NCBI GenBank assembly: GCA_012841145.1
Contig: DUVH01000011.1
Location: forward strand, 24,904 to 88,903
Length of the DNA: 64,000 nucleotides
Reading direction: 5' to 3'
DNA from: Clostridiaceae bacterium
GTDB lineage: Bacteria > Bacillota > Clostridia > Saccharofermentanales > DTU023
Shown: one piece after another, positions 1 to 64,000 of the stretch
Layout: each line of letters opens with the position of its first letter
Numbering within the stretch: the first letter of the stretch is position 1
The notes under the pieces: generated by a model
Seen by the model: only the letters and a program-made list of their open reading frames with translations
Databases searched by the model: none
Told to the model about the DNA's origin: nothing
Program-made: the position numbers and the translations under genes

Positions 1-1
1 C

Positions 2-1477
2 CCTGAGAATTGCATTCAGTGCAACCAGTGCGCGTACGTCTGTCCGCACGCTGCCATTCGTCCGTTCCTTCTCGATGAAGAGGAGAAGGCGAATAAGCCT
101 GAATCGTTTGAGACGATCAAAGGCATGCGCCCCTATGACGCATACGATTTCCGTATGCAAGTTTCGGCGCTCGACTGTACAGGCTGCGGCTCATGTGCGC
201 AGACATGTCCCAGCAAAAACAAAGCGCTTGTAATGGAGCCTCTCGAGGATCAGCTCGTAGAAGCGAATAATTGGGAATTCGCGCAGACACTGTCGAGCAA
301 GGAGAATCCCATGAACAAGACGTCCGTCAAGGGCAGCCAGTTCGAGCAGCCGCTGCTCGAGTTCTCGGGTGCCTGTGCCGGTTGCGGTGAGACGCCTTAC
401 GTTCGTTTGGTGACGCAGCTCTTCGGCGATCGCATGATGATCGCGAACGCGACGGGATGCTCTTCAATTTGGGGCGGTTCGGCGCCGTCGATGCCGTATT
501 GTGTCAACAAGGACGGATTCGGACCGTCGTGGGGCAACTCTCTGTTTGAAGATAACGCGGAGTACGGTCTCGGTATGCACCTCGGCGTCAAACAGTTGCG
601 CAACCGCGTGACGGAGTTTATCTCTCTGCTGAACGAAAAAGAAATCCCGGAAAGCTTAAAGGAAGCCATCGGTGTTTGGCTCGAGCGCAAAGATGAGAAA
701 GAGCCCGCACGCGAAGTGGCGGACGCTTTCCTGAGCGCGTTGAATGAAGCGGATCTTACCGGTGAGGCGGCGGAGCTTCGCGAGAAGATCCTTGAGCTTC
801 AGGACTATCTGATGCTCCGTTCGACGTGGATCATCGGCGGTGACGGCTGGGCTTACGACATCGGCTACGGCGGACTCGATCACGTCTTGGCGTCCGGTGA
901 AGATGTCAACGTCCTCGTTCTCGACACGGAAGTCTACTCCAATACGGGCGGCCAAGCCTCCAAGGCGACGCAGCTCGGAGCGGTGGCACAGTTTGCCGCC
1001 GGCGGTAAAACGCTCAAGAAGAAAGACCTCGGCATGATGGCGATGTCATACGGTTACGTCTACGTCGCTCAGATTGCAATGGGAGCCAGCCAGGCGCAGA
1101 CGCTGCGCGCCTTACGTGAAGCAGAAGCCTGGAACGGCCCTTCGATCGTCATCGCGTACGCTCCGTGCATCAACCACGGTATTCGCGGCGGTATGTCGAA
1201 GACTCAGCAGCGCGAGAAAGACGCCGTCGAGACAGGGTACTGGCATCTGTGGCGTTATAATCCGCAGGCGACGGCCGAAGACGAGACGAAGAATCCCTTT
1301 ACGCTCGATTCGAAACCTCCGACGCGAGACTACACGGAGTTCTTGAAAGAGGAAGTCCGCTACACGTCGCTCTACCGGAAGTACACTGCGGACAAAGTCG
1401 AAGAGATTTTCTCGCTCGCCAGAAAAGCCGCGGAAGAACGTTATCAGAGTTACATCCGCTTGGCGGAACAAGGCTGA
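2..1477 (+). CDS. nifJ: pyruvate:ferredoxin (flavodoxin) oxidoreductase, C-terminal part (5' end outside window)
   Basis: Open frame runs from the window edge (PENCIQCNQCAYVCPHAAIRP...) into ORF 125..1477; two 4Fe-4S CxxCxxC motifs, then a TPP-binding domain (ACAGCGETPYVRL, GGDGWAYDIGYGGLDHV). Confidence 0.95.
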   Translation, partial: PENCIQCNQCAYVCPHAAIRPFLLDEEEKANKPESFETIKGMRPYDAYDFRMQVSALDCTGCGSCAQTCPSKNKALVMEPLEDQLVEANNWEFAQTLSSKENPMNKTSVKGSQFEQPLLEFSGACAGCGETPYVRLVTQLFGDRMMIANATGCSSIWGGSAPSMPYCVNKDGFGPSWGNSLFEDNAEYGLGMHLGVKQLRNRVTEFISLLNEKEIPESLKEAIGVWLERKDEKEPAREVADAFLSALNEADLTGEAAELREKILELQDYLMLRSTWIIGGDGWAYDIGYGGLDHVLASGEDVNVLVLDTEVYSNTGGQASKATQLGAVAQFAAGGKTLKKKDLGMMAMSYGYVYVAQIAMGASQAQTLRALREAEAWNGPSIVIAYAPCINHGIRGGMSKTQQREKDAVETGYWHLWRYNPQATAEDETKNPFTLDSKPPTRDYTEFLKEEVRYTSLYRKYTADKVEEIFSLARKAAEERYQSYIRLAEQG

Positions 1478-1531
1478 TTTTTTGCCATAGCAGTTCATTC
1501 GTTTGACAAATGAGCTGATCAAAAAAGAAAT

Positions 1532-1570
1532 AACGGGCGCTTATCCGTGCGAGGGTGGGCGCCCGTTTGT
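1532..1570 (+). terminator. putative intrinsic terminator after nifJ
   Basis: AACGGGCGC ... GCGCCCGTT inverted repeat followed by a short T-rich stretch. Confidence 0.6.
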
Positions 1571-1664
1571 AAACTGTGGAAATTTCTTCATTATTTGTGA
1601 GACAATAAGTGTTCGGAAGCTCTTACTTATAGTGAATAATTTTGTCGGGGAAGGGAGGATCTAT

Positions 1665-2684
1665 ATGAGAATCAAAGACAGCCGATCGATCATCTTCAGC
1701 GATACACCGATTCCTGATCTTTTCATTCAGGACATGATGCCGAAATTGAGCGGGAACGCTGTCAAGAGCTATCTGTTTCTCAACAGCGTCTTCCAGAACG
1801 GTTCCCGTAAAGCGACGCGTGCCGATCTTGCCGATCGCTTGGGTATTTCTGAGGAGGCCGTCGATGACTCTCTTCTCGAATTGCAGCGCATGCACCTCAT
1901 CACGGTGGGCGATCAGGACATCTCCATCAACGACTTGAAAATGCAGGAATTGCAGAAGCGGTATCGCCCTGTCTCATCATCGACACCGAAAGAGATCGTC
2001 GGACGCGAGGCGATCCATAAGGAGCGCGAGATGATCGTCAACCAGATCAACATGACATTTTTCCAAGGGATGATGACGTTCACCTGGTACGATCACATTG
2101 ACCGATGGTTTGAAGTTTACGGGTTTGATCCTGAAGTGATGTTCGTTCTGTTCCAGGAAGCCGCCAACAATAACCGCCTGAACGGTCCGGGCTTTGCCAT
2201 GCGAGTGGCGGAAGATTGGGCGTCTGCGGGTGTCAAAACTTATGAGCAGCTTTCACGTTATTACACGCACTTTTTGAAAAAAAATGAACTGAAGGCGCTC
2301 GTCGGCAAACGCTTGAGACGTAAAATGACAGAATACGACCTCAAAGATGTCGATATGTGGGTCGACGAATACGGCTTCGGCGAAGATATTATTGAAGAGG
2401 CGCTCTCGAAGACGCGAGGCGCGTCCAATCCGAGCGTGCGCTATGTGACCGCCGTGTTAAAAGATTGGTATGAGCACAACTTGAAAACGCTTGAGGATGT
2501 TCGCTCCTACGAAGAAAAGCGTACGGCGGAAATGAGCGCGCTGCGAGGGAAAGCCGCTTCACTACGGCGCGATAATCGAGATAACTTTACGCTTGACGCC
2601 TCCCGGAACACAGGCGTGGAGGTCGGTACCGGCATCAGAATGCCGCGCCTCATGTCCGATACGACGGACGAAGAGCATGATTAA
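1665..2684 (+). CDS. DnaD-domain replication initiation protein
   Basis: DnaD-like C-terminal segments (TFFQGMMTFTWYDHIDRWFEVYGFDPEVM...; VRYVTAVLKDWYEHNLKT); RBS gggagg upstream of ATG 1665; precedes a DnaC/DnaI-like ATPase. Confidence 0.8.
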   Translation: MRIKDSRSIIFSDTPIPDLFIQDMMPKLSGNAVKSYLFLNSVFQNGSRKATRADLADRLGISEEAVDDSLLELQRMHLITVGDQDISINDLKMQELQKRYRPVSSSTPKEIVGREAIHKEREMIVNQINMTFFQGMMTFTWYDHIDRWFEVYGFDPEVMFVLFQEAANNNRLNGPGFAMRVAEDWASAGVKTYEQLSRYYTHFLKKNELKALVGKRLRRKMTEYDLKDVDMWVDEYGFGEDIIEEALSKTRGASNPSVRYVTAVLKDWYEHNLKTLEDVRSYEEKRTAEMSALRGKAASLRRDNRDNFTLDASRNTGVEVGTGIRMPRLMSDTTDEEHD

Positions 2685-2754
2685 AGATGATTCGCCTTAT
2701 GTCCGAAAAGCCGGATGACGAACGCGATTCGCAATTGAGGTTTAGCAGAATTAT

Positions 2755-3759
2755 ATGGCAAACTTGACGGACAAAATCAACGGTGAGATTATTCGCGTGT
2801 ACGAGAGACGGCGGCACAACGCTTTTGCTGCACGTGACGCCCGCATAGCGTCGCTCTATGCCGGTTATCCTGAGCTGGAAGACTACGACAGGAAACTTCG
2901 CAGCGCGGGACTCGCTCGACTGATGTCGGCTATGGAAGCGACAGGCGGCGATGAAGGCGCTTTCGACCGAATTGCGTCGGAGCGTCAGACGTTTTTAAGT
3001 GAACGCGGTATTGAAGATGGGTACGATAAGCCTGTCTTTTACTGTCGCGCGTGTGAAGATACAGGGAGGATTCAGAATAAGTGGTGCTTTTGCAGGAGAC
3101 AAATCCTGCAGGATATTCTGCCTGCCTATTTTCCCGACTCCATGTCGCCCGACCATACGTTTGCCGAGTTTAATCTCAATCTTTACGACAGCGCCTCGTC
3201 CGACCGCAATCACGCCTCTTCGGCGCGCGAGATTATGGCGAAGAATTTACAGGCGGCCCAATTCTATACATCGAATTTCTTTCAACTGCAAGATCGACAA
3301 CTGTTTTTCAGCGGCGATCCCGGTACAGGAAAAACTTTTCTCATGCAGTGTATCGGCCACCGCCTTATGGAGGAAGGTGTCGCCGTCATTTACATTTCTG
3401 CGCCCAACCTGTTCGATCTCATTACACGATATAAGCGCTTGCAGCAATCTTTTCGTCCCGATCCCGACCAGTTGGAGGAGGCGACAATGCTGAACAATGC
3501 TTTCTTGACATGGGATCTCCTGCTCATTGACGATCTCGGAACGGAATTGGCGACACAAGAGACGTTCGCACAGCTGCTCGGACTGCTCGACACGCGGCAC
3601 AACCGTCAGCTCGCGACGATCATCGCCTCGAATCTCAAAGTACCCGATTTTGCGAAACAATATGACAGCCGCATCGCCAGCCGGCTGATGGGTAATTTCC
3701 TGATTTACAGTTTCCCGCCCGGTGACTTGAGGCTGCGTCATCTGAAAGAAGGCGGTTGA
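2755..3759 (+). CDS. DnaC/DnaI-like primosomal AAA+ ATPase
   Basis: Walker A FSGDPGTGKTFLMQCIG, Walker B LLLIDDLGTE, N-terminal Cys motif CRACEDTGRIQNKWCFC. Confidence 0.85.
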   Translation: MANLTDKINGEIIRVYERRRHNAFAARDARIASLYAGYPELEDYDRKLRSAGLARLMSAMEATGGDEGAFDRIASERQTFLSERGIEDGYDKPVFYCRACEDTGRIQNKWCFCRRQILQDILPAYFPDSMSPDHTFAEFNLNLYDSASSDRNHASSAREIMAKNLQAAQFYTSNFFQLQDRQLFFSGDPGTGKTFLMQCIGHRLMEEGVAVIYISAPNLFDLITRYKRLQQSFRPDPDQLEEATMLNNAFLTWDLLLIDDLGTELATQETFAQLLGLLDTRHNRQLATIIASNLKVPDFAKQYDSRIASRLMGNFLIYSFPPGDLRLRHLKEGG

Positions 3760-3769
3760 GGACGGCATT

Positions 3770-4192
3770 ATGCGCGTAGGTGTCGATCTCGTCAGTGTTA
3801 CAAGGTTCCAAAAAGCCTTGGATCGCCACCGCGAACGCTTTTTAGCGCGTATTTTTACTGAGCGCGAACGCAACTTATGTTCCGGAGATACGCGCCGGCT
3901 TGCCGGTCGCTTCGCTTCGAAAGAGGCCGTTTCGAAGGCATTGGGAACGGGTATCGGACGGCTCGGTATCTCGTTTCAAGATATAGAGATCGACGCGGAC
4001 GAAATGGGTATGCCCTCTGTCGTTCTGTACGGTGCGGCGAAGGCGAGATTCTCACAGCTGGGATGCGTTTCCGTCGCTCTCAGCATTTCTCATGAAAATG
4101 AGTACGCCGTGGCGTTTTGTGTTATGAAGACAGATACGTCGGCGAGTCGCGAGACTTCGGCGGGCGGAGAGGGTTCTGCCAATGAAGGATGA
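3770..4192 (+). CDS. acpS: holo-[acyl-carrier-protein] synthase
   Basis: MRVGVDLVSVTRF...FTERE...RFASKEAVSKALGTGIG; AcpS signature. Confidence 0.93.
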   Translation: MRVGVDLVSVTRFQKALDRHRERFLARIFTERERNLCSGDTRRLAGRFASKEAVSKALGTGIGRLGISFQDIEIDADEMGMPSVVLYGAAKARFSQLGCVSVALSISHENEYAVAFCVMKTDTSASRETSAGGEGSANEG

Positions 4193-5387
4193 AAACCCCG
4201 TGACGAAACAAAACGGTTCTAAGAACGATGTGCCGGAGACGAAGACATCGAAAGAGAAGATAACGATCCGCCGCGGGCCGGGATATGTTCCGGGACTTAT
4301 TGAATCGGACGAGGAGACTCAGCGCAGGAAACCGATCTACATTGATGCGAAAAAGAGACGGCTTCCGCCTTGGGCAATTGCCATGATTGTTCTTCTAGCG
4401 CTTATGTTGGGACTCTTTCTCGTTTTGCCGCAGGTAATCGAAAAGAAACGTTCCGAGCCGGCCGTTGTCACTCCGACGGATTCGGAGCAGACGGAGTCCG
4501 ATGATCCTTCCAATCCTCATCTGGGCGTCGTGAAAGTGTCTTCCGCGCCGCTTTTCGACTCGGCGGAGATGCGCGGCAAGCGTATCGCAGAATTGCTTCT
4601 CAATGAGCCCGTCACGATTCTTGATGCGAATCATCGCACGATGATCAAAGTACGGGCGTCAGACGGAACGGTCGGATTTCTGTCACGTGATGATGTAAGT
4701 GCCGATGTACGTTCCCTGTCTCCTGCGGGCGCCGTCCTGAAATTGATCGTGCGTACGCCGTATAAGCGTGTGATGACGCACGCGCGAGGCGGCACTTTGC
4801 TCGTGGAAGCGCCAATGGGGTCTATTCTCTACGCGGACTATCGAAACGGTGATTTGCTCCGCATCAAGTTGCCCGATGGTCAGGCGGGATGGGCGAATAC
4901 GACGGGTTTGTTCTTGCTTGACCCGCTTGACACGATCGAGGTCGATCACTTCTACGAACAATTCTCGTCGGCATTGATGGCTTATTACAATCGTCCTCTC
5001 GTGCCGGGCGGCGTAACGGTGCGCGGCATTAGTCCGGAAGGCGCCGTCTTCATCGCGGCGAGACTGAACGGGCTGGATCTCCCGCGTACGCTGAATGAGC
5101 TCGCTCGTGAAGGGGAGACGGTCGAGTTGACGATAGACGCCGAGGGACATAAAGAATTGAATGATCTCATGATTGGCGATCTTTTGTTTATTCATAAAAT
5201 CAGTGACCCGGCGGTACTCGAGTCCGTCGCGATTCGCGTCGATGACGGGCAGATTCTTGTTGCTTTCCCGAATCGACAGACGCTTCAGCTTATCGATGTC
5301 GAATCGAAACAGGCACGGGAACTTGCTTTGCGTATTACGGCCGTCCGACGGCTGAATCCGCCTTTTTCTGTCGATATCACGGAATAA
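4182..5387 (+). CDS. membrane-anchored protein with SH3-like domains
   Basis: Basic N-terminus, one TM (PPWAIAMIVLLALMLGLFLVLPQV), SH3-like segments (GKRIAELLLNEPVTILDANHRTMIKVRASDGTVGFLSRDDV). Confidence 0.55.
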   Translation: MKDENPVTKQNGSKNDVPETKTSKEKITIRRGPGYVPGLIESDEETQRRKPIYIDAKKRRLPPWAIAMIVLLALMLGLFLVLPQVIEKKRSEPAVVTPTDSEQTESDDPSNPHLGVVKVSSAPLFDSAEMRGKRIAELLLNEPVTILDANHRTMIKVRASDGTVGFLSRDDVSADVRSLSPAGAVLKLIVRTPYKRVMTHARGGTLLVEAPMGSILYADYRNGDLLRIKLPDGQAGWANTTGLFLLDPLDTIEVDHFYEQFSSALMAYYNRPLVPGGVTVRGISPEGAVFIAARLNGLDLPRTLNELAREGETVELTIDAEGHKELNDLMIGDLLFIHKISDPAVLESVAIRVDDGQILVAFPNRQTLQLIDVESKQARELALRITAVRRLNPPFSVDITE

Positions 5388-5512
5388 ACGCGATTGTTGC
5401 TGAAATATTCCATTTTTTACGAATTCGACCCCGCTTTTATGAAATGACGTCCGTAATCTATTATTGGTGGGCGCAAAACACCATCTCAAAATGAAAATAC
5501 AAGGAGAAAAAT

Positions 5513-6478
5513 ATGAAAAAGAACAAAATGAAAATGGTCACTCTGATAATATCGGCTCTGTTCCTTTTTGCCGCCGTTGTCGGCTGCGCGAAGGGTGCAG
5601 ATTTAAAGGATGGCACCGGCACCATTCTTCTTCGTGTCAATCCTGAGATTTCCGTCCATTATGATGCTGAAGGTCTCGTGACGAACGTTGTGCCCGAGAA
5701 CGATGACGCCAAATTGGTTGTCGAGAATGTCAGAGATTTGAAGGGCGAACAGGTACGCCCCGCGGTGAAAGAACTTGTCACAGCGATCAATGATGCAGGA
5801 TTCTTCGTCGACGAAATCGACGGAAGTTCGCGCAACATCACGATTGAAATCGCTAAAGGCTCTGTTTTCCCCGAAGAGGCATTCGATAAGCTTATCGCCA
5901 AAGATGTTAACTCTACGCTCAAGTCAATGAACGTGGAATCGAAAGTGATCGGAATCGACTTTTCTGATTACGATGATTCAGATTTTTCCGAACCGACAGG
6001 CGACTTCATCTCGGTTGAGCAAGCGAAAGAGATCGCTCTCGCTCACGCAAAAGTTGATGCCTCAAAAGCGAAATTCGATAAAGCGGAGCTCGAGGATGAT
6101 GACAATGTCGCGTACTACGACATTGAGTTCAAAGTCGACGGAGTCGAGTTTGAATATGAAATTGACGCTGTGAGCGGTCAAGTTCTGAAGTATGAACGTG
6201 ACGACAAGGACGTGAGCGACTACGACGATGACAATGATAATGACGCCGACGACAGCGATCACAAGTCACCGACCAAGCCGACTGAGGACGACAGCGACTT
6301 CGACGATGACAGCGATCACAAAGCTCCGACGAAGAAGACGACCAAACCGACTGAAGACGACAGCGACTTTGACGACGACAGCGATCACAAAGCTCCGACG
6401 AAGAAGACGACCAAACCGACACAGGATGACAGCGACTTTGACGATGACAACGACGACGACAGCGATTACGACGATTAA
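5513..6478 (+). CDS. lipoprotein with RsgI-N/PepSY-like domains and C-terminal acidic Asp/Ser/Lys repeats
   Basis: Lipobox FAAVVGCAKG; VNPEISVHYDAEGLVTNVVPENDDAK; PepSY-like ISVEQAKEIALAHAKV...YDIEFKVDGVEFEYEIDAVSGQVLKYE; repeats TEDDSDFDDDSDHKAPTKKTTKP. Confidence 0.7.
   Translation: MKKNKMKMVTLIISALFLFAAVVGCAKGADLKDGTGTILLRVNPEISVHYDAEGLVTNVVPENDDAKLVVENVRDLKGEQVRPAVKELVTAINDAGFFVDEIDGSSRNITIEIAKGSVFPEEAFDKLIAKDVNSTLKSMNVESKVIGIDFSDYDDSDFSEPTGDFISVEQAKEIALAHAKVDASKAKFDKAELEDDDNVAYYDIEFKVDGVEFEYEIDAVSGQVLKYERDDKDVSDYDDDNDNDADDSDHKSPTKPTEDDSDFDDDSDHKAPTKKTTKPTEDDSDFDDDSDHKAPTKKTTKPTQDDSDFDDDNDDDSDYDD
6281..6478 (+). repeat. 69-bp (23-codon) in-frame tandem repeat, two full units plus partial flanking units
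   Basis: 6281..6349 and 6350..6418 both encode TEDDSDFDDDSDHKAPTKKTTKP; a third partial copy starts at 6419. Confidence 0.9.
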
Positions 6479-6526
6479 TCGTTAATCGGCTGAACTGTAA
6501 TACGATTTCATAATAATTCTAATAGC

Positions 6527-6602
6527 TTGCACATCGGTTTTGCTCTTCCCCCCGGTCCCATCAATGATGGCGACAGATGCAAAGCCGATGTGCTATTTTT
6601 AT
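6527..6602 (+). terminator. putative terminator, long stem with internal hairpin
   Basis: gcacatcggttttgc ... gcaaagccgatgtgc (15 bp with one G-U) followed by tattttt; inner ccatcaatgatgg. Confidence 0.6.
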
Positions 6603-6663
6603 GGAGATCAACGCGACGCTAAACTCCGATGGATGACTGCTTTTAACTGAGGAAGGAAAACCC

Positions 6664-7338
6664 GTGAAACTTCGTCATGAACTGAAACACGAGATCAATT
6701 TTGCCGATCATCTCCTGCTCAAAAACAGGCTTCGAAAGATTCTTCCGCACGACCGGCACGTAGGGCCGGAAGGCGAATATCTCGTCAGAAGTCTCTATTT
6801 CGATGATCCGTTCGACAGGGCTCTCACGGAAAAAATCAGCGGCGTCAACTTGCGCGAGAAATTTCGTATCCGCTGCTACAATCAGGATTTTTCATGGATT
6901 CGACTGGAGAAGAAGAGTAAACGCCGCGGCTTAAGTCACAAACAGGCGGCACGTTTGACGGAAGATGAGGTTCGGTCGATACTCGACGGAGAATATACTT
7001 TTCTATTGAAAAGTGACATACCGTTACTTCAGGAGTTTTACTTCAACTTAACAAGTCGCTTGCTGCGTCCCTGTGTCATCGTGGAGTACTACCGCGAGCC
7101 ATTTGTTCACCCTGCGGGAAACACGCGCGTTACGCTCGATCGCGACATCAGAACAAGCGGAAGGAATATCGACTTCTTCGCGATCGATCCGCTGCAAATA
7201 CCGACAGACGTGGCTTTCGCCGTCCTTGAGGTGAAGTATGATCAGTTTCTTCCAGAGTTTATCGCGGACGCCATTCAAATCGGCCCCAGGCGGAGCGGCG
7301 CTTTTTCAAAATATGCGCACAGCCGCAAATACGACTAA
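6664..7338 (+). CDS. VTC-domain polyphosphate polymerase family protein
   Basis: RHELKHEINFADHLLLKNRL...YLVRSLYFDDP...REKFRIRCYN...IRLEKKSKRRG; VTC-like catalytic tunnel pattern. Confidence 0.85.
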   Translation: MKLRHELKHEINFADHLLLKNRLRKILPHDRHVGPEGEYLVRSLYFDDPFDRALTEKISGVNLREKFRIRCYNQDFSWIRLEKKSKRRGLSHKQAARLTEDEVRSILDGEYTFLLKSDIPLLQEFYFNLTSRLLRPCVIVEYYREPFVHPAGNTRVTLDRDIRTSGRNIDFFAIDPLQIPTDVAFAVLEVKYDQFLPEFIADAIQIGPRRSGAFSKYAHSRKYD

Positions 7339-7397
7339 ACAGGAAAACAGAACCTTTCAACGAGGTTAAATATTTACAGCGAAAAGAGGAAAGATTC

Positions 7398-8069
7398 ATG
7401 AGTTTCAGAGATATCTTCAAGTCCAGATTCCTTGAGAACGTGACGAGCATTTCCATCCTTGACATGGCGCTTGCCATGGTGCTCTCGTTCTTCGTCGGAC
7501 TGTTCATCTTTTGGATTTATAAATTGACGTATCGTGGTGTGATGTACTCGTCGAGCTTCGGTGTGACGCTCATCGGTCTCACAATGATCGCCACGCTCGT
7601 TATTCTGGCCGTTACAAGCAATGTCGTTCTATCGCTTGGAATGGTGGGTGCTCTGTCCATCGTCCGTTTCAGGTCGGCGATTAAAGAGCCGCTCGACATC
7701 GCGTTCTTATTCTGGAGTATCGCTGTCGGCATTGTCATCGCTGCCGGTCTGTTGCCGCTTGCCGTTTTCGGCAGTCTTTTCATAGGCATCATTCTCGTCA
7801 TTTTCGTTAGCTGGAAATCGCACGACAACCCTTTCATTTTGATCCTGCGCTGTCATTCGGAGGAGGCTGAAACGGCGGCAAAATCCGTCTTGGAGGCAAA
7901 TATCAAGAAACTCGTTCTTAAAAGCAAGAGCATCCGCGAAGGTGAGATCGAGCTCCATTACGAGGTTCGTCTCAAAGATGACGAGACTTCCTTTCTCAGC
8001 ACGATCGCGGACACTGAGGGAGTTCTCGACATTGTTCTCGTCAGCTACAAGGGTGATTACGTCGGATAA
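7398..8069 (+). CDS. DUF4956 family membrane protein
   Basis: TM segments with VVLSLGMVGALSIVRFRSAIKEPLDIAFLFWSIAVGI; position between VTC and CotH genes. Confidence 0.85.
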   Translation: MSFRDIFKSRFLENVTSISILDMALAMVLSFFVGLFIFWIYKLTYRGVMYSSSFGVTLIGLTMIATLVILAVTSNVVLSLGMVGALSIVRFRSAIKEPLDIAFLFWSIAVGIVIAAGLLPLAVFGSLFIGIILVIFVSWKSHDNPFILILRCHSEEAETAAKSVLEANIKKLVLKSKSIREGEIELHYEVRLKDDETSFLSTIADTEGVLDIVLVSYKGDYVG

Positions 8070-8113
8070 CGGCCTGTGGGCCCAAAATCTGACGGCGCGT
8101 TAGGGAGGCGCTC

Positions 8114-9538
8114 ATGCTCAAGCATCGGTACATTGACAAGATTTGTCTTGCGGCGGCCATACTTATGGTCGTCCTTATGATCGTGTTTATGAACGCCGGT
8201 TCGTTTGGGCTGAGGACGTATCATGGCTCGCCCGGCTATGTCGATCGCCTTTTTGATATGAGCTGCGTTCACTCGATCGACTTTACTTTAGACGAGTCGG
8301 ATTGGCAGAGTATTTTAGAAAACCCGCACGCAAAGGAATACGTCCCCGCCACGATCTCCATTGACGGCGATGAGATCGCCAATGTCGGTCTTCGCGTCAA
8401 GGGGAATAATTCGCTCAATCAGATTTACAAGTACGGTTCCAAGCGCTTCAGCCTTAAAGTTGAATTTGATCATTACGAAAAAGGACAGACGTATTTCGGA
8501 CTCGACAAGCTCTCGCTGAATACTTCTTTTCAAGACAATGCTTTCATGAAAGATACGATAACCTACGAGATGATGCGTGAGATGAAAGTCCCCGCACCGC
8601 TTACAAGTCACGCATTCATTCGCGTCAATGGTAGAGATTGGGGACTGTTCGTCGCTATTGAAGAAATCGAGGATGCCTTCGTTCGCAGAAACTACGGCAT
8701 GAATCGCGGAGAGCTCTACAAACCGAAGTATCGCCGGCTGAGCGATCAGAACGACGATATCGCCCTCATTTACACGGGTGACGAATTCTGGCGTTACGAA
8801 AACATTTTCCGCCATTCCGTCTTTAAAGTTAATGACGCCGATAAGGCGAGATTGATCGAAGCGCTCAAAATCCTTGCAGAAGGGAAAGACTTGGAGTCAG
8901 CGCTCGATATCGAGGCATTGCTCAGGTTTTTTACCGTCCAGACATTCGTTGTCAATCTCGACAGCTACCTTGGCAAAACCGGGCACAACTATTTTCTTTA
9001 CGAAAAAGACGGCAAGATTTCGATGCTTCCATGGGATTACAATCTCGCTTTCGCAACGTACGCGCTCGGCATGACCGATCCCATCAATGATTCGACGCTT
9101 TTTGTAAACTATCCGATCGATACGCCGGCTCCGATGGAGGTGATGATCCGCCGGCCGCTCTTTGTGCAGCTCATGTTCAACAGCGAATACGTCGAAAGAT
9201 ATCACGATCTCTACGACGATTTCCTGATAAAGTACATGGAAAGCGGTCGTTTCGAGGAGAAGGTAGATTCTATCCGCGACATGATCTCGCCTTATGTCAA
9301 GCGAGATCCCACAAAGTTCTGCTCGCACGACGACTTCCTTCTCGCCGTCGATACGCTCAAGGATTTTTGCCTCCTGCGCGCACAAAGTGTGCGCGGCCAA
9401 CTTGACGGCACGATTCCGTCAACGTTCAAAGGACAGGCAAATAACCCTGAAACCTTAATCGACGCTTCTTCCGTTTGGGTTCCGGATCTCGGTGATTTCG
9501 AAGATATGCGAAATCTCGTTGACGGTCTTCTCCCTTAG
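8114..9538 (+). CDS. CotH kinase family protein with N-terminal TM
   Basis: VGLRVKGNNSLNQIYKYGSKRFSLKVEFDHY...LNTSFQDNAFMKDTITYEMMREM...NYFLYEKDGKISMLPWDYNLAFA. Confidence 0.88.
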   Translation: MLKHRYIDKICLAAAILMVVLMIVFMNAGSFGLRTYHGSPGYVDRLFDMSCVHSIDFTLDESDWQSILENPHAKEYVPATISIDGDEIANVGLRVKGNNSLNQIYKYGSKRFSLKVEFDHYEKGQTYFGLDKLSLNTSFQDNAFMKDTITYEMMREMKVPAPLTSHAFIRVNGRDWGLFVAIEEIEDAFVRRNYGMNRGELYKPKYRRLSDQNDDIALIYTGDEFWRYENIFRHSVFKVNDADKARLIEALKILAEGKDLESALDIEALLRFFTVQTFVVNLDSYLGKTGHNYFLYEKDGKISMLPWDYNLAFATYALGMTDPINDSTLFVNYPIDTPAPMEVMIRRPLFVQLMFNSEYVERYHDLYDDFLIKYMESGRFEEKVDSIRDMISPYVKRDPTKFCSHDDFLLAVDTLKDFCLLRAQSVRGQLDGTIPSTFKGQANNPETLIDASSVWVPDLGDFEDMRNLVDGLLP

Positions 9539-9590
9539 TTTTTATTGAAATTATCTTGTAAGACCTTTACCTCAAACGAGTCGATTTGTT

Positions 9591-9619
9591 GACTTTACAC
9601 AGAAAAATCGTTAAAATGC
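9591..9619 (+). promoter_or_regulatory. sigma-A-type promoter upstream of BMP lipoprotein
   Basis: TTGACT - 17 bp - TAAAAT. Confidence 0.65.
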
Positions 9620-9702
9620 GTTTAAAAGCAAGTAAAAGTAAATGAGCGTCGTCTCGTCTTTGACGGCGCCCTAAAACTTGCAATTCATGAAGGAGTGAAA
9701 AG

Positions 9703-10890
9703 ATGAAAAAATTTTTTGCAATTTTGCTCGTCGCTCTGATGGTATTTACTGTCGTCGCATGCGACAAAAAACCGGTCGAACCCGGCACGTCAGGCAGTGA
9801 AACAGCAGATCCCGGCACCGAACCCGGCGGCGATCCCGGCGGTGATCCCGGCGGAGAACCCGATCCGGAAAAGAAGGTCTACAGCGTTGTTCATTTGGTC
9901 AACGGGAACCTCGGAGATAAATCGTTCTTCGACTCTGCCAATACGGGTCTTACCCAATTGGAGGCGGACGGACGCATTACGCTGAAGACGATTGAGATGG
10001 GCGGAACGGATGCCGACCAGCCGAAATGGCAGGAGACCCTGAATGAGGTCGCCGAGAGCCAGCTGTACGATCTCGTTGTTTGCGGCACGTACCAGATGCC
10101 CGACTACCTGAAAGAGACGGCGACGGCTTACCCCGATCAGAAGTTCCTCATCTACGACGACACGACGTACGTCGGCGAAAACGAGAACGTTGTCAATGTC
10201 AGCTACAGGCAGAACGACATGGGCTACCTGATCGGTGTCTACGCGGCGGCTATGACAACGAAAACGGACATTGACAAAATCAACCCCGAGAAAGTCGTCG
10301 GATTTATCGGCGGCGTCGACAGCCCCGTCATCAACGACTTCCTGTACGGATTCCTGACGGGCGTCCAGGCGACAGATCCTGAAGTTAAGGTAGACACGCG
10401 CTACGTCAACAGCTACGTTGATACGGCGACGGCGAAAGAGATGGGTCTCGCGATGATCAACGATAACAACGTCGACATCATCTGGGGCGTTGCGGGCCTG
10501 TCAGGCAACGGCGGAGCCGAGGCGGCGCTCGAGTCGGGTAAAGCCTGGTTCATCGGCGTCGACTCCGATCAGGAGCTCACACTTTCCGCCGAGCTTGCGG
10601 CGATCACGCTGACATCGGGACTCAAGAACATCGGACAATCACTCATCTGGGTCTTTGATGAGTGGGATGCCGGCCGCACCTATTGGGGTACGGAAGTCAA
10701 CCTCGGACTCGTCGAGGGCGGTGTAGGTTTCGTCTCGGATAAGAACTTCAAGAACATTGCACCACAAGATGTCCAAGATCTTGTTCTCGAAGCTGAACAG
10801 GACGTTCGCGACAAAAAAGTTGAAGTTCCTTCGGCTATCGGCGACGACACGAACGGCGTCATCGTCATGCGTGATGAAATGCAGCCGTAA
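9703..10890 (+). CDS. BMP-family ABC transporter substrate-binding lipoprotein (nucleoside type)
   Basis: Lipobox MVFTVVACDKK; VHLVNGNLGDKSFFDSANTGL...; followed by ATPase and two permeases. Confidence 0.88.
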   Translation: MKKFFAILLVALMVFTVVACDKKPVEPGTSGSETADPGTEPGGDPGGDPGGEPDPEKKVYSVVHLVNGNLGDKSFFDSANTGLTQLEADGRITLKTIEMGGTDADQPKWQETLNEVAESQLYDLVVCGTYQMPDYLKETATAYPDQKFLIYDDTTYVGENENVVNVSYRQNDMGYLIGVYAAAMTTKTDIDKINPEKVVGFIGGVDSPVINDFLYGFLTGVQATDPEVKVDTRYVNSYVDTATAKEMGLAMINDNNVDIIWGVAGLSGNGGAEAALESGKAWFIGVDSDQELTLSAELAAITLTSGLKNIGQSLIWVFDEWDAGRTYWGTEVNLGLVEGGVGFVSDKNFKNIAPQDVQDLVLEAEQDVRDKKVEVPSAIGDDTNGVIVMRDEMQP

Positions 10891-10938
10891 GCGCGACTTA
10901 TTTTATCCGTTGAATATGGTGATACCTGAGTGAAATGA

Positions 10939-10964
10939 AGGGGGATCTGCTTGCGGATCCCCCT
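10939..10964 (+). promoter_or_regulatory. strong hairpin between SBP and ATPase genes (attenuator or mRNA 3'-end stabiliser)
   Basis: AGGGGGATC tgcttgcg GATCCCCCT. Confidence 0.6.
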
Positions 10965-11016
10965 AATGTGTTTTGGGCGACTCGTATGGAGTTGCGGAGA
11001 CAGGAGAGCGAAACGC

Positions 11017-12579
11017 ATGGAAGCAGTACATGAACTTGTCGTTCGCATGGAAAAGATCACCAAGATCTATCCGAACGGCATCGCAGCGAATCGCGATGTC
11101 GATTTCTCCGTTAGAAAAGGTGAAATTCATGCTCTCATCGGAGAGAACGGAGCAGGGAAATCAACTCTGATGAAAATCCTTTTCGGACTGGAGCAGCCGA
11201 CAGACGGTGCGATTTATCTGAACGATGAGCGGGTTAACCTTTCATCGCCTCTCGAGGCGATCAGCAAAGGTATAGGCATGGTGCATCAGCACTTTATGCT
11301 CGTTCCGAGTTTGACGGTCGCCGAGAATATCGTTCTCGGTATGGCGCCAAAAAAAGGCGGGCTCTTTATAGACTATAAGGAGGCCGTCCGTTTAACGCGC
11401 GAATACTCGGAAAAATATAACTTATTTGTAGAACCCGACGCGCGCGTTGCCGATATCGCCGTCGGTATGAAGCAGAAAGTCGAGATCTTGAAAGCTCTCG
11501 TTCGCGGTGCACATGTTTTAATTCTCGACGAACCGACTGCCGTTTTGACGACGCAGGAGACGGTTGAATTATTTCAGGAATTAAAAAACCTTAGAGAGCA
11601 GGGTTTTACGATTATCTTTATTTCGCACAAACTGAAAGAGATCAAAGAGCTGACCGACCGCATCACGATCATGCGCGCGGGACGCTCGGTCGGCGTCTAT
11701 GATACGGATTCGATCACAGAGCAGGAAATTTCAAGATTGATGGTCGGTCGCGATGTCGTGCTCAAAATGGATAAACCGGAAGCTGTTCCCGGTGAGCACG
11801 TCCTGCGCGTCGAAGATTTGCATTACGTCAACGAGTGGGGCAAAAAGATGCTCGATGGCGTCTCTTTTTCTGTCCGTCAAGGTGAAATCGTAGGTATAGC
11901 CGGCGTAGAGGGAAATGGCCAGCGCGAACTTGTCGATATTCTCTTTGGCTTGAAATTGCCTGATTCCGGCGATGCGACGGTCGACGGTCAGTCTCTGATC
12001 GGTCTGCCGCAGGCACAGATAAGAACGCTCGGCGTCTCGTACGTTCCTGAAGACCGCATGACATTCGGTATCGCTCAGACTGCGAATATTCAGGAGAACA
12101 TGGTCTCAGACCGTTACAGGCAAAAGAAATTCAACAAAGGGCCGCTCTTCAAAATGAAGTCGCTGAACGATGAGAGTGACCGTCTCATCGTGGATTACGC
12201 CGTGCTCTGCAAATCGCGCGCCCAAGAGGTCGGAATGCTCTCAGGAGGCAATATCCAGAAGGTCGTCGTCGCGCGCGAGTTCTCCAGTGACCCGATCCTT
12301 ATCATCGCCGACCAGCCGACGCGCGGCATTGATGTAGGCGCGACGGAATTAATCAGAAACAGACTCGTCGATCTGTCACGCGCAGGGGCGGCCGTACTTC
12401 TCGTATCGGCCGATTTGAATGAAGTTATGGAATTATCGGACAATCTCATCGTCATGTACAATGGCCAAATTGCCGGTTACTTCGATGACGGGCAGTGGGA
12501 CGATTTGATGATGGGTGAGTATATGCTCGGACTGAAACGTCAGAGCGACGATGAGATCAGGAGGGCATGCCATGCGTGA
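11017..12579 (+). CDS. nucleoside ABC transporter ATP-binding protein (two ABC domains)
   Basis: HALIGENGAGKSTLMKILFG; second domain VGIAGVEGNGQRELVDILFG, LSGGNIQKVVVAREF; ATG 11017 downstream of acaggag. Confidence 0.92.
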   Translation: MEAVHELVVRMEKITKIYPNGIAANRDVDFSVRKGEIHALIGENGAGKSTLMKILFGLEQPTDGAIYLNDERVNLSSPLEAISKGIGMVHQHFMLVPSLTVAENIVLGMAPKKGGLFIDYKEAVRLTREYSEKYNLFVEPDARVADIAVGMKQKVEILKALVRGAHVLILDEPTAVLTTQETVELFQELKNLREQGFTIIFISHKLKEIKELTDRITIMRAGRSVGVYDTDSITEQEISRLMVGRDVVLKMDKPEAVPGEHVLRVEDLHYVNEWGKKMLDGVSFSVRQGEIVGIAGVEGNGQRELVDILFGLKLPDSGDATVDGQSLIGLPQAQIRTLGVSYVPEDRMTFGIAQTANIQENMVSDRYRQKKFNKGPLFKMKSLNDESDRLIVDYAVLCKSRAQEVGMLSGGNIQKVVVAREFSSDPILIIADQPTRGIDVGATELIRNRLVDLSRAGAAVLLVSADLNEVMELSDNLIVMYNGQIAGYFDDGQWDDLMMGEYMLGLKRQSDDEIRRACHA

Positions 12580-13693
12580 CAAAAGGATGGTTCTCTTCGG
12601 CTTCGTGCGCGGAGCCGCGGCGATCGCGCTTGCGCTCGCTGTCGGAGCGATTTTTATCTTTCTCAGTTCGGATGAGCCGTTTACGGCATTGCGCTACTTG
12701 TTGATCGGGCCGTTTGTCAGCTATCATGGCGGTGTCACAGCTTTCAACACGCAGAACTTCTACCAAGTTCTCGCAGCCATGATTCCGACTATTTTTACCG
12801 GACTCGCCGTTTGCGTCATGTTCTCCGCCAACCAGTTCAACCTGGCGGCTGAGAGCTGTGTGCTCGTGGGCGGATTTGTCGGGTCGCTCATCGGCATCTA
12901 CGTCAACATGACAACGGGCTGGCACGCCGTCGTTTGCGTGCTCGTGGCGTCCGTCGTCTGCGGTCTGATTATGCTGATACCCTCCGTGCTCAAGGTAAAG
13001 TTGGGAGCGAGCGAGATGGTGACGAGCCTCATGCTTAACTTCGTGTTGTTGTACATTGTGCTCCACTTTCTCAATTACCATTTCGCCGATCGCTCAAAAG
13101 GCGCGACGATGACGTTCCCGTTCTTGGAATCGGCGAAAATTCCTTCGATCGTTCCGGGCAACAGCAAATTGACATGGGGCTTTGTCATCGCGATCATCGT
13201 TTCTTTGCTCGTCTGGATCTTCATGTACCGGACGCGCTGGGGCTACGCGATCAGGATGATCGGAATCAATGAATCGTTCTCGCTCTATTCGGGCATGAAT
13301 GTCGGCGGAACGATTATTCTTTCCTCCGTGATCGGCGGTCTTTTATCGGGAATGGGCGGAAGCCTTGAGGTTCTCGGCCGCTACAACACGTTCGTGTGGC
13401 GGGAGCTGCCGGGCTACGGCTGGACGGGCGTGACAATTGCGATATTGGCGAAAAACAACCCCGGCGCCGTGCCGCTCGCGGCGTTCTTTCTGGCGTACCT
13501 GAACAAGGGATGTCAATTGATGTCGACACACAGTGATGTCCCGAGCGAGATGATCGATATTATTCAGGCGGCCATCTTCCTCTTCTTCGCGGCGGAGCAG
13601 TTCCTGTCCGGTTTCAGGCAGAAGCTTGTTGTCAAGACAACGCGCGAGGAATTGATGAGAACAGAGTCGCTCACAGCGACGGAAGGAGAGTGA
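12572..13693 (+). CDS. nucleoside ABC transporter permease
   Basis: Polytopic; MFSANQFNLAAESCVLVGGFVGSLIG; RBS aggagg before ATG 12572. Confidence 0.88.
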   Translation: MRDKRMVLFGFVRGAAAIALALAVGAIFIFLSSDEPFTALRYLLIGPFVSYHGGVTAFNTQNFYQVLAAMIPTIFTGLAVCVMFSANQFNLAAESCVLVGGFVGSLIGIYVNMTTGWHAVVCVLVASVVCGLIMLIPSVLKVKLGASEMVTSLMLNFVLLYIVLHFLNYHFADRSKGATMTFPFLESAKIPSIVPGNSKLTWGFVIAIIVSLLVWIFMYRTRWGYAIRMIGINESFSLYSGMNVGGTIILSSVIGGLLSGMGGSLEVLGRYNTFVWRELPGYGWTGVTIAILAKNNPGAVPLAAFFLAYLNKGCQLMSTHSDVPSEMIDIIQAAIFLFFAAEQFLSGFRQKLVVKTTREELMRTESLTATEGE

Positions 13694-13697
13694 GTCC

Positions 13698-14651
13698 ATG
13701 TTTGAGCAATTAATTCAATCTATTTTTCAAGCAGATTTTCTGTTCATCATTATCAGGATCACGGCTCCCATTCTCTTCGCCGCTCTGGCGGCCGTCATCT
13801 CGGAGAAGGCCGGCGTCGCCAACATCGGTCTCGAGGGAATGATGATGATTACCGCTCTGTTCGGTTTCCTGTTTGCTTATTGGACGCAGAGCTGGATCAT
13901 CGGCGTTCTCGGCGCGATGTTTGTAGGTATTTTGTTAGGTCTTATGATGGGGTTCTTTTCATTCAAGCTGAAGACGGACATTATCCTCTCCGGTATTGCC
14001 GTCAACATGCTGGGAGCGGGCGGGACGATCTTTTTACTCAATATGTTTACCGGACTTCGCGGTAATACGGGTGCGCTCGTGTCCCCGAACATTCTGATCC
14101 CCACGATCGATATCCCGCTTATTGACAAAATACCCATTCTCGGCGAGATCCTATCGGGACACGCCATCCTGACTTATCTGGCGTTTATATTCGTCTTTCT
14201 GATGCGTATTTTCCTTTATAGAACACCTCTCGGCCTCAAAATCCGCGCAGTCGGCGAGAATCCGAACGCCGCGTCGAGTGTCGGTGTCAGCGTGATTAAG
14301 ATGAAGTATATCGCGATCGCCATGTCAGGAGCGCTTGCGGGTCTGGGCGGCGCGTTTATGTCGATGTATTACTCACAAGGCTGGAATCAGGGCATGGTTG
14401 CCGGACGGGGCTTCATCGCGCTCGCCGCTCAAGCGATGGGAAGAGGTGAACCTGTAGGCGCTATGTTCTCATCTCTTCTTTTTGGTTTGGCACAGGCGAT
14501 GAAGACAAAAGTCTCCGGGTTGCGCGGGATGGCAAGCTACAACTACCTGATCGAGATGATCCCTTACGTCGTGACGATTGTCGGACTCGTTTTCTACGCG
14601 ATGAGCATTAAGCGGAAAGCTCGAAAGCACCAGCTGCGTCCGATTAAATAA
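13698..14651 (+). CDS. nucleoside ABC transporter permease
   Basis: Polytopic; APILFAALAAVISEKAGVANIGLEGMMMITALFG. Confidence 0.9.
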   Translation: MFEQLIQSIFQADFLFIIIRITAPILFAALAAVISEKAGVANIGLEGMMMITALFGFLFAYWTQSWIIGVLGAMFVGILLGLMMGFFSFKLKTDIILSGIAVNMLGAGGTIFLLNMFTGLRGNTGALVSPNILIPTIDIPLIDKIPILGEILSGHAILTYLAFIFVFLMRIFLYRTPLGLKIRAVGENPNAASSVGVSVIKMKYIAIAMSGALAGLGGAFMSMYYSQGWNQGMVAGRGFIALAAQAMGRGEPVGAMFSSLLFGLAQAMKTKVSGLRGMASYNYLIEMIPYVVTIVGLVFYAMSIKRKARKHQLRPIK

Positions 14652-14674
14652 AACCTTGAAGACGGAGCAATAAG

Positions 14675-15619
14675 ATGAAGAAAATACCAGTGATTCTTGA
14701 CGGCGATCCCGGTCATGATGACGCGATCGCATGGGTTCTTGCGAATTCTCGACCGGAACTCGATATTCTTGCCGTCACAACGGTAGGCGGCAACCAGACG
14801 CTTGCAAAGACGACGTACAACGCCGGTCGTATCTTGTCTTTGATCGGCTTGAACGTTCCGCTTGCGGGGGGACGCTCTAAACCTTTGCTCGCCGACCTGA
14901 TCGTCGCGCCCGGTGTTCACGGCGTTACGGGGCTCGATGGACCCGAGCTGCCGGAGCCTGCGCGCGATGTCGTCGAGGAGGAAGCCGTTGAACTGATGGC
15001 TCGCCTTCTGGAGAAGAGTGATGTGCCGATTGTTCTTGTTCCCACCGGGCCGTTGACGAATATCGCTTCGCTCTTGTTGCTGCGTCCCGATTTGAAAGAA
15101 AAGATTGATCATATCTACATGATGGGCGGCGGCATCACGAAAGGTAATTGGACAGCCGCCGCGGAGTTCAACATTCTCGTCGACCCCGAAGCGGCTGATA
15201 TCGTCTTTCGTTCAGGAGTGCCGGTTACTATGGCGGGACTCGATGTAACGGAACAGGCGCTCGTCCGCCCGGAGGACATCGAACGCATCAATTCGGTAGG
15301 AAATGATGTGGCGCGAATTGTCGCCGGCTGGCTCGAGTTTTTCTATCAATTTCATCAGCCGTTAGGTTATGAAGGCGCCCCCGTACACGATGCGGTGGCG
15401 ATCGTGGCGATGGTGCGTCCCGAGCTTTTGAAGATGCGGGAGATGTACGTGGAAGTCGAGCTTCAGGGTGACTACACGCGCGGCGCGACGGTAGGTGATT
15501 ACTATGGGCTTCTCGGGCAGAAACCGAACGCGACGTGTATCATGGATATTGACCGCGAGGCGTTCATTGAACTTCTGATCGAGTCGGTCGCATCGTACGG
15601 GGAAGGAGCAGCAAAATGA
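14675..15619 (+). CDS. nucleoside hydrolase
   Basis: VILDGDPGHDDAIAWVLA; HIYMMGGGITKGNWTAAAEFNILVDPEAADIVF. Confidence 0.93.
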   Translation: MKKIPVILDGDPGHDDAIAWVLANSRPELDILAVTTVGGNQTLAKTTYNAGRILSLIGLNVPLAGGRSKPLLADLIVAPGVHGVTGLDGPELPEPARDVVEEEAVELMARLLEKSDVPIVLVPTGPLTNIASLLLLRPDLKEKIDHIYMMGGGITKGNWTAAAEFNILVDPEAADIVFRSGVPVTMAGLDVTEQALVRPEDIERINSVGNDVARIVAGWLEFFYQFHQPLGYEGAPVHDAVAIVAMVRPELLKMREMYVEVELQGDYTRGATVGDYYGLLGQKPNATCIMDIDREAFIELLIESVASYGEGAAK

Positions 15620-16548
15620 AGAAAATACCTGTCTGGTTTGATTGCGACACAGGTGTCGATGATGCCATCGCGCTTATTCTCCTGAGTCAACTCGAATTAT
15701 TTGAAGTCGTCGGCGTTTCAACAGTTGCCGGCAACGTCGACCTCGATAAAACGACAGCCAATACGCTTCGAGTGCTCGATCTCTGCCACGCTCCGTACCC
15801 CGTCTTTCGCGGCGCGGCGCAGCCAATGATGCGCTCGCAGATCTCAGCGTCTTATGTCCACGGCGCCGACGGCCTCGGCGGCGTGATGCTGCCGGAATCG
15901 GATCGGAAGCCGGAATCCATTCCCGCATGGGATGCGCTCTATCAGGCAGCCGTAAAATATGCGGGCGAGCTCGTCCTGATTGCCGTCGGTCCGATGACGA
16001 ACATCGGATTGACGCTCACGAAGTACAAAGATTTTCCCGGACTCATTAAGAGAATCGTCATTATGGGCGGCGCAGCCGTCGGCGGCAACGTGACGCCTTC
16101 CGCCGAGTTCAATATACTCGCCGATCCCGAGGCCGCCGCGATGCTTTTCGATTGCGGCGTGCAAGTTGAGATGTGCGGACTCGATATGACGATGAAGGCC
16201 TATCTCACACGGGAAGAGCTTGATGAATTGGGGTGTCTTGGGAGTCCGCAGGCGGCGTTTGCGCGCGACTGCCTCCAACGGGCGCTGAAATTCGGTGAAT
16301 CGTATCAGCTGCCCGGAGTCGCTTTCCACGATCCCGCCGCCGTTTTGTACGCTGCTGACGACACGATGTTTGAAGCGTATCCTGCATGGGTTCGAGTCGA
16401 GACGAAAGGATCGAGTACGTACGGCAAGACCGTTACCGATCTCTACTCCGACAAAAAGTATGAAATGCGAGAGCATCTCGTTGTCGCCGACATCGATCGC
16501 GATGCGTTCAAGGCGCGGCTGTTTGAGTTGTTCGCTCGTTTTAAATGA
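15616..16548 (+). CDS. nucleoside hydrolase (paralog, 4-bp overlap with preceding gene)
   Basis: VWFDCDTGVDDAIALILL; RIVIMGGAAVGGNVTPSAEFNILADPEAAAMLF. Confidence 0.93.
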   Translation: MKKIPVWFDCDTGVDDAIALILLSQLELFEVVGVSTVAGNVDLDKTTANTLRVLDLCHAPYPVFRGAAQPMMRSQISASYVHGADGLGGVMLPESDRKPESIPAWDALYQAAVKYAGELVLIAVGPMTNIGLTLTKYKDFPGLIKRIVIMGGAAVGGNVTPSAEFNILADPEAAAMLFDCGVQVEMCGLDMTMKAYLTREELDELGCLGSPQAAFARDCLQRALKFGESYQLPGVAFHDPAAVLYAADDTMFEAYPAWVRVETKGSSTYGKTVTDLYSDKKYEMREHLVVADIDRDAFKARLFELFARFK

Positions 16549-16610
16549 TATCGGAACAATGGATCGGTTCGGTATAATAAACACGAGAAGTGATCAAGGG
16601 GGCGACCGCG

Positions 16611-17234
16611 ATGAGACGCCTTTCGGGAGTTTTGCGCATGACAAAAAATGTCTTATATATCGATTGTTGCATTCGAGGTGAAGAATCGCGTACGCGTCAA
16701 TTGGGGGAGGCTTTCCTCTTCGGGTTGGCGATCCGCGAGACGTTTACGGTCGAGCGGCTGACGCTCATGGAAGAGCCGCTCATCCCTCTTGCGGGCGATT
16801 TTTTTCTGCAGCGCGAACGTCTCCTTGAAAACGGGGAGTTGTCGCACCCGCGTTTTCGCTATGCGCATCAATTTGCTTCAGCCGATCGTATTGTGATCGC
16901 GGCGCCATTCTGGGATTTGAGTGTGCCCGCTCTCCTCAAAATCTATATCGAAAACATCAGCGTTCAGGGAATTACGTTTGACGTCGACGAGGACATGGGA
17001 CTCTTCGGGATCTGCCGTGCCGAGAAGATGTTTTTCCTGACGACGAGGGGAGGCGACTATCGTCAATCGCCGCTTGAGACAGGTATTCCGATGATGCGCA
17101 ATCTCGCGACATTTTTCGGCATAAAGGAATTCGACTACGTGGCGGCCGACGGACTCGATCTTCTGATCGAACCGCCCGAAGTTATCTTGGGACGCGCCAT
17201 CCGCGAAGCGCAGGATCGTGCTGTCGTCTGGTAA
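16611..17234 (+). CDS. FMN-dependent NADH-azoreductase-like / flavodoxin-fold NAD(P)H oxidoreductase
   Basis: VLYIDCCIRGEESRTRQLGEAFL...ADRIVIAAPFWDLSVPALLKIYIENISVQGITF. Confidence 0.75.
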   Translation: MRRLSGVLRMTKNVLYIDCCIRGEESRTRQLGEAFLFGLAIRETFTVERLTLMEEPLIPLAGDFFLQRERLLENGELSHPRFRYAHQFASADRIVIAAPFWDLSVPALLKIYIENISVQGITFDVDEDMGLFGICRAEKMFFLTTRGGDYRQSPLETGIPMMRNLATFFGIKEFDYVAADGLDLLIEPPEVILGRAIREAQDRAVVW

Positions 17235-17257
17235 GCGCCGGCACGGAAAATAAATGT

Positions 17258-17287
17258 TTGACACGCTCTCGCGCTTCGTGTTACTAT
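17258..17287 (+). promoter_or_regulatory. promoter upstream of rpmG
   Basis: TTGACA - 18 bp - TACTAT. Confidence 0.65.
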
Positions 17288-17369
17288 ACATGATGCTTGT
17301 CAGACGCGGGAGTCTTTTTTTTTGCGCGGACAAGTTGTCTCGATACATGAAACAGCGGAGGGAACCACC

Positions 17370-17534
17370 ATGGCAAAACCGGGTGCACGAGAGAGAATTA
17401 CGCTTGCCTGTTCGGAATGTAAGCAGCGTAACTACAATACAAAAAAGAATAAGATGCATACGCCTGAAAAGTTGGAGCTGAACAAGTTTTGCAAGTTCTG
17501 CAATAAACATACAATTCATCGCGAAACGAAGTAA
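17370..17534 (+). CDS. rpmG: 50S ribosomal protein L33 (Cys-containing form)
   Basis: [28 protein letters not shown]...[15 protein letters not shown]; directly upstream of secE-nusG. Confidence 0.95.
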
Positions 17535-17557
17535 CGCGTACTCACGGGAGTAATCTT

Positions 17558-17959
17558 ATGGCGAGCAAAAAGAGAAGAGGTGCGGCGACCCGCGACAGTA
17601 AGGGTGCGGCAGACCGCGACAAAAAAGGAACAAAACGCGCAGCAGCGAAAAAAGACGCTAAGCCGTCCATTTTTGCACGTCTGAAAAAATGGTTTGTGAA
17701 CATCATCACAGAACTGAAACGCGTCATGTGGCCTGACAAAAAGAAACTGAAACAGAGCACGATGACGGTTTTGCTGATCATTGCGATTTCGACCGTTGTG
17801 ATTCTTGTCTTCGATTCCGTGATTGCGTTTATCCTGCGCACGTCGGGCTTCTATTCGTCAAAACCAGCGACTCCTGAGACGACGGAACCTCCTGCGATCG
17901 TAGAGACAACGGAACCCGCCGAGACAGGGGATACGACGAGCACCGGAGAAGAATCATGA
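17558..17959 (+). CDS. secE: preprotein translocase subunit SecE with extended C-terminal tail
   Basis: ELKRVMWPDKKKLKQSTMTVLLIIAISTVVILVFDSVIAFIL; precedes nusG. Confidence 0.92.
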   Translation: MASKKRRGAATRDSKGAADRDKKGTKRAAAKKDAKPSIFARLKKWFVNIITELKRVMWPDKKKLKQSTMTVLLIIAISTVVILVFDSVIAFILRTSGFYSSKPATPETTEPPAIVETTEPAETGDTTSTGEES

Positions 17960-18504
17960 CGGAGACTTCTGATAAAAACAATCAAGAAGCGCTCTGGTAC
18001 GTCATTCACACGTATTCGGGATACGAGAATCGCGTCAAGGCGACTCTTGAAATGATTATCGAGAACCGCGGACTTCAGGACATGATTCAGGAAGTCCTCG
18101 TTCCCGTCGAGACTGTTCTTGAGATCAAAGACGGCAAACGCCGTACGTTTGAACGGAAGATTTATCCCGGCTATGTCCTTGTCAAGATGATTTTGACAGA
18201 TGATATCTGGTACATCGTTCGCAATACGCGCGGTGTTACCGGTTTTGTCGGTCCGTCCAGCACGAACCCTGTGCCTCTGACCGACGATGAACTCGGTATG
18301 ATGGGACTCGATTCCGATTGGGAACCCGTCATGGATTACGAAGTAGGCGACGAAGTGCGCATCATCAACGGGCCTTTGGAAGGCTTCGACGGAAAAGTTG
18401 ACGAGATCAACATTGATAAGAAGAAGGTTACCGTCACTGTGTCGATGTTCGGTCGTGAGACTCCCGTCGAACTGGAGTTGACACAGGTCATACGTCAGCC
18501 GTAA
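17956..18504 (+). CDS. nusG: transcription termination/antitermination protein NusG
   Basis: ALWYVIHTYSGYENRVKATLE...VRNTRGVTGFVGP...GDEVRIINGPLEGFDGKV. Confidence 0.97.
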   Translation: MTETSDKNNQEALWYVIHTYSGYENRVKATLEMIIENRGLQDMIQEVLVPVETVLEIKDGKRRTFERKIYPGYVLVKMILTDDIWYIVRNTRGVTGFVGPSSTNPVPLTDDELGMMGLDSDWEPVMDYEVGDEVRIINGPLEGFDGKVDEINIDKKKVTVTVSMFGRETPVELELTQVIRQP

Positions 18505-18632
18505 ACTATATCTTCGCCGTGAGAGGCGGAGGCGTGTCCTTTGCGACAATACGATGAGACGGCAGATATGATCTGCCTTGATCATAATAAAAATATCCTT
18601 TCGAGGATCAAAAAGAAATGGGAGGTGGCTGA

Positions 18633-19064
18633 ATGGCTAAACCGATTACCGCCTATGTGAAGCTTCAGATTCCGGCGGGACAAGCGACGCCGGCGCCGCC
18701 GGTAGGACCAGCTCTTGGACAACACGGGCTCAACATCGCCCAGTTTGTCAGAGAATTTAATGAACGGACACAAAAAGATATCGGTCTTGTGATCCCCGTC
18801 GTGATTACGGTATATCAGGATCGAACGTATTCCTTCATTACGAAAACTCCGCCGGCAGCAGTGTTGCTGAAAAAAGCATGTAACTTGGAGAAGGGGTCGG
18901 GTGAACCCGACAAGAAGAAGGTCGCGACCGTGCCTTGGTCTGAATGTGTCCGCATAGCCGAACTCAAAATGGAAGACTTGAATGCGTCGGATGTCGATTC
19001 CGCAGCGCGTATGGTTGCAGGGACTGCCCGCAGTATGGGCATCGTCGTTGACTACGACAAATAA
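18633..19064 (+). CDS. rplK: 50S ribosomal protein L11
   Basis: [36 protein letters not shown]. Confidence 0.98.
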
Positions 19065-19081
19065 GAAGGGAGGGACCTGTT

Positions 19082-19774
19082 ATGAAACGCGGTAAACGTT
19101 ATAAAGAAGCGGCAAAACTGGTTGATTCCCAGAAGACTTACGAGCCTGATGAGGCGCTCGATCTCGTGATCAAGACGGCGACGGCAAAGTTTGACGAAAC
19201 AGTCGAGATCCATCTTCGCATGGGCGTCGACTCGCGTCGTGCCGACCAGCAGATTCGCGGAACGGTCATTCTTCCGCACGGAACGGGTAAGGACATGAGA
19301 GTGCTCGTGTTCGCCAAGGGTCCTGCGGCCGATCAGGCAAAAGAAGCGGGCGCCGACTACGTCGGTGCGGAAGATCTCGCTGAAAAGATTCAGAAAGAAG
19401 GCTGGCTCGAATTTGATGTCGCGATTGCGACTCCCGACATGATGGGTATCGTCGGTCGTCTCGGCCGGATACTCGGACCTCGCGGCCTGATGCCCAACCC
19501 TAAATCAGGTACGGTGACGCCCGACGTGGCGCAAGCCGTCAGCGAGGCGAAAGCCGGTCGTATCGAGTATAGGCTCGAGAGACAGAACATCATTCACTGC
19601 CCTATCGGTAAAGTGTCGTTCGGAACGGAAAAGCTGCTCGATAACTTTGACGCACTGCTCGACGCCGTCATCAGGGCAAAACCGGCAGCCGCGAAGGGAC
19701 AATACATCCGTCGCTGCACGCTGGCAAGCACGATGGGCCCCGGCGTTCGTACGAACCCGAAGCTCTCGAAGTAA
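19082..19774 (+). CDS. rplA: 50S ribosomal protein L1
   Basis: [15 protein letters not shown]...[17 protein letters not shown]-like [18 protein letters not shown]. Confidence 0.98.
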
Positions 19775-19783
19775 AAACGATCG

Positions 19784-19955
19784 CCCATCGTATAATGGGC
19801 ACAAAACAGAATAATACCTTCAACGCCGAAGAAAGCAGGAATCGTAACGATATAAACAGGTCAAGCTGTCCCGCCGAGGTGGATGGACGAACTTATTGTG
19901 CGCCCCTCTGCCGCTCGCGGAGGGGTGTTAAATATTAGAAGGAGGTAAGTGCCGC
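19784..19955 (+). promoter_or_regulatory. putative L10 leader (rplJL autoregulatory region)
   Basis: Structured 180-nt spacer between rplA and rplJ containing cgaagaaagcagga...cccgccgaggtggatgg and the terminal hairpin cccctctgccgctcgcggagggg. Confidence 0.7.
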
Positions 19956-20573
19956 ATGCCCAGTAAAAAAGTACTGGAGAGAAAGAAGAATCAGGTCACG
20001 TCGCTCGTCAACGAGCTGAAAGACGCGGAATCAATCGTTTTTGCGGATTTCAAGGGCCTGAACGTCACGCAGGATACGGAAATGCGCGCCGCTTTCAGGA
20101 GCAAGGGCCTCACGTATCGTGTCGTCAAAAACACGATCTCTGAACGAGCATTTGAACAACTCGGCATCAAAGGGCTGGAAGAAACGCTCAAAGGCCCGAC
20201 AGCCATCGCCTACAGCAAGGAAGACGTTGTTCTCGCTCCGCGTTTGATGCGCGAGTATTCTGAAAAGTTCAGAAGGCTCAAAATCAAGGGCGGAGTTATC
20301 GGCGGTGAAGTCCAAGAGATCGACTACATCATGGCGCTGTCACGCGTAGAGTCGCGAGAAAAACTTTACGGACAATTGCTCTTCATGATGCTCTATCCGT
20401 TGACGGCATTCGCTCAGGTCGCCGGTCAAATCGCGGAAAAAGGCGCCGAATCAGGTGTTGAAAGGGTCGCGGATTTGTTAACGGCAGATGGCGGAGCGAT
20501 AAAAGAGGCCGCCAAAGATGACGGCGCAGATGCCGCAAACGAAGCGGAAGAAGCATCGGGAGAGGAAAGTTAA
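19956..20573 (+). CDS. rplJ: 50S ribosomal protein L10
   Basis: ESIVFADFKGLNVTQDTEMRAAFRSKGLTYRVVKNTI; followed by rplL. Confidence 0.96.
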   Translation: MPSKKVLERKKNQVTSLVNELKDAESIVFADFKGLNVTQDTEMRAAFRSKGLTYRVVKNTISERAFEQLGIKGLEETLKGPTAIAYSKEDVVLAPRLMREYSEKFRRLKIKGGVIGGEVQEIDYIMALSRVESREKLYGQLLFMMLYPLTAFAQVAGQIAEKGAESGVERVADLLTADGGAIKEAAKDDGADAANEAEEASGEES

Positions 20574-20737
20574 GTAGTAAAAGCGAAGGGGAATCAATAG
20601 CCTCTCAACCACGAAGCAGGTGCTTATGCACAGCACCGGTTGTCTGTTCCAACAGGAAGACATAGAACAGAAAAACTAATAATTTATATGATGTTCGCAG
20701 GAAGCGAACGTGCTCTACATCAGGAGGTAGACTGAAA

Positions 20738-21121
20738 ATGGATAAAGATAAACTCGCCGGAATCCTTGAAAGTGTAAAAGGTCTGACGATTCTTGAACTG
20801 AATGAACTCGTAAGAATGATGGAAGACGAGTTCGGCGTCTCTGCCGCAGCGATGGCGATTGCCGCACCGTCAGCCGACGGCGCCGCAGGCGGAGCTGAAG
20901 AAGAAGTTAAAACGGAATTTGACGTAATCCTCAAGAATGCCGGACAAGCGAAAATTGCCGTCATTAAAGCCGTGCGCGAGATCACGGGCCTCGGCCTGAA
21001 AGAGGCGAAAGGCCTCGTCGACGCGGCTCCGAAGGCGATCAAAGAAAAGGTCAGCCGTGAGGAAGCGGAAGACGCCGCCAACAAGCTTAAGGAAGCTGGA
21101 GCGGAAGTCGAAATCGAGTAA
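20738..21121 (+). CDS. rplL: 50S ribosomal protein L7/L12
   Basis: [24 protein letters not shown]...[38 protein letters not shown]. Confidence 0.98.
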
Positions 21122-21151
21122 CGTTTTGACTTTTACTGATTCGAATTGTAA

Positions 21152-21188
21152 AGGGGAGGTTGTTTCAAAGCGCAACCTCCTCTTTGTT
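21152..21188 (+). terminator. putative terminator after rplL
   Basis: ggggaggttgtttcaaagcgcaacctcctctttgtt stem-loop. Confidence 0.7.
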
Positions 21189-21514
21189 GTTATTGGAATT
21201 CTCTACCTATCGTTCAAATATTGACCGTGCCGAATACTCTAGAGTCTCTCATGAAGCATATGAGTCATTCGATTGTTGTGCAAGCACATACTTGCTTTTC
21301 TTTAACCTGTCGTTCAGAAAGGGCAAAATGCCGATAATCGCTGTGCAAACGACGAGAGGGGCTTTTCTAGATATGTGCTAGAATAACAAACGGTTCGATT
21401 ATATGACAGCGTGTGATGAAATTGACGTTATCCATATTAGGCGAGCCGTTGAACGTATACATTCGGAAGTGACGATAAAGGTGTTGCACTTCCTCGAGAA
21501 AGGAAATGAATAAT

Positions 21515-22597
21515 ATGGCAATTAGAGTTGCAATTAACGGATTTGGACGTATCGGACGTCTCGTCTTCAAAGGTCTCGTCGAGCGCGGACTGCTTGATAA
21601 CGGCGTTGATCTCGTCGCTATCGTCGCAAGAAACACGAAAGCCGACTACTTTGTTTACCAGCTGAAATACGACTCCACACAGCATCGTTGGGAGCGCGAT
21701 ATTGCGGCGGAGAAGTCGGATCCCTCGCTTGAGGAGAACGACGTAATCGTGGTTGACGGCAAGCACAGGATTCAGTGCGTACTCGCCGGCACTTCCCCCT
21801 CAGACCTCGACTGGAAGAGCTTGGGCGTTGACTATGTCATCGACAGTTCAGGTAAGTTCAACGACTACGACAAAGCGATGGGACACATCGACGTAGGGGC
21901 TAAGAAGGTTCTCCTGACCGCTCCGGGTAAAGGTCCCGTGCGCACGCTCGTCATGGGCGTCAACGAAGGCGAATACAATGCGAAAGAAGACCTCATCGTC
22001 TCGAACGCCTCTTGTACGACAAACTGCCTTGCGCCGGTCGTTCACGTACTCCTTAAAAACGGACTCGAAATTGAAAAGGGTCTGATGACAACCATCCACG
22101 CGTACACCGCGTCGCAGAAAGTCCTTGACGGAACCTCGCTCAAGAACTGGCGTCTCGGCCGCACAGCGGCGGAAAACATCATTCCGACGACGACGGGAGC
22201 CGCTAAAGCCGTCGGTCAGGTTCTTCCCGCCGTGAAGGGCATTATGACAGGTATGGCGTTCCGCGTGCCGACACCGACAGGTTCAGTTGTTGACTTGACC
22301 GTTCTTCTGAAGAATGACAGCTCCATCGAAGAGATCGACGCGATGATGAAGGAAGCGTCAGAGACGTACTTGAAGGGTATTTTGAAGTACACGAAAGACC
22401 CTATCGTCTCGACCGACGTCATCCAAGATTCACATTCTTCAATTTACGACTCCGAGGCGACACTCAAGAACAATCTCCCCGACGAGAAACGCTTCTTCAA
22501 ACTCGTTTCGTGGTATGACAACGAGTGGGGCTACTGCGAGCGGACGATCGACCTTTTGCTCTACATCGCAAAAGAAGACGAAAATGCCGGTGTGTAA
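21515..22597 (+). CDS. gap: glyceraldehyde-3-phosphate dehydrogenase
   Basis: IRVAINGFGRIGRLVFKG...SNASCTTNCLAPVVHVL...WYDNEWGYCERTIDLL. Confidence 0.96.
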   Translation: MAIRVAINGFGRIGRLVFKGLVERGLLDNGVDLVAIVARNTKADYFVYQLKYDSTQHRWERDIAAEKSDPSLEENDVIVVDGKHRIQCVLAGTSPSDLDWKSLGVDYVIDSSGKFNDYDKAMGHIDVGAKKVLLTAPGKGPVRTLVMGVNEGEYNAKEDLIVSNASCTTNCLAPVVHVLLKNGLEIEKGLMTTIHAYTASQKVLDGTSLKNWRLGRTAAENIIPTTTGAAKAVGQVLPAVKGIMTGMAFRVPTPTGSVVDLTVLLKNDSSIEEIDAMMKEASETYLKGILKYTKDPIVSTDVIQDSHSSIYDSEATLKNNLPDEKRFFKLVSWYDNEWGYCERTIDLLLYIAKEDENAGV

Positions 22598-22655
22598 CCG
22601 CCAACGAAAACTTCTCGCTAACCGACCATAAACAACCCCCCTTATTGGTAGGTAT

Positions 22656-22702
22656 AACGCGCCTCTTTCCTTAACCGGAGAGGCGTGTTATTTTTTTATT
22701 TT
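22656..22702 (+). terminator. intrinsic terminator after gap
   Basis: aacgcgcctct ... agaggcgtgtt followed by tattttttta. Confidence 0.85.
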
Positions 22703-22876
22703 TCTTAAATCATCTTCTATTACTGCAATCCTGTACGGTTGCTATCAGAGCCCTCATGTTTTCTTGTTGATCTTTGGCTCTTAGGCCACTTTACAAGTGT
22801 GGCGGATCGTCCTAAAATAATTCAGTCGAGCTGATCTTCGTTTTGGTAAGTACGCTCGAAGGGAGGAGATGGGGGT

Positions 22877-23707
22877 ATGACGGATAGTTTTTCTCAAATT
22901 TTCTTTAACAAGCTATGGGAACATCTGAAACCGGGAGGTCGTGATCTTGGTGAGACGATTCGGTCGTCCATTGACTTTGGACCGGTTTGGAATATCCGTA
23001 TCGGAGATGTGACGATTCCGGTGACGGGCGCGATGATCTCGCTGGTGACGAGTGTTCTAATTCTCATCGTTCTCGCGCTGTGGTTGCGTCGCGGTCTGCG
23101 CAAACACGGGATCTCAGGGAAACAGGCGCTCACAGAGAAACTTTACCTGATCGTGATCAATCTATGTGAAAGTTTCGGGATGAATCGTCAGCAAGCGGAG
23201 ATCGTCCTGCCGTGGACATTGACGCTAGGGTTGTATATATTCCTGAACAACGCCATCGCCGTCATGCAATTCCCCGCGCCCGCCATGAATCCAGCCGTGC
23301 CGTTGTCGTTCGCGCTGTTTGCCGTAGCGCTGGTCGTCGTGATGGGAATCAGACTTCTCGGGTTGAAGGGTTTTTGGTATTCACTGATCAACCCAATCCC
23401 CGGATTATTGCCTTTTAACATAATCGACTATTTAATCAAACCCGTCTCGCTGGCACTCCGTCTGTTCGGAAACGTGTTCGGCGGTTTTATATTGTTGCAA
23501 TTCGTCAAGACGGTCATGCCTCTCATCCTTCCATCGATTTTAGGTCTATGGTTCGATGTGGCGGCGGGGCTTTTACAAGCCGTAATCTTTATGTATCTCA
23601 CGACGTCTTACATCGGTGAGGTCGTGGAAAAATCAAATAGTACAGCCGAGCAAATTGCTCAGAAGAAACAATCAAAAAAGAGACAACTATTAGAAGAGAA
23701 GGTATAG
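22877..23707 (+). CDS. atpB: F-type ATP synthase subunit a
   Basis: ISLALRLFGNVFGGFILL-like VSLALRLFGNVFGGFILLQF; first gene of atp cluster. Confidence 0.93.
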   Translation: MTDSFSQIFFNKLWEHLKPGGRDLGETIRSSIDFGPVWNIRIGDVTIPVTGAMISLVTSVLILIVLALWLRRGLRKHGISGKQALTEKLYLIVINLCESFGMNRQQAEIVLPWTLTLGLYIFLNNAIAVMQFPAPAMNPAVPLSFALFAVALVVVMGIRLLGLKGFWYSLINPIPGLLPFNIIDYLIKPVSLALRLFGNVFGGFILLQFVKTVMPLILPSILGLWFDVAAGLLQAVIFMYLTTSYIGEVVEKSNSTAEQIAQKKQSKKRQLLEEKV

Positions 23708-23715
23708 GTACAGTT

Positions 23716-23943
23716 ATGGACAAAAGTTTAATTGCTTTGGCGGCAGCGCTTGCCATCGGAGTCGTCGGCAGTATCGCGGCTCTCGCCATTTCAAAGCTGG
23801 CAAGTAAGGCGTTCGAATCGATGGCGAAACAGCCTGAAGTCGCTCCCAGAGTTCAGACATCGCTTACGATCGGTATCGTCTTTATCGAGACGGTCGCCAT
23901 TTATGCGCTCGTCGTGTCGCTTCTGCTCATCTTCGTATTTTAG
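23716..23943 (+). CDS. atpE: F-type ATP synthase subunit c
   Basis: Two TM helices, polar loop ESMAKQPEVAPRVQ, helix-2 carboxylate GIVFIETVAIYALVV. Confidence 0.92.
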   Translation: MDKSLIALAAALAIGVVGSIAALAISKLASKAFESMAKQPEVAPRVQTSLTIGIVFIETVAIYALVVSLLLIFVF

Positions 23944-23958
23944 TGAGAGGGTAGACCC

Positions 23959-24513
23959 ATGTATGATTTCATCGCCGAAAAGGCGATCGACTTCACTTCT
24001 CCGGAGGTGCTGGCGGGATATTTGGCCACAGGTATCATCGCCGTTGTCGGGTTGCTTATTACCGTCTTTGTTTATAAAAAAATCCTCTACAAACCGCTAC
24101 GCAAAGTGATCAACGAACGTCAACAGGAAGTGGATCATTCGATTACAGGTTACGATGAACGCGAGCGTGAACTGAGCGAGCGCGAATCGTTGATGGAAGA
24201 GAGGGAGCGGGAGCAGCAGCAGTTGTTGGCGGATCAGCGTGCCGAGGCGATGGCGCAAGTCGAAGAGGAGCGTAAAAGAATTCTCTCGGAGGCCGAAGTG
24301 AAGGCAAGCGCCAGACTCGATGATGCCGATCGCGCGATCGAGGAAATGCGAGCGCGAGAGGAAGAGCGCGTCTACCGCAAAGCCGTGGAGTTGGCGATCA
24401 CCACGATCAGCCGACTGGAAGACCGCACAGTTGCTCCCGAAGAGGCGAAGGTATTGGATGATTCCGTTCGAGCGACTGCGAATCTGCCGAAGGAGGTCGG
24501 CCTTGAATCCTGA
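23959..24513 (+). CDS. atpF: F-type ATP synthase subunit b
   Basis: N-terminal TM then long charged coiled coil ([38 protein letters not shown]). Confidence 0.9.
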
Positions 24514-26170
24514 TTTTGTCAAGCAGGAGGCATTGCGACTCGTCAGAGAGGATCTTCTGGAGAAAAGGGAAGTACAGTCTTGGAGCGAGTACCGGGAGCA
24601 ACTTCCCGTGGGTGACGGGGCGGATCCTGATTTTGTCAAGCAGGAAACATTGCGGCTAGTCAGAGAAGATCTTCTGAAGAAAAGAGAAGTAAAGCCTTGG
24701 TACGAGTACAGAAAGCGACTCCCGAAAGAGAGCGGAACCGTTCTCTCAATTGCTGACAGTATCGCGCAAGTTTCGGGACTGTCGGGATGTATGTACGGTG
24801 AGATTGTCCGCTTCAGAGATGAGCAGTACGGTATCGCCATGAATCTCGGCGCCGACTCGGTTGGCGTCATGATGATTACGGGTGACCGTCTGAAATCGGG
24901 TGACGTCTGTTACAGCAGCGGCGAGACGGTTCGCGTACCTGTCGGTGAGGCAGTGCTTGGCCGCGTTCTCACACCTCTCGGACAACCGATCGACGGCGGT
25001 CCGGAGTTTCCCGCATCAACGCCCGATCGCCCCATTGAGTATCCGGCTCCTTCGATTTTGGCGAGAAAACCGGTCAGTATCCCGCTTGAGACGGGGATCA
25101 CGGCCATTGACGCCATGGTGCCGATCGGTCGCGGTCAGCGCGAGTTGATTATAGGCGATCGACAGACGGGAAAGACGACGATCGCTATCGATACGATCCT
25201 CAATCAGAAGGGTAAAGGTGTCTATTGCTTCTACGTCGCCATCGGCCAGAAGATGTCGACCATCGCAGAACTTTATCACCTTTTCAAGCGGATGGGCGCT
25301 TTAGAATATACGACGATGATTGTCGCGTCAGCTTCCGATACGGCAGGAGTCCAGTATCTTGCTCCTTATGCGGGGTGTGCCATGGCGGAGTCTTTCATGT
25401 ACGACGGAAAGGATACGCTCGTCGTCTACGATGACTTGACGAAGCATGCACAGGCCTACCGCGCCATTTCACTTCTATTGCGTCGACCTCCGGGTCGTGA
25501 GGCGTTTCCCGGTGATGTCTTTTATCTGCACTCGAGACTTCTCGAGCGTGCCGCTCAGCTCAGTGATGAGTATGGCGGCGGTTCGATGACGGCTCTGCCG
25601 ATCGTCGAGACGCAGGCGGGTGATATCTCAGCTTATATTCCGACCAACATCATTTCCATAACGGACGGCCAGATCTATCTTGAGACCGATCTGTTTTTCG
25701 CGGGTCAAAGGCCGGCGATCAACGTCGGGTTGTCTGTATCGCGTGTCGGCGGCGACGCGCAGCGTCCGGCGATGCACCAGATCGCGGGACCGCTTCGTAT
25801 TGCCCTTGCGCAATATAGAGAGAAAAAAGCTTTTGCGCAATACGGCGCCGATATCGACGACGCGACGCGAACTCAAATCGCGAAGGGCGATCGCCTGATG
25901 CTTCTCCTGAGTCAGAATCCGCTTCAGATGCGCACACTGGCGAAATCGCTCGCCGTTCTCTCTCTCGGTACGCGCGATTCGTTCAGCGATATACGGGAAG
26001 CCGATTTACCGCGCATGGCGAAGTTTTTCATGGATGCTCTGCCTGAAATGGCGCCGGATCTTGTGGCGACATTGGAATCGGGAGAAAAGTTTGATGAGAA
26101 CCTGCACGAAAGAGTACTGAAAGCGTGGCAGACGTTCCGATCGGATTTTGAGAGCAGAGGTTCGCGTTAG
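24503..26170 (+). CDS. atpA: F-type ATP synthase subunit alpha with duplicated N-terminal extension
   Basis: [44 protein letters not shown] start at 24503 preceded by aaggaggt, overlapping atpF by 11 bp. Confidence 0.93.
24506..24739 (+). repeat. 117-bp (39-codon) tandem duplication in atpA 5' end
   Basis: [39 protein letters not shown] / [39 protein letters not shown]; 27 of 39 residues identical; exact nucleotide match atcctgattttgtcaagcagga at offset 117. Confidence 0.95.
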
Positions 26171-26250
26171 CGAAGAGGTTTGTATCTCAGTAGATGCGGC
26201 CTTTGTCGGTTCATTCTATACAGCATAAAATCACTTAGGGACAGGGAGAC

Positions 26251-28667
<2,417 letters not shown>

Positions 28668-28691
28668 TTGGGAAACGGGGATGGAACGAAC

Positions 28692-29132
28692 GTGAAACCG
28701 ATGAAGCTGACATTGTTGACACCGATCGGATCGTGGACATACGATGACGGCGATCTTGTCGTTGTGACGACAAAAGACGGATCGCAAGGTTTCATGCGCA
28801 ATCACCTTCCAACCATTGTGGAGGTCATCCCGGGACCCGTAAGATACCGCATTCCCTCGTCCGATCAGGGCGGGGAGAGGTGGCGCGTCATGGTCGTGTC
28901 AGTCGGTTATGCGGAAGTGCAGGCAGATGAGGTTACCGTCGTTGTGAATGCCGCCGAGATGCCGGATACGATCGACCGCGAACGCGCGGAACGGGCGCTC
29001 AAACGGTCTTTAGAAATATACAACGATCCCGAAACGAATGACACACGACGTACTCACGCGCGCCATGCGATTCGTCGCGCGAAAGCGAGAATTGATTTTC
29101 ATAAACGTTACGTCGAACAGGCTGAGTCTTAA
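28692..29132 (+). CDS. atpC: F-type ATP synthase subunit epsilon
   Basis: MKLTLLTPIGSWTYDDGDLVVVTTKDGSQGFMRNHLPTIVEVIPGPVRY; follows atpD. Confidence 0.87.
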   Translation: MKPMKLTLLTPIGSWTYDDGDLVVVTTKDGSQGFMRNHLPTIVEVIPGPVRYRIPSSDQGGERWRVMVVSVGYAEVQADEVTVVVNAAEMPDTIDRERAERALKRSLEIYNDPETNDTRRTHARHAIRRAKARIDFHKRYVEQAES

Positions 29133-29162
29133 ATCACACAAAATATATTGTCTCAAAAATGT

Positions 29163-29195
29163 AAGGGGTGTTTCGTTTGAGAACCCCCTTTTCCG
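29163..29195. terminator. terminator between convergent atpC and OPT transporter
   Basis: aaggggtgtttcgtttgagaacccccttttcc. Confidence 0.65.
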
Positions 29196-29221
29196 TTTCC
29201 AAGATTACGTTCAGGACACGA

Positions 29222-30898
29222 TCACACGAAAAGTCCGATGATGGCGAGGATTGTACCTGTCAGTCCCTCGCCTCCGAGCAAGCCGGCGGCGCCCATTTGA
29301 ATCGACCGCTGGCCGTCCTGTGTCATCGTTTTGCGCGTGACGAATTCAAAGAGTCCGCCGATAAAAATCGGTATTGCGAGACCGTATCCCGCGAGCATCA
29401 TGCCGATACCGATGATCATCGCCGGTACCTTTAAGAGCGTAAGAAGACATCCCGCAACGGCTCCGATGATGAAGAAGGCGGGATCGCCGATCCCTTGTAC
29501 CATCGCGGCGACGCTGTGTGCCTGCGCGGCCGGAAGACCGGCTTCCGCACCGATTCCTCCGGCGGAATAGATGATCGCCAGAATAGCGATGGAAGCCGTC
29601 ATGGCTCCGAATAGACCGCCGATCAGTTCGATGAGGTACTGTGCCGTGGGATTCGTCTTGAGGATAGCGCCGGCTTTGTAGTCGTTCATCATGTCACCGG
29701 CGTATCCGCAGGCGACGGCTACGATGGCGGCGATGAAAAACGCGTGTGTCGAATTGACGTTAACGACGACACGTATGGCGAGAAGGACGATAATGCCGAA
29801 CAGCTCCATCGGATTGATCCCTGTCTGTCCCGTAATAATCGAAGACATCATCGAGGCGAAAAAGACGCCGCCCATCAACAGGATCGCCGGCAGAACCTTC
29901 AATCCGATCACGATCGATAAGACGAACGCGATGGCGACAAGACCTAGCGATAAAAACGTGATCCCTTTGCCGGATGTCCCGAGGGTTGCTTTTGTCGTAC
30001 CGCGTTTTTTCTTTCCTTTGCCAACCGGTTTGCTATGATCTTTTCGTAATGAGCTGACAACAAACGTAATGAGCGTACCGGCGCCCGCACCGACCATGAG
30101 AGCGATGGCGGTCGTCAGATTCCAGCCTGAAAAAGAAGCATCTACGCCTTCCCATCCGTTGGAGGACGCCATGCGGAGGAGAATGAAACGGCCAAATGTC
30201 GTTATGGCGGCACCGGCAAGCCAATAAGCGGTTGATGAGAAGCCGATCAGCGTACCGATTCCGAGCGCCATGGGAGAGAGCTGGAGCGAGAGAGGGATTC
30301 CGGCAACTGAGAAAGCAACCAGAGGGGGAATAAGTTGAAATTTGTCCCGAAGGAGTGTGATGACGGCCGCGATGGCGAGAAATCCGAAGAGCACGAGCGC
30401 CCTCATGCCGCCCGATTCTCCGGCAGATAAAGTCGCGGCGGCAGCTTTGCCGATCGGGTAGGGCAAATCCATCTGTTCGATATTGCGTTTACGGAAAAGC
30501 CAGCAGAGCGTTGTGCCGATCAATACGCCGGCAAAGGCGATCATCATGACGGTGGGAAGATGCTGTTTAATAAAATCTCCGGCCGTCTGTCCGCCTGATC
30601 GATCGACCTTCCATATTCCTGTAATGAAAAGCCCGGGAATAGTAAAAACTAGACCGCCTGCGACCATGGCGCCCGCGTCGATACCCGTTGCGGCGACATG
30701 GATCTCATTGACATCACGACGTCCGAACATCCGCATGACGATCATCGCCAAGACGGTGACGAAGATGGTCGGCCACGGGAGAGCGCTCGCGCGTAGCGCA
30801 ATGTAGCTTGAGGAAGCCGTGATGAGAACGGCTCCGGGGATAACAAGCAAAATTGCCCGCCAAGTGAGATGTTTTACCGATGTGCGCTTGTCATTCAT
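29222..30898 (-). CDS. OPT family oligopeptide transporter
   Basis: Polytopic; IGFSSTAYWLAGAAITTFGRFILLR; DLPYPIGKAAAATLSAGESGG; internal Met at 30898 taken as start. Confidence 0.8.
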   Translation of the reverse strand: MNDKRTSVKHLTWRAILLVIPGAVLITASSSYIALRASALPWPTIFVTVLAMIVMRMFGRRDVNEIHVAATGIDAGAMVAGGLVFTIPGLFITGIWKVDRSGGQTAGDFIKQHLPTVMMIAFAGVLIGTTLCWLFRKRNIEQMDLPYPIGKAAAATLSAGESGGMRALVLFGFLAIAAVITLLRDKFQLIPPLVAFSVAGIPLSLQLSPMALGIGTLIGFSSTAYWLAGAAITTFGRFILLRMASSNGWEGVDASFSGWNLTTAIALMVGAGAGTLITFVVSSLRKDHSKPVGKGKKKRGTTKATLGTSGKGITFLSLGLVAIAFVLSIVIGLKVLPAILLMGGVFFASMMSSIITGQTGINPMELFGIIVLLAIRVVVNVNSTHAFFIAAIVAVACGYAGDMMNDYKAGAILKTNPTAQYLIELIGGLFGAMTASIAILAIIYSAGGIGAEAGLPAAQAHSVAAMVQGIGDPAFFIIGAVAGCLLTLLKVPAMIIGIGMMLAGYGLAIPIFIGGLFEFVTRKTMTQDGQRSIQMGAAGLLGGEGLTGTILAIIGLFV

Positions 30899-31142
30899 AC
30901 GTTCAATCCTCCACACTTATCTCAACGATATCGCATGATCGGTGAATTTTCGTAATGTATCCACTATACCACGTGTGATTTTTCAACCGTGCTTTTTCGT
31001 TTCGGCAATTGAATGAATCGATCAGGAAAGATGATGCATTTGATGTACTGTGTGACGGCAGAGAATGAGACGATACTGTATAATAACAAACATCAGAAAG
31101 CGACCGAATTTGAAAAGGTCGTCATGAAAGGAATCGGATGAA

Positions 31143-31682
31143 ATGAGACTGGAAATTTTTGGCCTGAACATGCGCATCAATGACACGCTTCGAGCGGCGA
31201 TCGAACAAAAAATGGACAAGTTTAACCGCTTTTTTGATGAGAGCGCTCGCGGCGAGGTGAAACTTCAGCCTGAAGGGAACAACGTGCGTGCGGAGGTTAC
31301 GATTAACATTCGAACACATTTCTATCGCGCGGAATCTGCCGCGTCTGAGGCGATGACGGCCGTTGAGCAAGCGATCGCCAATATGGAGGGTCAAATACGC
31401 AAATATAAGTCACGTATGAAGAAACGGACAAAGGATTACTCCTACATGGAGGCATATTTCGAGCAGCAGGAGGCGCTGAGAGAAGAGCCTGTTGAAGATG
31501 AATTCCGTATTATTCGTCGCAAATCGTTCCCGATCGACGCGATGACGCCCGATGAGGCGACGCTCCAGATGGAACTGCTCGGGCATTCGTTCCTCATATT
31601 CCTTTCCAGTGAAACGGATAAAGTCTGTGTTGTGTACAAGCGCGATGACGGCGATTACGGCTTGATCGAGCCTGAATATTAA
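31143..31682 (+). CDS. hpf: ribosome hibernation promoting factor, long form
   Basis: MRLEIFGLNMRINDTLRAAIEQKMDKFNRFF...RKSFPIDAMTPDEATLQMELLGHSFLIFLSSETDKVCVVYKRDDGDYGLIEPE. Confidence 0.95.
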   Translation: MRLEIFGLNMRINDTLRAAIEQKMDKFNRFFDESARGEVKLQPEGNNVRAEVTINIRTHFYRAESAASEAMTAVEQAIANMEGQIRKYKSRMKKRTKDYSYMEAYFEQQEALREEPVEDEFRIIRRKSFPIDAMTPDEATLQMELLGHSFLIFLSSETDKVCVVYKRDDGDYGLIEPEY

Positions 31683-31734
31683 TCGTTACTCGCCATCACT
31701 TACTATGGATACACAAGCAATCGAGAGGTGACAT

Positions 31735-34131
31735 GTGACTTCATTTGAAGACTCCGTTTTGCTGAAGAATTTGAACTCTGAACAGAAGCGGGCCGTACTG
31801 ACAACAGAAGGTCCGCTTTTGATACTTGCGGGCGCAGGATCGGGCAAGACGCGCGTTATCACGCGCCGTGTCGCTTGGCTCATTCGGCAGCTTGGCGTAC
31901 ACCCTGCGCGCATTTTGGCGATCACTTTTACGAACAAAGCGGCGAACGAAATGAAAGAGCGCATCGAGCGGCTCATCGGACTGGAAAGTCGCGGGTCGTG
32001 GATCGGAACTTTTCATTCGATGATGCTGCGCATACTGCGAAGGTACGGCAGTCTGCTCGGATACCGATCGTCCTTCACCATCTTTGACACGACGGATCAG
32101 CGCCGAGTCATGGCGGATGTGCTTAAAGAACTGAAAATAAGCGAACGTATTCTGTCTCCGAGAGAAGCGCTCGCCATGATCAGCAGGTACAAGAACGATG
32201 ACGTGAGTCCGGAGGAGCTCGAGAGTAGATCGAGCGGTTATTACATCGACCGGCAGAGAGTCGATATTTATCGTGCTTATCAGAAATCTTTGTTCGAGAA
32301 GAACGCCCTCGATTTTGACGATATTCTGACGCAGACGCTCAGACTCTTCCGCGAACATCCGCACGTACTGGAAAACTGCCAACAGCAATTCACGTATATA
32401 CTCGTCGATGAATATCAGGACACGAACGTCGTCCAGTATGAACTCATTCGGCTTCTGTCGGCGAAAAGTCGCAATCTCTGTGTCGTCGGAGATGACGACC
32501 AGTCGATATACGGCTTTCGAGGAGCGACCATACGCAACATTCTCGATTTTGAAGACGATTTCCCCGACTGTACCGTCATACGCTTGGAACAGAACTATCG
32601 TTCGACGAAGACGATTCTCGCAGCGGCGAACCAAGTGATTCAAGAAAATCGGTCTCGCAAGAAGAAAACGCTGTGGACGGCGCACGGTGAGGGGGAACCG
32701 ATCCTCATGTATCGCGCCGCCGACCACATAGACGAGGCGAGATTCATCGCGCGCGAAGTACAGCGCCGTTTTCAACTCGCGGATGATCATGAGGAGATCG
32801 AAATTGCCGTCCTCTACCGCATGAACGCCTTGTCGCGCAACCTCGAGTTTGCGCTTCGCGAGCTCGGTATCGAATACATTATTTACGGCGGGACGCGCTT
32901 TTACGACCGCGCCGAAATCAAAGACGTAACGGCTTACCTCTCATTGATTCAGTCACCGGAGGATGAGATCGCTTTTCGACGCGTCATCAATCAGCCGCGG
33001 CGCGGGATCGGAGCCGTCACGCTTGAGCGTTTGGCAGAATTCGCGGGGCAGAGGGGACTGACGCTGTTTGAGGCGGCGAGGCGAGCCGGTGAAGATCCCG
33101 ATCTGGCGCGTGCCGCCGGCAGACTGACCTTGTTTGTCAAGATGATCGATACACTGCGCGATGCGCTTTTATCCGAGGAACTCTCGTTTGCTGAGTTTGT
33201 GAGGATGGTCGAAGTTGACTCAGGACTGATCGCTTATTATCAGGAACTTAAAGCGCGCGGCGATGTCGAAGCCGGGTCAAGGTTGGAGAACCTTGAGGAA
33301 TTGATTTCTGACGCCATTGAGTTTGAAGCGCGTCTCGATACCGAGTCGCTCGACGATATCTGGGAATTGTCGCACGATGATGAGCTGCGCGAGGAACTCA
33401 TCACAGACCGCTCGCTTAAAGGCGTTCTCAGGCTGTTTCTCGAGCGTGCCGTCCTTTACACCGATCAGGACAAAGAGCGCGAGACGCCGAAAGTGAGCCT
33501 CATGACGGTTCACAGCGCGAAAGGACTTGAATTCAGCACGGTCTTTATCATGGGCGCGGAGGAAGGCATTTTCCCCAGCATGCAATCGTTTCAGGAACCG
33601 GACGGCATAGAAGAGGAAAGGCGTCTTGCTTACGTCGCCGTTACGCGTGCCAAAAGGGAACTCATCATAAGCTCGGCAGTCTCAAGGCTGTTGTTCGGAC
33701 ATACGCAATATAACCCGCCCTCGCGATTCAGTGACGATATCTCGGAAGATCTCGTTGAGAAAAGAGGTGTCTACGGCGGATATCTCGATTCGGACGGCAG
33801 CGACGGCATGAGTTCGTCAGAGCACGGAGAATTCTTTAGGGACATGGTCAACAGCGTCCTGAAAAAGAGACACGCTGTCGAAGCGCAGGAAGATGAAAGA
33901 GTGTATAAGGCGGTGACGAGCCGCCAAATGGATCCTCTGCCGAAGAAGGAATCGTCGGGTCTTGATGTTTCCGAACTGAAGCCGGGCGATACCGTTCGAC
34001 ATGTGACGTTCGGTATCGGAGAGATTCAGAAAATCACGGAGACGGGCGATGACGCGATCCTGGTCATTGATTTTGACGGCCGGATTAAGCGCTTCATGGC
34101 GAGCCAGTCGGCTTTGTCGATCGATGAATAA
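31735..34131 (+). CDS. pcrA: ATP-dependent DNA helicase PcrA/UvrD
   Basis: LNSEQKRAVLTTEGPLLILAGAGSGKTRVITRR; VDEYQDTN; LMTVHSAKGLEF; Tudor-like C-terminus VRHVTFGIGEI; GTG start. Confidence 0.95.
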   Translation: MTSFEDSVLLKNLNSEQKRAVLTTEGPLLILAGAGSGKTRVITRRVAWLIRQLGVHPARILAITFTNKAANEMKERIERLIGLESRGSWIGTFHSMMLRILRRYGSLLGYRSSFTIFDTTDQRRVMADVLKELKISERILSPREALAMISRYKNDDVSPEELESRSSGYYIDRQRVDIYRAYQKSLFEKNALDFDDILTQTLRLFREHPHVLENCQQQFTYILVDEYQDTNVVQYELIRLLSAKSRNLCVVGDDDQSIYGFRGATIRNILDFEDDFPDCTVIRLEQNYRSTKTILAAANQVIQENRSRKKKTLWTAHGEGEPILMYRAADHIDEARFIAREVQRRFQLADDHEEIEIAVLYRMNALSRNLEFALRELGIEYIIYGGTRFYDRAEIKDVTAYLSLIQSPEDEIAFRRVINQPRRGIGAVTLERLAEFAGQRGLTLFEAARRAGEDPDLARAAGRLTLFVKMIDTLRDALLSEELSFAEFVRMVEVDSGLIAYYQELKARGDVEAGSRLENLEELISDAIEFEARLDTESLDDIWELSHDDELREELITDRSLKGVLRLFLERAVLYTDQDKERETPKVSLMTVHSAKGLEFSTVFIMGAEEGIFPSMQSFQEPDGIEEERRLAYVAVTRAKRELIISSAVSRLLFGHTQYNPPSRFSDDISEDLVEKRGVYGGYLDSDGSDGMSSSEHGEFFRDMVNSVLKKRHAVEAQEDERVYKAVTSRQMDPLPKKESSGLDVSELKPGDTVRHVTFGIGEIQKITETGDDAILVIDFDGRIKRFMASQSALSIDE

Positions 34132-34163
34132 CGCCCGGGGAGAACGCGATGGAGGTAAATGCG

Positions 34164-35312
34164 ATGCTTGACAACGAAGAAACGTCCCTTCAATGCCCAC
34201 GCCTGCAAAAGGAGCGGGTGGAGCGCAATTCGCTGAATCCGAGAGCGGCGCTCTCGTCACAAAGTCGCGGCCGCTTGCGCCCTGAAAGCGAATGTGCTGT
34301 TCGAACCGCTTATGAGCGTGACATCGGGCGCATCATTTATTCGATGCCTTTTAGACGCCTTCGTCATAAGACGCAAGTCTTCTTTGATCCCCAGAATGAT
34401 CACGTCTGTACGCGTATGGAGCACGTCCTGTACGTCAGCTATCTGGCGGAGACGATCGGGGGCGCGCTCGGTTTGAACCGGGAGCTGACACGTGCCATCG
34501 CGCTCGGACACGACATCGGCCATGCGCCGTTCGGTCATGCAGGTGAAGTCGTGCTCGACGCTCTACTTCATAGTTACGGCAGTGAGTTTATCTTTCGCCA
34601 TGAGCGCCACGGCCTGCGCGTGATCGATATTTTGTCTGAGCATAAAAGCGTTCACGGTCTCAACTTGACGTTTGAAGTTCGGGACGGCATCGCCTCGCAT
34701 TGCGGTGAGCAGTACGATGAAATTATGCTCACGCCGAAGCGCGACAAGCGCGAAGAGGATCTCGCGAAAGGAGCGCTCACGCACGATCCGCCGGCAACGC
34801 TTGAGGGATGTCTCGTTCGTTTTACCGATCGGATCGCATACGTAGGCCGCGATATCGAGGATGCGACGCGAAGCGGATTGCTTTCGTTCGAAGAGTTGCC
34901 CTATGACTTGCGCTCCACGCTCGGTCACAACAACAGCGAGATCGTGAACACGCTCGTGAACGACATCGTCCAGAACAGTACAGGGCGTGACGCCATCGCG
35001 ATGAGTGAACGAATCGGAAGAGCGCTCCAACGACTGATCGAGATCAATGTCGACAGAATCTACAAGGCCCCGCGTGTCAAGCGGTACGAGAATCAAGTGC
35101 GCAACGTGCTCGAGGGGCTTTTTGAATACTATCTGCAGTGCGCGGAGCAAGGCGAACCGAACAGTAAGGAGATGCCTTCCGTCGCTTTTTGGGAATATGT
35201 AGAGCGCCATCCGGAGCAGGACGCCGACCCGCTGCGTATTGTCACAGACTACATCGCGGGTATGACCGATCCGTACGCAAACCGCATGTTCAACACGATC
35301 TACGGCATGTGA
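34164..35312 (+). CDS. dgt: deoxyguanosinetriphosphate triphosphohydrolase-like HD protein
   Basis: RLRHKTQVFFDPQNDHVCTRMEHVLYVSYLAETI; IALGHDIGHAPFGHAGE; RBS ggaggt before ATG 34164. Confidence 0.9.
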   Translation: MLDNEETSLQCPRLQKERVERNSLNPRAALSSQSRGRLRPESECAVRTAYERDIGRIIYSMPFRRLRHKTQVFFDPQNDHVCTRMEHVLYVSYLAETIGGALGLNRELTRAIALGHDIGHAPFGHAGEVVLDALLHSYGSEFIFRHERHGLRVIDILSEHKSVHGLNLTFEVRDGIASHCGEQYDEIMLTPKRDKREEDLAKGALTHDPPATLEGCLVRFTDRIAYVGRDIEDATRSGLLSFEELPYDLRSTLGHNNSEIVNTLVNDIVQNSTGRDAIAMSERIGRALQRLIEINVDRIYKAPRVKRYENQVRNVLEGLFEYYLQCAEQGEPNSKEMPSVAFWEYVERHPEQDADPLRIVTDYIAGMTDPYANRMFNTIYGM

Positions 35313-35343
35313 CGACGCTTGAGAGTAAGGGATAGAGATAACG

Positions 35344-35988
35344 ATGAATACTTCATTTTTTGCGATGATCCACCGTATGCGCTACATCAACCGTTGGGGA
35401 CTGATGAGGAATACGGAACTCGAAAATATCCAAGAGCACTCGCACGACGTCGCGGTGATCGCGCATCTGCTCGCGATTCTTCGCAAGTCGAAATTCTCGG
35501 AGGGGAGAGTCTGCCCCGATCCAGCGTTTGTCGCAACGCTCGCTCTGTACCACGATCTGCCCGAAATCATCACGGGCGATATGCCGAAACCGCTCAAGTA
35601 CCACAACCTCCCGATGGAGACGACGTACAAAGAAATTGAGCGCGAGGCGATCGAAGTCCTGCTCGCGATGCTCCCAGAAGAACTTAGATGTGAGTACAGC
35701 ACATTCCTGCTTCCCGATCGTGATGACGCCGTCGTAGCGGAGGCGCTCATACTCGTCAAGGCGGCCGACTGCTTCTCGGCGTACATCAAGTGTCTCGACG
35801 AGCAAAAAGTCGGCAATCGCGAATTCGAGCGCGCGAGGGTCGAAGTGGGGGAGAGACTCGACGCGTTCGGGCTTCCCGAGGTCGATTGGTTCAAGAAAAA
35901 CGCTCTTCCTGCGTACGCCAAATCGCTTGATGAGATAAACTTTGATTTCAATTTGAATACAAGTGATTGCGGTGATAATGCATTCTGA
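35344..35988 (+). CDS. YfbR-like 5'-deoxynucleotidase (HD domain)
   Basis: MRYINRWGLMRNTELENIQEHSHDVAVIAHLLA; ALYHDLPEIITGDMPKPLKY. Confidence 0.9.
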   Translation: MNTSFFAMIHRMRYINRWGLMRNTELENIQEHSHDVAVIAHLLAILRKSKFSEGRVCPDPAFVATLALYHDLPEIITGDMPKPLKYHNLPMETTYKEIEREAIEVLLAMLPEELRCEYSTFLLPDRDDAVVAEALILVKAADCFSAYIKCLDEQKVGNREFERARVEVGERLDAFGLPEVDWFKKNALPAYAKSLDEINFDFNLNTSDCGDNAF

Positions 35989-36125
35989 TGACAAAAAGAA
36001 TACAGCGTATTGAACAAGGCGTATATTGATTAGCTAATTAATCTCTGTCGGCGTAAGATATATCCGACTATGTCGATTTAAACTAATATATTTAAATAAT
36101 AAAATTAAGTAAACAGAGGTGTTTT

Positions 36126-38369
36126 TTGTTTTTTAGAAGTCGTATGATGAATCTGCGACAATCTGATGAATCGAGAGCGCGCAGACGCATGAGTATAAAA
36201 CGATCGATCGTTTTTATTCTCGTCGCCGTCTTATTTGCGTCCGTCTGTTTCACGACGGCGCCAAACGCTGCTCCTCCCGAGGGAGAGGAGATCGGCAAGA
36301 TCGGTCAAATTCGAACAGCGAATGGTGCTTCTCTGAGAAGTCAACCGACGAGAAGATCATCAAGGCTGAGCTTGCTACGTATATGTTTCCCCGTTGAAAT
36401 ATTGGCGAAAGTGGTAGGCCAAGAGGTTGACGGTGTCAATACGTGGTATTACGTTAAAGCGGGCACGCTTGAAGGCTACGTACATTCAACGCTCGTGATG
36501 TTGCCTATGGTACCTCCCCCGAAAGTTGATCCGGATTTTGAAGCGTATATGACAGATCAAGGATTCCCGGAGAGCTACAAGCCGAATCTTCGCTCGCTAC
36601 ACTACAAGTACCCTAATTGGGTTTTCAAGGCTCAACATATTAAAGATGTTGATTCGCCGAAAAGCAACCGTAAGCCGTTGATCTTCCAAAAAGCTTTAGA
36701 TGCCGAGTCGAAGCCGGGCATTAATATGGTATTCCGTAGTTCTCTTCTTAGTCATCGGTCTTACGAATCCAGTGACTATTATTATTGGAACGATTATAAG
36801 GGTAGTGAGATGAATGCGTGGAAGATTTATGATGCTGGCGGATGGATGGGTGCAAGCCGCGAAATTATTGCATACTCGCTTGATCCTCGCAATTTTTTGA
36901 ATGAACAGCAGATATTCCAGTTTGAGCTATTGAGTTATAACAAGGAAGTGCATACGGTCGAACCCGTTCAAATGGCGATCGCTGGTACTTTTATGGATAA
37001 GGAGATTGATGAGGAGACGGGGGAGGAGACCGGAGAGGTGAAGAGAGTTACGTTTACCGATCATCGAGACGATACAACCCGGACCTTGACATATCCTGAG
37101 ATTTTTATCGAGGCAGCTGAAATCACAAACGTCAATCCTTTTTTCTTAGTGCAGCGTTGCCTGATGGAGGTTAGTCGCGACGGATCGAACTCTGTCTTTG
37201 GAAAAGTAGAAGGATATGAGAATTACTATAACTTCTACAATATTGGTGCAACAGCTGGTGGTTCTCCTATAGCAAACGGATTAAAGTATGCGCGCTATGG
37301 CAGAACCGGATCAGGTCCTACAGCAGATGAACAAGAGCGATATTGGCTTCCGTGGAATAATCAATGGCGTGCCATTATCGGCGGCGCATTCTGGATCGGG
37401 AGCGGCTATATTAACAAAGGCCAAGATACACAGTATTCACAAAAATTTAATATAGACGGCGATTCGTTAACCACCACGTATGGGCATCAATACATGGGTA
37501 ATGTCTACGCTCCTTGCTATGAAGCGGCGCGTGTCTACGGGATGTATGAAAAAGAGGGTCTTCTCAACATGCCGTTCGTGTTCAAGATACCGGTGCTTGC
37601 AGAATTGCCTGAAGCGCCTTCACCGTACCCAACAAGTAATGAGAGTCTCAGCAACTGGCTGAAATCTGTATCGATTTCCGCGGGTACACTCACGCCCGCG
37701 TTTAACCCGGAAATTTATTCGTATTCTGTCACGGTCGACGCTACTGTGAACGAGATTACGATTTCAGGCGAGCCGTTCCACGAAAAATGCACGGTCAATA
37801 ACACGGGGATACATCCGCTCAATGAGGGTGAGAACACTATCGTGTTAGAGGCCGTTTCTGAACGTGGGACGAAGCGCCAGTACACCATTGTCGTTAACAA
37901 AACGGATCAAATTCCTACCGTTATTAACCCGACGGTCAATGACAGCTATGTGACGCGCGAAGGACTTCTTCTGAACGCCTGTCCCGAGGCAGGAAGGAAT
38001 CAGGCGGGCAAAATTCGTGCCGCACTCGATATCCCCGAGAGAATGACCGTTACGATAAAGGACGCTATGGGGAATGTCGCAACGGATGAAACGCTCCTAG
38101 GGACGGGTGCGACGATCGAGTGGTTTGAAGGTTCGGCGTCATCACCTTCCGCAACATTGACACTCGTGATCTATGGAGATACATCAGGAGACGGGTTCAT
38201 TAACTCTGACGATTTGACAGAAATATTGGAACAAATGTACAAGGGTGTTGATTTTCCGTCTGCTGTTTTAAAAGCTATGGATACTACGCGCGATGGATTC
38301 ATCAACTCTGACGATTTGACGGATGTGCTTGTACACATGTATAAGGGGCAGCCTATCGATCAACAGTGA
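36126..38369 (+). CDS. secreted beta-N-acetylglucosaminidase-like protein with SH3, cadherin-like and C-terminal dockerin modules
   Basis: SH3-like GASLRSQPTRRSSRLSLL; LytB-like QGFPESYKPNLRSLHYKYPNWVFKAQ...NFYNIGATAGGSPIANGLKYAR; cadherin-like LSNWLKSVSISAGTLTPAFNPEIYSYSVTV; dockerin GDTSGDGFINSDDLTEILEQMYKG...MDTTRDGFINSDDLTDVLVHMYKG. Confidence 0.82.
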   Translation: MFFRSRMMNLRQSDESRARRRMSIKRSIVFILVAVLFASVCFTTAPNAAPPEGEEIGKIGQIRTANGASLRSQPTRRSSRLSLLRICFPVEILAKVVGQEVDGVNTWYYVKAGTLEGYVHSTLVMLPMVPPPKVDPDFEAYMTDQGFPESYKPNLRSLHYKYPNWVFKAQHIKDVDSPKSNRKPLIFQKALDAESKPGINMVFRSSLLSHRSYESSDYYYWNDYKGSEMNAWKIYDAGGWMGASREIIAYSLDPRNFLNEQQIFQFELLSYNKEVHTVEPVQMAIAGTFMDKEIDEETGEETGEVKRVTFTDHRDDTTRTLTYPEIFIEAAEITNVNPFFLVQRCLMEVSRDGSNSVFGKVEGYENYYNFYNIGATAGGSPIANGLKYARYGRTGSGPTADEQERYWLPWNNQWRAIIGGAFWIGSGYINKGQDTQYSQKFNIDGDSLTTTYGHQYMGNVYAPCYEAARVYGMYEKEGLLNMPFVFKIPVLAELPEAPSPYPTSNESLSNWLKSVSISAGTLTPAFNPEIYSYSVTVDATVNEITISGEPFHEKCTVNNTGIHPLNEGENTIVLEAVSERGTKRQYTIVVNKTDQIPTVINPTVNDSYVTREGLLLNACPEAGRNQAGKIRAALDIPERMTVTIKDAMGNVATDETLLGTGATIEWFEGSASSPSATLTLVIYGDTSGDGFINSDDLTEILEQMYKGVDFPSAVLKAMDTTRDGFINSDDLTDVLVHMYKGQPIDQQ
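38172..38366 (+). other. dockerin-like module (two EF-hand-type repeats)
   Basis: Paired DxSxDGFINSDDL calcium-loop repeats about 35 aa apart at the extreme C-terminus. Confidence 0.85.
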
Positions 38370-38424
38370 TTTTAGAGAGGAAGGCGAAGCTGTATAAATC
38401 AGGATATGCTATGCATCGCTTGCA

Positions 38425-40731
38425 ATGAAAACAATGAAACTGTTAAAGCTCAATAAGGCTTTGTTTCAAATTGATTGGTTAAAGAAGATGAAGAAGATAC
38501 ATTTATTTACATACGTACTTGCCACTCTATTTTTGATTGTGCTTCTTGTGCCGACACAAGTTCACGCAGCCAATCGATCCGTCACAATTTCAGCACCTAG
38601 CGAAGTTAACGTTGGTGAAAAATTTACTGTGACACTCGGCTTTACTCCTGAGGCTCCTACTAAGAACTTTGACTTTACTTTGGTCTACGATAGCTCATTG
38701 GTCAAATACACGGGAGTTAGGAATAATTTGACGGGATCAGATGAATACAAAATACAAGTCGACCAACCGAAGGCAAACCAGCTGAGGATTGGTACAGGGG
38801 TTTCATATAACCCTATGCTTGACGGTGAGATGGTTGGAAAGCGGGCTGCCTCAGTCCAGTTTGAGGTTCTTCAGAGCGGTAGTGTTACCTTTAGTTTTGT
38901 CAATGCCGCTGATGGCATTAAAGACAATACTAAAGAGTGGAGTGCCACTAAAACAGTAAAGCTCACCGATGCGCAGTCGCCTAAAGTGACTGAAGCACCG
39001 ACGACAACGACCACCACCACCACAACCACGACGACAGCGACAACACCAAAGACAACAACGAAAACGACGACTCCGAAGACGACGACAAGCAAGACGACAA
39101 CGAGTAAGACAACGACTTCGTCAACACCGACATCCGAGACGACGCCGGAAGTGACAAGGCCGGTCATCGCATTCTCCGCCAAGCGATACGACGGGGTGAG
39201 TCTTAGTGTGCCGGAATCGGTGCCGTTGGATGAGAATCTTCCTGCCTCTTTTAATGCTGTCGATATCAACGACTATGAAGAGGCGATGACCGTATATCGT
39301 TCTTCGACGCTGCCGTATACGCTTTTCTGGTTAGCGGACGAGGGAGACAATGCGCGCTTCTACTACTGCGACGAGGAGACGTCCCTCTACGTTCCCTTCT
39401 TCAGAACGGAATGGTCGTCTCGGTATTTCACGTTCTCGATCGTTCCTGACGATCAGCTGCCGGAGGGATTTGAGCTTGCAACGCTTGATATCCGCGACCA
39501 GAAAGTACCTGTCTATGTTCCCGTTAAGGGTTTTTACATGACGCATCAATCGTATTTCGATCTGATGTCCAAAGTCGATTCCGATACAAGTTTGCCCGAT
39601 TGGCGCCTCTATGAGGGTGAAGCGACACAACCGACATCTACCGAACCGTCCGAATCGAGCGATAAGACGACGGGAGATTCCACTGATCCAAGTTCTTCGA
39701 CACCCTCGGACGGAAACGGTCAGCTGACTTGGCAAGGCGTCCCGGTTGAGATACCTGATGACATTCTCTTAGTCGCTCTCAGAATGAATGACAGCGAGAA
39801 GAAGATGCTCTACTTCTATGATCGAACGATCGACTCGCTTATTCGCGCCGATCTCTGGCTTGTGCCGTTGGCGCGGACTTTCCTTGACCGCGACGAATCG
39901 GCAGTCGAAGTTCAGCCGACGACAGTTCCGACTGAGCCCTCAACGACTCCGAGCGAAGGCGAGTTGGTGACCGACGAGCCGAACACGGTGACGCTGTTCG
40001 GTCTGACGATGCCTAAATGGGTGCCGATCGCGGCGGTGGCTATCTTGATCGTTCTTCTGATCCTTCTGATTCGCGGTATCGTACGTGCGAAGAAGGAAAA
40101 AGGACCTGAGTTCGATTTTCATTTAGATCGTGAAACATATGATGACGATCAGGGCGATGCTCTGTCTTTCGACGAGGTGCCGGAAAGTGACGATGCCGCG
40201 AGTATACAGGATTCGTGGAAGCGTTTAGGGATCGTCGACGTGTCGGATCGATCGCCGGATACCGAGGAGTGGGATTCTGCTCAAGAGGAATCGTTCGACT
40301 TGATACCCGACCACGAAGAATCGTCTGATACGGTGTCGGATAGCGAAGAGCTTCTTGACGATTCGGCAGCGGCATATGACGAGAAGTCATCAGACGTCGA
40401 GGAAACCGTGACGGCTGTTCCTCCCGTGCAGCCACCTGTCCGGCGCTTGGAAGGCGAGTGGGGCGATCTTCAAAGGGCCGTGGAACGATCGTCAGCGCGT
40501 CGACAAGGACGCGAGCCTTTGTTGGACGATGTAATTGAAGAAGAAACCGTATCGCAGGACGCTGTTCACAATGAAATGGAGACGGAACCGGTTGAAGAAA
40601 CAAGCAAACGCATCATACAGCCCGGAAGGGGAGGCAGTCGCCCGATACGACGTGTGCCCTTGAAACGTCTCCGGAGCGCTGAAGAAAGTACGCAGGAACA
40701 CGATCAACCTCTCGACGAGGACGAACTATGA
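38425..40731 (+). CDS. cohesin-like domain protein, Thr-rich linker, C-terminal TM and long acidic cytoplasmic tail
   Basis: Signal-like N-terminus LATLFLIVLLVPTQVHAA; cohesin-like VTISAPSEVNVGEKFTVTLGFTPEAPTKNFDFTLVYDSSLVKYTGV...FEVLQSGSVTFSFVNAADG; TM VPIAAVAILIVLLILLIRGIV. Confidence 0.72.
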   Translation: MKTMKLLKLNKALFQIDWLKKMKKIHLFTYVLATLFLIVLLVPTQVHAANRSVTISAPSEVNVGEKFTVTLGFTPEAPTKNFDFTLVYDSSLVKYTGVRNNLTGSDEYKIQVDQPKANQLRIGTGVSYNPMLDGEMVGKRAASVQFEVLQSGSVTFSFVNAADGIKDNTKEWSATKTVKLTDAQSPKVTEAPTTTTTTTTTTTTATTPKTTTKTTTPKTTTSKTTTSKTTTSSTPTSETTPEVTRPVIAFSAKRYDGVSLSVPESVPLDENLPASFNAVDINDYEEAMTVYRSSTLPYTLFWLADEGDNARFYYCDEETSLYVPFFRTEWSSRYFTFSIVPDDQLPEGFELATLDIRDQKVPVYVPVKGFYMTHQSYFDLMSKVDSDTSLPDWRLYEGEATQPTSTEPSESSDKTTGDSTDPSSSTPSDGNGQLTWQGVPVEIPDDILLVALRMNDSEKKMLYFYDRTIDSLIRADLWLVPLARTFLDRDESAVEVQPTTVPTEPSTTPSEGELVTDEPNTVTLFGLTMPKWVPIAAVAILIVLLILLIRGIVRAKKEKGPEFDFHLDRETYDDDQGDALSFDEVPESDDAASIQDSWKRLGIVDVSDRSPDTEEWDSAQEESFDLIPDHEESSDTVSDSEELLDDSAAAYDEKSSDVEETVTAVPPVQPPVRRLEGEWGDLQRAVERSSARRQGREPLLDDVIEEETVSQDAVHNEMETEPVEETSKRIIQPGRGGSRPIRRVPLKRLRSAEESTQEHDQPLDEDEL

Positions 40732-41219
40732 AAAAAATAGTGACACGTATGAAGGATCTGTTCTTCACACGTGAGTTCATTCGCTATTTCATCTCGGGTG
40801 TTATCGCGACGATCGTGGATCTTGCCGTGTTCACGCTGCTCAGCCGATGGCTCGGTCTGGGGCAATGGTACCTGTCGAATCTTCCCGCGATCATCGCGTC
40901 CGTCGTTGTCGCCTATGTGTTGAACCGCGTATGGGTCTTCCGTTCGACCGATCATTTTTTCAAAGAGTTTCTACGGTTTACCGGTACACGTGTCGCCATT
41001 TCAGTTTTCTTCATCTATCTGGTTTATCCGCTCTTTTATTACGGGTTCAATATGACGTATGAAGTATTTACAGGACTTCCGCTCGCCAGACTGATCGCGC
41101 TTCTTTTCGTGATTCTCGGCAATCGCGTTTCGGGCAAGTTTTACGTGTTCAAGGATGAACACTGTCGCAGCGATGTCGAAAAGGAAAGCGATGATCGCGT
41201 CTCGCCGCATAATCCTTAG
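40728..41219 (+). CDS. GtrA family membrane protein
   Basis: FTREFIRYFISGVIATIVDLAVFTLLSRWL...VVAYVLNRVWVFRS. Confidence 0.85.
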   Translation: MKKIVTRMKDLFFTREFIRYFISGVIATIVDLAVFTLLSRWLGLGQWYLSNLPAIIASVVVAYVLNRVWVFRSTDHFFKEFLRFTGTRVAISVFFIYLVYPLFYYGFNMTYEVFTGLPLARLIALLFVILGNRVSGKFYVFKDEHCRSDVEKESDDRVSPHNP

Positions 41220-41346
41220 CACGATTATCGGGATACACTGTGCGTAATGGTGGCAATTCGTATAGATTACGACCCAATGACGTGACGTTCCTGTTAAATA
41301 TCTGTTATGATTTTCTGTAGTTTTTCCGGAGGGTTTTGAGTATTTA

Positions 41347-42753
41347 ATGAATATAAATGATGCACTGAATACAATTAATAAAGCTGAGGTGTTCGGGGCG
41401 AGCTTGAGCTGCGACCGTGCGCTCAGTCTATACCGTCACCTTGGTGACCCGTGGCGCTATATGGAATCATTTCATGTCGCCTGTACGAACGGAAAAGGCT
41501 CGATCAGCAGTTACCTGACGCATATCCTGTGTCAAGCAGGTCATAAAGTCGGATGGTATACGTCGCCTTATCTCGTTCGTTTTAATGAGCGCATACGCGT
41601 GCTCGACGGACCTTCCGATCTTGAGCGTTACGATGCCGATTTGACGACTGGAGAAATTCCCGATGCCGATGTCGTACGTCTGATGGGCACAGTCGGGAAA
41701 GCTGCTGAAGCAGTCGCGGAAGAGACCGGGATGAACGTGACACAATTTGACATGATCACGGCCGTCGCTTTTCTCTGGTTTAAAGAACAAGGTTGTGATT
41801 ACGCTGTCCTAGAGACGGGACTCGGCGGGCGCCTCGACTCGACCAACATCCTCGAGAAGCCTGTCGCTGTTCTGATGGCGTCGCCCGGATACGATCACAT
41901 GGATCGTCTCGGCAATACGATGGCGGAAATCATGAGCGAGAAGGCCGGCGTCATTAAATATGAGACGCCTGTCTATGCGTACACGCCTTCGGACGCGCTT
42001 CTCTCGCCGGACGACGCGGCGGTGGCGCATGGCGTGCTTGTGGAGAGATGCCGAGAGTTGAGTGCCTCTCTTACGTTTGTCGGATATGACGACATCGAGA
42101 TTCTGGAGTACGGAAGAGAGGGGCAGAGGTTCCGTTCGCGTCACACGGGACACGAATACTCGACGAAGCTTCTCGGGCCTTACCAGCCGATCTACGCGAT
42201 GCAGTCGGCGCTCGCCATTTCGAATGCGGGATTGGCGGACATGGAAGCGATCCATCGCGGAATTGAGACGACAGTCTGGCCCGCGCGACTGGAAGTCCTC
42301 TCGCGGTCACCCTTTATCCTGCTTGACGGCGCACATAATCTTCAGGGAATGCTTGGCCTTAAGGATGCGCTTTGTCGCTTGTCCGACGGCGATCCCGTCG
42401 TCTTCGTACTCGGACTCTTCGCCGATAAAGATTACGAGAAGATGCTGAGGGCGCTCTTGACCGATTCGAATATCGCCGTCGCCGGCATTGTCTCGACGGA
42501 ACCGCCGAGCGAACGAAAACTCGATGCCGAGACTTTGGCAAAAACAGCTGCCGAGATCTTGGTGCATAATGGTAGAGAAGCAACTGTCGTCGCGGAGGCA
42601 GATATAGACGCGGCGTTAGAAAAAGCGCTGTCGATTGCGGAAGAGAGCAAGGCGATCGTTTGCGCTTGCGGCTCTCTCTACTTGGCGGCAGGCGTTAAAT
42701 CTGCCGTGCATGACCTTTTAGGCAGGAAAGCAGAGGTCTGTACCTGCAGTTGA
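41347..42753 (+). CDS. folC: bifunctional folylpolyglutamate/dihydrofolate synthase
   Basis: HVACTNGKGSISSYLTHILCQAGHKVGWYTSPYLVRFNERIRV; LETGLGGRLDSTNIL; LDGAHNLQGM. Confidence 0.93.
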   Translation: MNINDALNTINKAEVFGASLSCDRALSLYRHLGDPWRYMESFHVACTNGKGSISSYLTHILCQAGHKVGWYTSPYLVRFNERIRVLDGPSDLERYDADLTTGEIPDADVVRLMGTVGKAAEAVAEETGMNVTQFDMITAVAFLWFKEQGCDYAVLETGLGGRLDSTNILEKPVAVLMASPGYDHMDRLGNTMAEIMSEKAGVIKYETPVYAYTPSDALLSPDDAAVAHGVLVERCRELSASLTFVGYDDIEILEYGREGQRFRSRHTGHEYSTKLLGPYQPIYAMQSALAISNAGLADMEAIHRGIETTVWPARLEVLSRSPFILLDGAHNLQGMLGLKDALCRLSDGDPVVFVLGLFADKDYEKMLRALLTDSNIAVAGIVSTEPPSERKLDAETLAKTAAEILVHNGREATVVAEADIDAALEKALSIAEESKAIVCACGSLYLAAGVKSAVHDLLGRKAEVCTCS

Positions 42754-42769
42754 GGAAGAAGGACCGAAT

Positions 42770-43606
42770 ATGGATTATACGAACGCTCCCGTAAAAAATA
42801 AGGCAAATGTATTCGATTGGGATCGCGTGATCTCAAAGTACGCAAAGCTTGACAGCATGCCTCGCGAGCTGCCTGTCTCGGTGAGTGAACGTGAAAGAAT
42901 CCTATCCGTTTATAATCGCGCGATTGACCAGATAAGAACAGACAATACGGATGTCGCGATGATCGCGCTCGAAAAAGTGAGCGTGCGCTGGCCGCATTTT
43001 ATTGAGGCGTCGAGTCTCTACGGACTTCTGCTCGCAAAAACACAGCGTTTTGCCGAAGCTGAGAAGCAGTTCGAGAAAGTACTGCTCGCTTTGCCCGATG
43101 CCGATATCGCGCCGGCAGTCAATGAGTGGCGCAAGGAAGCGCGTCAAGAGCGTATCAGAGAAGAGGCGCGCGACAGCTCAAGGAGAAGAAGAGAGCACAA
43201 GCTTTTACCTGTCCGTGCGAGTCTCGCGAGCAGCGGTATTCTGCAGCGCGCGGCGGATGAAGACGGTACGGGGCGCGTACAGATGGCGTCCAAGAGAGAG
43301 CAGGAGGAAGTCCTGCGCTCTGGAGGCGATTATGCGCAAGGCTCCTCTTCTGCTCGTACAGGAACGACTAAGCTTTTTCAAGTCGCGATCATTGCCGTAA
43401 TCGTCGCATCAATCTTGTTTCTTATTTTCTATTTTGTGATTCGACCGTCAATCGTCGCAAATGAAAATCGACGGGAACGCCTTGAGTGGCTTGAAGCGGC
43501 ACTCTCTGAACGCGCGGGAGAGAATGAGTCGATCGGTGAAATTTTAGACGCGTACCGCAAGGCGTTCGGTGAGCTTGACGTCAATGCCGCTGAGCTGGTT
43601 GAGTAA
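42770..43606 (+). CDS. TPR-like membrane-anchored protein of unknown function
   Basis: TPR-like NTDVAMIALEKVSVRWPHFIEASSLYGLLLAKTQRFAEAEKQFEKVL; TM FQVAIIAVIVASILFLIFYFVI. Confidence 0.5.
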   Translation: MDYTNAPVKNKANVFDWDRVISKYAKLDSMPRELPVSVSERERILSVYNRAIDQIRTDNTDVAMIALEKVSVRWPHFIEASSLYGLLLAKTQRFAEAEKQFEKVLLALPDADIAPAVNEWRKEARQERIREEARDSSRRRREHKLLPVRASLASSGILQRAADEDGTGRVQMASKREQEEVLRSGGDYAQGSSSARTGTTKLFQVAIIAVIVASILFLIFYFVIRPSIVANENRRERLEWLEAALSERAGENESIGEILDAYRKAFGELDVNAAELVE

Positions 43607-43616
43607 GGAGCGTGCG

Positions 43617-45194
43617 ATGCATATAGGACGGAGCGGCAGACAGGAAAAAAGAGTGATAACGGCCGATCGTACTTTTCTCAAGTACCGGACAGCTTTCATC
43701 TTGTTTTTGGTTTTGTCGCTTACCGTCGTTTTTAGTAACGTATCCTATGTGGCCGCGATTGATGACGGTTGGATGACCTATGAAGAAGTCAAAATTGACT
43801 CTTACTGTGTTATTGACGGGAATACGGGAGAAGTCATCTTAGAACACAACGCCGATGTACGTCGCCAAAATGCAAGTACGACGAAGATTATGACGGCGCT
43901 CACGCTCTTAAACGATGAAAACTACGACCCCGACCTCCTCCTGAAAGTCTCCAAGCCCGCCATCACGCTGAGGGATCCGCGATCCGCACGAATTAAAGGT
44001 CTCAAAGAGGGGGATGAGATCCGCACTCTCGACGCGCTGGGCGCGCTTCTCATTGCGTCTGCCAACGATGTATCGCGCGTGATTGCCCAGAATTACGGCG
44101 GCGCTTACGGCGCGATTGACCCTGACAATCTGAATGATCCCGAGATGTCGCAGGAATTATTCATGAAAAAGATGAATATTCTGATCAATGAAATGGGTCT
44201 TGAGAACACGCACTTTACAAATCCCGCAGGTTTCGATACGCCCGATCGAAGTCACTATACGACGGCGCGCGACATCGCCTACATCACGCTTGAAGCGTTG
44301 AAAAATCCGCAAATAGCGCACATCGTGGGACTTCGACGTTATCGGCTGCCGTCCGACGAGAATCACAAAGACGCTTTCTGGGCTCCGATGTCCAACTCGA
44401 ACGGGCTCATTATGTACGGGGCGGACATGCTTGAATCGCAGTACTTTGTTCGGTATACAGGCGTCAAGACAGGTACGACGCCTCAGGCAGGCAAGTGTCT
44501 CGTCGGTTCCGGCGTGACACAGGACGGAAGGCTGATCATCTGTGCCGCGCTCGGGATCACGCTGCCAAGCGCTTACGCATCGAACCAGATGTATGCGCGA
44601 GCCATTCCGGTGCGCGCACTCATGGAGGAAGGGGCGAAAAGGCTTGGTTGCCCCGTCATTGAGAATCGCGTTCACCTCCTGACACCGACCTTTCCCACTG
44701 TGCCGGCGACAACGAGTGTCGTGCCGTCTGAACCCTCCGACGCGCAGGATCCTGATGATTCGAGCCGTCCTGATGTGAATGTTTTTCCCGGTGTCATCGG
44801 GAGCGAATCCGGATCGACCGATGAACCTGGCGAAACAGGTTTGCTTGCGATTTTCAAAGCCCTGCCGGTCACATTCCAAATTTTGATGGCAATCGGTCTC
44901 TTGGCCGTTTTGGTTCTTTTCATATGGCTCTTCGTACGTGTCGCGGGGAGCGGCAGGCGTCGCAGGCCGCGACGTGCCGTTTCAAGAGATCGGACATACG
45001 ACGCAAGACGCCAACACCACGATCCTAGGCGTCGTCAGCAGATACAAAGAGAGCCGTACAGCGGCGAAGTGCGCCGTTCCCGACCTTCCGGCCAAGCGCA
45101 TCGTCCGTCGCAACGCCCGGCTCGTCCTCCTCGAACCTTGAGTAATCGACCGCCCGTGCGAGATCTCGACGATTCGCGTCGACCGCGCAGATAG
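43617..45194 (+). CDS. serine-type D-Ala-D-Ala carboxypeptidase with TM and Arg-rich C-terminal tail
   Basis: NASTTKIMTALTLL (SxxK), ASANDVS (SxN), TGVKTGTTPQAGKCLVG (KTG); C-terminal TM and RRRPRRAVSRDR tail. Confidence 0.92.
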   Translation: MHIGRSGRQEKRVITADRTFLKYRTAFILFLVLSLTVVFSNVSYVAAIDDGWMTYEEVKIDSYCVIDGNTGEVILEHNADVRRQNASTTKIMTALTLLNDENYDPDLLLKVSKPAITLRDPRSARIKGLKEGDEIRTLDALGALLIASANDVSRVIAQNYGGAYGAIDPDNLNDPEMSQELFMKKMNILINEMGLENTHFTNPAGFDTPDRSHYTTARDIAYITLEALKNPQIAHIVGLRRYRLPSDENHKDAFWAPMSNSNGLIMYGADMLESQYFVRYTGVKTGTTPQAGKCLVGSGVTQDGRLIICAALGITLPSAYASNQMYARAIPVRALMEEGAKRLGCPVIENRVHLLTPTFPTVPATTSVVPSEPSDAQDPDDSSRPDVNVFPGVIGSESGSTDEPGETGLLAIFKALPVTFQILMAIGLLAVLVLFIWLFVRVAGSGRRRRPRRAVSRDRTYDARRQHHDPRRRQQIQREPYSGEVRRSRPSGQAHRPSQRPARPPRTLSNRPPVRDLDDSRRPRR

Positions 45195-45262
45195 TCTGCT
45201 GCCTCTTCACGAAAGCCAATCCACTTGGTATCTGGCGATTCACGTGGATCGCGTCGATAGTC
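45170..45262 (+). repeat. degenerate direct repeat of the D,D-carboxypeptidase 3' end including stop codon
   Basis: cgattcgcgtcgaccgcgcagatagtc (45170..45196) versus cgattcacgtggatcgcgtcgatagtc (45236..45262); 22 of 27 identical. Confidence 0.75.
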
Positions 45263-45354
45263 AGATCAACATATGTCCTTAGACAGAGAAAACGTGCGAA
45301 TAACGATTGAAACAGTCGAATTCAGCCGATTTGTAAAGTTATTTTGAAAACGTG

Positions 45355-45383
45355 TTGACACGAACGAAACATCCTGTTAAGAT
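45355..45383 (+). promoter_or_regulatory. promoter of rplM-rpsI
   Basis: TTGACA - 17 bp - TAAGAT. Confidence 0.75.
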
Positions 45384-45440
45384 GGTCACCGTGTCGCGCA
45401 GATTTGTGTCGCGCGCAATAGTTGGAGGAAGATATTAACG

Positions 45441-45869
45441 ATGAAAACGTATATGCCGAAAGCAAGCGAGGTGAATCGCCGCTGGTATCTCGTCGACGCC
45501 GAAGGAAAAATCCTCGGACGATTGGCTACTGAGATTGCATCCATCTTACGTGGAAAAAATAAACCGGAGTACACCCCTCATATGGACATGGGTGATTTTG
45601 TCGTCGTCGTGAATGCCGACAAAGTGGTGCTCACCGGCAAGAAAGAGCAACAGAAACTCTACCGGCGTCATACCGGCTATCCGAGCGGTTTACGCGAAGT
45701 TCCTTATGAGCGCATGATGGCGAAACATCCCGAACGCGTTTTGGAAAAGGCCGTTCGCGGTATGTTGCCGAAGAATTCGCTCGGACGTGCGATGTTCCGC
45801 AAGCTCAAAGTCTATGCGGGACCGAACCACAAGCACGAGGCGCAAAAGCCTGAGAAAATCGAGTTATAG
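45441..45869 (+). CDS. rplM: 50S ribosomal protein L13
   Basis: [41 protein letters not shown]. Confidence 0.98.
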
Positions 45870-45887
45870 TGACGGGAGAACAGAGAT

Positions 45888-46289
45888 ATGGCTAACCAGC
45901 AAGGATTTTTTTACGGAACGGGACGCAGGAAGGAAGCCGTGGCGCGCGTCAGGCTATACCCCGGCTCCGGCAGGATTACAGTCAATAAGAAACCGTTCGA
46001 TGAGTATTTCCCTTTGGAGACTCTTCGCATGATCGTGCGTCAGCCCATCGTCGCCGCAAACGTTTCCGATCGCTATGACATTGTCGTCAATGTGCGCGGT
46101 GGCGGTATTGCAGGTCAGGCGGGCGCCATTCGCCATGGGATCGCCCGCGCTCTCGTCGATGCCGACAGTGAGCAGTATAAGAAGACTATGAGAAAGCACG
46201 GATTCCTGACGAGAGACGCGCGTGTCAAAGAGCGCAAAAAGCCGGGACTCAAAAAAGCGAGAAAAGCTTCTCAATTCTCCAAGCGTTAA
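45888..46289 (+). CDS. rpsI: 30S ribosomal protein S9
   Basis: [27 protein letters not shown]...[17 protein letters not shown]. Confidence 0.98.
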
Positions 46290-46320
46290 TGCGCCGGGAC
46301 AAATCTTATTATGTATTCGT

Positions 46321-46350
46321 AAAAGTGGCAGATCTGACTCTGCCACTTTT
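46321..46350 (+). terminator. intrinsic terminator after rpsI
   Basis: aaaagtggcagatctgactctgccactttt perfect hairpin. Confidence 0.8.
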
Positions 46351-46355
46351 CGGCT

Positions 46356-46904
46356 GTGGGGAAGATGTATCGTCATACAGTTGACGGGGGCAATGTGGAG
46401 TTGTTGGAATTATCTGTCAAAACGAGATCGGCAGAAGAGACGCGAGAGCTCGGAAGACTCTTTGCGACGGTGCTCCGTGCGCGCGACATCGTCTTGATGA
46501 CGGGAAGTCTCGGAGCCGGCAAGACTTGTTTTGTTGGCGGCGTGGCGGAGGCGCTGCGCGTCAAAGGATACGTGTCGAGTCCGACTTTCACGCTTCTTCA
46601 TGTTCATGAACCTGCCGATGCAGGGCAGGCTCAACTCAACCATTTCGACGTCTACCGACTTGATGACGCCGATGATTTTATTAGGCACGGTTTTGACGAG
46701 ATTTCCTATCATGACGGCATCACACTCATCGAATGGGGCGACCGCGTTCGAGACGCGCTCCATGAAGATCCGATTGAACTCGCCATTACGTTCGGTCAGG
46801 ATGACGATGAGCGCATCCTTCATTTTGTTTTTCCTGATGGAAGAGAAACTGACGGCGACGCGTTCCGCCGGCTTTTAGACGGCGTGGAAAGGCGGGAGCA
46901 ATGA
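46356..46904 (+). CDS. tsaE: tRNA t6A biosynthesis ATPase TsaE
   Basis: TGSLGAGKTCFVGGVAEAL...SSPTFTLLHVHE...HFDVYRL; upstream of tsaB. Confidence 0.93.
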   Translation: MGKMYRHTVDGGNVELLELSVKTRSAEETRELGRLFATVLRARDIVLMTGSLGAGKTCFVGGVAEALRVKGYVSSPTFTLLHVHEPADAGQAQLNHFDVYRLDDADDFIRHGFDEISYHDGITLIEWGDRVRDALHEDPIELAITFGQDDDERILHFVFPDGRETDGDAFRRLLDGVERREQ

Positions 46905-47611
46905 TCACACTCGGAGTCGATACATCGGGGAAGACGTTGTCGGTCGCCGTCCTTAAGGGCGACGTTCCCGTCGCGGAATTGCTCCTTTCAACAGGATATC
47001 GCCATGGCGTGACGCTACAGCCGGCCATCGAATATATCCTCGGACAGGCCGATCTCAATGTAAAAGATGTCGATCTCTTCGCGGTGACGACGGGGCCCGG
47101 TTCCTTTACGGGAATTCGAATCGGCCTCTCTTCGGTCAAAGCGATGGCGTATGCCGCCGGAGCGAAAGCCGTCGGCGTCTCTTCATTGCACGCTTTGGCG
47201 CGTTCGGCTGTAAATGACGATCGCCCTGTCTTCGCCATGTTTGATGCGCGAGGCGGACGCGTGTTCGGCGGTTTGTTCAGGGGAGACGAGCACGTTCTCG
47301 GAGGTGAGCCTCAAACGATCGCTCAATGGATTGAATCGATTAGGCACAAGATCGCTCCCGGTGAGGTTGTGACGCTGACAGGTGACGGCGTCGATGTCTT
47401 TCGACAAGCGGCCGAGAGCGACGATCTCGCTCTCTTATTTGACATCGCGTTTGCGCCCGTTCATCAGCGTGTCATACGCGCTTCCGTCGTTGCGAACATA
47501 GCGATGGAGCGGCTTAAAGCCGGCGAGGCGGAGACTGATCCGTTCCTGCTCGACGCGCACTACGGCCTTCTTTCCTCGGCGGAACGCGCCGGTCTCGGAC
47601 AGAAGACGTGA
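46901..47611 (+). CDS. tsaB: tRNA t6A biosynthesis protein TsaB
   Basis: MITLGVDTSGKTLSVAVL...DLFAVTTGPGSFTGIRIGLSSVKAMA. Confidence 0.94.
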   Translation: MITLGVDTSGKTLSVAVLKGDVPVAELLLSTGYRHGVTLQPAIEYILGQADLNVKDVDLFAVTTGPGSFTGIRIGLSSVKAMAYAAGAKAVGVSSLHALARSAVNDDRPVFAMFDARGGRVFGGLFRGDEHVLGGEPQTIAQWIESIRHKIAPGEVVTLTGDGVDVFRQAAESDDLALLFDIAFAPVHQRVIRASVVANIAMERLKAGEAETDPFLLDAHYGLLSSAERAGLGQKT

Positions 47612-47629
47612 TGTGTCGCTCTCTTTCAT

Positions 47630-48199
47630 ATGCGGCGTTACATGAATAATACAGTTAAAAGGCATAATTCGATGGCAGGAGGAGAAGAGAAGCGTCCGCG
47701 ATCTTATCGTTACGTTGCGCCTAACAAGTCGCTTTGGGTGGTAAGAGAAGCGGCGTCGAGGGATCTCGGCGATCTCGTGGCGCTCGACGACATCGCAAAG
47801 CCCGTCCCGTGGGGTAAAGACGCCATCGCAGGATTCATCGGGCGTGTACCGGGTGTCTTCGTTCTCTGTCCCTCGAACGGCGCCGGTGCGTCGCTTGGCG
47901 CTCCCGTCGGTTTTGTCATCGCGCGGTGGCTCGGCGACGAGTGCGAGATTATGTCGATCGGCGTTCACCCCCTGTACCGCCGTCAGGGCCTTGGGCGCAT
48001 GTTGATGGATGCGGTCAGGAGAACAGCCTTGGCACACGGGAAGTCGTCATGGATCCTAGAGGTGCGCGAACATAACATGGCCGCGCTGTCCCTCTATGAA
48101 AGCTGCGGATTTGTCAAGGTCGGCCAAAGGCCGGGCTACTATCTCGATACGGGCGAAGACGCCATTTTAATGAGAGGTACTCTTGCCGACAGCGACTAA
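47630..48199 (+). CDS. rimI: ribosomal-protein-alanine N-acetyltransferase RimI-like
   Basis: GNAT pattern EIMSIGVHPLYRRQGLGRMLMDAV...LEVREHNMAALSLYESCGFVKVGQRPGYY. Confidence 0.9.
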   Translation: MRRYMNNTVKRHNSMAGGEEKRPRSYRYVAPNKSLWVVREAASRDLGDLVALDDIAKPVPWGKDAIAGFIGRVPGVFVLCPSNGAGASLGAPVGFVIARWLGDECEIMSIGVHPLYRRQGLGRMLMDAVRRTALAHGKSSWILEVREHNMAALSLYESCGFVKVGQRPGYYLDTGEDAILMRGTLADSD

Positions 48200-48301
48200 A
48201 AACGCTTTTTTCGCGATGCTGACTTGACAAAATAACTGAATTTATCGTGCGATCGACAAGAAATTAGTCGAAATAGACGTATTAAGCTGTTCAAACACTG
48301 A

Positions 48302-48331
48302 TTGACAGTGTCTTGACCTGATTTTTATACT
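48302..48331 (+). promoter_or_regulatory. promoter upstream of HPr-like gene
   Basis: TTGACA - 18 bp - TATACT. Confidence 0.6.
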
Positions 48332-48383
48332 GATTTTACGATTATATTCCTGGCTGTCGGGATGTCCGGAACGGAGGAACGCC

Positions 48384-48641
48384 ATGTCAAAAAAAGGTGT
48401 CGTCTTTCATTGTAAAGAGGAGACATTAATGAAAGCGATCGCGATGGTTATCCAAATATCGTCTAATTTCGATTCAAGTATTTTTATTGAAAAAGACGGT
48501 CGCCGTGCGAACGCTAAAAGCCTGCTCGGCGTTCTGTCTCTCGGAATTGAGCAGGGTGATTATCTCACCATCACTGCCGAAGGTGACGATTCTGAAGAGG
48601 CGCTGAAGAAGCTCACACAGTACGTAACGGCCGACGCGTAA
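48384..48641 (+). CDS. HPr/Crh-like protein lacking the active-site His15
   Basis: IEKDGRRANAKSLLGVLSLGIEQGDYLTITAEGDDSEEALKKL matches the HPr C-terminal half; HARPA region replaced by LMKAI; Ser46 retained. Confidence 0.82.
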   Translation: MSKKGVVFHCKEETLMKAIAMVIQISSNFDSSIFIEKDGRRANAKSLLGVLSLGIEQGDYLTITAEGDDSEEALKKLTQYVTADA

Positions 48642-48684
48642 AAGTCGGCGGAGCTTTCACCGTCTAGAGGGGGTCATCTATCGG

Positions 48685-50649
48685 ATGACAGCACTTCAAA
48701 CGAACAAAAAAATATTTAACGCACAACTTGAATTGGTGCCAAGTGAACCCGGTGTCTACCTCATGCGTGACAAGTCGGGTTCTGTTTTGTACGTGGGAAA
48801 AGCGAACTCGTTAAGGCAGCGTCTCGCCAACTACTTCACCGCGAACCCCGATGTCGACGACCGTATCGCCTCCATGATCTCGCGTATCGCCTCGTACGAT
48901 ACGATCATCTGCGACAATGAATTGGAAGCTTTCATCTTAGAGGCGAATCTCATTAAAAAGTACCGGCCGCGCTACAACATTCTCATGCGTGATGACAAGG
49001 AATACCCCTACATTCATGTCACGCTTCAGGAGGAATTTCCTCGTGTCATGAGAGCTTTTCGTGTCGGTGAGGACATCGAGGAAGGAGCGCGATACTTCGG
49101 TCCGTGGCTGAGCGGCGACGTGAACCGCGCGTTGCAGGCGCTCGGCTCGATTTTTCCTCTCCGGCGCTGCAAGCGTGACTTGCCGCGCGAGATAGGGAAA
49201 GAGCGGCCTTGTCTCAATGCCCATATCGGGCGCTGTCTTGCTCCTTGCGCAGGTCGGATTTCGAAGGAAGAGTACAGGCAGATTGTCGATGAGGTCTGCC
49301 TTTTCCTTGAGGGACGCACGGACGACTTGATCAAGAAACTGCACAGCGAAATGTTGGCGGCATCCGACAGGCTCGACTTTGAGGAGGCTACCGTTTTGCG
49401 CGGGAAATGGCAGGCGCTCAACCGATTGCGTGAACAGCAGCGCGTCGTCGATGTCGCCGGAGGCGACCGCGATATTCTGGCGCTTCACCGCAACGGCTAC
49501 GAAGTCGCCATCGCGAAACTTGAAGTGAGAGATGGGCGCGTGACAGGGTGCGTCCATACGTTTGCCGAGGATAGCGGCGGTCACGACGGCACGTATTTTT
49601 CGTCGTTCATACGCGACCATTACCGCGTCTCGTCGCAAATACCTCCCGAAATTCTCGTGTCGGCTTTGCCGGACGAGGTGGAGCTGCTCACGCTCTTTTT
49701 ACGCGAAAAGCGCGGTCACTCCGTCACGATACGTCGTCCGCAGCGAGGATCGAAAAAAGCGCTTTTGGAGCTGGCGATGACGAATGCCGATCGGGCGTTG
49801 ACGCGGCGTGCGCTCTCTCGCGGCTCCGATCCTCATGTGCTCGAACAGACGCTCATGTTGCTCGGTCGCCTTGTCGGACTTGATCGCCTTCCTTTCCGCA
49901 TTGAAGCGTATGATGTCTCGCACCACGGGAAAGGAGCGAGGTCGGGCTCTATGGTCGTCTTTCAACAAGGCAAACCTGAGAGAGGGTCGTACAGGCACTT
50001 TTCGATCAAAGGATTTGAGGGGATTGATGACTACAAAGCGCTCAAAGAAATCGTAAGTCGGCGACTTGACCGCCTAGATGAGGAGTCGTTCGGCAATCGG
50101 CCGGATCTCATCCTTGTCGACGGAGGTATCGGTCATGTAGCTGCCGTGCTCCCTCTCGTGGAGAGACACGGTCTCTTTGTCGCAGGTATGGTGAAAGATG
50201 ACCGCCATCGCACGCGCGGACTCGTCCTTTCGTCCGGTAATATCGTAGAACTGGCGACAGCGGGATCGCTTTGCCAATACCTAAGTGAAGAAGAACGCGG
50301 CGAATGCGAAGACGACCGCGGCGAATGTGAAGACGACCGTCAGCGGGAGACGGAAGACGCGCGAGCGAAGAGGCTCGGCCTTCTCCATTTGCTGACGTCG
50401 ATTCAGGACGAGGCGCACCGGTTCGCCTTGCGCCACAATCGTAAAGTACTCGAAAAACGCGCGATGCGCTATGCGCTTGAAGCTATACCTGGCGTTGGCC
50501 CCGCGCGGAGAAAACGGCTGCTTGAACATTTCGGCACGAGTAAAAAGATCAGTGAAGCGAGCTTAGAAGAGTTGATGAGCGTCAAAGGTATACCACACAC
50601 GGTGGCGGAAGCGGTGTACAATCATTTTCAAGAACAAACGCGCCGGTAG
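48685..50649 (+). CDS. uvrC: excinuclease ABC subunit C
   Basis: SEPGVYLMRDKSGSVLYVGKANSLRQRLANYF; IEAYDVSHHGKGARSGSMVVF; C-terminal HhH IPGVGPARRKRLLEHFG. Confidence 0.96.
   Translation: MTALQTNKKIFNAQLELVPSEPGVYLMRDKSGSVLYVGKANSLRQRLANYFTANPDVDDRIASMISRIASYDTIICDNELEAFILEANLIKKYRPRYNILMRDDKEYPYIHVTLQEEFPRVMRAFRVGEDIEEGARYFGPWLSGDVNRALQALGSIFPLRRCKRDLPREIGKERPCLNAHIGRCLAPCAGRISKEEYRQIVDEVCLFLEGRTDDLIKKLHSEMLAASDRLDFEEATVLRGKWQALNRLREQQRVVDVAGGDRDILALHRNGYEVAIAKLEVRDGRVTGCVHTFAEDSGGHDGTYFSSFIRDHYRVSSQIPPEILVSALPDEVELLTLFLREKRGHSVTIRRPQRGSKKALLELAMTNADRALTRRALSRGSDPHVLEQTLMLLGRLVGLDRLPFRIEAYDVSHHGKGARSGSMVVFQQGKPERGSYRHFSIKGFEGIDDYKALKEIVSRRLDRLDEESFGNRPDLILVDGGIGHVAAVLPLVERHGLFVAGMVKDDRHRTRGLVLSSGNIVELATAGSLCQYLSEEERGECEDDRGECEDDRQRETEDARAKRLGLLHLLTSIQDEAHRFALRHNRKVLEKRAMRYALEAIPGVGPARRKRLLEHFGTSKKISEASLEELMSVKGIPHTVAEAVYNHFQEQTRR
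50296..50337 (+). repeat. 21-bp tandem repeat in uvrC linker
   Basis: cgcggcgaatgcgaagacgac / cgcggcgaatgtgaagacgac, encoding RGECEDD twice. Confidence 0.9.
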
Positions 50650-50680
50650 GCGATTAGACGATGAGAATAGAAGACACGAC

Positions 50681-51433
50681 ATGAAGCTGTTTGCCATTTC
50701 AGATCTCCATCTCGCTCAATCCGTCGACAAACCGATGGACATTTTCGGGAGCCGTTGGGCGAATCATATTGAGCGTATCGTCGAACATTGGCGACGCGAC
50801 GTCTCGGACGGAGATGCCGTGCTCATCGGAGGCGATATCTCGTGGGCAAAATCGCTTGAGGAAGCCGAGCTGGATTTTGGCTTGTTGAACGTGTTGCCGG
50901 GCGAGAAGATACTTCTGCGCGGCAATCACGACTACTGGTGGACGACGAAGAGAAAGATGGAGCAGTTCTGTTTCGAGAAAGGTTTTCACACGCTGCGCTT
51001 TCTTAGAAACGACGCGATTACCGTCGCGGGCTTTCACGTGTGCGGGGCGCGTGGCTGGCTCTTGCCTCAGGACAAGGATTTTTCAAAAGATGACGAGAAA
51101 ATATTGAACCGCGAGCGCATCAGACTGGATCTATCATTAGAGGATCTGGGACGACTGAGAAAGAGTGAAGGACGTGAGAGGTCGAGCATCGCACTGATGC
51201 ACTATCCACCTATCTCAGAAGAGGGCGATCCGTCGATTCTGAGTGTGCGACTGGAAGAGGAAGGCGTCGACGTATGCGTGTTCGGCCATATTCACCACGC
51301 CGTGCCGTTTTATCTGGAAGGACCGAAGATCAATGACGTCAAATACCTTATTTCCTCGTGCGATCAGCTTGATTTTCGACCGCTTTATATTGGAGAAGAC
51401 GGCGTGTTTGATCATACTGAATCGAAGAACTGA
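50681..51433 (+). CDS. metallophosphoesterase
   Basis: LFAISDLHLAQSVDKPMDIFG...LIGGDISWA...LLRGNHDYWW...VFGHIHH. Confidence 0.9.
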   Translation: MKLFAISDLHLAQSVDKPMDIFGSRWANHIERIVEHWRRDVSDGDAVLIGGDISWAKSLEEAELDFGLLNVLPGEKILLRGNHDYWWTTKRKMEQFCFEKGFHTLRFLRNDAITVAGFHVCGARGWLLPQDKDFSKDDEKILNRERIRLDLSLEDLGRLRKSEGRERSSIALMHYPPISEEGDPSILSVRLEEEGVDVCVFGHIHHAVPFYLEGPKINDVKYLISSCDQLDFRPLYIGEDGVFDHTESKN

Positions 51434-51450
51434 TTGAAATAGGAGCGATT

Positions 51451-52338
51451 ATGCCAAAAAGTATGACAGGTTACGGGAGAGCCGTTGCGACGGACGGAAC
51501 GAGGACATTCCGTGCTGAATGTCGTTCCGTCAACCACCGTTTTCTCGAATTATCGATACGGATGCCGTCCGCCTTTAACGCGTGTGAAACGAATATACGC
51601 GCGAAAGCACAGGAATATTTAGCGCGCGGGCGCGTTGAGATTAGAATCATGGAAGAAGCAGGCGGAGTGCTGCAGGGCCGGATCGTCATCGATAAGAACC
51701 TCGCCCGATCGTATTTAGATGCCTTGGCTGAACTCGAACTCATTGCGGGGGAGACAGCGGTCGATCGAGTCGAGTGGCTGTCGCGGTGCGACGGTGTTCT
51801 TTATGCCGGACAGGAGGATGATGACGATGAGCACGTCGCCGCACTCATCATTGAGGCCGTCGAAGGTGCCCTTCAAAAACTCAACGATGCGCGCGAAGAA
51901 GAGGGCAACTTTATCGCGAATGATTTGCTCGATAAAGTCGCGGAGTTTAGAGAGCACACCGCCCTCGTAGAGGAACGCGCCTCCGAGATGCCGACAATCT
52001 ACCGTGAGAAACTGTTGGCGAGGGCCGAGGAATTGCTTGAAGAGAAAAGGCCTGAGTGGTATGACGACCAGCGTCTTTTTGCGGAGACCGCGCTTTACGC
52101 CGATCGGGCGTCGATCGATGAAGAAGTGACGCGTCTCGCCGCGCATATCAGCGCTTTGGAAGACGGTCTCCGCTCAACGGAACCGGTCGGAAGACGGCTC
52201 GACTTTCTCATTCAGGAAATCTTGAGAGAGACGAATACAATCGGATCGAAGGCGGGCGATCTCGTGTTGACGCAGACAGTAGTCGAGATGAAGACGCTGA
52301 TCGAAAAAATCCGCGAACAAGTCCAGAATCTTGAGTGA
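51451..52338 (+). CDS. YicC/YloC family endoribonuclease
   Basis: MPKSMTGYGRAVATDGTRTFRAECRSVNHRFLELSIRMP...NTIGSKAGDLVLTQTVVEMKTLIEKIREQVQNLE. Confidence 0.93.
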   Translation: MPKSMTGYGRAVATDGTRTFRAECRSVNHRFLELSIRMPSAFNACETNIRAKAQEYLARGRVEIRIMEEAGGVLQGRIVIDKNLARSYLDALAELELIAGETAVDRVEWLSRCDGVLYAGQEDDDDEHVAALIIEAVEGALQKLNDAREEEGNFIANDLLDKVAEFREHTALVEERASEMPTIYREKLLARAEELLEEKRPEWYDDQRLFAETALYADRASIDEEVTRLAAHISALEDGLRSTEPVGRRLDFLIQEILRETNTIGSKAGDLVLTQTVVEMKTLIEKIREQVQNLE

Positions 52339-52348
52339 GGTGAGGGAG

Positions 52349-52609
52349 ATGTCTTATGAAATGATACCGGTGGGACACGGTAATTTCGTTGCCAGAGCGC
52401 GCCTGATCGCCGTCGTGACATCGGATTCGGCGCCTGCGAGGCGGCTGATACAAGACGCGCGAGATCGTTTTTCGCTCATCGATGCGACGGGCGGGCGGAA
52501 GACGCAGTCAGTCTTGGTGATGGACAGCGACCATGTGGTGATCTCTGCCATCAAGCCGGAATCGCTTCAGCTCGGATGTGGAGATAAGGAGGACGATAAC
52601 GATGAGTAA
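52349..52609 (+). CDS. DUF370/RemA family regulator
   Basis: VGHGNFVARARLIAVVTSDSAPARRLIQDARDRFSLIDATGGRKTQSVLVMDSDHVVISAIKPESL; yicC-remA-gmk-rpoZ order. Confidence 0.92.
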   Translation: MSYEMIPVGHGNFVARARLIAVVTSDSAPARRLIQDARDRFSLIDATGGRKTQSVLVMDSDHVVISAIKPESLQLGCGDKEDDNDE

Positions 52610-53219
52610 TTCCCAAAAAGCGAGTCATAAGAGGGGGCTGCTTGTCGTGTTGAGCGGTCCGTCCGGCGTCGGTAAAGATTCTGTCATTAAGGCGCTCATC
52701 GCGGATAATCCGAGTCTTTTCCATTCGATCTCCGTGACGACTCGCAAGCCACGCGCAGGCGAGGAGAACGGTGTTGCCTACCACTTTGTCTCCAAGGAAG
52801 AATTTCGTTCACTGATTGATGAGGGCGACATGCTCGAGTATGATTTTTATTGTGACGAGTATTACGGAACGCTTAAATCGCTCATTACGGAAAAGACGGA
52901 CAAGGGGATCGACGTCCTGCTTGATCTGACGGTAAAGGGAGCCCTTGAGCTCAGAAAAAATGACTCCAATGGCGTGCTGGTTTTTTTAATGGCGCCCTCA
53001 CTGGACGTCTTGCGTAAGCGACTGGTCGATCGCGGGACGGAAAGCCTCGAGCGCATCGATCAACGCCTAAAAACCGCCGAGCGCGAAATGGGCTGCATTG
53101 AGTCGTTTGACTATCTTGTCATCAACGATGTAGTGGAAGACGCCGTTTCGGACATCAAAGCGATTATGAGATCCGAAAAGAGGCGCGTGACAAGGCTTTT
53201 TGTTGACGAGAGTGAATGA
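52602..53219 (+). CDS. gmk: guanylate kinase
   Basis: LLVVLSGPSGVGKDSVIKALI...SVTTRKPRAGEENGVAYHFVSKEEF. Confidence 0.96.
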   Translation: MSNSQKASHKRGLLVVLSGPSGVGKDSVIKALIADNPSLFHSISVTTRKPRAGEENGVAYHFVSKEEFRSLIDEGDMLEYDFYCDEYYGTLKSLITEKTDKGIDVLLDLTVKGALELRKNDSNGVLVFLMAPSLDVLRKRLVDRGTESLERIDQRLKTAEREMGCIESFDYLVINDVVEDAVSDIKAIMRSEKRRVTRLFVDESE

Positions 53220-53295
53220 GACAGAGTATAATTTATAAGGTTGTCGTTTTTTAACGATTAATAGAGATAAAGAGCTAAACGGATGGGAGTTATCA

Positions 53296-53805
53296 ATGTT
53301 GACATATCCTTCAATTGAATCGTTATTGCCGCGAGCGGAGAATCGATATGTGCTTGCGATGTTGACCGCCAGAAGAGCGCGGCAACTGACTTCGGGAGCG
53401 AGACCGACAGTCGATTCGGGGACACCGAACAACGTGTCGCTCGCCAGCGAAGAGATCGCGGCAGGAACCGTCGTCTACCGTTACGGCAAATGGGACGTCG
53501 TCGTACCCGAGCATCCGTTGATTATTGCGGCCAGAGAAGCGGCTGAACGTGAAGCGCGCGCGAAAGAAGAAGAAGAGCGCCTAGAAGAGCAGAGCCGGCT
53601 CATGCGTCAGGCCGACCGCTATTCCGATGAGGATGTCTTCAGCCAGGCCGGTATTACGGCGGAGGACGCGTCCCTGATCGCAGAACGCCTGATCGCCCAG
53701 CTTGAGGCCGAAGAGCGCAAGGCGGCCGCGGAAGAGGAAACCGAGAAATCCGCTGAGGAATCTGAAGCTGAAACGGCGGAAGAAACGGAACTGATCGAAG
53801 AATAA
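53296..53805 (+). CDS. rpoZ: DNA-directed RNA polymerase subunit omega with long charged C-terminal extension
   Basis: TYPSIESLLPRAENRYVLAMLTARRARQLTSGA; located immediately after gmk. Confidence 0.87.
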   Translation: MLTYPSIESLLPRAENRYVLAMLTARRARQLTSGARPTVDSGTPNNVSLASEEIAAGTVVYRYGKWDVVVPEHPLIIAAREAAEREARAKEEEERLEEQSRLMRQADRYSDEDVFSQAGITAEDASLIAERLIAQLEAEERKAAAEEETEKSAEESEAETAEETELIEE

Positions 53806-53855
53806 TCGCATACGACAAAACAAGGTGATCAACTGAAAACGGGGAAAGGACTCTC

Positions 53856-55250
53856 ATGTCAAGAAAACAGCATGCCCTCGCGGATATTGTCGCACTATGC
53901 AACAACAGGGGCTTTATTTACCAAGGATCTGAAATTTACGGCGGTCTTGCCAATTCGTGGGATTATGGTCCGTACGGCACGACGCTGAAGAATCGTATTA
54001 AGGCGGCTTGGTGGCGTCGTTTTATCGAGACGTGCCCGCTTAATGTCGGGATCGACGCGGCGATACTGATGAACCCGCAAGTTTGGGTCGCATCGGGGCA
54101 CGTCGCAGGTTTCTCCGATCCGATGATCGACTGCAGGGAGTGTCGTTCGCGTGCGCGCGCCGACCAGCTGATCGACAACTGGAATGTCGAGCAGGGCATT
54201 GAGCTCAATGTCGACGGCTGGGAGAACGAGGCACTTCACGCCTATATTCATGAGCATGAAATTCCGTGCCCTCAGTGCGGAGCGCACAACTATACTGACG
54301 TCCGCAAGTTCAATCTGATGTTCAAGACGTATCAGGGCGTCACGGAAGACAGCCTCTCTGAAATTTATCTTCGTCCTGAGACGGCACAGGGCATCTTTGT
54401 CAACTATCGAAATGTCCAACGCACGTCGCGCAGGAAAATCCCTTTCGGGATCGGGCAGATCGGTAAAGCATTCCGCAACGAAATTACACCGGGGAACTTT
54501 ATTTTCAGGACGCGCGAATTTGAGCAGATGGAGCTTGAGTTCTTCTGTGAACCCGGCACCGATCTCGAATGGTTCGAGTATTGGTGTGACTTCTGTGTCG
54601 AATGGCTGAACGACCTCGGATTGCCGGAGGACAAGCTCCGTATGCGCGCTCACAGCCAAGAGGAGCTCTCCTTCTACTCGCTTGCGACGACCGATATCGA
54701 ATACCTGTTTCCTTTCGGCTGGGGTGAGCTCTGGGGCATCGCCGACAGAACCGATTACGACCTGAAGCAGCACATGGAGCATGCAAAAGAAGATTTAAGT
54801 TATTTCGATCCTGAAAAAGGTGAAAAATACATCCCGTATGTCGTCGAGCCTTCGCTCGGCGTCGACCGCCTTGTTCTGGCCATGCTAAGCGAAGCGTACG
54901 ATGAAGAAGAGTTGCCGAACGGTGAGAAGCGGACGGTCTTGCGGTTTGCGCCTTTCTTGGCGCCCGTACAAGTCGCCGTGTTGCCGCTTTCCAACAAGCT
55001 TCGTGAAGAAGCCGAGAAAGTGTATCTTGAGCTCGTCAAGCATTACGTCTGCGAATTTGACGACCGTCAATCGATCGGCAGGCGTTATCGCCGTCAGGAT
55101 GAGATCGGAACGCCATACTGCGTGACATTCGACTTCGATTCGCTCGACGATCACGCAGTGACGATCCGCGAACGCGATTCGATGGAGCAAGTGCGCGTAC
55201 TCATCGATCAACTTGTAAGTTATTTCGACGGTAAGTTCGACCTGCCGTAG
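53856..55250 (+). CDS. glyQS: glycyl-tRNA synthetase, single-chain type
   Basis: [27 protein letters not shown]...[16 protein letters not shown]...[11 protein letters not shown]. Confidence 0.97.
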
Positions 55251-55325
55251 AAAATAGATAAGCAGAACATGCCGCCGATTATTGGCAATCGGTGCTTTCT
55301 AAAACCGAAAATTGGAGGAATAAAA

Positions 55326-57953
55326 ATGACGAAATACGTCTACATGTTTTCTGAGGGAAACACTTCGATGCGTAACTTGTTGGGCGGTAAAGGTGCCAAC
55401 CTCGCCGAGATGGTGGGGATGGGTTTGCCTGTGCCGAACGGATTTACAGTCACGACGGAAGCTTGTAATCGCTACTATGGCGACGAAGAGAAGATAGCTC
55501 CGGAGATCGTTGAGGAGATCTTCGAATCGCTCACAAAACTTGAAAAAGAGACAGGAAAAGAATTCGGTAATCCCGAAAAGCCGCTACTCCTGTCCGTGCG
55601 CTCAGGTGCTCGCACCTCGATGCCCGGTATGATGGACACGGTTCTTAATCTGGGTTTGAACGATGCCGTCGCGGAAGGCTTGACGAAACTGACCGATAAT
55701 CGCCGTTTCGTTCTCGACAGCTATCGCCGTTTCATTATGATGTTCGCCGATGTCGTGATGAATATTTCGCGTACATTTTTCGAAGGAGCGTTGGATCGCG
55801 TCAAAGAAGAAGCAGGTATTACGCAAGACATCGATTTGTCCGTCGCCGACCTAGAAAAAGTTTTGGTCGAGTATAAAGAGATTTACGAGCGCGAGCAGGG
55901 TGAATCTTTCCCGCAAGACGTGAAAAAACAGCTTATCTTGTCAGTCGAAGCCGTCTTCCGCTCATGGAATACAGATCGCGCCGTCTACTACCGTCAGATG
56001 AACAACATCCCTTCACACTGGGGAACAGCCGTCAACGTCCAAGAGATGGTCTACGGCAATATGGGTGAAACGTCAGGCACGGGTGTCGCTTTCACGCGCA
56101 ACCCCTCCACGGGCGAAAATGAGCTCTATGGTGAGTACCTCATGAATGCGCAGGGTGAAGACGTCGTTGCCGGTGTCCGCACGCCGCTGACGATTGATCA
56201 CTTGGAAGAGCAGATGCCGGATGTCTTTAAGCAGTTTTCCGACATTGCGAATCAGCTGGAAGCGCACTATGGCGATATGCAGGATCTCGAGTTTACGATC
56301 GAGAACGGCAAGCTCTTTATTCTTCAGACGAGGAGCGGTAAGCGCACGGCGATGGCCGCACTCCAAATTGCCGTTGATATGGTGACGGAGGGGATGATCT
56401 CGCGCGAAGAAGCGCTGCTCAGCATCGATCCGAAACAGCTCGACGCTTTATTGCACCCCGCATTCGATCCCGACGCGCTCGCCAAAGGCAAGCGGATCGC
56501 GAAAGGCTTACCGGCTTCCCCGGGGGCTGCTTACGGCCAGATTGCCTTTACGGCGGAGCAGGCGGCAAAAGCTAAAGAAGAAAACCGTCTCGTCATCCTC
56601 GTCCGTGAAGAGACGTCTCCGGAGGATATCGCGGGCATGAATGCCGCCGCGGGTATCTTGACCTCAAGGGGCGGAATGACTTCTCATGCGGCCGTTGTGG
56701 CGCGTGGCATGGGCAAGTGCTGTGTCGCCGGGTGTTCGGAAGCCATCATCAATGAGATGGCGCAGACACTGACGATCGGTGACAATGTCTATGGCCCCGA
56801 TTCGTTTATTTCGCTTGACGGGTCGACGGGGATCGTGTACGAAGGTCAAATCGAGACGCGTGAAGCTGAAATGTCGGGCAACTTCCAAGTGATTATGGAG
56901 TGGGCCGATGAGATCAGCGACATGAAAGTCCGCGCGAACGCCGACACGCCTCATGACGCGCAGGTCGCCCGCGACCTCGGCGCCGTGGGTATTGGTCTTA
57001 CGAGGACGGAGCACATGTTCTTTGAAGCTGATCGTGTTTTCCTGTTCCGTCAGATGATCGTCGCACGTAATGAAGACGCGAGAAGAGCGGCGTTGGCGAA
57101 AATTCTTCCGATGCAGCAAGAGGACTTCTACGGTCTGTTCCGTGTGATGGACGGCTTGCCGGTCATCATTCGCCTGCTCGATCCGCCGTTGCACGAGTTT
57201 TTGCCTACTTCGGAGAAGGAAATCGAAGAACTTGCCAAGGAACTCGGTATTACACACGAGCGTCTCAAGGACATCGTGACAGAGCTTAGCGAGATCAACC
57301 CGATGCTCGGTCACCGCGGATGCAGACTCGCTATCAGCTATCCCGAGATTGCAGAGATGCAGACTGAAGCGATCATCAAGGCAGCCCTGCAGGCGACGGC
57401 AGACGGATATACCGTAATACCGGAAATCATGGTGCCGTTGATCGGTGAAGTTAAGGAACTCGAGTATCTCAATCGCGTGATCAAGGATACGGCTGATCGT
57501 CTCATCGCCGAGTCAGGTCAGTCTCTCAAGTACTTGGTTGGAACGATGATCGAGATCCCGCGTGCATGTCTCCTGGCGGACGATGTCGCGATGGAAGCCG
57601 ATTTCTTCAGCTTCGGCACGAATGACTTGACGCAGATGACGTACGGGTTGTCGCGTGATGACGCCGGAAAAATTCTCGAGACGTATTACGAGAAAGGCAT
57701 CTATGACGCAGATCCGACGGCGCATCTCGACCGTCCCGGAGTCGGCAAGCTGATGAGAGTTGCCGTTGACCTCGGCCGTAAGGCGAAACCTGATCTCGAA
57801 CTCGGTATCTGCGGTGAACACGGAGGCGATCCGTATTCCGTCGAGTTCTGTCAGATTCTCGGACTTGACTACGTCTCATGCTCGCCGTTCCGCGTTCCGA
57901 TCGCGCGCCTTGCCGCAGCTCAGTCGGCGCTTCGTTATCCGCGCGAAAGCTAA
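55326..57953 (+). CDS. ppdK: pyruvate, phosphate dikinase
   Basis: MTKYVYMFSEGNTSMRNLLGGKGANLAEMVGMGLPVPNGFTVTTEAC; GGMTSHAAVVARGMGKCCVAGC; FGTNDLTQMTYGLSRDDAGK. Confidence 0.97.
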   Translation: MTKYVYMFSEGNTSMRNLLGGKGANLAEMVGMGLPVPNGFTVTTEACNRYYGDEEKIAPEIVEEIFESLTKLEKETGKEFGNPEKPLLLSVRSGARTSMPGMMDTVLNLGLNDAVAEGLTKLTDNRRFVLDSYRRFIMMFADVVMNISRTFFEGALDRVKEEAGITQDIDLSVADLEKVLVEYKEIYEREQGESFPQDVKKQLILSVEAVFRSWNTDRAVYYRQMNNIPSHWGTAVNVQEMVYGNMGETSGTGVAFTRNPSTGENELYGEYLMNAQGEDVVAGVRTPLTIDHLEEQMPDVFKQFSDIANQLEAHYGDMQDLEFTIENGKLFILQTRSGKRTAMAALQIAVDMVTEGMISREEALLSIDPKQLDALLHPAFDPDALAKGKRIAKGLPASPGAAYGQIAFTAEQAAKAKEENRLVILVREETSPEDIAGMNAAAGILTSRGGMTSHAAVVARGMGKCCVAGCSEAIINEMAQTLTIGDNVYGPDSFISLDGSTGIVYEGQIETREAEMSGNFQVIMEWADEISDMKVRANADTPHDAQVARDLGAVGIGLTRTEHMFFEADRVFLFRQMIVARNEDARRAALAKILPMQQEDFYGLFRVMDGLPVIIRLLDPPLHEFLPTSEKEIEELAKELGITHERLKDIVTELSEINPMLGHRGCRLAISYPEIAEMQTEAIIKAALQATADGYTVIPEIMVPLIGEVKELEYLNRVIKDTADRLIAESGQSLKYLVGTMIEIPRACLLADDVAMEADFFSFGTNDLTQMTYGLSRDDAGKILETYYEKGIYDADPTAHLDRPGVGKLMRVAVDLGRKAKPDLELGICGEHGGDPYSVEFCQILGLDYVSCSPFRVPIARLAAAQSALRYPRES

Positions 57954-58027
57954 TCGTGGCAGGCGCGCAGTAAGGACGAACGAGGCGACTACAGTCGGCG
58001 CTTCGTTATCCGCGCGAAAGCTAATCG
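57921..58027 (+). repeat. 36-bp direct repeat of the ppdK 3' end including stop codon
   Basis: cagtcggcgcttcgttatccgcgcgaaagctaatcg at 57921..57956 and 57992..58027, identical. Confidence 0.97.
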
Positions 58028-58040
58028 ATATTTGTTGATT

Positions 58041-58094
58041 GTGGCGGTTGTGAGGAAGTCGCAAAAACAGACTCCTCGCGACCGCCTTTTAAAT
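58041..58094 (+). terminator. intrinsic terminator downstream of ppdK repeat
   Basis: ggcggttgtgaggaagtc gcaaaaaca gactcctcgcgaccgcc tttt. Confidence 0.8.
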
Positions 58095-58124
58095 TGCACT
58101 ATGCTGTAAGATCGGGAGAACTGA

Positions 58125-58943
58125 GTGGAAAAAGAACAAGGAGAAATAAAGAGAAAACGTATTCCGGAGATCGATTTTCTTCGCGGGTTCGCTTTGCTCC
58201 TGATGATATGGCACCATGCGATGTACGATGTCCGATATGTCTTCCATGTCGACGCTTTCGCGTTTCAGGATTCCTACTGGTTTTACGATATCGGGCGCTC
58301 TGTCATCCTCGCTCTATTTCTTCTCGTGTCTGGCGTCAGTACAAGATTTTCTGCCAATAATTTGATGCGCGGTCGGCGCATGGTCATCTTCTCGGCGTTG
58401 GCGACAGTTTTATCCGCTGTCCTTCATGTGATCACCCGATGGACCGGCGTCATTTTCTTCAATGTGATCCATGTGATCGCTTTTTCGACGTTTCTTTACG
58501 CCGTTATCGAGCATCTATTCATCGTCAGATATGCAAATGCGTCCAACAGCTCGATCGATATGGAGTGGCAAAAGGCGAAGATGATCGGCTTTTTGATCGC
58601 GTTCGGTGTACTTGCGGTCATTCTCGGCTATGTCATTATTCCGATCTTGCCGGAAGAGACGCTCAATCCTTTGTTCGTCATGCTTGGTTCGTCCGTTGCG
58701 GGTGTTGACACGCTCGACCAGTTGTCTCTTTTGCCGTATCTCGGTTATTACCTGCTCGGCGCTGCCATCGGGCAAACGCTTTACGCGTCAGGTGAGCCGC
58801 TGTGGAAGAATGAGAAGAGTAGGGTCTATTCAATCAGCCTTCCCGTCTTATTCATGGGTAGGAATGCTCTCGCCGTCTATCTACTTCACCAGCCCATCTT
58901 GCTAGCAGTTTTATGGGTCTTGTCAAAGACGGGGTTATTCTAA
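58125..58943 (+). CDS. DUF1624 / heparan-alpha-glucosaminide N-acetyltransferase-like membrane protein
   Basis: RIPEIDFLRGFALLLMIWHHAMYDVRYVF; polytopic acyltransferase-like. Confidence 0.8.
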   Translation: MEKEQGEIKRKRIPEIDFLRGFALLLMIWHHAMYDVRYVFHVDAFAFQDSYWFYDIGRSVILALFLLVSGVSTRFSANNLMRGRRMVIFSALATVLSAVLHVITRWTGVIFFNVIHVIAFSTFLYAVIEHLFIVRYANASNSSIDMEWQKAKMIGFLIAFGVLAVILGYVIIPILPEETLNPLFVMLGSSVAGVDTLDQLSLLPYLGYYLLGAAIGQTLYASGEPLWKNEKSRVYSISLPVLFMGRNALAVYLLHQPILLAVLWVLSKTGLF

Positions 58944-59070
58944 TTATTACGAGGTCGACAAGAAACGCTTATTTTATGAGTTTTGTCAAAGACGGGTTTT
59001 TCTAATTTTGCGAGGACGACAAGGAACACTTATTTTATGAGTTTTGTCAAAGACGGGATTTTTCTAATGA
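58920..59070 (+). repeat. degenerate tandem repeat (about 61-63 bp, three copies) starting in the 3' end of the DUF1624 gene
   Basis: tgtcaaagacggg...ttctaat begins at 58921, 58984 and 59045. Confidence 0.9.
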
Positions 59071-59101
59071 AAAGTGACAAAGTCAGTCCGGAGCTGTCCA
59101 G

Positions 59102-60790
59102 ATGACGCTGACGATTGAGGCGATCGGCTACGACGGGGCGACGGCGCTCGCTGAAATTGCGAGCCTTTTTTTCAATCGTCCGAGAATCAGGACTGACGGT
59201 CGCATTCAGATTCCTTACGGAGATCGAGTGAGGATTGAATCCCTCATTCACGAAGGAGAAGATCTTAGTCTCACCATCACGACGACAAAATTCACCGAAG
59301 ATACGCGCGACGATACACGATGGGTCGCGAGCGATTCAATTTCTTATGACATTCCAAAAGATGAATGGAGACGGGAAGCAAAGCGACAGCTCTACGTCAT
59401 CTTGTCGCGTGAGACGGGGATTTACTTTCCGTGGGGAGCTCTCACGGGAGTACGCCCTACACAGATCGTCTGTCAGGAAATCGAGCGCGCAATGCGGAGG
59501 GGGATAGACACAAAACGAGGATGGTACGCGGAAATCTTTGACCGTATGACACAGTACTGGCAGCTCTCCGAACAAAAATCCGCGCTCGCCATCGAGACGG
59601 CGCTTTCGGAACAGCGCATCTTGGCATCGTTAGCCTATCCGAAACCGATCAGTGCAATGACAGCAGGTAACCGCGACAACCCTCTCGTTCAGAGAGCGGA
59701 TGCAGCCTATCCCCCTGTTCAGGAGCCTCCCGTTCATAGAGCGGATGCCGCCTATCCCCCCGTTCAGCATCCCCCCGTTCAGGGGGTGGATGCCGTCAGT
59801 CCTTACGTTCAGGAACCAAATACCGCCTATCCTTTTGTCGTCTACGTCGGCTTGCCGTTCTGTCCGAGTCGCTGTGCATACTGCAGTTTCATCGCTCGCG
59901 ATGCAAAGCGTCATGTGGAGTTGCTGGAACCTTACGTGGAAGCCGTCATCTTGGAAGTCGAGAGAACGTTCTCCAACGGATTTAAAGGTGAAGTCGCTGC
60001 CGTATACTTCGGCGGCGGTACGCCTACGAGCCTGCCTGCTCCTTTGTTCGAGCGCTATCTCGACGGCGTTCTGAAATCGATACCGCTAATACCCGATGCC
60101 GAACTGACGATGGAAGCGGGGCGGCCCGACACGATCGATGAGGAGAAACTTGAGATCATCCGCGACAAAAATTTCCGACGACTTTGCATTAATCCGCAGA
60201 CAATGCGCGATGAGACTCTCCGGGCGATCGGTCGTGATCACACCGTCGAAGAAACAATCAAAGCTTATGAATTGGCACGTGCCATGGGATTTCAAGATAT
60301 TAACATGGATCTCATCGCCGGTCTTCCGGGAGAGGGCGCGACAGAATTACTCGAGTCGATCACCAATATTATGGAACTTGAACCCGAGAGCGTGACACTG
60401 CACACGCTGGCGGTGAAACGCGGATCCGCTTTGATTGAAGGCGATGTGCCGCACGCCGTCTTTCATCCCGACAGGGCGTTGATCGATGCCGTCGAACAGT
60501 CGCACGCGATGCTCCGCTCATACAATTATGCGCCATACTATCTCTACCGACAGCGAAACTGTCGCTCAGGCTTGGAGAATACAGGTTTTTCCAAAGAAGG
60601 TTATGCATCCATATACAATGTCGCTATGATGAGCGATGCTGTTCCCGTGATCGGATTCGGCAGCGGTTCAACATCAAAAGCGATACGAGGCCGACAAGCG
60701 AACCGTGTCCATAACCCCAAAGATTTGTCAGTCTATATCAGTCGTGTCGAAGAACAGGTTGAAAAGAAACGAGCGCTTTTCAGTTTATGA
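59102..60790 (+). CDS. HemZ-like radical SAM coproporphyrinogen III oxidase family protein
   Basis: YVGLPFCPSRCAYCSFIA (CxxxCxxC); VYFGGGTPTSLPAPLFERYL; INMDLIAGLPGE; N-terminal HemZ-type extension. Confidence 0.87.
   Translation: MTLTIEAIGYDGATALAEIASLFFNRPRIRTDGRIQIPYGDRVRIESLIHEGEDLSLTITTTKFTEDTRDDTRWVASDSISYDIPKDEWRREAKRQLYVILSRETGIYFPWGALTGVRPTQIVCQEIERAMRRGIDTKRGWYAEIFDRMTQYWQLSEQKSALAIETALSEQRILASLAYPKPISAMTAGNRDNPLVQRADAAYPPVQEPPVHRADAAYPPVQHPPVQGVDAVSPYVQEPNTAYPFVVYVGLPFCPSRCAYCSFIARDAKRHVELLEPYVEAVILEVERTFSNGFKGEVAAVYFGGGTPTSLPAPLFERYLDGVLKSIPLIPDAELTMEAGRPDTIDEEKLEIIRDKNFRRLCINPQTMRDETLRAIGRDHTVEETIKAYELARAMGFQDINMDLIAGLPGEGATELLESITNIMELEPESVTLHTLAVKRGSALIEGDVPHAVFHPDRALIDAVEQSHAMLRSYNYAPYYLYRQRNCRSGLENTGFSKEGYASIYNVAMMSDAVPVIGFGSGSTSKAIRGRQANRVHNPKDLSVYISRVEEQVEKKRALFSL
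59687..59821 (+). repeat. 45-bp (15-codon) tandem repeat, three copies, within the hemZ-like gene
   Basis: VQRADAAYPPVQEPP / VHRADAAYPPVQHPP / VQGVDAVSPYVQEPN. Confidence 0.92.
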
Positions 60791-60829
60791 ACTGGGCAAT
60801 TTGCGACAGGCTGCCCACAATAAGAAAGA

Positions 60830-60979
60830 CTACAACTCGACGACTTCACGTTCGTTACATATGCTCAACGCAGTTTACATTAATGGAGCTGTAACTCGAC
60901 GACTTTGCTTTCGTTCGCTACACATTGCTCAACGCAGTTATCGTTAATAGAGCTACAATTCAATGACTTCAATCTCGCT
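60830..60979 (-). repeat. degenerate repeat (three copies, spacing 59 and 64 bp) containing and following the metallophosphoesterase 3' end
   Basis: ctacaactcgacgactt (60830), ctgtaactcgacgactt (60889), ctacaattcaatgactt (60953, inside CDS); shared gctcaacgcagtt spacer. Confidence 0.88.
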
Positions 60980-61864
60980 CATTTTCCGGTTTCTATTCTC
61001 GACAAAAGTAATCGTCACGATATCGGGTCGTGCGAAAAATCGCGCGTGAATGTGAACCGTTCCGAGCCCGGAGCTCACGATTTGCGTGAGCTGATCTCCG
61101 ATCCGATAGAATCCTTTCCAGTATCTTATACCCATCGGCGGACGGATCAGCGGTATACCGAAAAAGGTCACCTGACCGTGGTGCGAATGTCCAGAAAGGA
61201 CAATAGCAGGCCCTTGCGCCGGTAATGACTTGGCAAACCAGTCAGTTTCATGTACGAGATAAAGCGAAAAAATTATGTCGTCAGTGAGACCTGCCGATCG
61301 GGCACATTGTTTCTGAATGCACGAGAATGAGCCGCGGTCGAGTGTAGGCTCACCGTGCAGCGCATCGGCGAACGCCCAGACGGGGAGACCGTCTAACTCC
61401 ATGCCCTCGTTTTCAAGTATGGTGAACCCTGCCTCTCGCAACAGTGAAATCGTCCATTCTCGGTAGCGCGGCGCCTCCACATCATGATTACCGAAGATTG
61501 CCCACTTCCCCAAAGGGGCATTGAGTGAAGCCAGTGCACGAAGAATCGCAGAACGAAATTCCGTGTCGCCAAGAGGTGTTCTTTCCTCCACCAAATCCCC
61601 GCCGAAGATGATGGCGTCCGGTTTCTCGCGCATGATGGCGCGCATTCTGTGGCGAAGAAGTGTTTCCGAAGTGGCTGAGCCGACGTGAAGATCGGAAAAA
61701 AACACAATCCTTTTGCCTACGCACGGGATACGTTTGTAGTAAGAAGGAAAACGGATCGCGATCTTGCGACGTTTGACCCAACGCGGTTCGATGAAAAATC
61801 CGTAGAGCAAACAGAACGCCCCGAATCCGAGGATTGAGAAAAGAACGATCAGCGCGATATCCAT
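60953..61864 (-). CDS. membrane-anchored metallophosphoesterase
   Basis: N-terminal TM; RIVFFSDLHVGSATSETLLR...IIFGGDLVEERTPLG...AIFGNHDVEAP...IVLSGHSHHGQ. Confidence 0.88.
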   Translation of the reverse strand: MDIALIVLFSILGFGAFCLLYGFFIEPRWVKRRKIAIRFPSYYKRIPCVGKRIVFFSDLHVGSATSETLLRHRMRAIMREKPDAIIFGGDLVEERTPLGDTEFRSAILRALASLNAPLGKWAIFGNHDVEAPRYREWTISLLREAGFTILENEGMELDGLPVWAFADALHGEPTLDRGSFSCIQKQCARSAGLTDDIIFSLYLVHETDWFAKSLPAQGPAIVLSGHSHHGQVTFFGIPLIRPPMGIRYWKGFYRIGDQLTQIVSSGLGTVHIHARFFARPDIVTITFVENRNRKMSEIEVIEL

Positions 61865-61970
61865 GCATCAAGATTAACACAGGGGAAACGCTTTTTATCG
61901 AAAGTCATGGGGTGAAGTTTGGCTGAGACATCGGACTATAAAAAAATCCTGCACCAAGTCATTTTCGGAG

Positions 61971-62014
61971 AGAAAAGGTCGCCCCACGACACGATCTGTC
62001 GCGAGGCGACCTCC
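61971..62014 (-). terminator. terminator downstream of purine permease
   Basis: minus strand: AGGTCGCCtcgcgacagatcgtgtcgtggGGCGACCTTTTCT. Confidence 0.75.
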
Positions 62015-62098
62015 CCTCAATTATCATCGGCATTGTATAAGCGACCGATGGAGTTGGATTAAGTTACAGTCTCATGCAACCTCGAAACGTGAGACGCC

Positions 62099-63463
62099 TT
62101 ATCCGAGGAAGATCATCTTCAAGATGAAGATGATAGCGAGAACGTACATCAGCGGGCTGATCTTCTTGAACTTGCCGGTGAGCATGTTGATGAGAACGTA
62201 GAAGATGATGCCCCACATGATGCCAGCCGAGATGCTGTAGAAGAACGGCATCGCGATGAGCGTGATGTACGCGGGGATCGCTTCCGTCAAATCATCGAAG
62301 TCAACCTTCAGGATGGCCGACATCATCAGGAATCCGACGTAGATCAAGGCTGCAGCCGTCGCGAATGATGGGATCGCAATGAAGATCGGTGATAAGATGA
62401 TCGCAACTAGGAAGAGGACACCCACTGTCAAAGGCACGAGACCTGTACGTCCGCCTTCCGCGACACCTGCAGAACTTTCAACGAACGTCGTGACGGTCGA
62501 TGTTCCGCAGATGGCACCGACGGTTGTGCCGACGGCGTCAGCGAGCAGAGCGCCTTTAATGCCGGGCAGACGTCCTTCTTCATCGAGCATATTGCTTCTC
62601 GAAGCAACACCGACAAGCGTTCCCAGTGTATCGAAAATGTCGACGAACAGGAAAGAGAACATGATGATGAAGAAGTCGGCGACATTGAAGTTCGCAAACG
62701 CGGCGGAACTGAAGCACTGTCCGAACAGCGATCCGAACCCTGCAAAATCAGGCCAGCTCCAAGAAGGATAGAGCGAAAAGAATCCGGCTTCAGGATTAGG
62801 GACATAAAGCCCTATGGCTTGAGCCAAGATACCAACAACCCAGATGCCTAGCATACCGATTAGTAGAGCGCCTCTCACTTTCTTGTATGCGAGGACTGCG
62901 ATAAAGATGACGCCCAAGAGCGTGAGGATCGCATAGATACCCGCCGTTTTGATTGAATCTTTATAGACAACTTCTGACAGAAGAGTCGCGGGATTGTCTT
63001 GAACGATCTTACCGTTCTGGAGTCCGATGAAGGCGATGAACAGACCGATGGCGGCACCGACGGCATTTTTGAGTGACAGCGGGATCGAGTTGAAAATCGC
63101 TTCGCGCACATTCGTCAACGACAACAAGATGAAGATAATACCTTCAAGGAAGACAGCGAAGAGCGCGAACTGCCATGAGTAACCCATACCCAGAACGACC
63201 GTATAGGCGAAATAGGCATTAATTCCCATGCCTGGTGCGAGCGCGAACGGTAGATTGGAAAAGAACGCCATACAAAAACAGGCGATAGCCGACGAGATAG
63301 CTGTCGCGATCAAAACTCCCCCCACGCTCATTCCTGTTACACCCAAGATTGAGGGGTTGACCGCCAAGATGTACGCCATTGTCATAAATGTCGTCAGGCC
63401 GGCGGCAAGCTCCCCTTTCACGTCTACACCGTGTTCCTTGAGCTTAAACCATTTTTCAAACAT
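62099..63463 (-). CDS. NCS2/AzgA-type purine (hypoxanthine/guanine) permease
   Basis: GELAAGLTTFMTMAYILAVNPSIL...ALAPGMGINAYFAYTVVLGMGYSWQFALFAVFLEGIIF. Confidence 0.92.
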   Translation of the reverse strand: MFEKWFKLKEHGVDVKGELAAGLTTFMTMAYILAVNPSILGVTGMSVGGVLIATAISSAIACFCMAFFSNLPFALAPGMGINAYFAYTVVLGMGYSWQFALFAVFLEGIIFILLSLTNVREAIFNSIPLSLKNAVGAAIGLFIAFIGLQNGKIVQDNPATLLSEVVYKDSIKTAGIYAILTLLGVIFIAVLAYKKVRGALLIGMLGIWVVGILAQAIGLYVPNPEAGFFSLYPSWSWPDFAGFGSLFGQCFSSAAFANFNVADFFIIMFSFLFVDIFDTLGTLVGVASRSNMLDEEGRLPGIKGALLADAVGTTVGAICGTSTVTTFVESSAGVAEGGRTGLVPLTVGVLFLVAIILSPIFIAIPSFATAAALIYVGFLMMSAILKVDFDDLTEAIPAYITLIAMPFFYSISAGIMWGIIFYVLINMLTGKFKKISPLMYVLAIIFILKMIFLG

Positions 63464-63822
63464 ACAACAACCTCCTCTTAATGGTTGGCTTCGACGAACG
63501 TCTCATATAATATCGAAGCTAATGTTAATAAAAACACGATACCATTAATTTGTGAACGATTGTTGAACTTGTACACAAACTTTCACAAAGTTGTAATTTC
63601 TGCATGAGAGAATGCATATATGCTTTCAACAATATACAATCAATTTGTTAAATCTTGACCAAAATCATCTTAAGCGGATCACTGCTAAAGAGTAATCGAG
63701 TTCAGCATAAAATGGCATTTCGCCAACAGCTGGTCTAATAACTTCTATACGTTTCGACAAATTGACTGCCTCCACCGGCGGTTGACACAAACTCTCTCAT
63801 CCGTACCCAACATTTATCGTTA

Positions 63823-64000
63823 GACTTCAAGTATGAGCGACTACGTGTGGAGACAACTTCAAGCAAGAGTGATGACGTATAGGCACGACTTTGAACAAGA
63901 GTGATGACGTTTGGGAACAGCTTTTAGCACGAGCCATTACGTTTGTGAACAAATTCGGACACGAGCGATGACGTGTGAAAACAGCTTCGAGCATGAGCGA
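63823..64000. repeat. degenerate 32-bp-period tandem array, truncated by window end
   Basis: Five consecutive 32-bp units from 63835 beginning gagcgactacgtgtgg..., gagtgatgacgtatagg..., gagtgatgacgtttggg..., gagccattacgtttgtg..., gagcgatgacgtgtgaa... Confidence 0.92.

Follow-up and report, generated by a model that had tools for sequence, protein, structure and literature searches.

The stretch of DNA analysed here (the window, 64 kb) carries on one strand a lipoprotein gene followed by genes for a VTC-family polyphosphate polymerase, a DUF4956 membrane protein and a CotH-family kinase (Table 1). All four had been named in the initial annotation, and Pfam bears out the assignments, the scores of VTC, DUF4956 and CotH each exceeding the curated cut-off. 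In a Pfam search of the window, the set is flanked upstream by a gene for an SH3-domain protein and downstream by one for a PnrA-like lipoprotein. There are no pel genes among these immediate neighbours, so that the set lacks the contiguity expected of a Pel accessory cassette. The VTC-DUF4956-CotH unit recurs in Clostridia and Erysipelotrichia, gut commensals included, and many gut and sludge bacteria carry the gene set.

Table 1. Features of the lipoprotein-VTC-DUF4956-CotH locus, with positions in the window.
Feature	Position	Strand	Details
SigI-type promoter	5428..5460	+	ACCCCGCTTTTATGAAATGACGTCCGTAATCTA (CCCC-N19-CGTA); sole window match at <=2 mismatches, 0.01 expected in 64 kb
Lipoprotein gene, proposed kinase substrate	5513..6478	+	321 aa; signal peptide and lipobox, SEAL/RsgI_M, PepSY, acidic [ST]x[YF] tail
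SEAL/RsgI_M domain	5627..5956 (aa 39-148)	+	PF23750, 43.2 bits
PepSY domain	6008..6196 (aa 166-228)	+	PF03413, 46 bits
Acidic tail with SDY/SDF/SDH sites	6197..6475	+	sites at aa 235, 248, 261, 267, 284, 290, 307, 317
Intrinsic terminator-like hairpin	6529..6593	+	-35.8 kcal/mol, z -4.8; followed by U-rich run UAUUUUUAU
VTC-family polyphosphate polymerase	6664..7338	+	224 aa, GTG start, no membrane segment; PF09359, 124.7 bits
DUF4956 membrane protein	7398..8069	+	223 aa; PF16316, 45.1 bits
CotH-family kinase, class A	8114..9538	+	474 aa; PF08757, 191.3 bits

From its N- to its C-terminus, the lipoprotein comprises a lipobox, a SEAL/RsgI_M domain with an Asn-Pro site, a PepSY domain and an acidic tail. 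Both domains had escaped the initial annotation, as had the SigI-type promoter. The predicted fold of the SEAL domain resembles that of the SEAL domain of Bacillus subtilis RsgI (8t9n, E 2.4e-6, structure search with the model), and the Asn and Pro of the site (N18 and P19 in the aligned piece) are invariant in 21 relatives. Modelled fold and Asn-Pro site thus place the lipoprotein among the SEAL proteins, and autoproteolysis is to be expected, at Asn43-Pro44 (5639-5644), which we take to be the cleavage site. Autocleavage is documented for RsgI in general (PMC12203970). The PepSY profile search also matches 4exr and 9vy3. The cytoplasmic RsgI_N domain was absent from the lipoprotein in the Pfam search, and the single RsgI_N of the genome is located on contig C18. 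Because it has a lipobox instead of RsgI_N, the lipoprotein is RsgI-like but no anti-sigma factor.

The enzymes appear to be intact, as the proposal of the initial annotation requires. In the VTC protein, residues K66, R68, R70, K84, K86, R144, R155, E189, K191, S215 and K216 are invariant in 19 relatives; a profile search finds yeast Vtc4 (3g3q, E 2e-14), a profile being required since a single-sequence search of the PDB gave chance matches only. Catalytic domain family and tunnel residues are those of the eukaryotic VTC complex, but the domain spans the whole protein and the membrane domain of the yeast type is absent, the membrane partner being the separately encoded DUF4956 protein. The latter has several membrane helices and a C-terminal ACT-like domain resembling the C-terminal domain of MgtC. 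Its model (pLDDT 78.7) has its best PDB match in 2lqj (E 2.6e-3), for the C-terminal domain only; as the PDB search gave no significant whole-length match, a channel role is unsupported by the fold. The kinase domain of CotH (aa 93-425; 191.3 bits against a cut-off of 23.8) matches 5jd9/5jda (E 4.7e-14), and its catalytic Asp motifs NLD, HNY and PWDYN align with 5jd9 and are invariant in 12 relatives. It has an N-terminal membrane anchor and is predicted to expose the kinase domain outside. Class A, to which it belongs, is separated from class B with an SH-aLRT of 100.

The SigI-type promoter was judged against the published consensus (PMC4711584). With the same spacing, it precedes 62 of 77 lipoprotein genes, that of the window among them (0.3 expected), and it stands before 67 of 105 SigI-like genes; the same survey of the relatives' loci found none before VTC, window included, or before CotH. 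The 1.57-Mb genome contains three such sites, ahead of sigI-rsgI, of the window lipoprotein gene and of its paralogue (control: 0). By its promoter sequence, the window lipoprotein gene is a predicted member of the SigI regulon. The SigI gene of the host lies on another contig of the assembly; in most relatives, it is adjacent to the cassette. The terminator suspected after the lipoprotein gene is a real hairpin (Table 1) that splits the substrate gene from the enzyme genes, and long hairpins occupy the same gap in two close relatives (L074 and L076). It had been taken to leave co-regulation unproven, but the question does not turn on the terminator alone: the lipoprotein gene has its SigI-type promoter, and the unit includes SigI and RsgI.

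The loci compared were collected through the CotH sequence and not through the lipoprotein. In all 64 loci from named genomes whose contig extends 1 kb or more beyond VTC on the upstream side, an RsgI_M lipoprotein is encoded there, so that the co-occurrence which the initial annotation had offered as a test of its proposal is borne out. A lipobox is present in 65/66 lipoproteins of cassette loci. Where at least 2.7 kb is available upstream of the lipoprotein (57 loci), SigI is found in 50 and a second RsgI_M protein in 51. Traorella massiliensis and Sellimonas caecigallum, both culturable commensals, possess the complete unit. Three loci in which the lipoprotein gene abuts CotH (L148, L159 and L160) were rejected as VTC-free cases; their genomes carry VTC-DUF4956 elsewhere.

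What the tails have in common is a repeated [Ser/Thr]-x-[Tyr/Phe]. Among 126 tails, Ser or Thr stands at -2 in 1522 of approximately 1,690 tyrosines (about 90%). When all residue pairs at spacings of 1-6 are compared, enrichment is strongest for S..Y and T..Y at +2. Part of the window tail (6270-6453) consists of 2.7 copies of a 69-nt tandem repeat encoding DDSDFDDDSDHKAPTKKTTKP, and two further sites of the SDY/SDF/SDH type, at aa 151 and 156, lie N-terminal to PepSY. The motif is also found in RsgI itself: searched at the DNA level, the genome has 17 matches to D[ST]D[YF]D, of which 12 fall within RsgI, the window lipoprotein and its paralogue. Its threshold is passed by 31/32 RsgI_M proteins in genomes with a class A cassette and by 1/70 others; counted by genome, the motif occurs in 15/15 with class A CotH and in 0/44 of the other genomes having RsgI_M proteins. 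Five independent contrasts all point in the same direction (p 0.0625, the lowest value attainable with this number). One apparent exception, with the motif and no CotH found (G100), was set aside: its contig ends within DUF4956, after VTC, and the missing CotH is therefore most likely due to an assembly break. Like the gene unit, the promoter and the motif itself, the tie of the motif to class A CotH was computed directly. The Ser-bearing tail is very probably the substrate of CotH, much as the initial annotation had proposed.

It could be objected that the tails are simply segments binding calcium or other cations, in the manner of thrombospondin type 3 repeats, with CotH, VTC and DUF4956 as mere operon neighbours acting elsewhere, for example on an exopolysaccharide. 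Many Lachnospiraceae tails do have the sequence DTDYGPNNDGVTDYND, which comes near to Asp-rich calcium-binding repeats, and in streptococci and clostridia the cassette adjoins the pel genes for an exopolysaccharide (PMC7112168). Yet what is conserved is [ST]x[YF] rather than DxDxDG, whose Gly is absent from the tails of the window and its near relatives, and in genomes that lack class A CotH the SEAL tails stay acidic but lose the motif. The latter observation rules out an acidic tail alone as a sufficient explanation, and we consider the cation-binding account unlikely. A CotH-less sister of G002 and G005 in the same genus (G011) has poly-Asp tails in both its lipoprotein and its RsgI. Their charges per 100 aa (-67 and -54; one genome, two proteins) are about those that full phosphorylation would give the sister tails, predicted at -66/-69 for the lipoproteins and -55/-53 for RsgI of G002/G005.

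The initial annotation had further likened the tail to the PASK clusters that associate with polyphosphate. A polyacidic Ser/Lys region is present in the window tail, but the analogy is rejected because Lys is not conserved across the family, whose tails have a median of 0.7 Lys per 100 aa and in 99/138 cases contain at most two; of the original interpretation, there remain the link between lipoprotein and cassette, the intact enzymes and the tail as a probable substrate. A related account, in which VTC makes the polymer and the lipoprotein binds or is joined to it and displays it on the surface, would fit the nearly constant presence of a VTC with intact tunnel residues and the Lys of the window tail. 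Besides the same scarcity of Lys, it leaves the role of CotH unexplained, and ionic binding of polyphosphate to tails of such pronounced acidity is improbable; we regard this account as very unlikely. The motif could also serve a different CotH-linked modification, or the acceptor could be Tyr instead, with Ser/Thr as the specificity residue. Almost all tail Tyr lie in the motif while many Ser/Thr lie outside it, but the window tail often has Phe or His in the place of Tyr (SDF, SDH) with the Ser kept, and the CotH already characterised phosphorylates Ser/Thr (PMC7821199). Phosphorylation of Tyr thus seems to us quite improbable.

We consider it likely that these genes form a SigI-controlled extracytoplasmic phosphorylation module, in which CotH modifies Ser/Thr of the SEAL-protein tails and VTC and DUF4956 feed the reaction; here we infer the phosphorylation itself, its target residue and its effect on SigI. 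SigI, an alternative sigma factor of the stress type, would transcribe sigI together with the anti-sigma factor gene rsgI, the window lipoprotein gene and, at another genomic site, the gene of a second lipoprotein. The three SEAL proteins would extend beyond the membrane acidic, unstructured tails in which [Ser/Thr]-x-[Tyr/Phe] sites recur. There, an outward-facing, membrane-anchored CotH would phosphorylate Ser/Thr of these sites and give the tails a strongly polyanionic character. In this state, the tails could bind divalent cations or alter their pull on the SEAL domain, and may in this way act back on the cleavage of RsgI and the activity of SigI. VTC would synthesize polyphosphate in the cytoplasm and DUF4956 would link it to the membrane, both supporting a reaction that takes place where ATP is scarce or absent. 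It is probable that the two supply polyphosphate; that this perhaps acts as the phosphoryl donor is the most speculative element. In its full form, with VTC polyphosphate exported with the help of DUF4956 as donor for CotH outside, ATP-independent surface phosphorylation under SigI, and RsgI among the substrates with feedback on the sigma factor, the scheme is tentative and may well prove wrong.

CotH uses ATP in vitro. The CotH of B. subtilis polyphosphorylates the Ser-rich tail of CotB, an activity abolished by D228Q, and its ATP source within the spore has been called an unanswered question (PMC7821199). The spore coat CotH-CotB/CotG system shares with the present one the kinase family, a repetitive Ser-containing tail as substrate and the proximity of the genes; however, those tails are Lys/Arg-rich and not acidic, and the kinase here is membrane-anchored, expected outside and linked to SigI rather than to the spore coat. 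SigI-RsgI systems with SEAL autoproteolysis (Clostridium thermocellum, B. subtilis; PMC12203970) have the SigI-type promoter, the N-terminal anti-sigma domain of RsgI, the SEAL Asn-Pro and a C-terminal extracytoplasmic extension in common with ours, in which the extension is instead the [ST]x[YF] tail and a SEAL lipoprotein without anti-sigma domain and CotH-VTC-DUF4956 are added. The accessory cotH, poly-P polymerase, DUF4956 and DUF4832 genes of Gram-positive pel loci (PMC7112168) likewise place the three enzyme families side by side, but neither the SEAL lipoprotein nor SigI is described there, and the present set has no immediate pel neighbours. In C. perfringens NELoc-2, SigI, a 348-aa cell-wall protein, VTC, a 226-aa membrane protein and, later, CotH were tabulated with their link unrecognised; we liken the 348-aa protein, in the place of RsgI, by position only (PMC2879425). 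Literature searches joining RsgI with CotH returned only cellulosome papers and unrelated matches, and none was found for RsgI, SigI and Lachnospiraceae together. In eukaryotes, Fam20C is a secretory-pathway kinase with acidic Ser-rich secreted substrates and the motif S-x-E; it resembles the proposed system by description, with a different motif.

For the recurrent VTC-DUF4956-CotH set, which has had no settled role, we can thus propose what it does, what regulates it and which defined motif marks its substrates, and SigI-RsgI signalling would be extended to a modifiable tail. The source of phosphate for an extracellular CotH becomes directly testable. The module suggests that proteins outside the cell, where ATP is scarce or absent, are phosphorylated in a manner not described before; if polyphosphate is indeed the donor, these bacteria would possess an ATP-independent protein phosphorylation on their cell surface.

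The four genes that the initial annotation had placed side by side were borne out at their positions and are all intact, and the putative terminator it proposed in the gap between the lipoprotein and VTC genes is real. Besides its signal peptide and repeats, the lipoprotein has RsgI_M and PepSY domains, which precede the acidic C-terminal tail. In an AlphaFold model based on an alignment with 21 relatives (pLDDT 84.7), the first domain resembles the SEAL domain of Bacillus subtilis RsgI (8t9n; Foldseek E 2.4e-6), and the Asn-Pro pair at which SEAL domains are cleaved does not vary across the aligned relatives. An apparent broken copy of a VTC start was noticed in the lipoprotein/VTC gap of locus L077, and a short tandem repeat in a downstream gene of the window (see table).

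Features of the window and of related loci
Feature	Position	Strand	Remark
SigI-type promoter	window 5428-5460		upstream of lipoprotein gene
Lipoprotein gene	window 5513-6478	+	
RsgI_M domain	lipoprotein aa 39-148		PF23750 (Pfam)
PepSY domain	lipoprotein aa 166-228		PF03413 (Pfam)
VTC gene	window 6664-7338	+	
DUF4956 gene	window 7398-8069	+	
CotH gene	window 8114-9538	+	
12-nt tandem repeat, 4.6 copies	window 9808-9862		Gly-Gly-Asp-Pro linker in PnrA-like substrate-binding lipoprotein
Lipoprotein paralogue	L061:8131-9309 = G000:C25:16129-17309	-	own genome, contig C25
Lipoprotein/VTC gap	L077:8550-8760		apparent broken VTC-start copy, then acidic DDSDYND-like piece

Among 59 relatives examined, lipoprotein homologues lie immediately 5' of VTC-DUF4956-CotH in 14 genomes. 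A CotH-alignment search of 84,980 named genomes, which avoids choosing loci by the lipoprotein, gave 302 relatives, of which 80 were kept (Lachnospiraceae, Oscillospiraceae, Erysipelotrichia, Tissierellia and others). At 64 of these CotH-chosen loci the contig extends 1 kb or more upstream of VTC, and all 64 have the lipoprotein; a 65th (L097), whose contig starts at DUF4956, stands outside this count. Where at least 2.7 kb precede the lipoprotein (57 loci), SigI is present at 50 and a second RsgI_M protein, RsgI, at 51. The most frequent gene order is SigI, RsgI, lipoprotein, VTC, DUF4956, CotH; SigI-RsgI is divergent in Mediterraneibacter and similar genomes. The genome that the window comes from has SigI-RsgI on contig C18; its lipoprotein paralogue, 85% identical over the N-terminal part, has its own SigI-type promoter (one mismatch) and no adjoining cassette. 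A second class of VTC-DUF4956-CotH cassette, without SEAL lipoprotein, was seen at loci L066, L069, L070, L071, L072, L087 and L089; most of those read have a response regulator and histidine kinase upstream, and their CotH is longer (538-821 aa), frequently with a C-terminal membrane segment.

The element ACCCCGnTTT-N14-CGTAnnCTA upstream of the lipoprotein genes agrees with the elements ACCCCC and CGWA of the SigI consensus in the literature (PMC4711584). The exact spacing CCCC-N19-CGWA precedes 62 of the 77 lipoprotein genes, against an expectation of 0.3, and the element occurs at N19 or N20 before 67/105 SigI-like genes; in the same survey, no copy turned up upstream of VTC or CotH. With one mismatch allowed, the 1.57-Mb genome contains three matches, 5' of sigI-rsgI, the window lipoprotein and its paralogue, versus 0 in the reversed control. 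The genes of RsgI and these two lipoproteins also hold 12 of the 17 genome matches to the DNA pattern for [ST]x[YF], the motif that we propose as CotH substrate.

The tails are not alignable. Across 126 dereplicated tails totalling 17,717 aa, no residue pairs at spacings 1 to 6 are more enriched than T..Y and S..Y at +2; Ser/Thr occupies -2 for 1,522 of about 1,690 tyrosines, and Tyr +2 for fewer than half of Ser/Thr. At least three sites occur in 131/138 tails. In the window tail, which ends with DSDYDD, Phe or His frequently replaces Tyr (SDF, SDH).

We searched 148 genomes of the order for RsgI_M and CotH and inspected 102 RsgI_M protein tails. Median sites per 100 aa were 5.7 in genomes with the cassette of the window's CotH clade (class A), 0.0 with other CotH and 0.4 without CotH. 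Two sites per 100 aa were passed by 31/32 RsgI_M proteins of class A cassette genomes versus 1/70 others, and three by 15/15 such genomes versus 0/44 others, with class A assignment partly synteny-based and G100 entered as a cassette genome in both counts because its contig ends within DUF4956. In the CotH tree, classes A and B are separated at full SH-aLRT support, and CotH is entirely absent from the key controls (genomes G011, G006, G052 and G055). Shared ancestry might still contribute to the association, since the five independent contrasts in the RsgI_M tree, all in the expected direction, give p 0.0625, the floor for five pairs. Elsewhere in the order, the acidic tail of RsgI_M proteins gives way to long PepSY-containing tails (L176, L178, L181, L182) or to DnaJ-like CxxCxGxG repeats (L226, L227, L230, L255). 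One SEAL scaffold, this suggests, bears many different sensor tails.

G011 belongs to the window's genus, and both its SEAL proteins, lipoprotein and RsgI, have their G002 and G005 counterparts as sisters. Without CotH, both its tails are poly-Asp, with charges per 100 aa of -67 (lipoprotein) and -54 (RsgI). The unmodified G002/G005 tails have -43/-45 and -35/-33, and a computed -66/-69 and -55/-53 at one phosphate per site. These values fit Asp replacing phosphorylated residues upon kinase loss, which in one genome is suggestive only.

At its N-terminus, class A CotH has a few positively charged residues and a single membrane segment; the positive-inside rule would then put the kinase domain outside, on the same side as the tails of the lipoprotein and of RsgI. 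The Asp motifs of this CotH can be aligned with those of 5jd9/5jda, CotH structures from the B. cereus group. In VTC, the residues lining the catalytic tunnel of Vtc4 are retained. DUF4956 combines membrane helices with an ACT-like C-terminal domain (closest match MgtC); its fold lends no support to a channel role. VTC-DUF4956 is kept elsewhere in the genome even where it does not adjoin CotH, which argues that CotH needs the pair. As an extracytoplasmic kinase would be without ATP, we propose that polyphosphate could be its phosphoryl donor.

The enzyme trio has been recorded beside pel genes (PMC7112168) and, for C. perfringens NELoc-2 (PMC2879425), listed together with SigI; we found no open-licence paper linking SigI/RsgI, SEAL lipoprotein and CotH. 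The proposed system joins SigI-RsgI signalling to a CotH kinase-substrate pair, as a variant of known signalling. If polyphosphate is indeed the donor, it would be a new kind of system.
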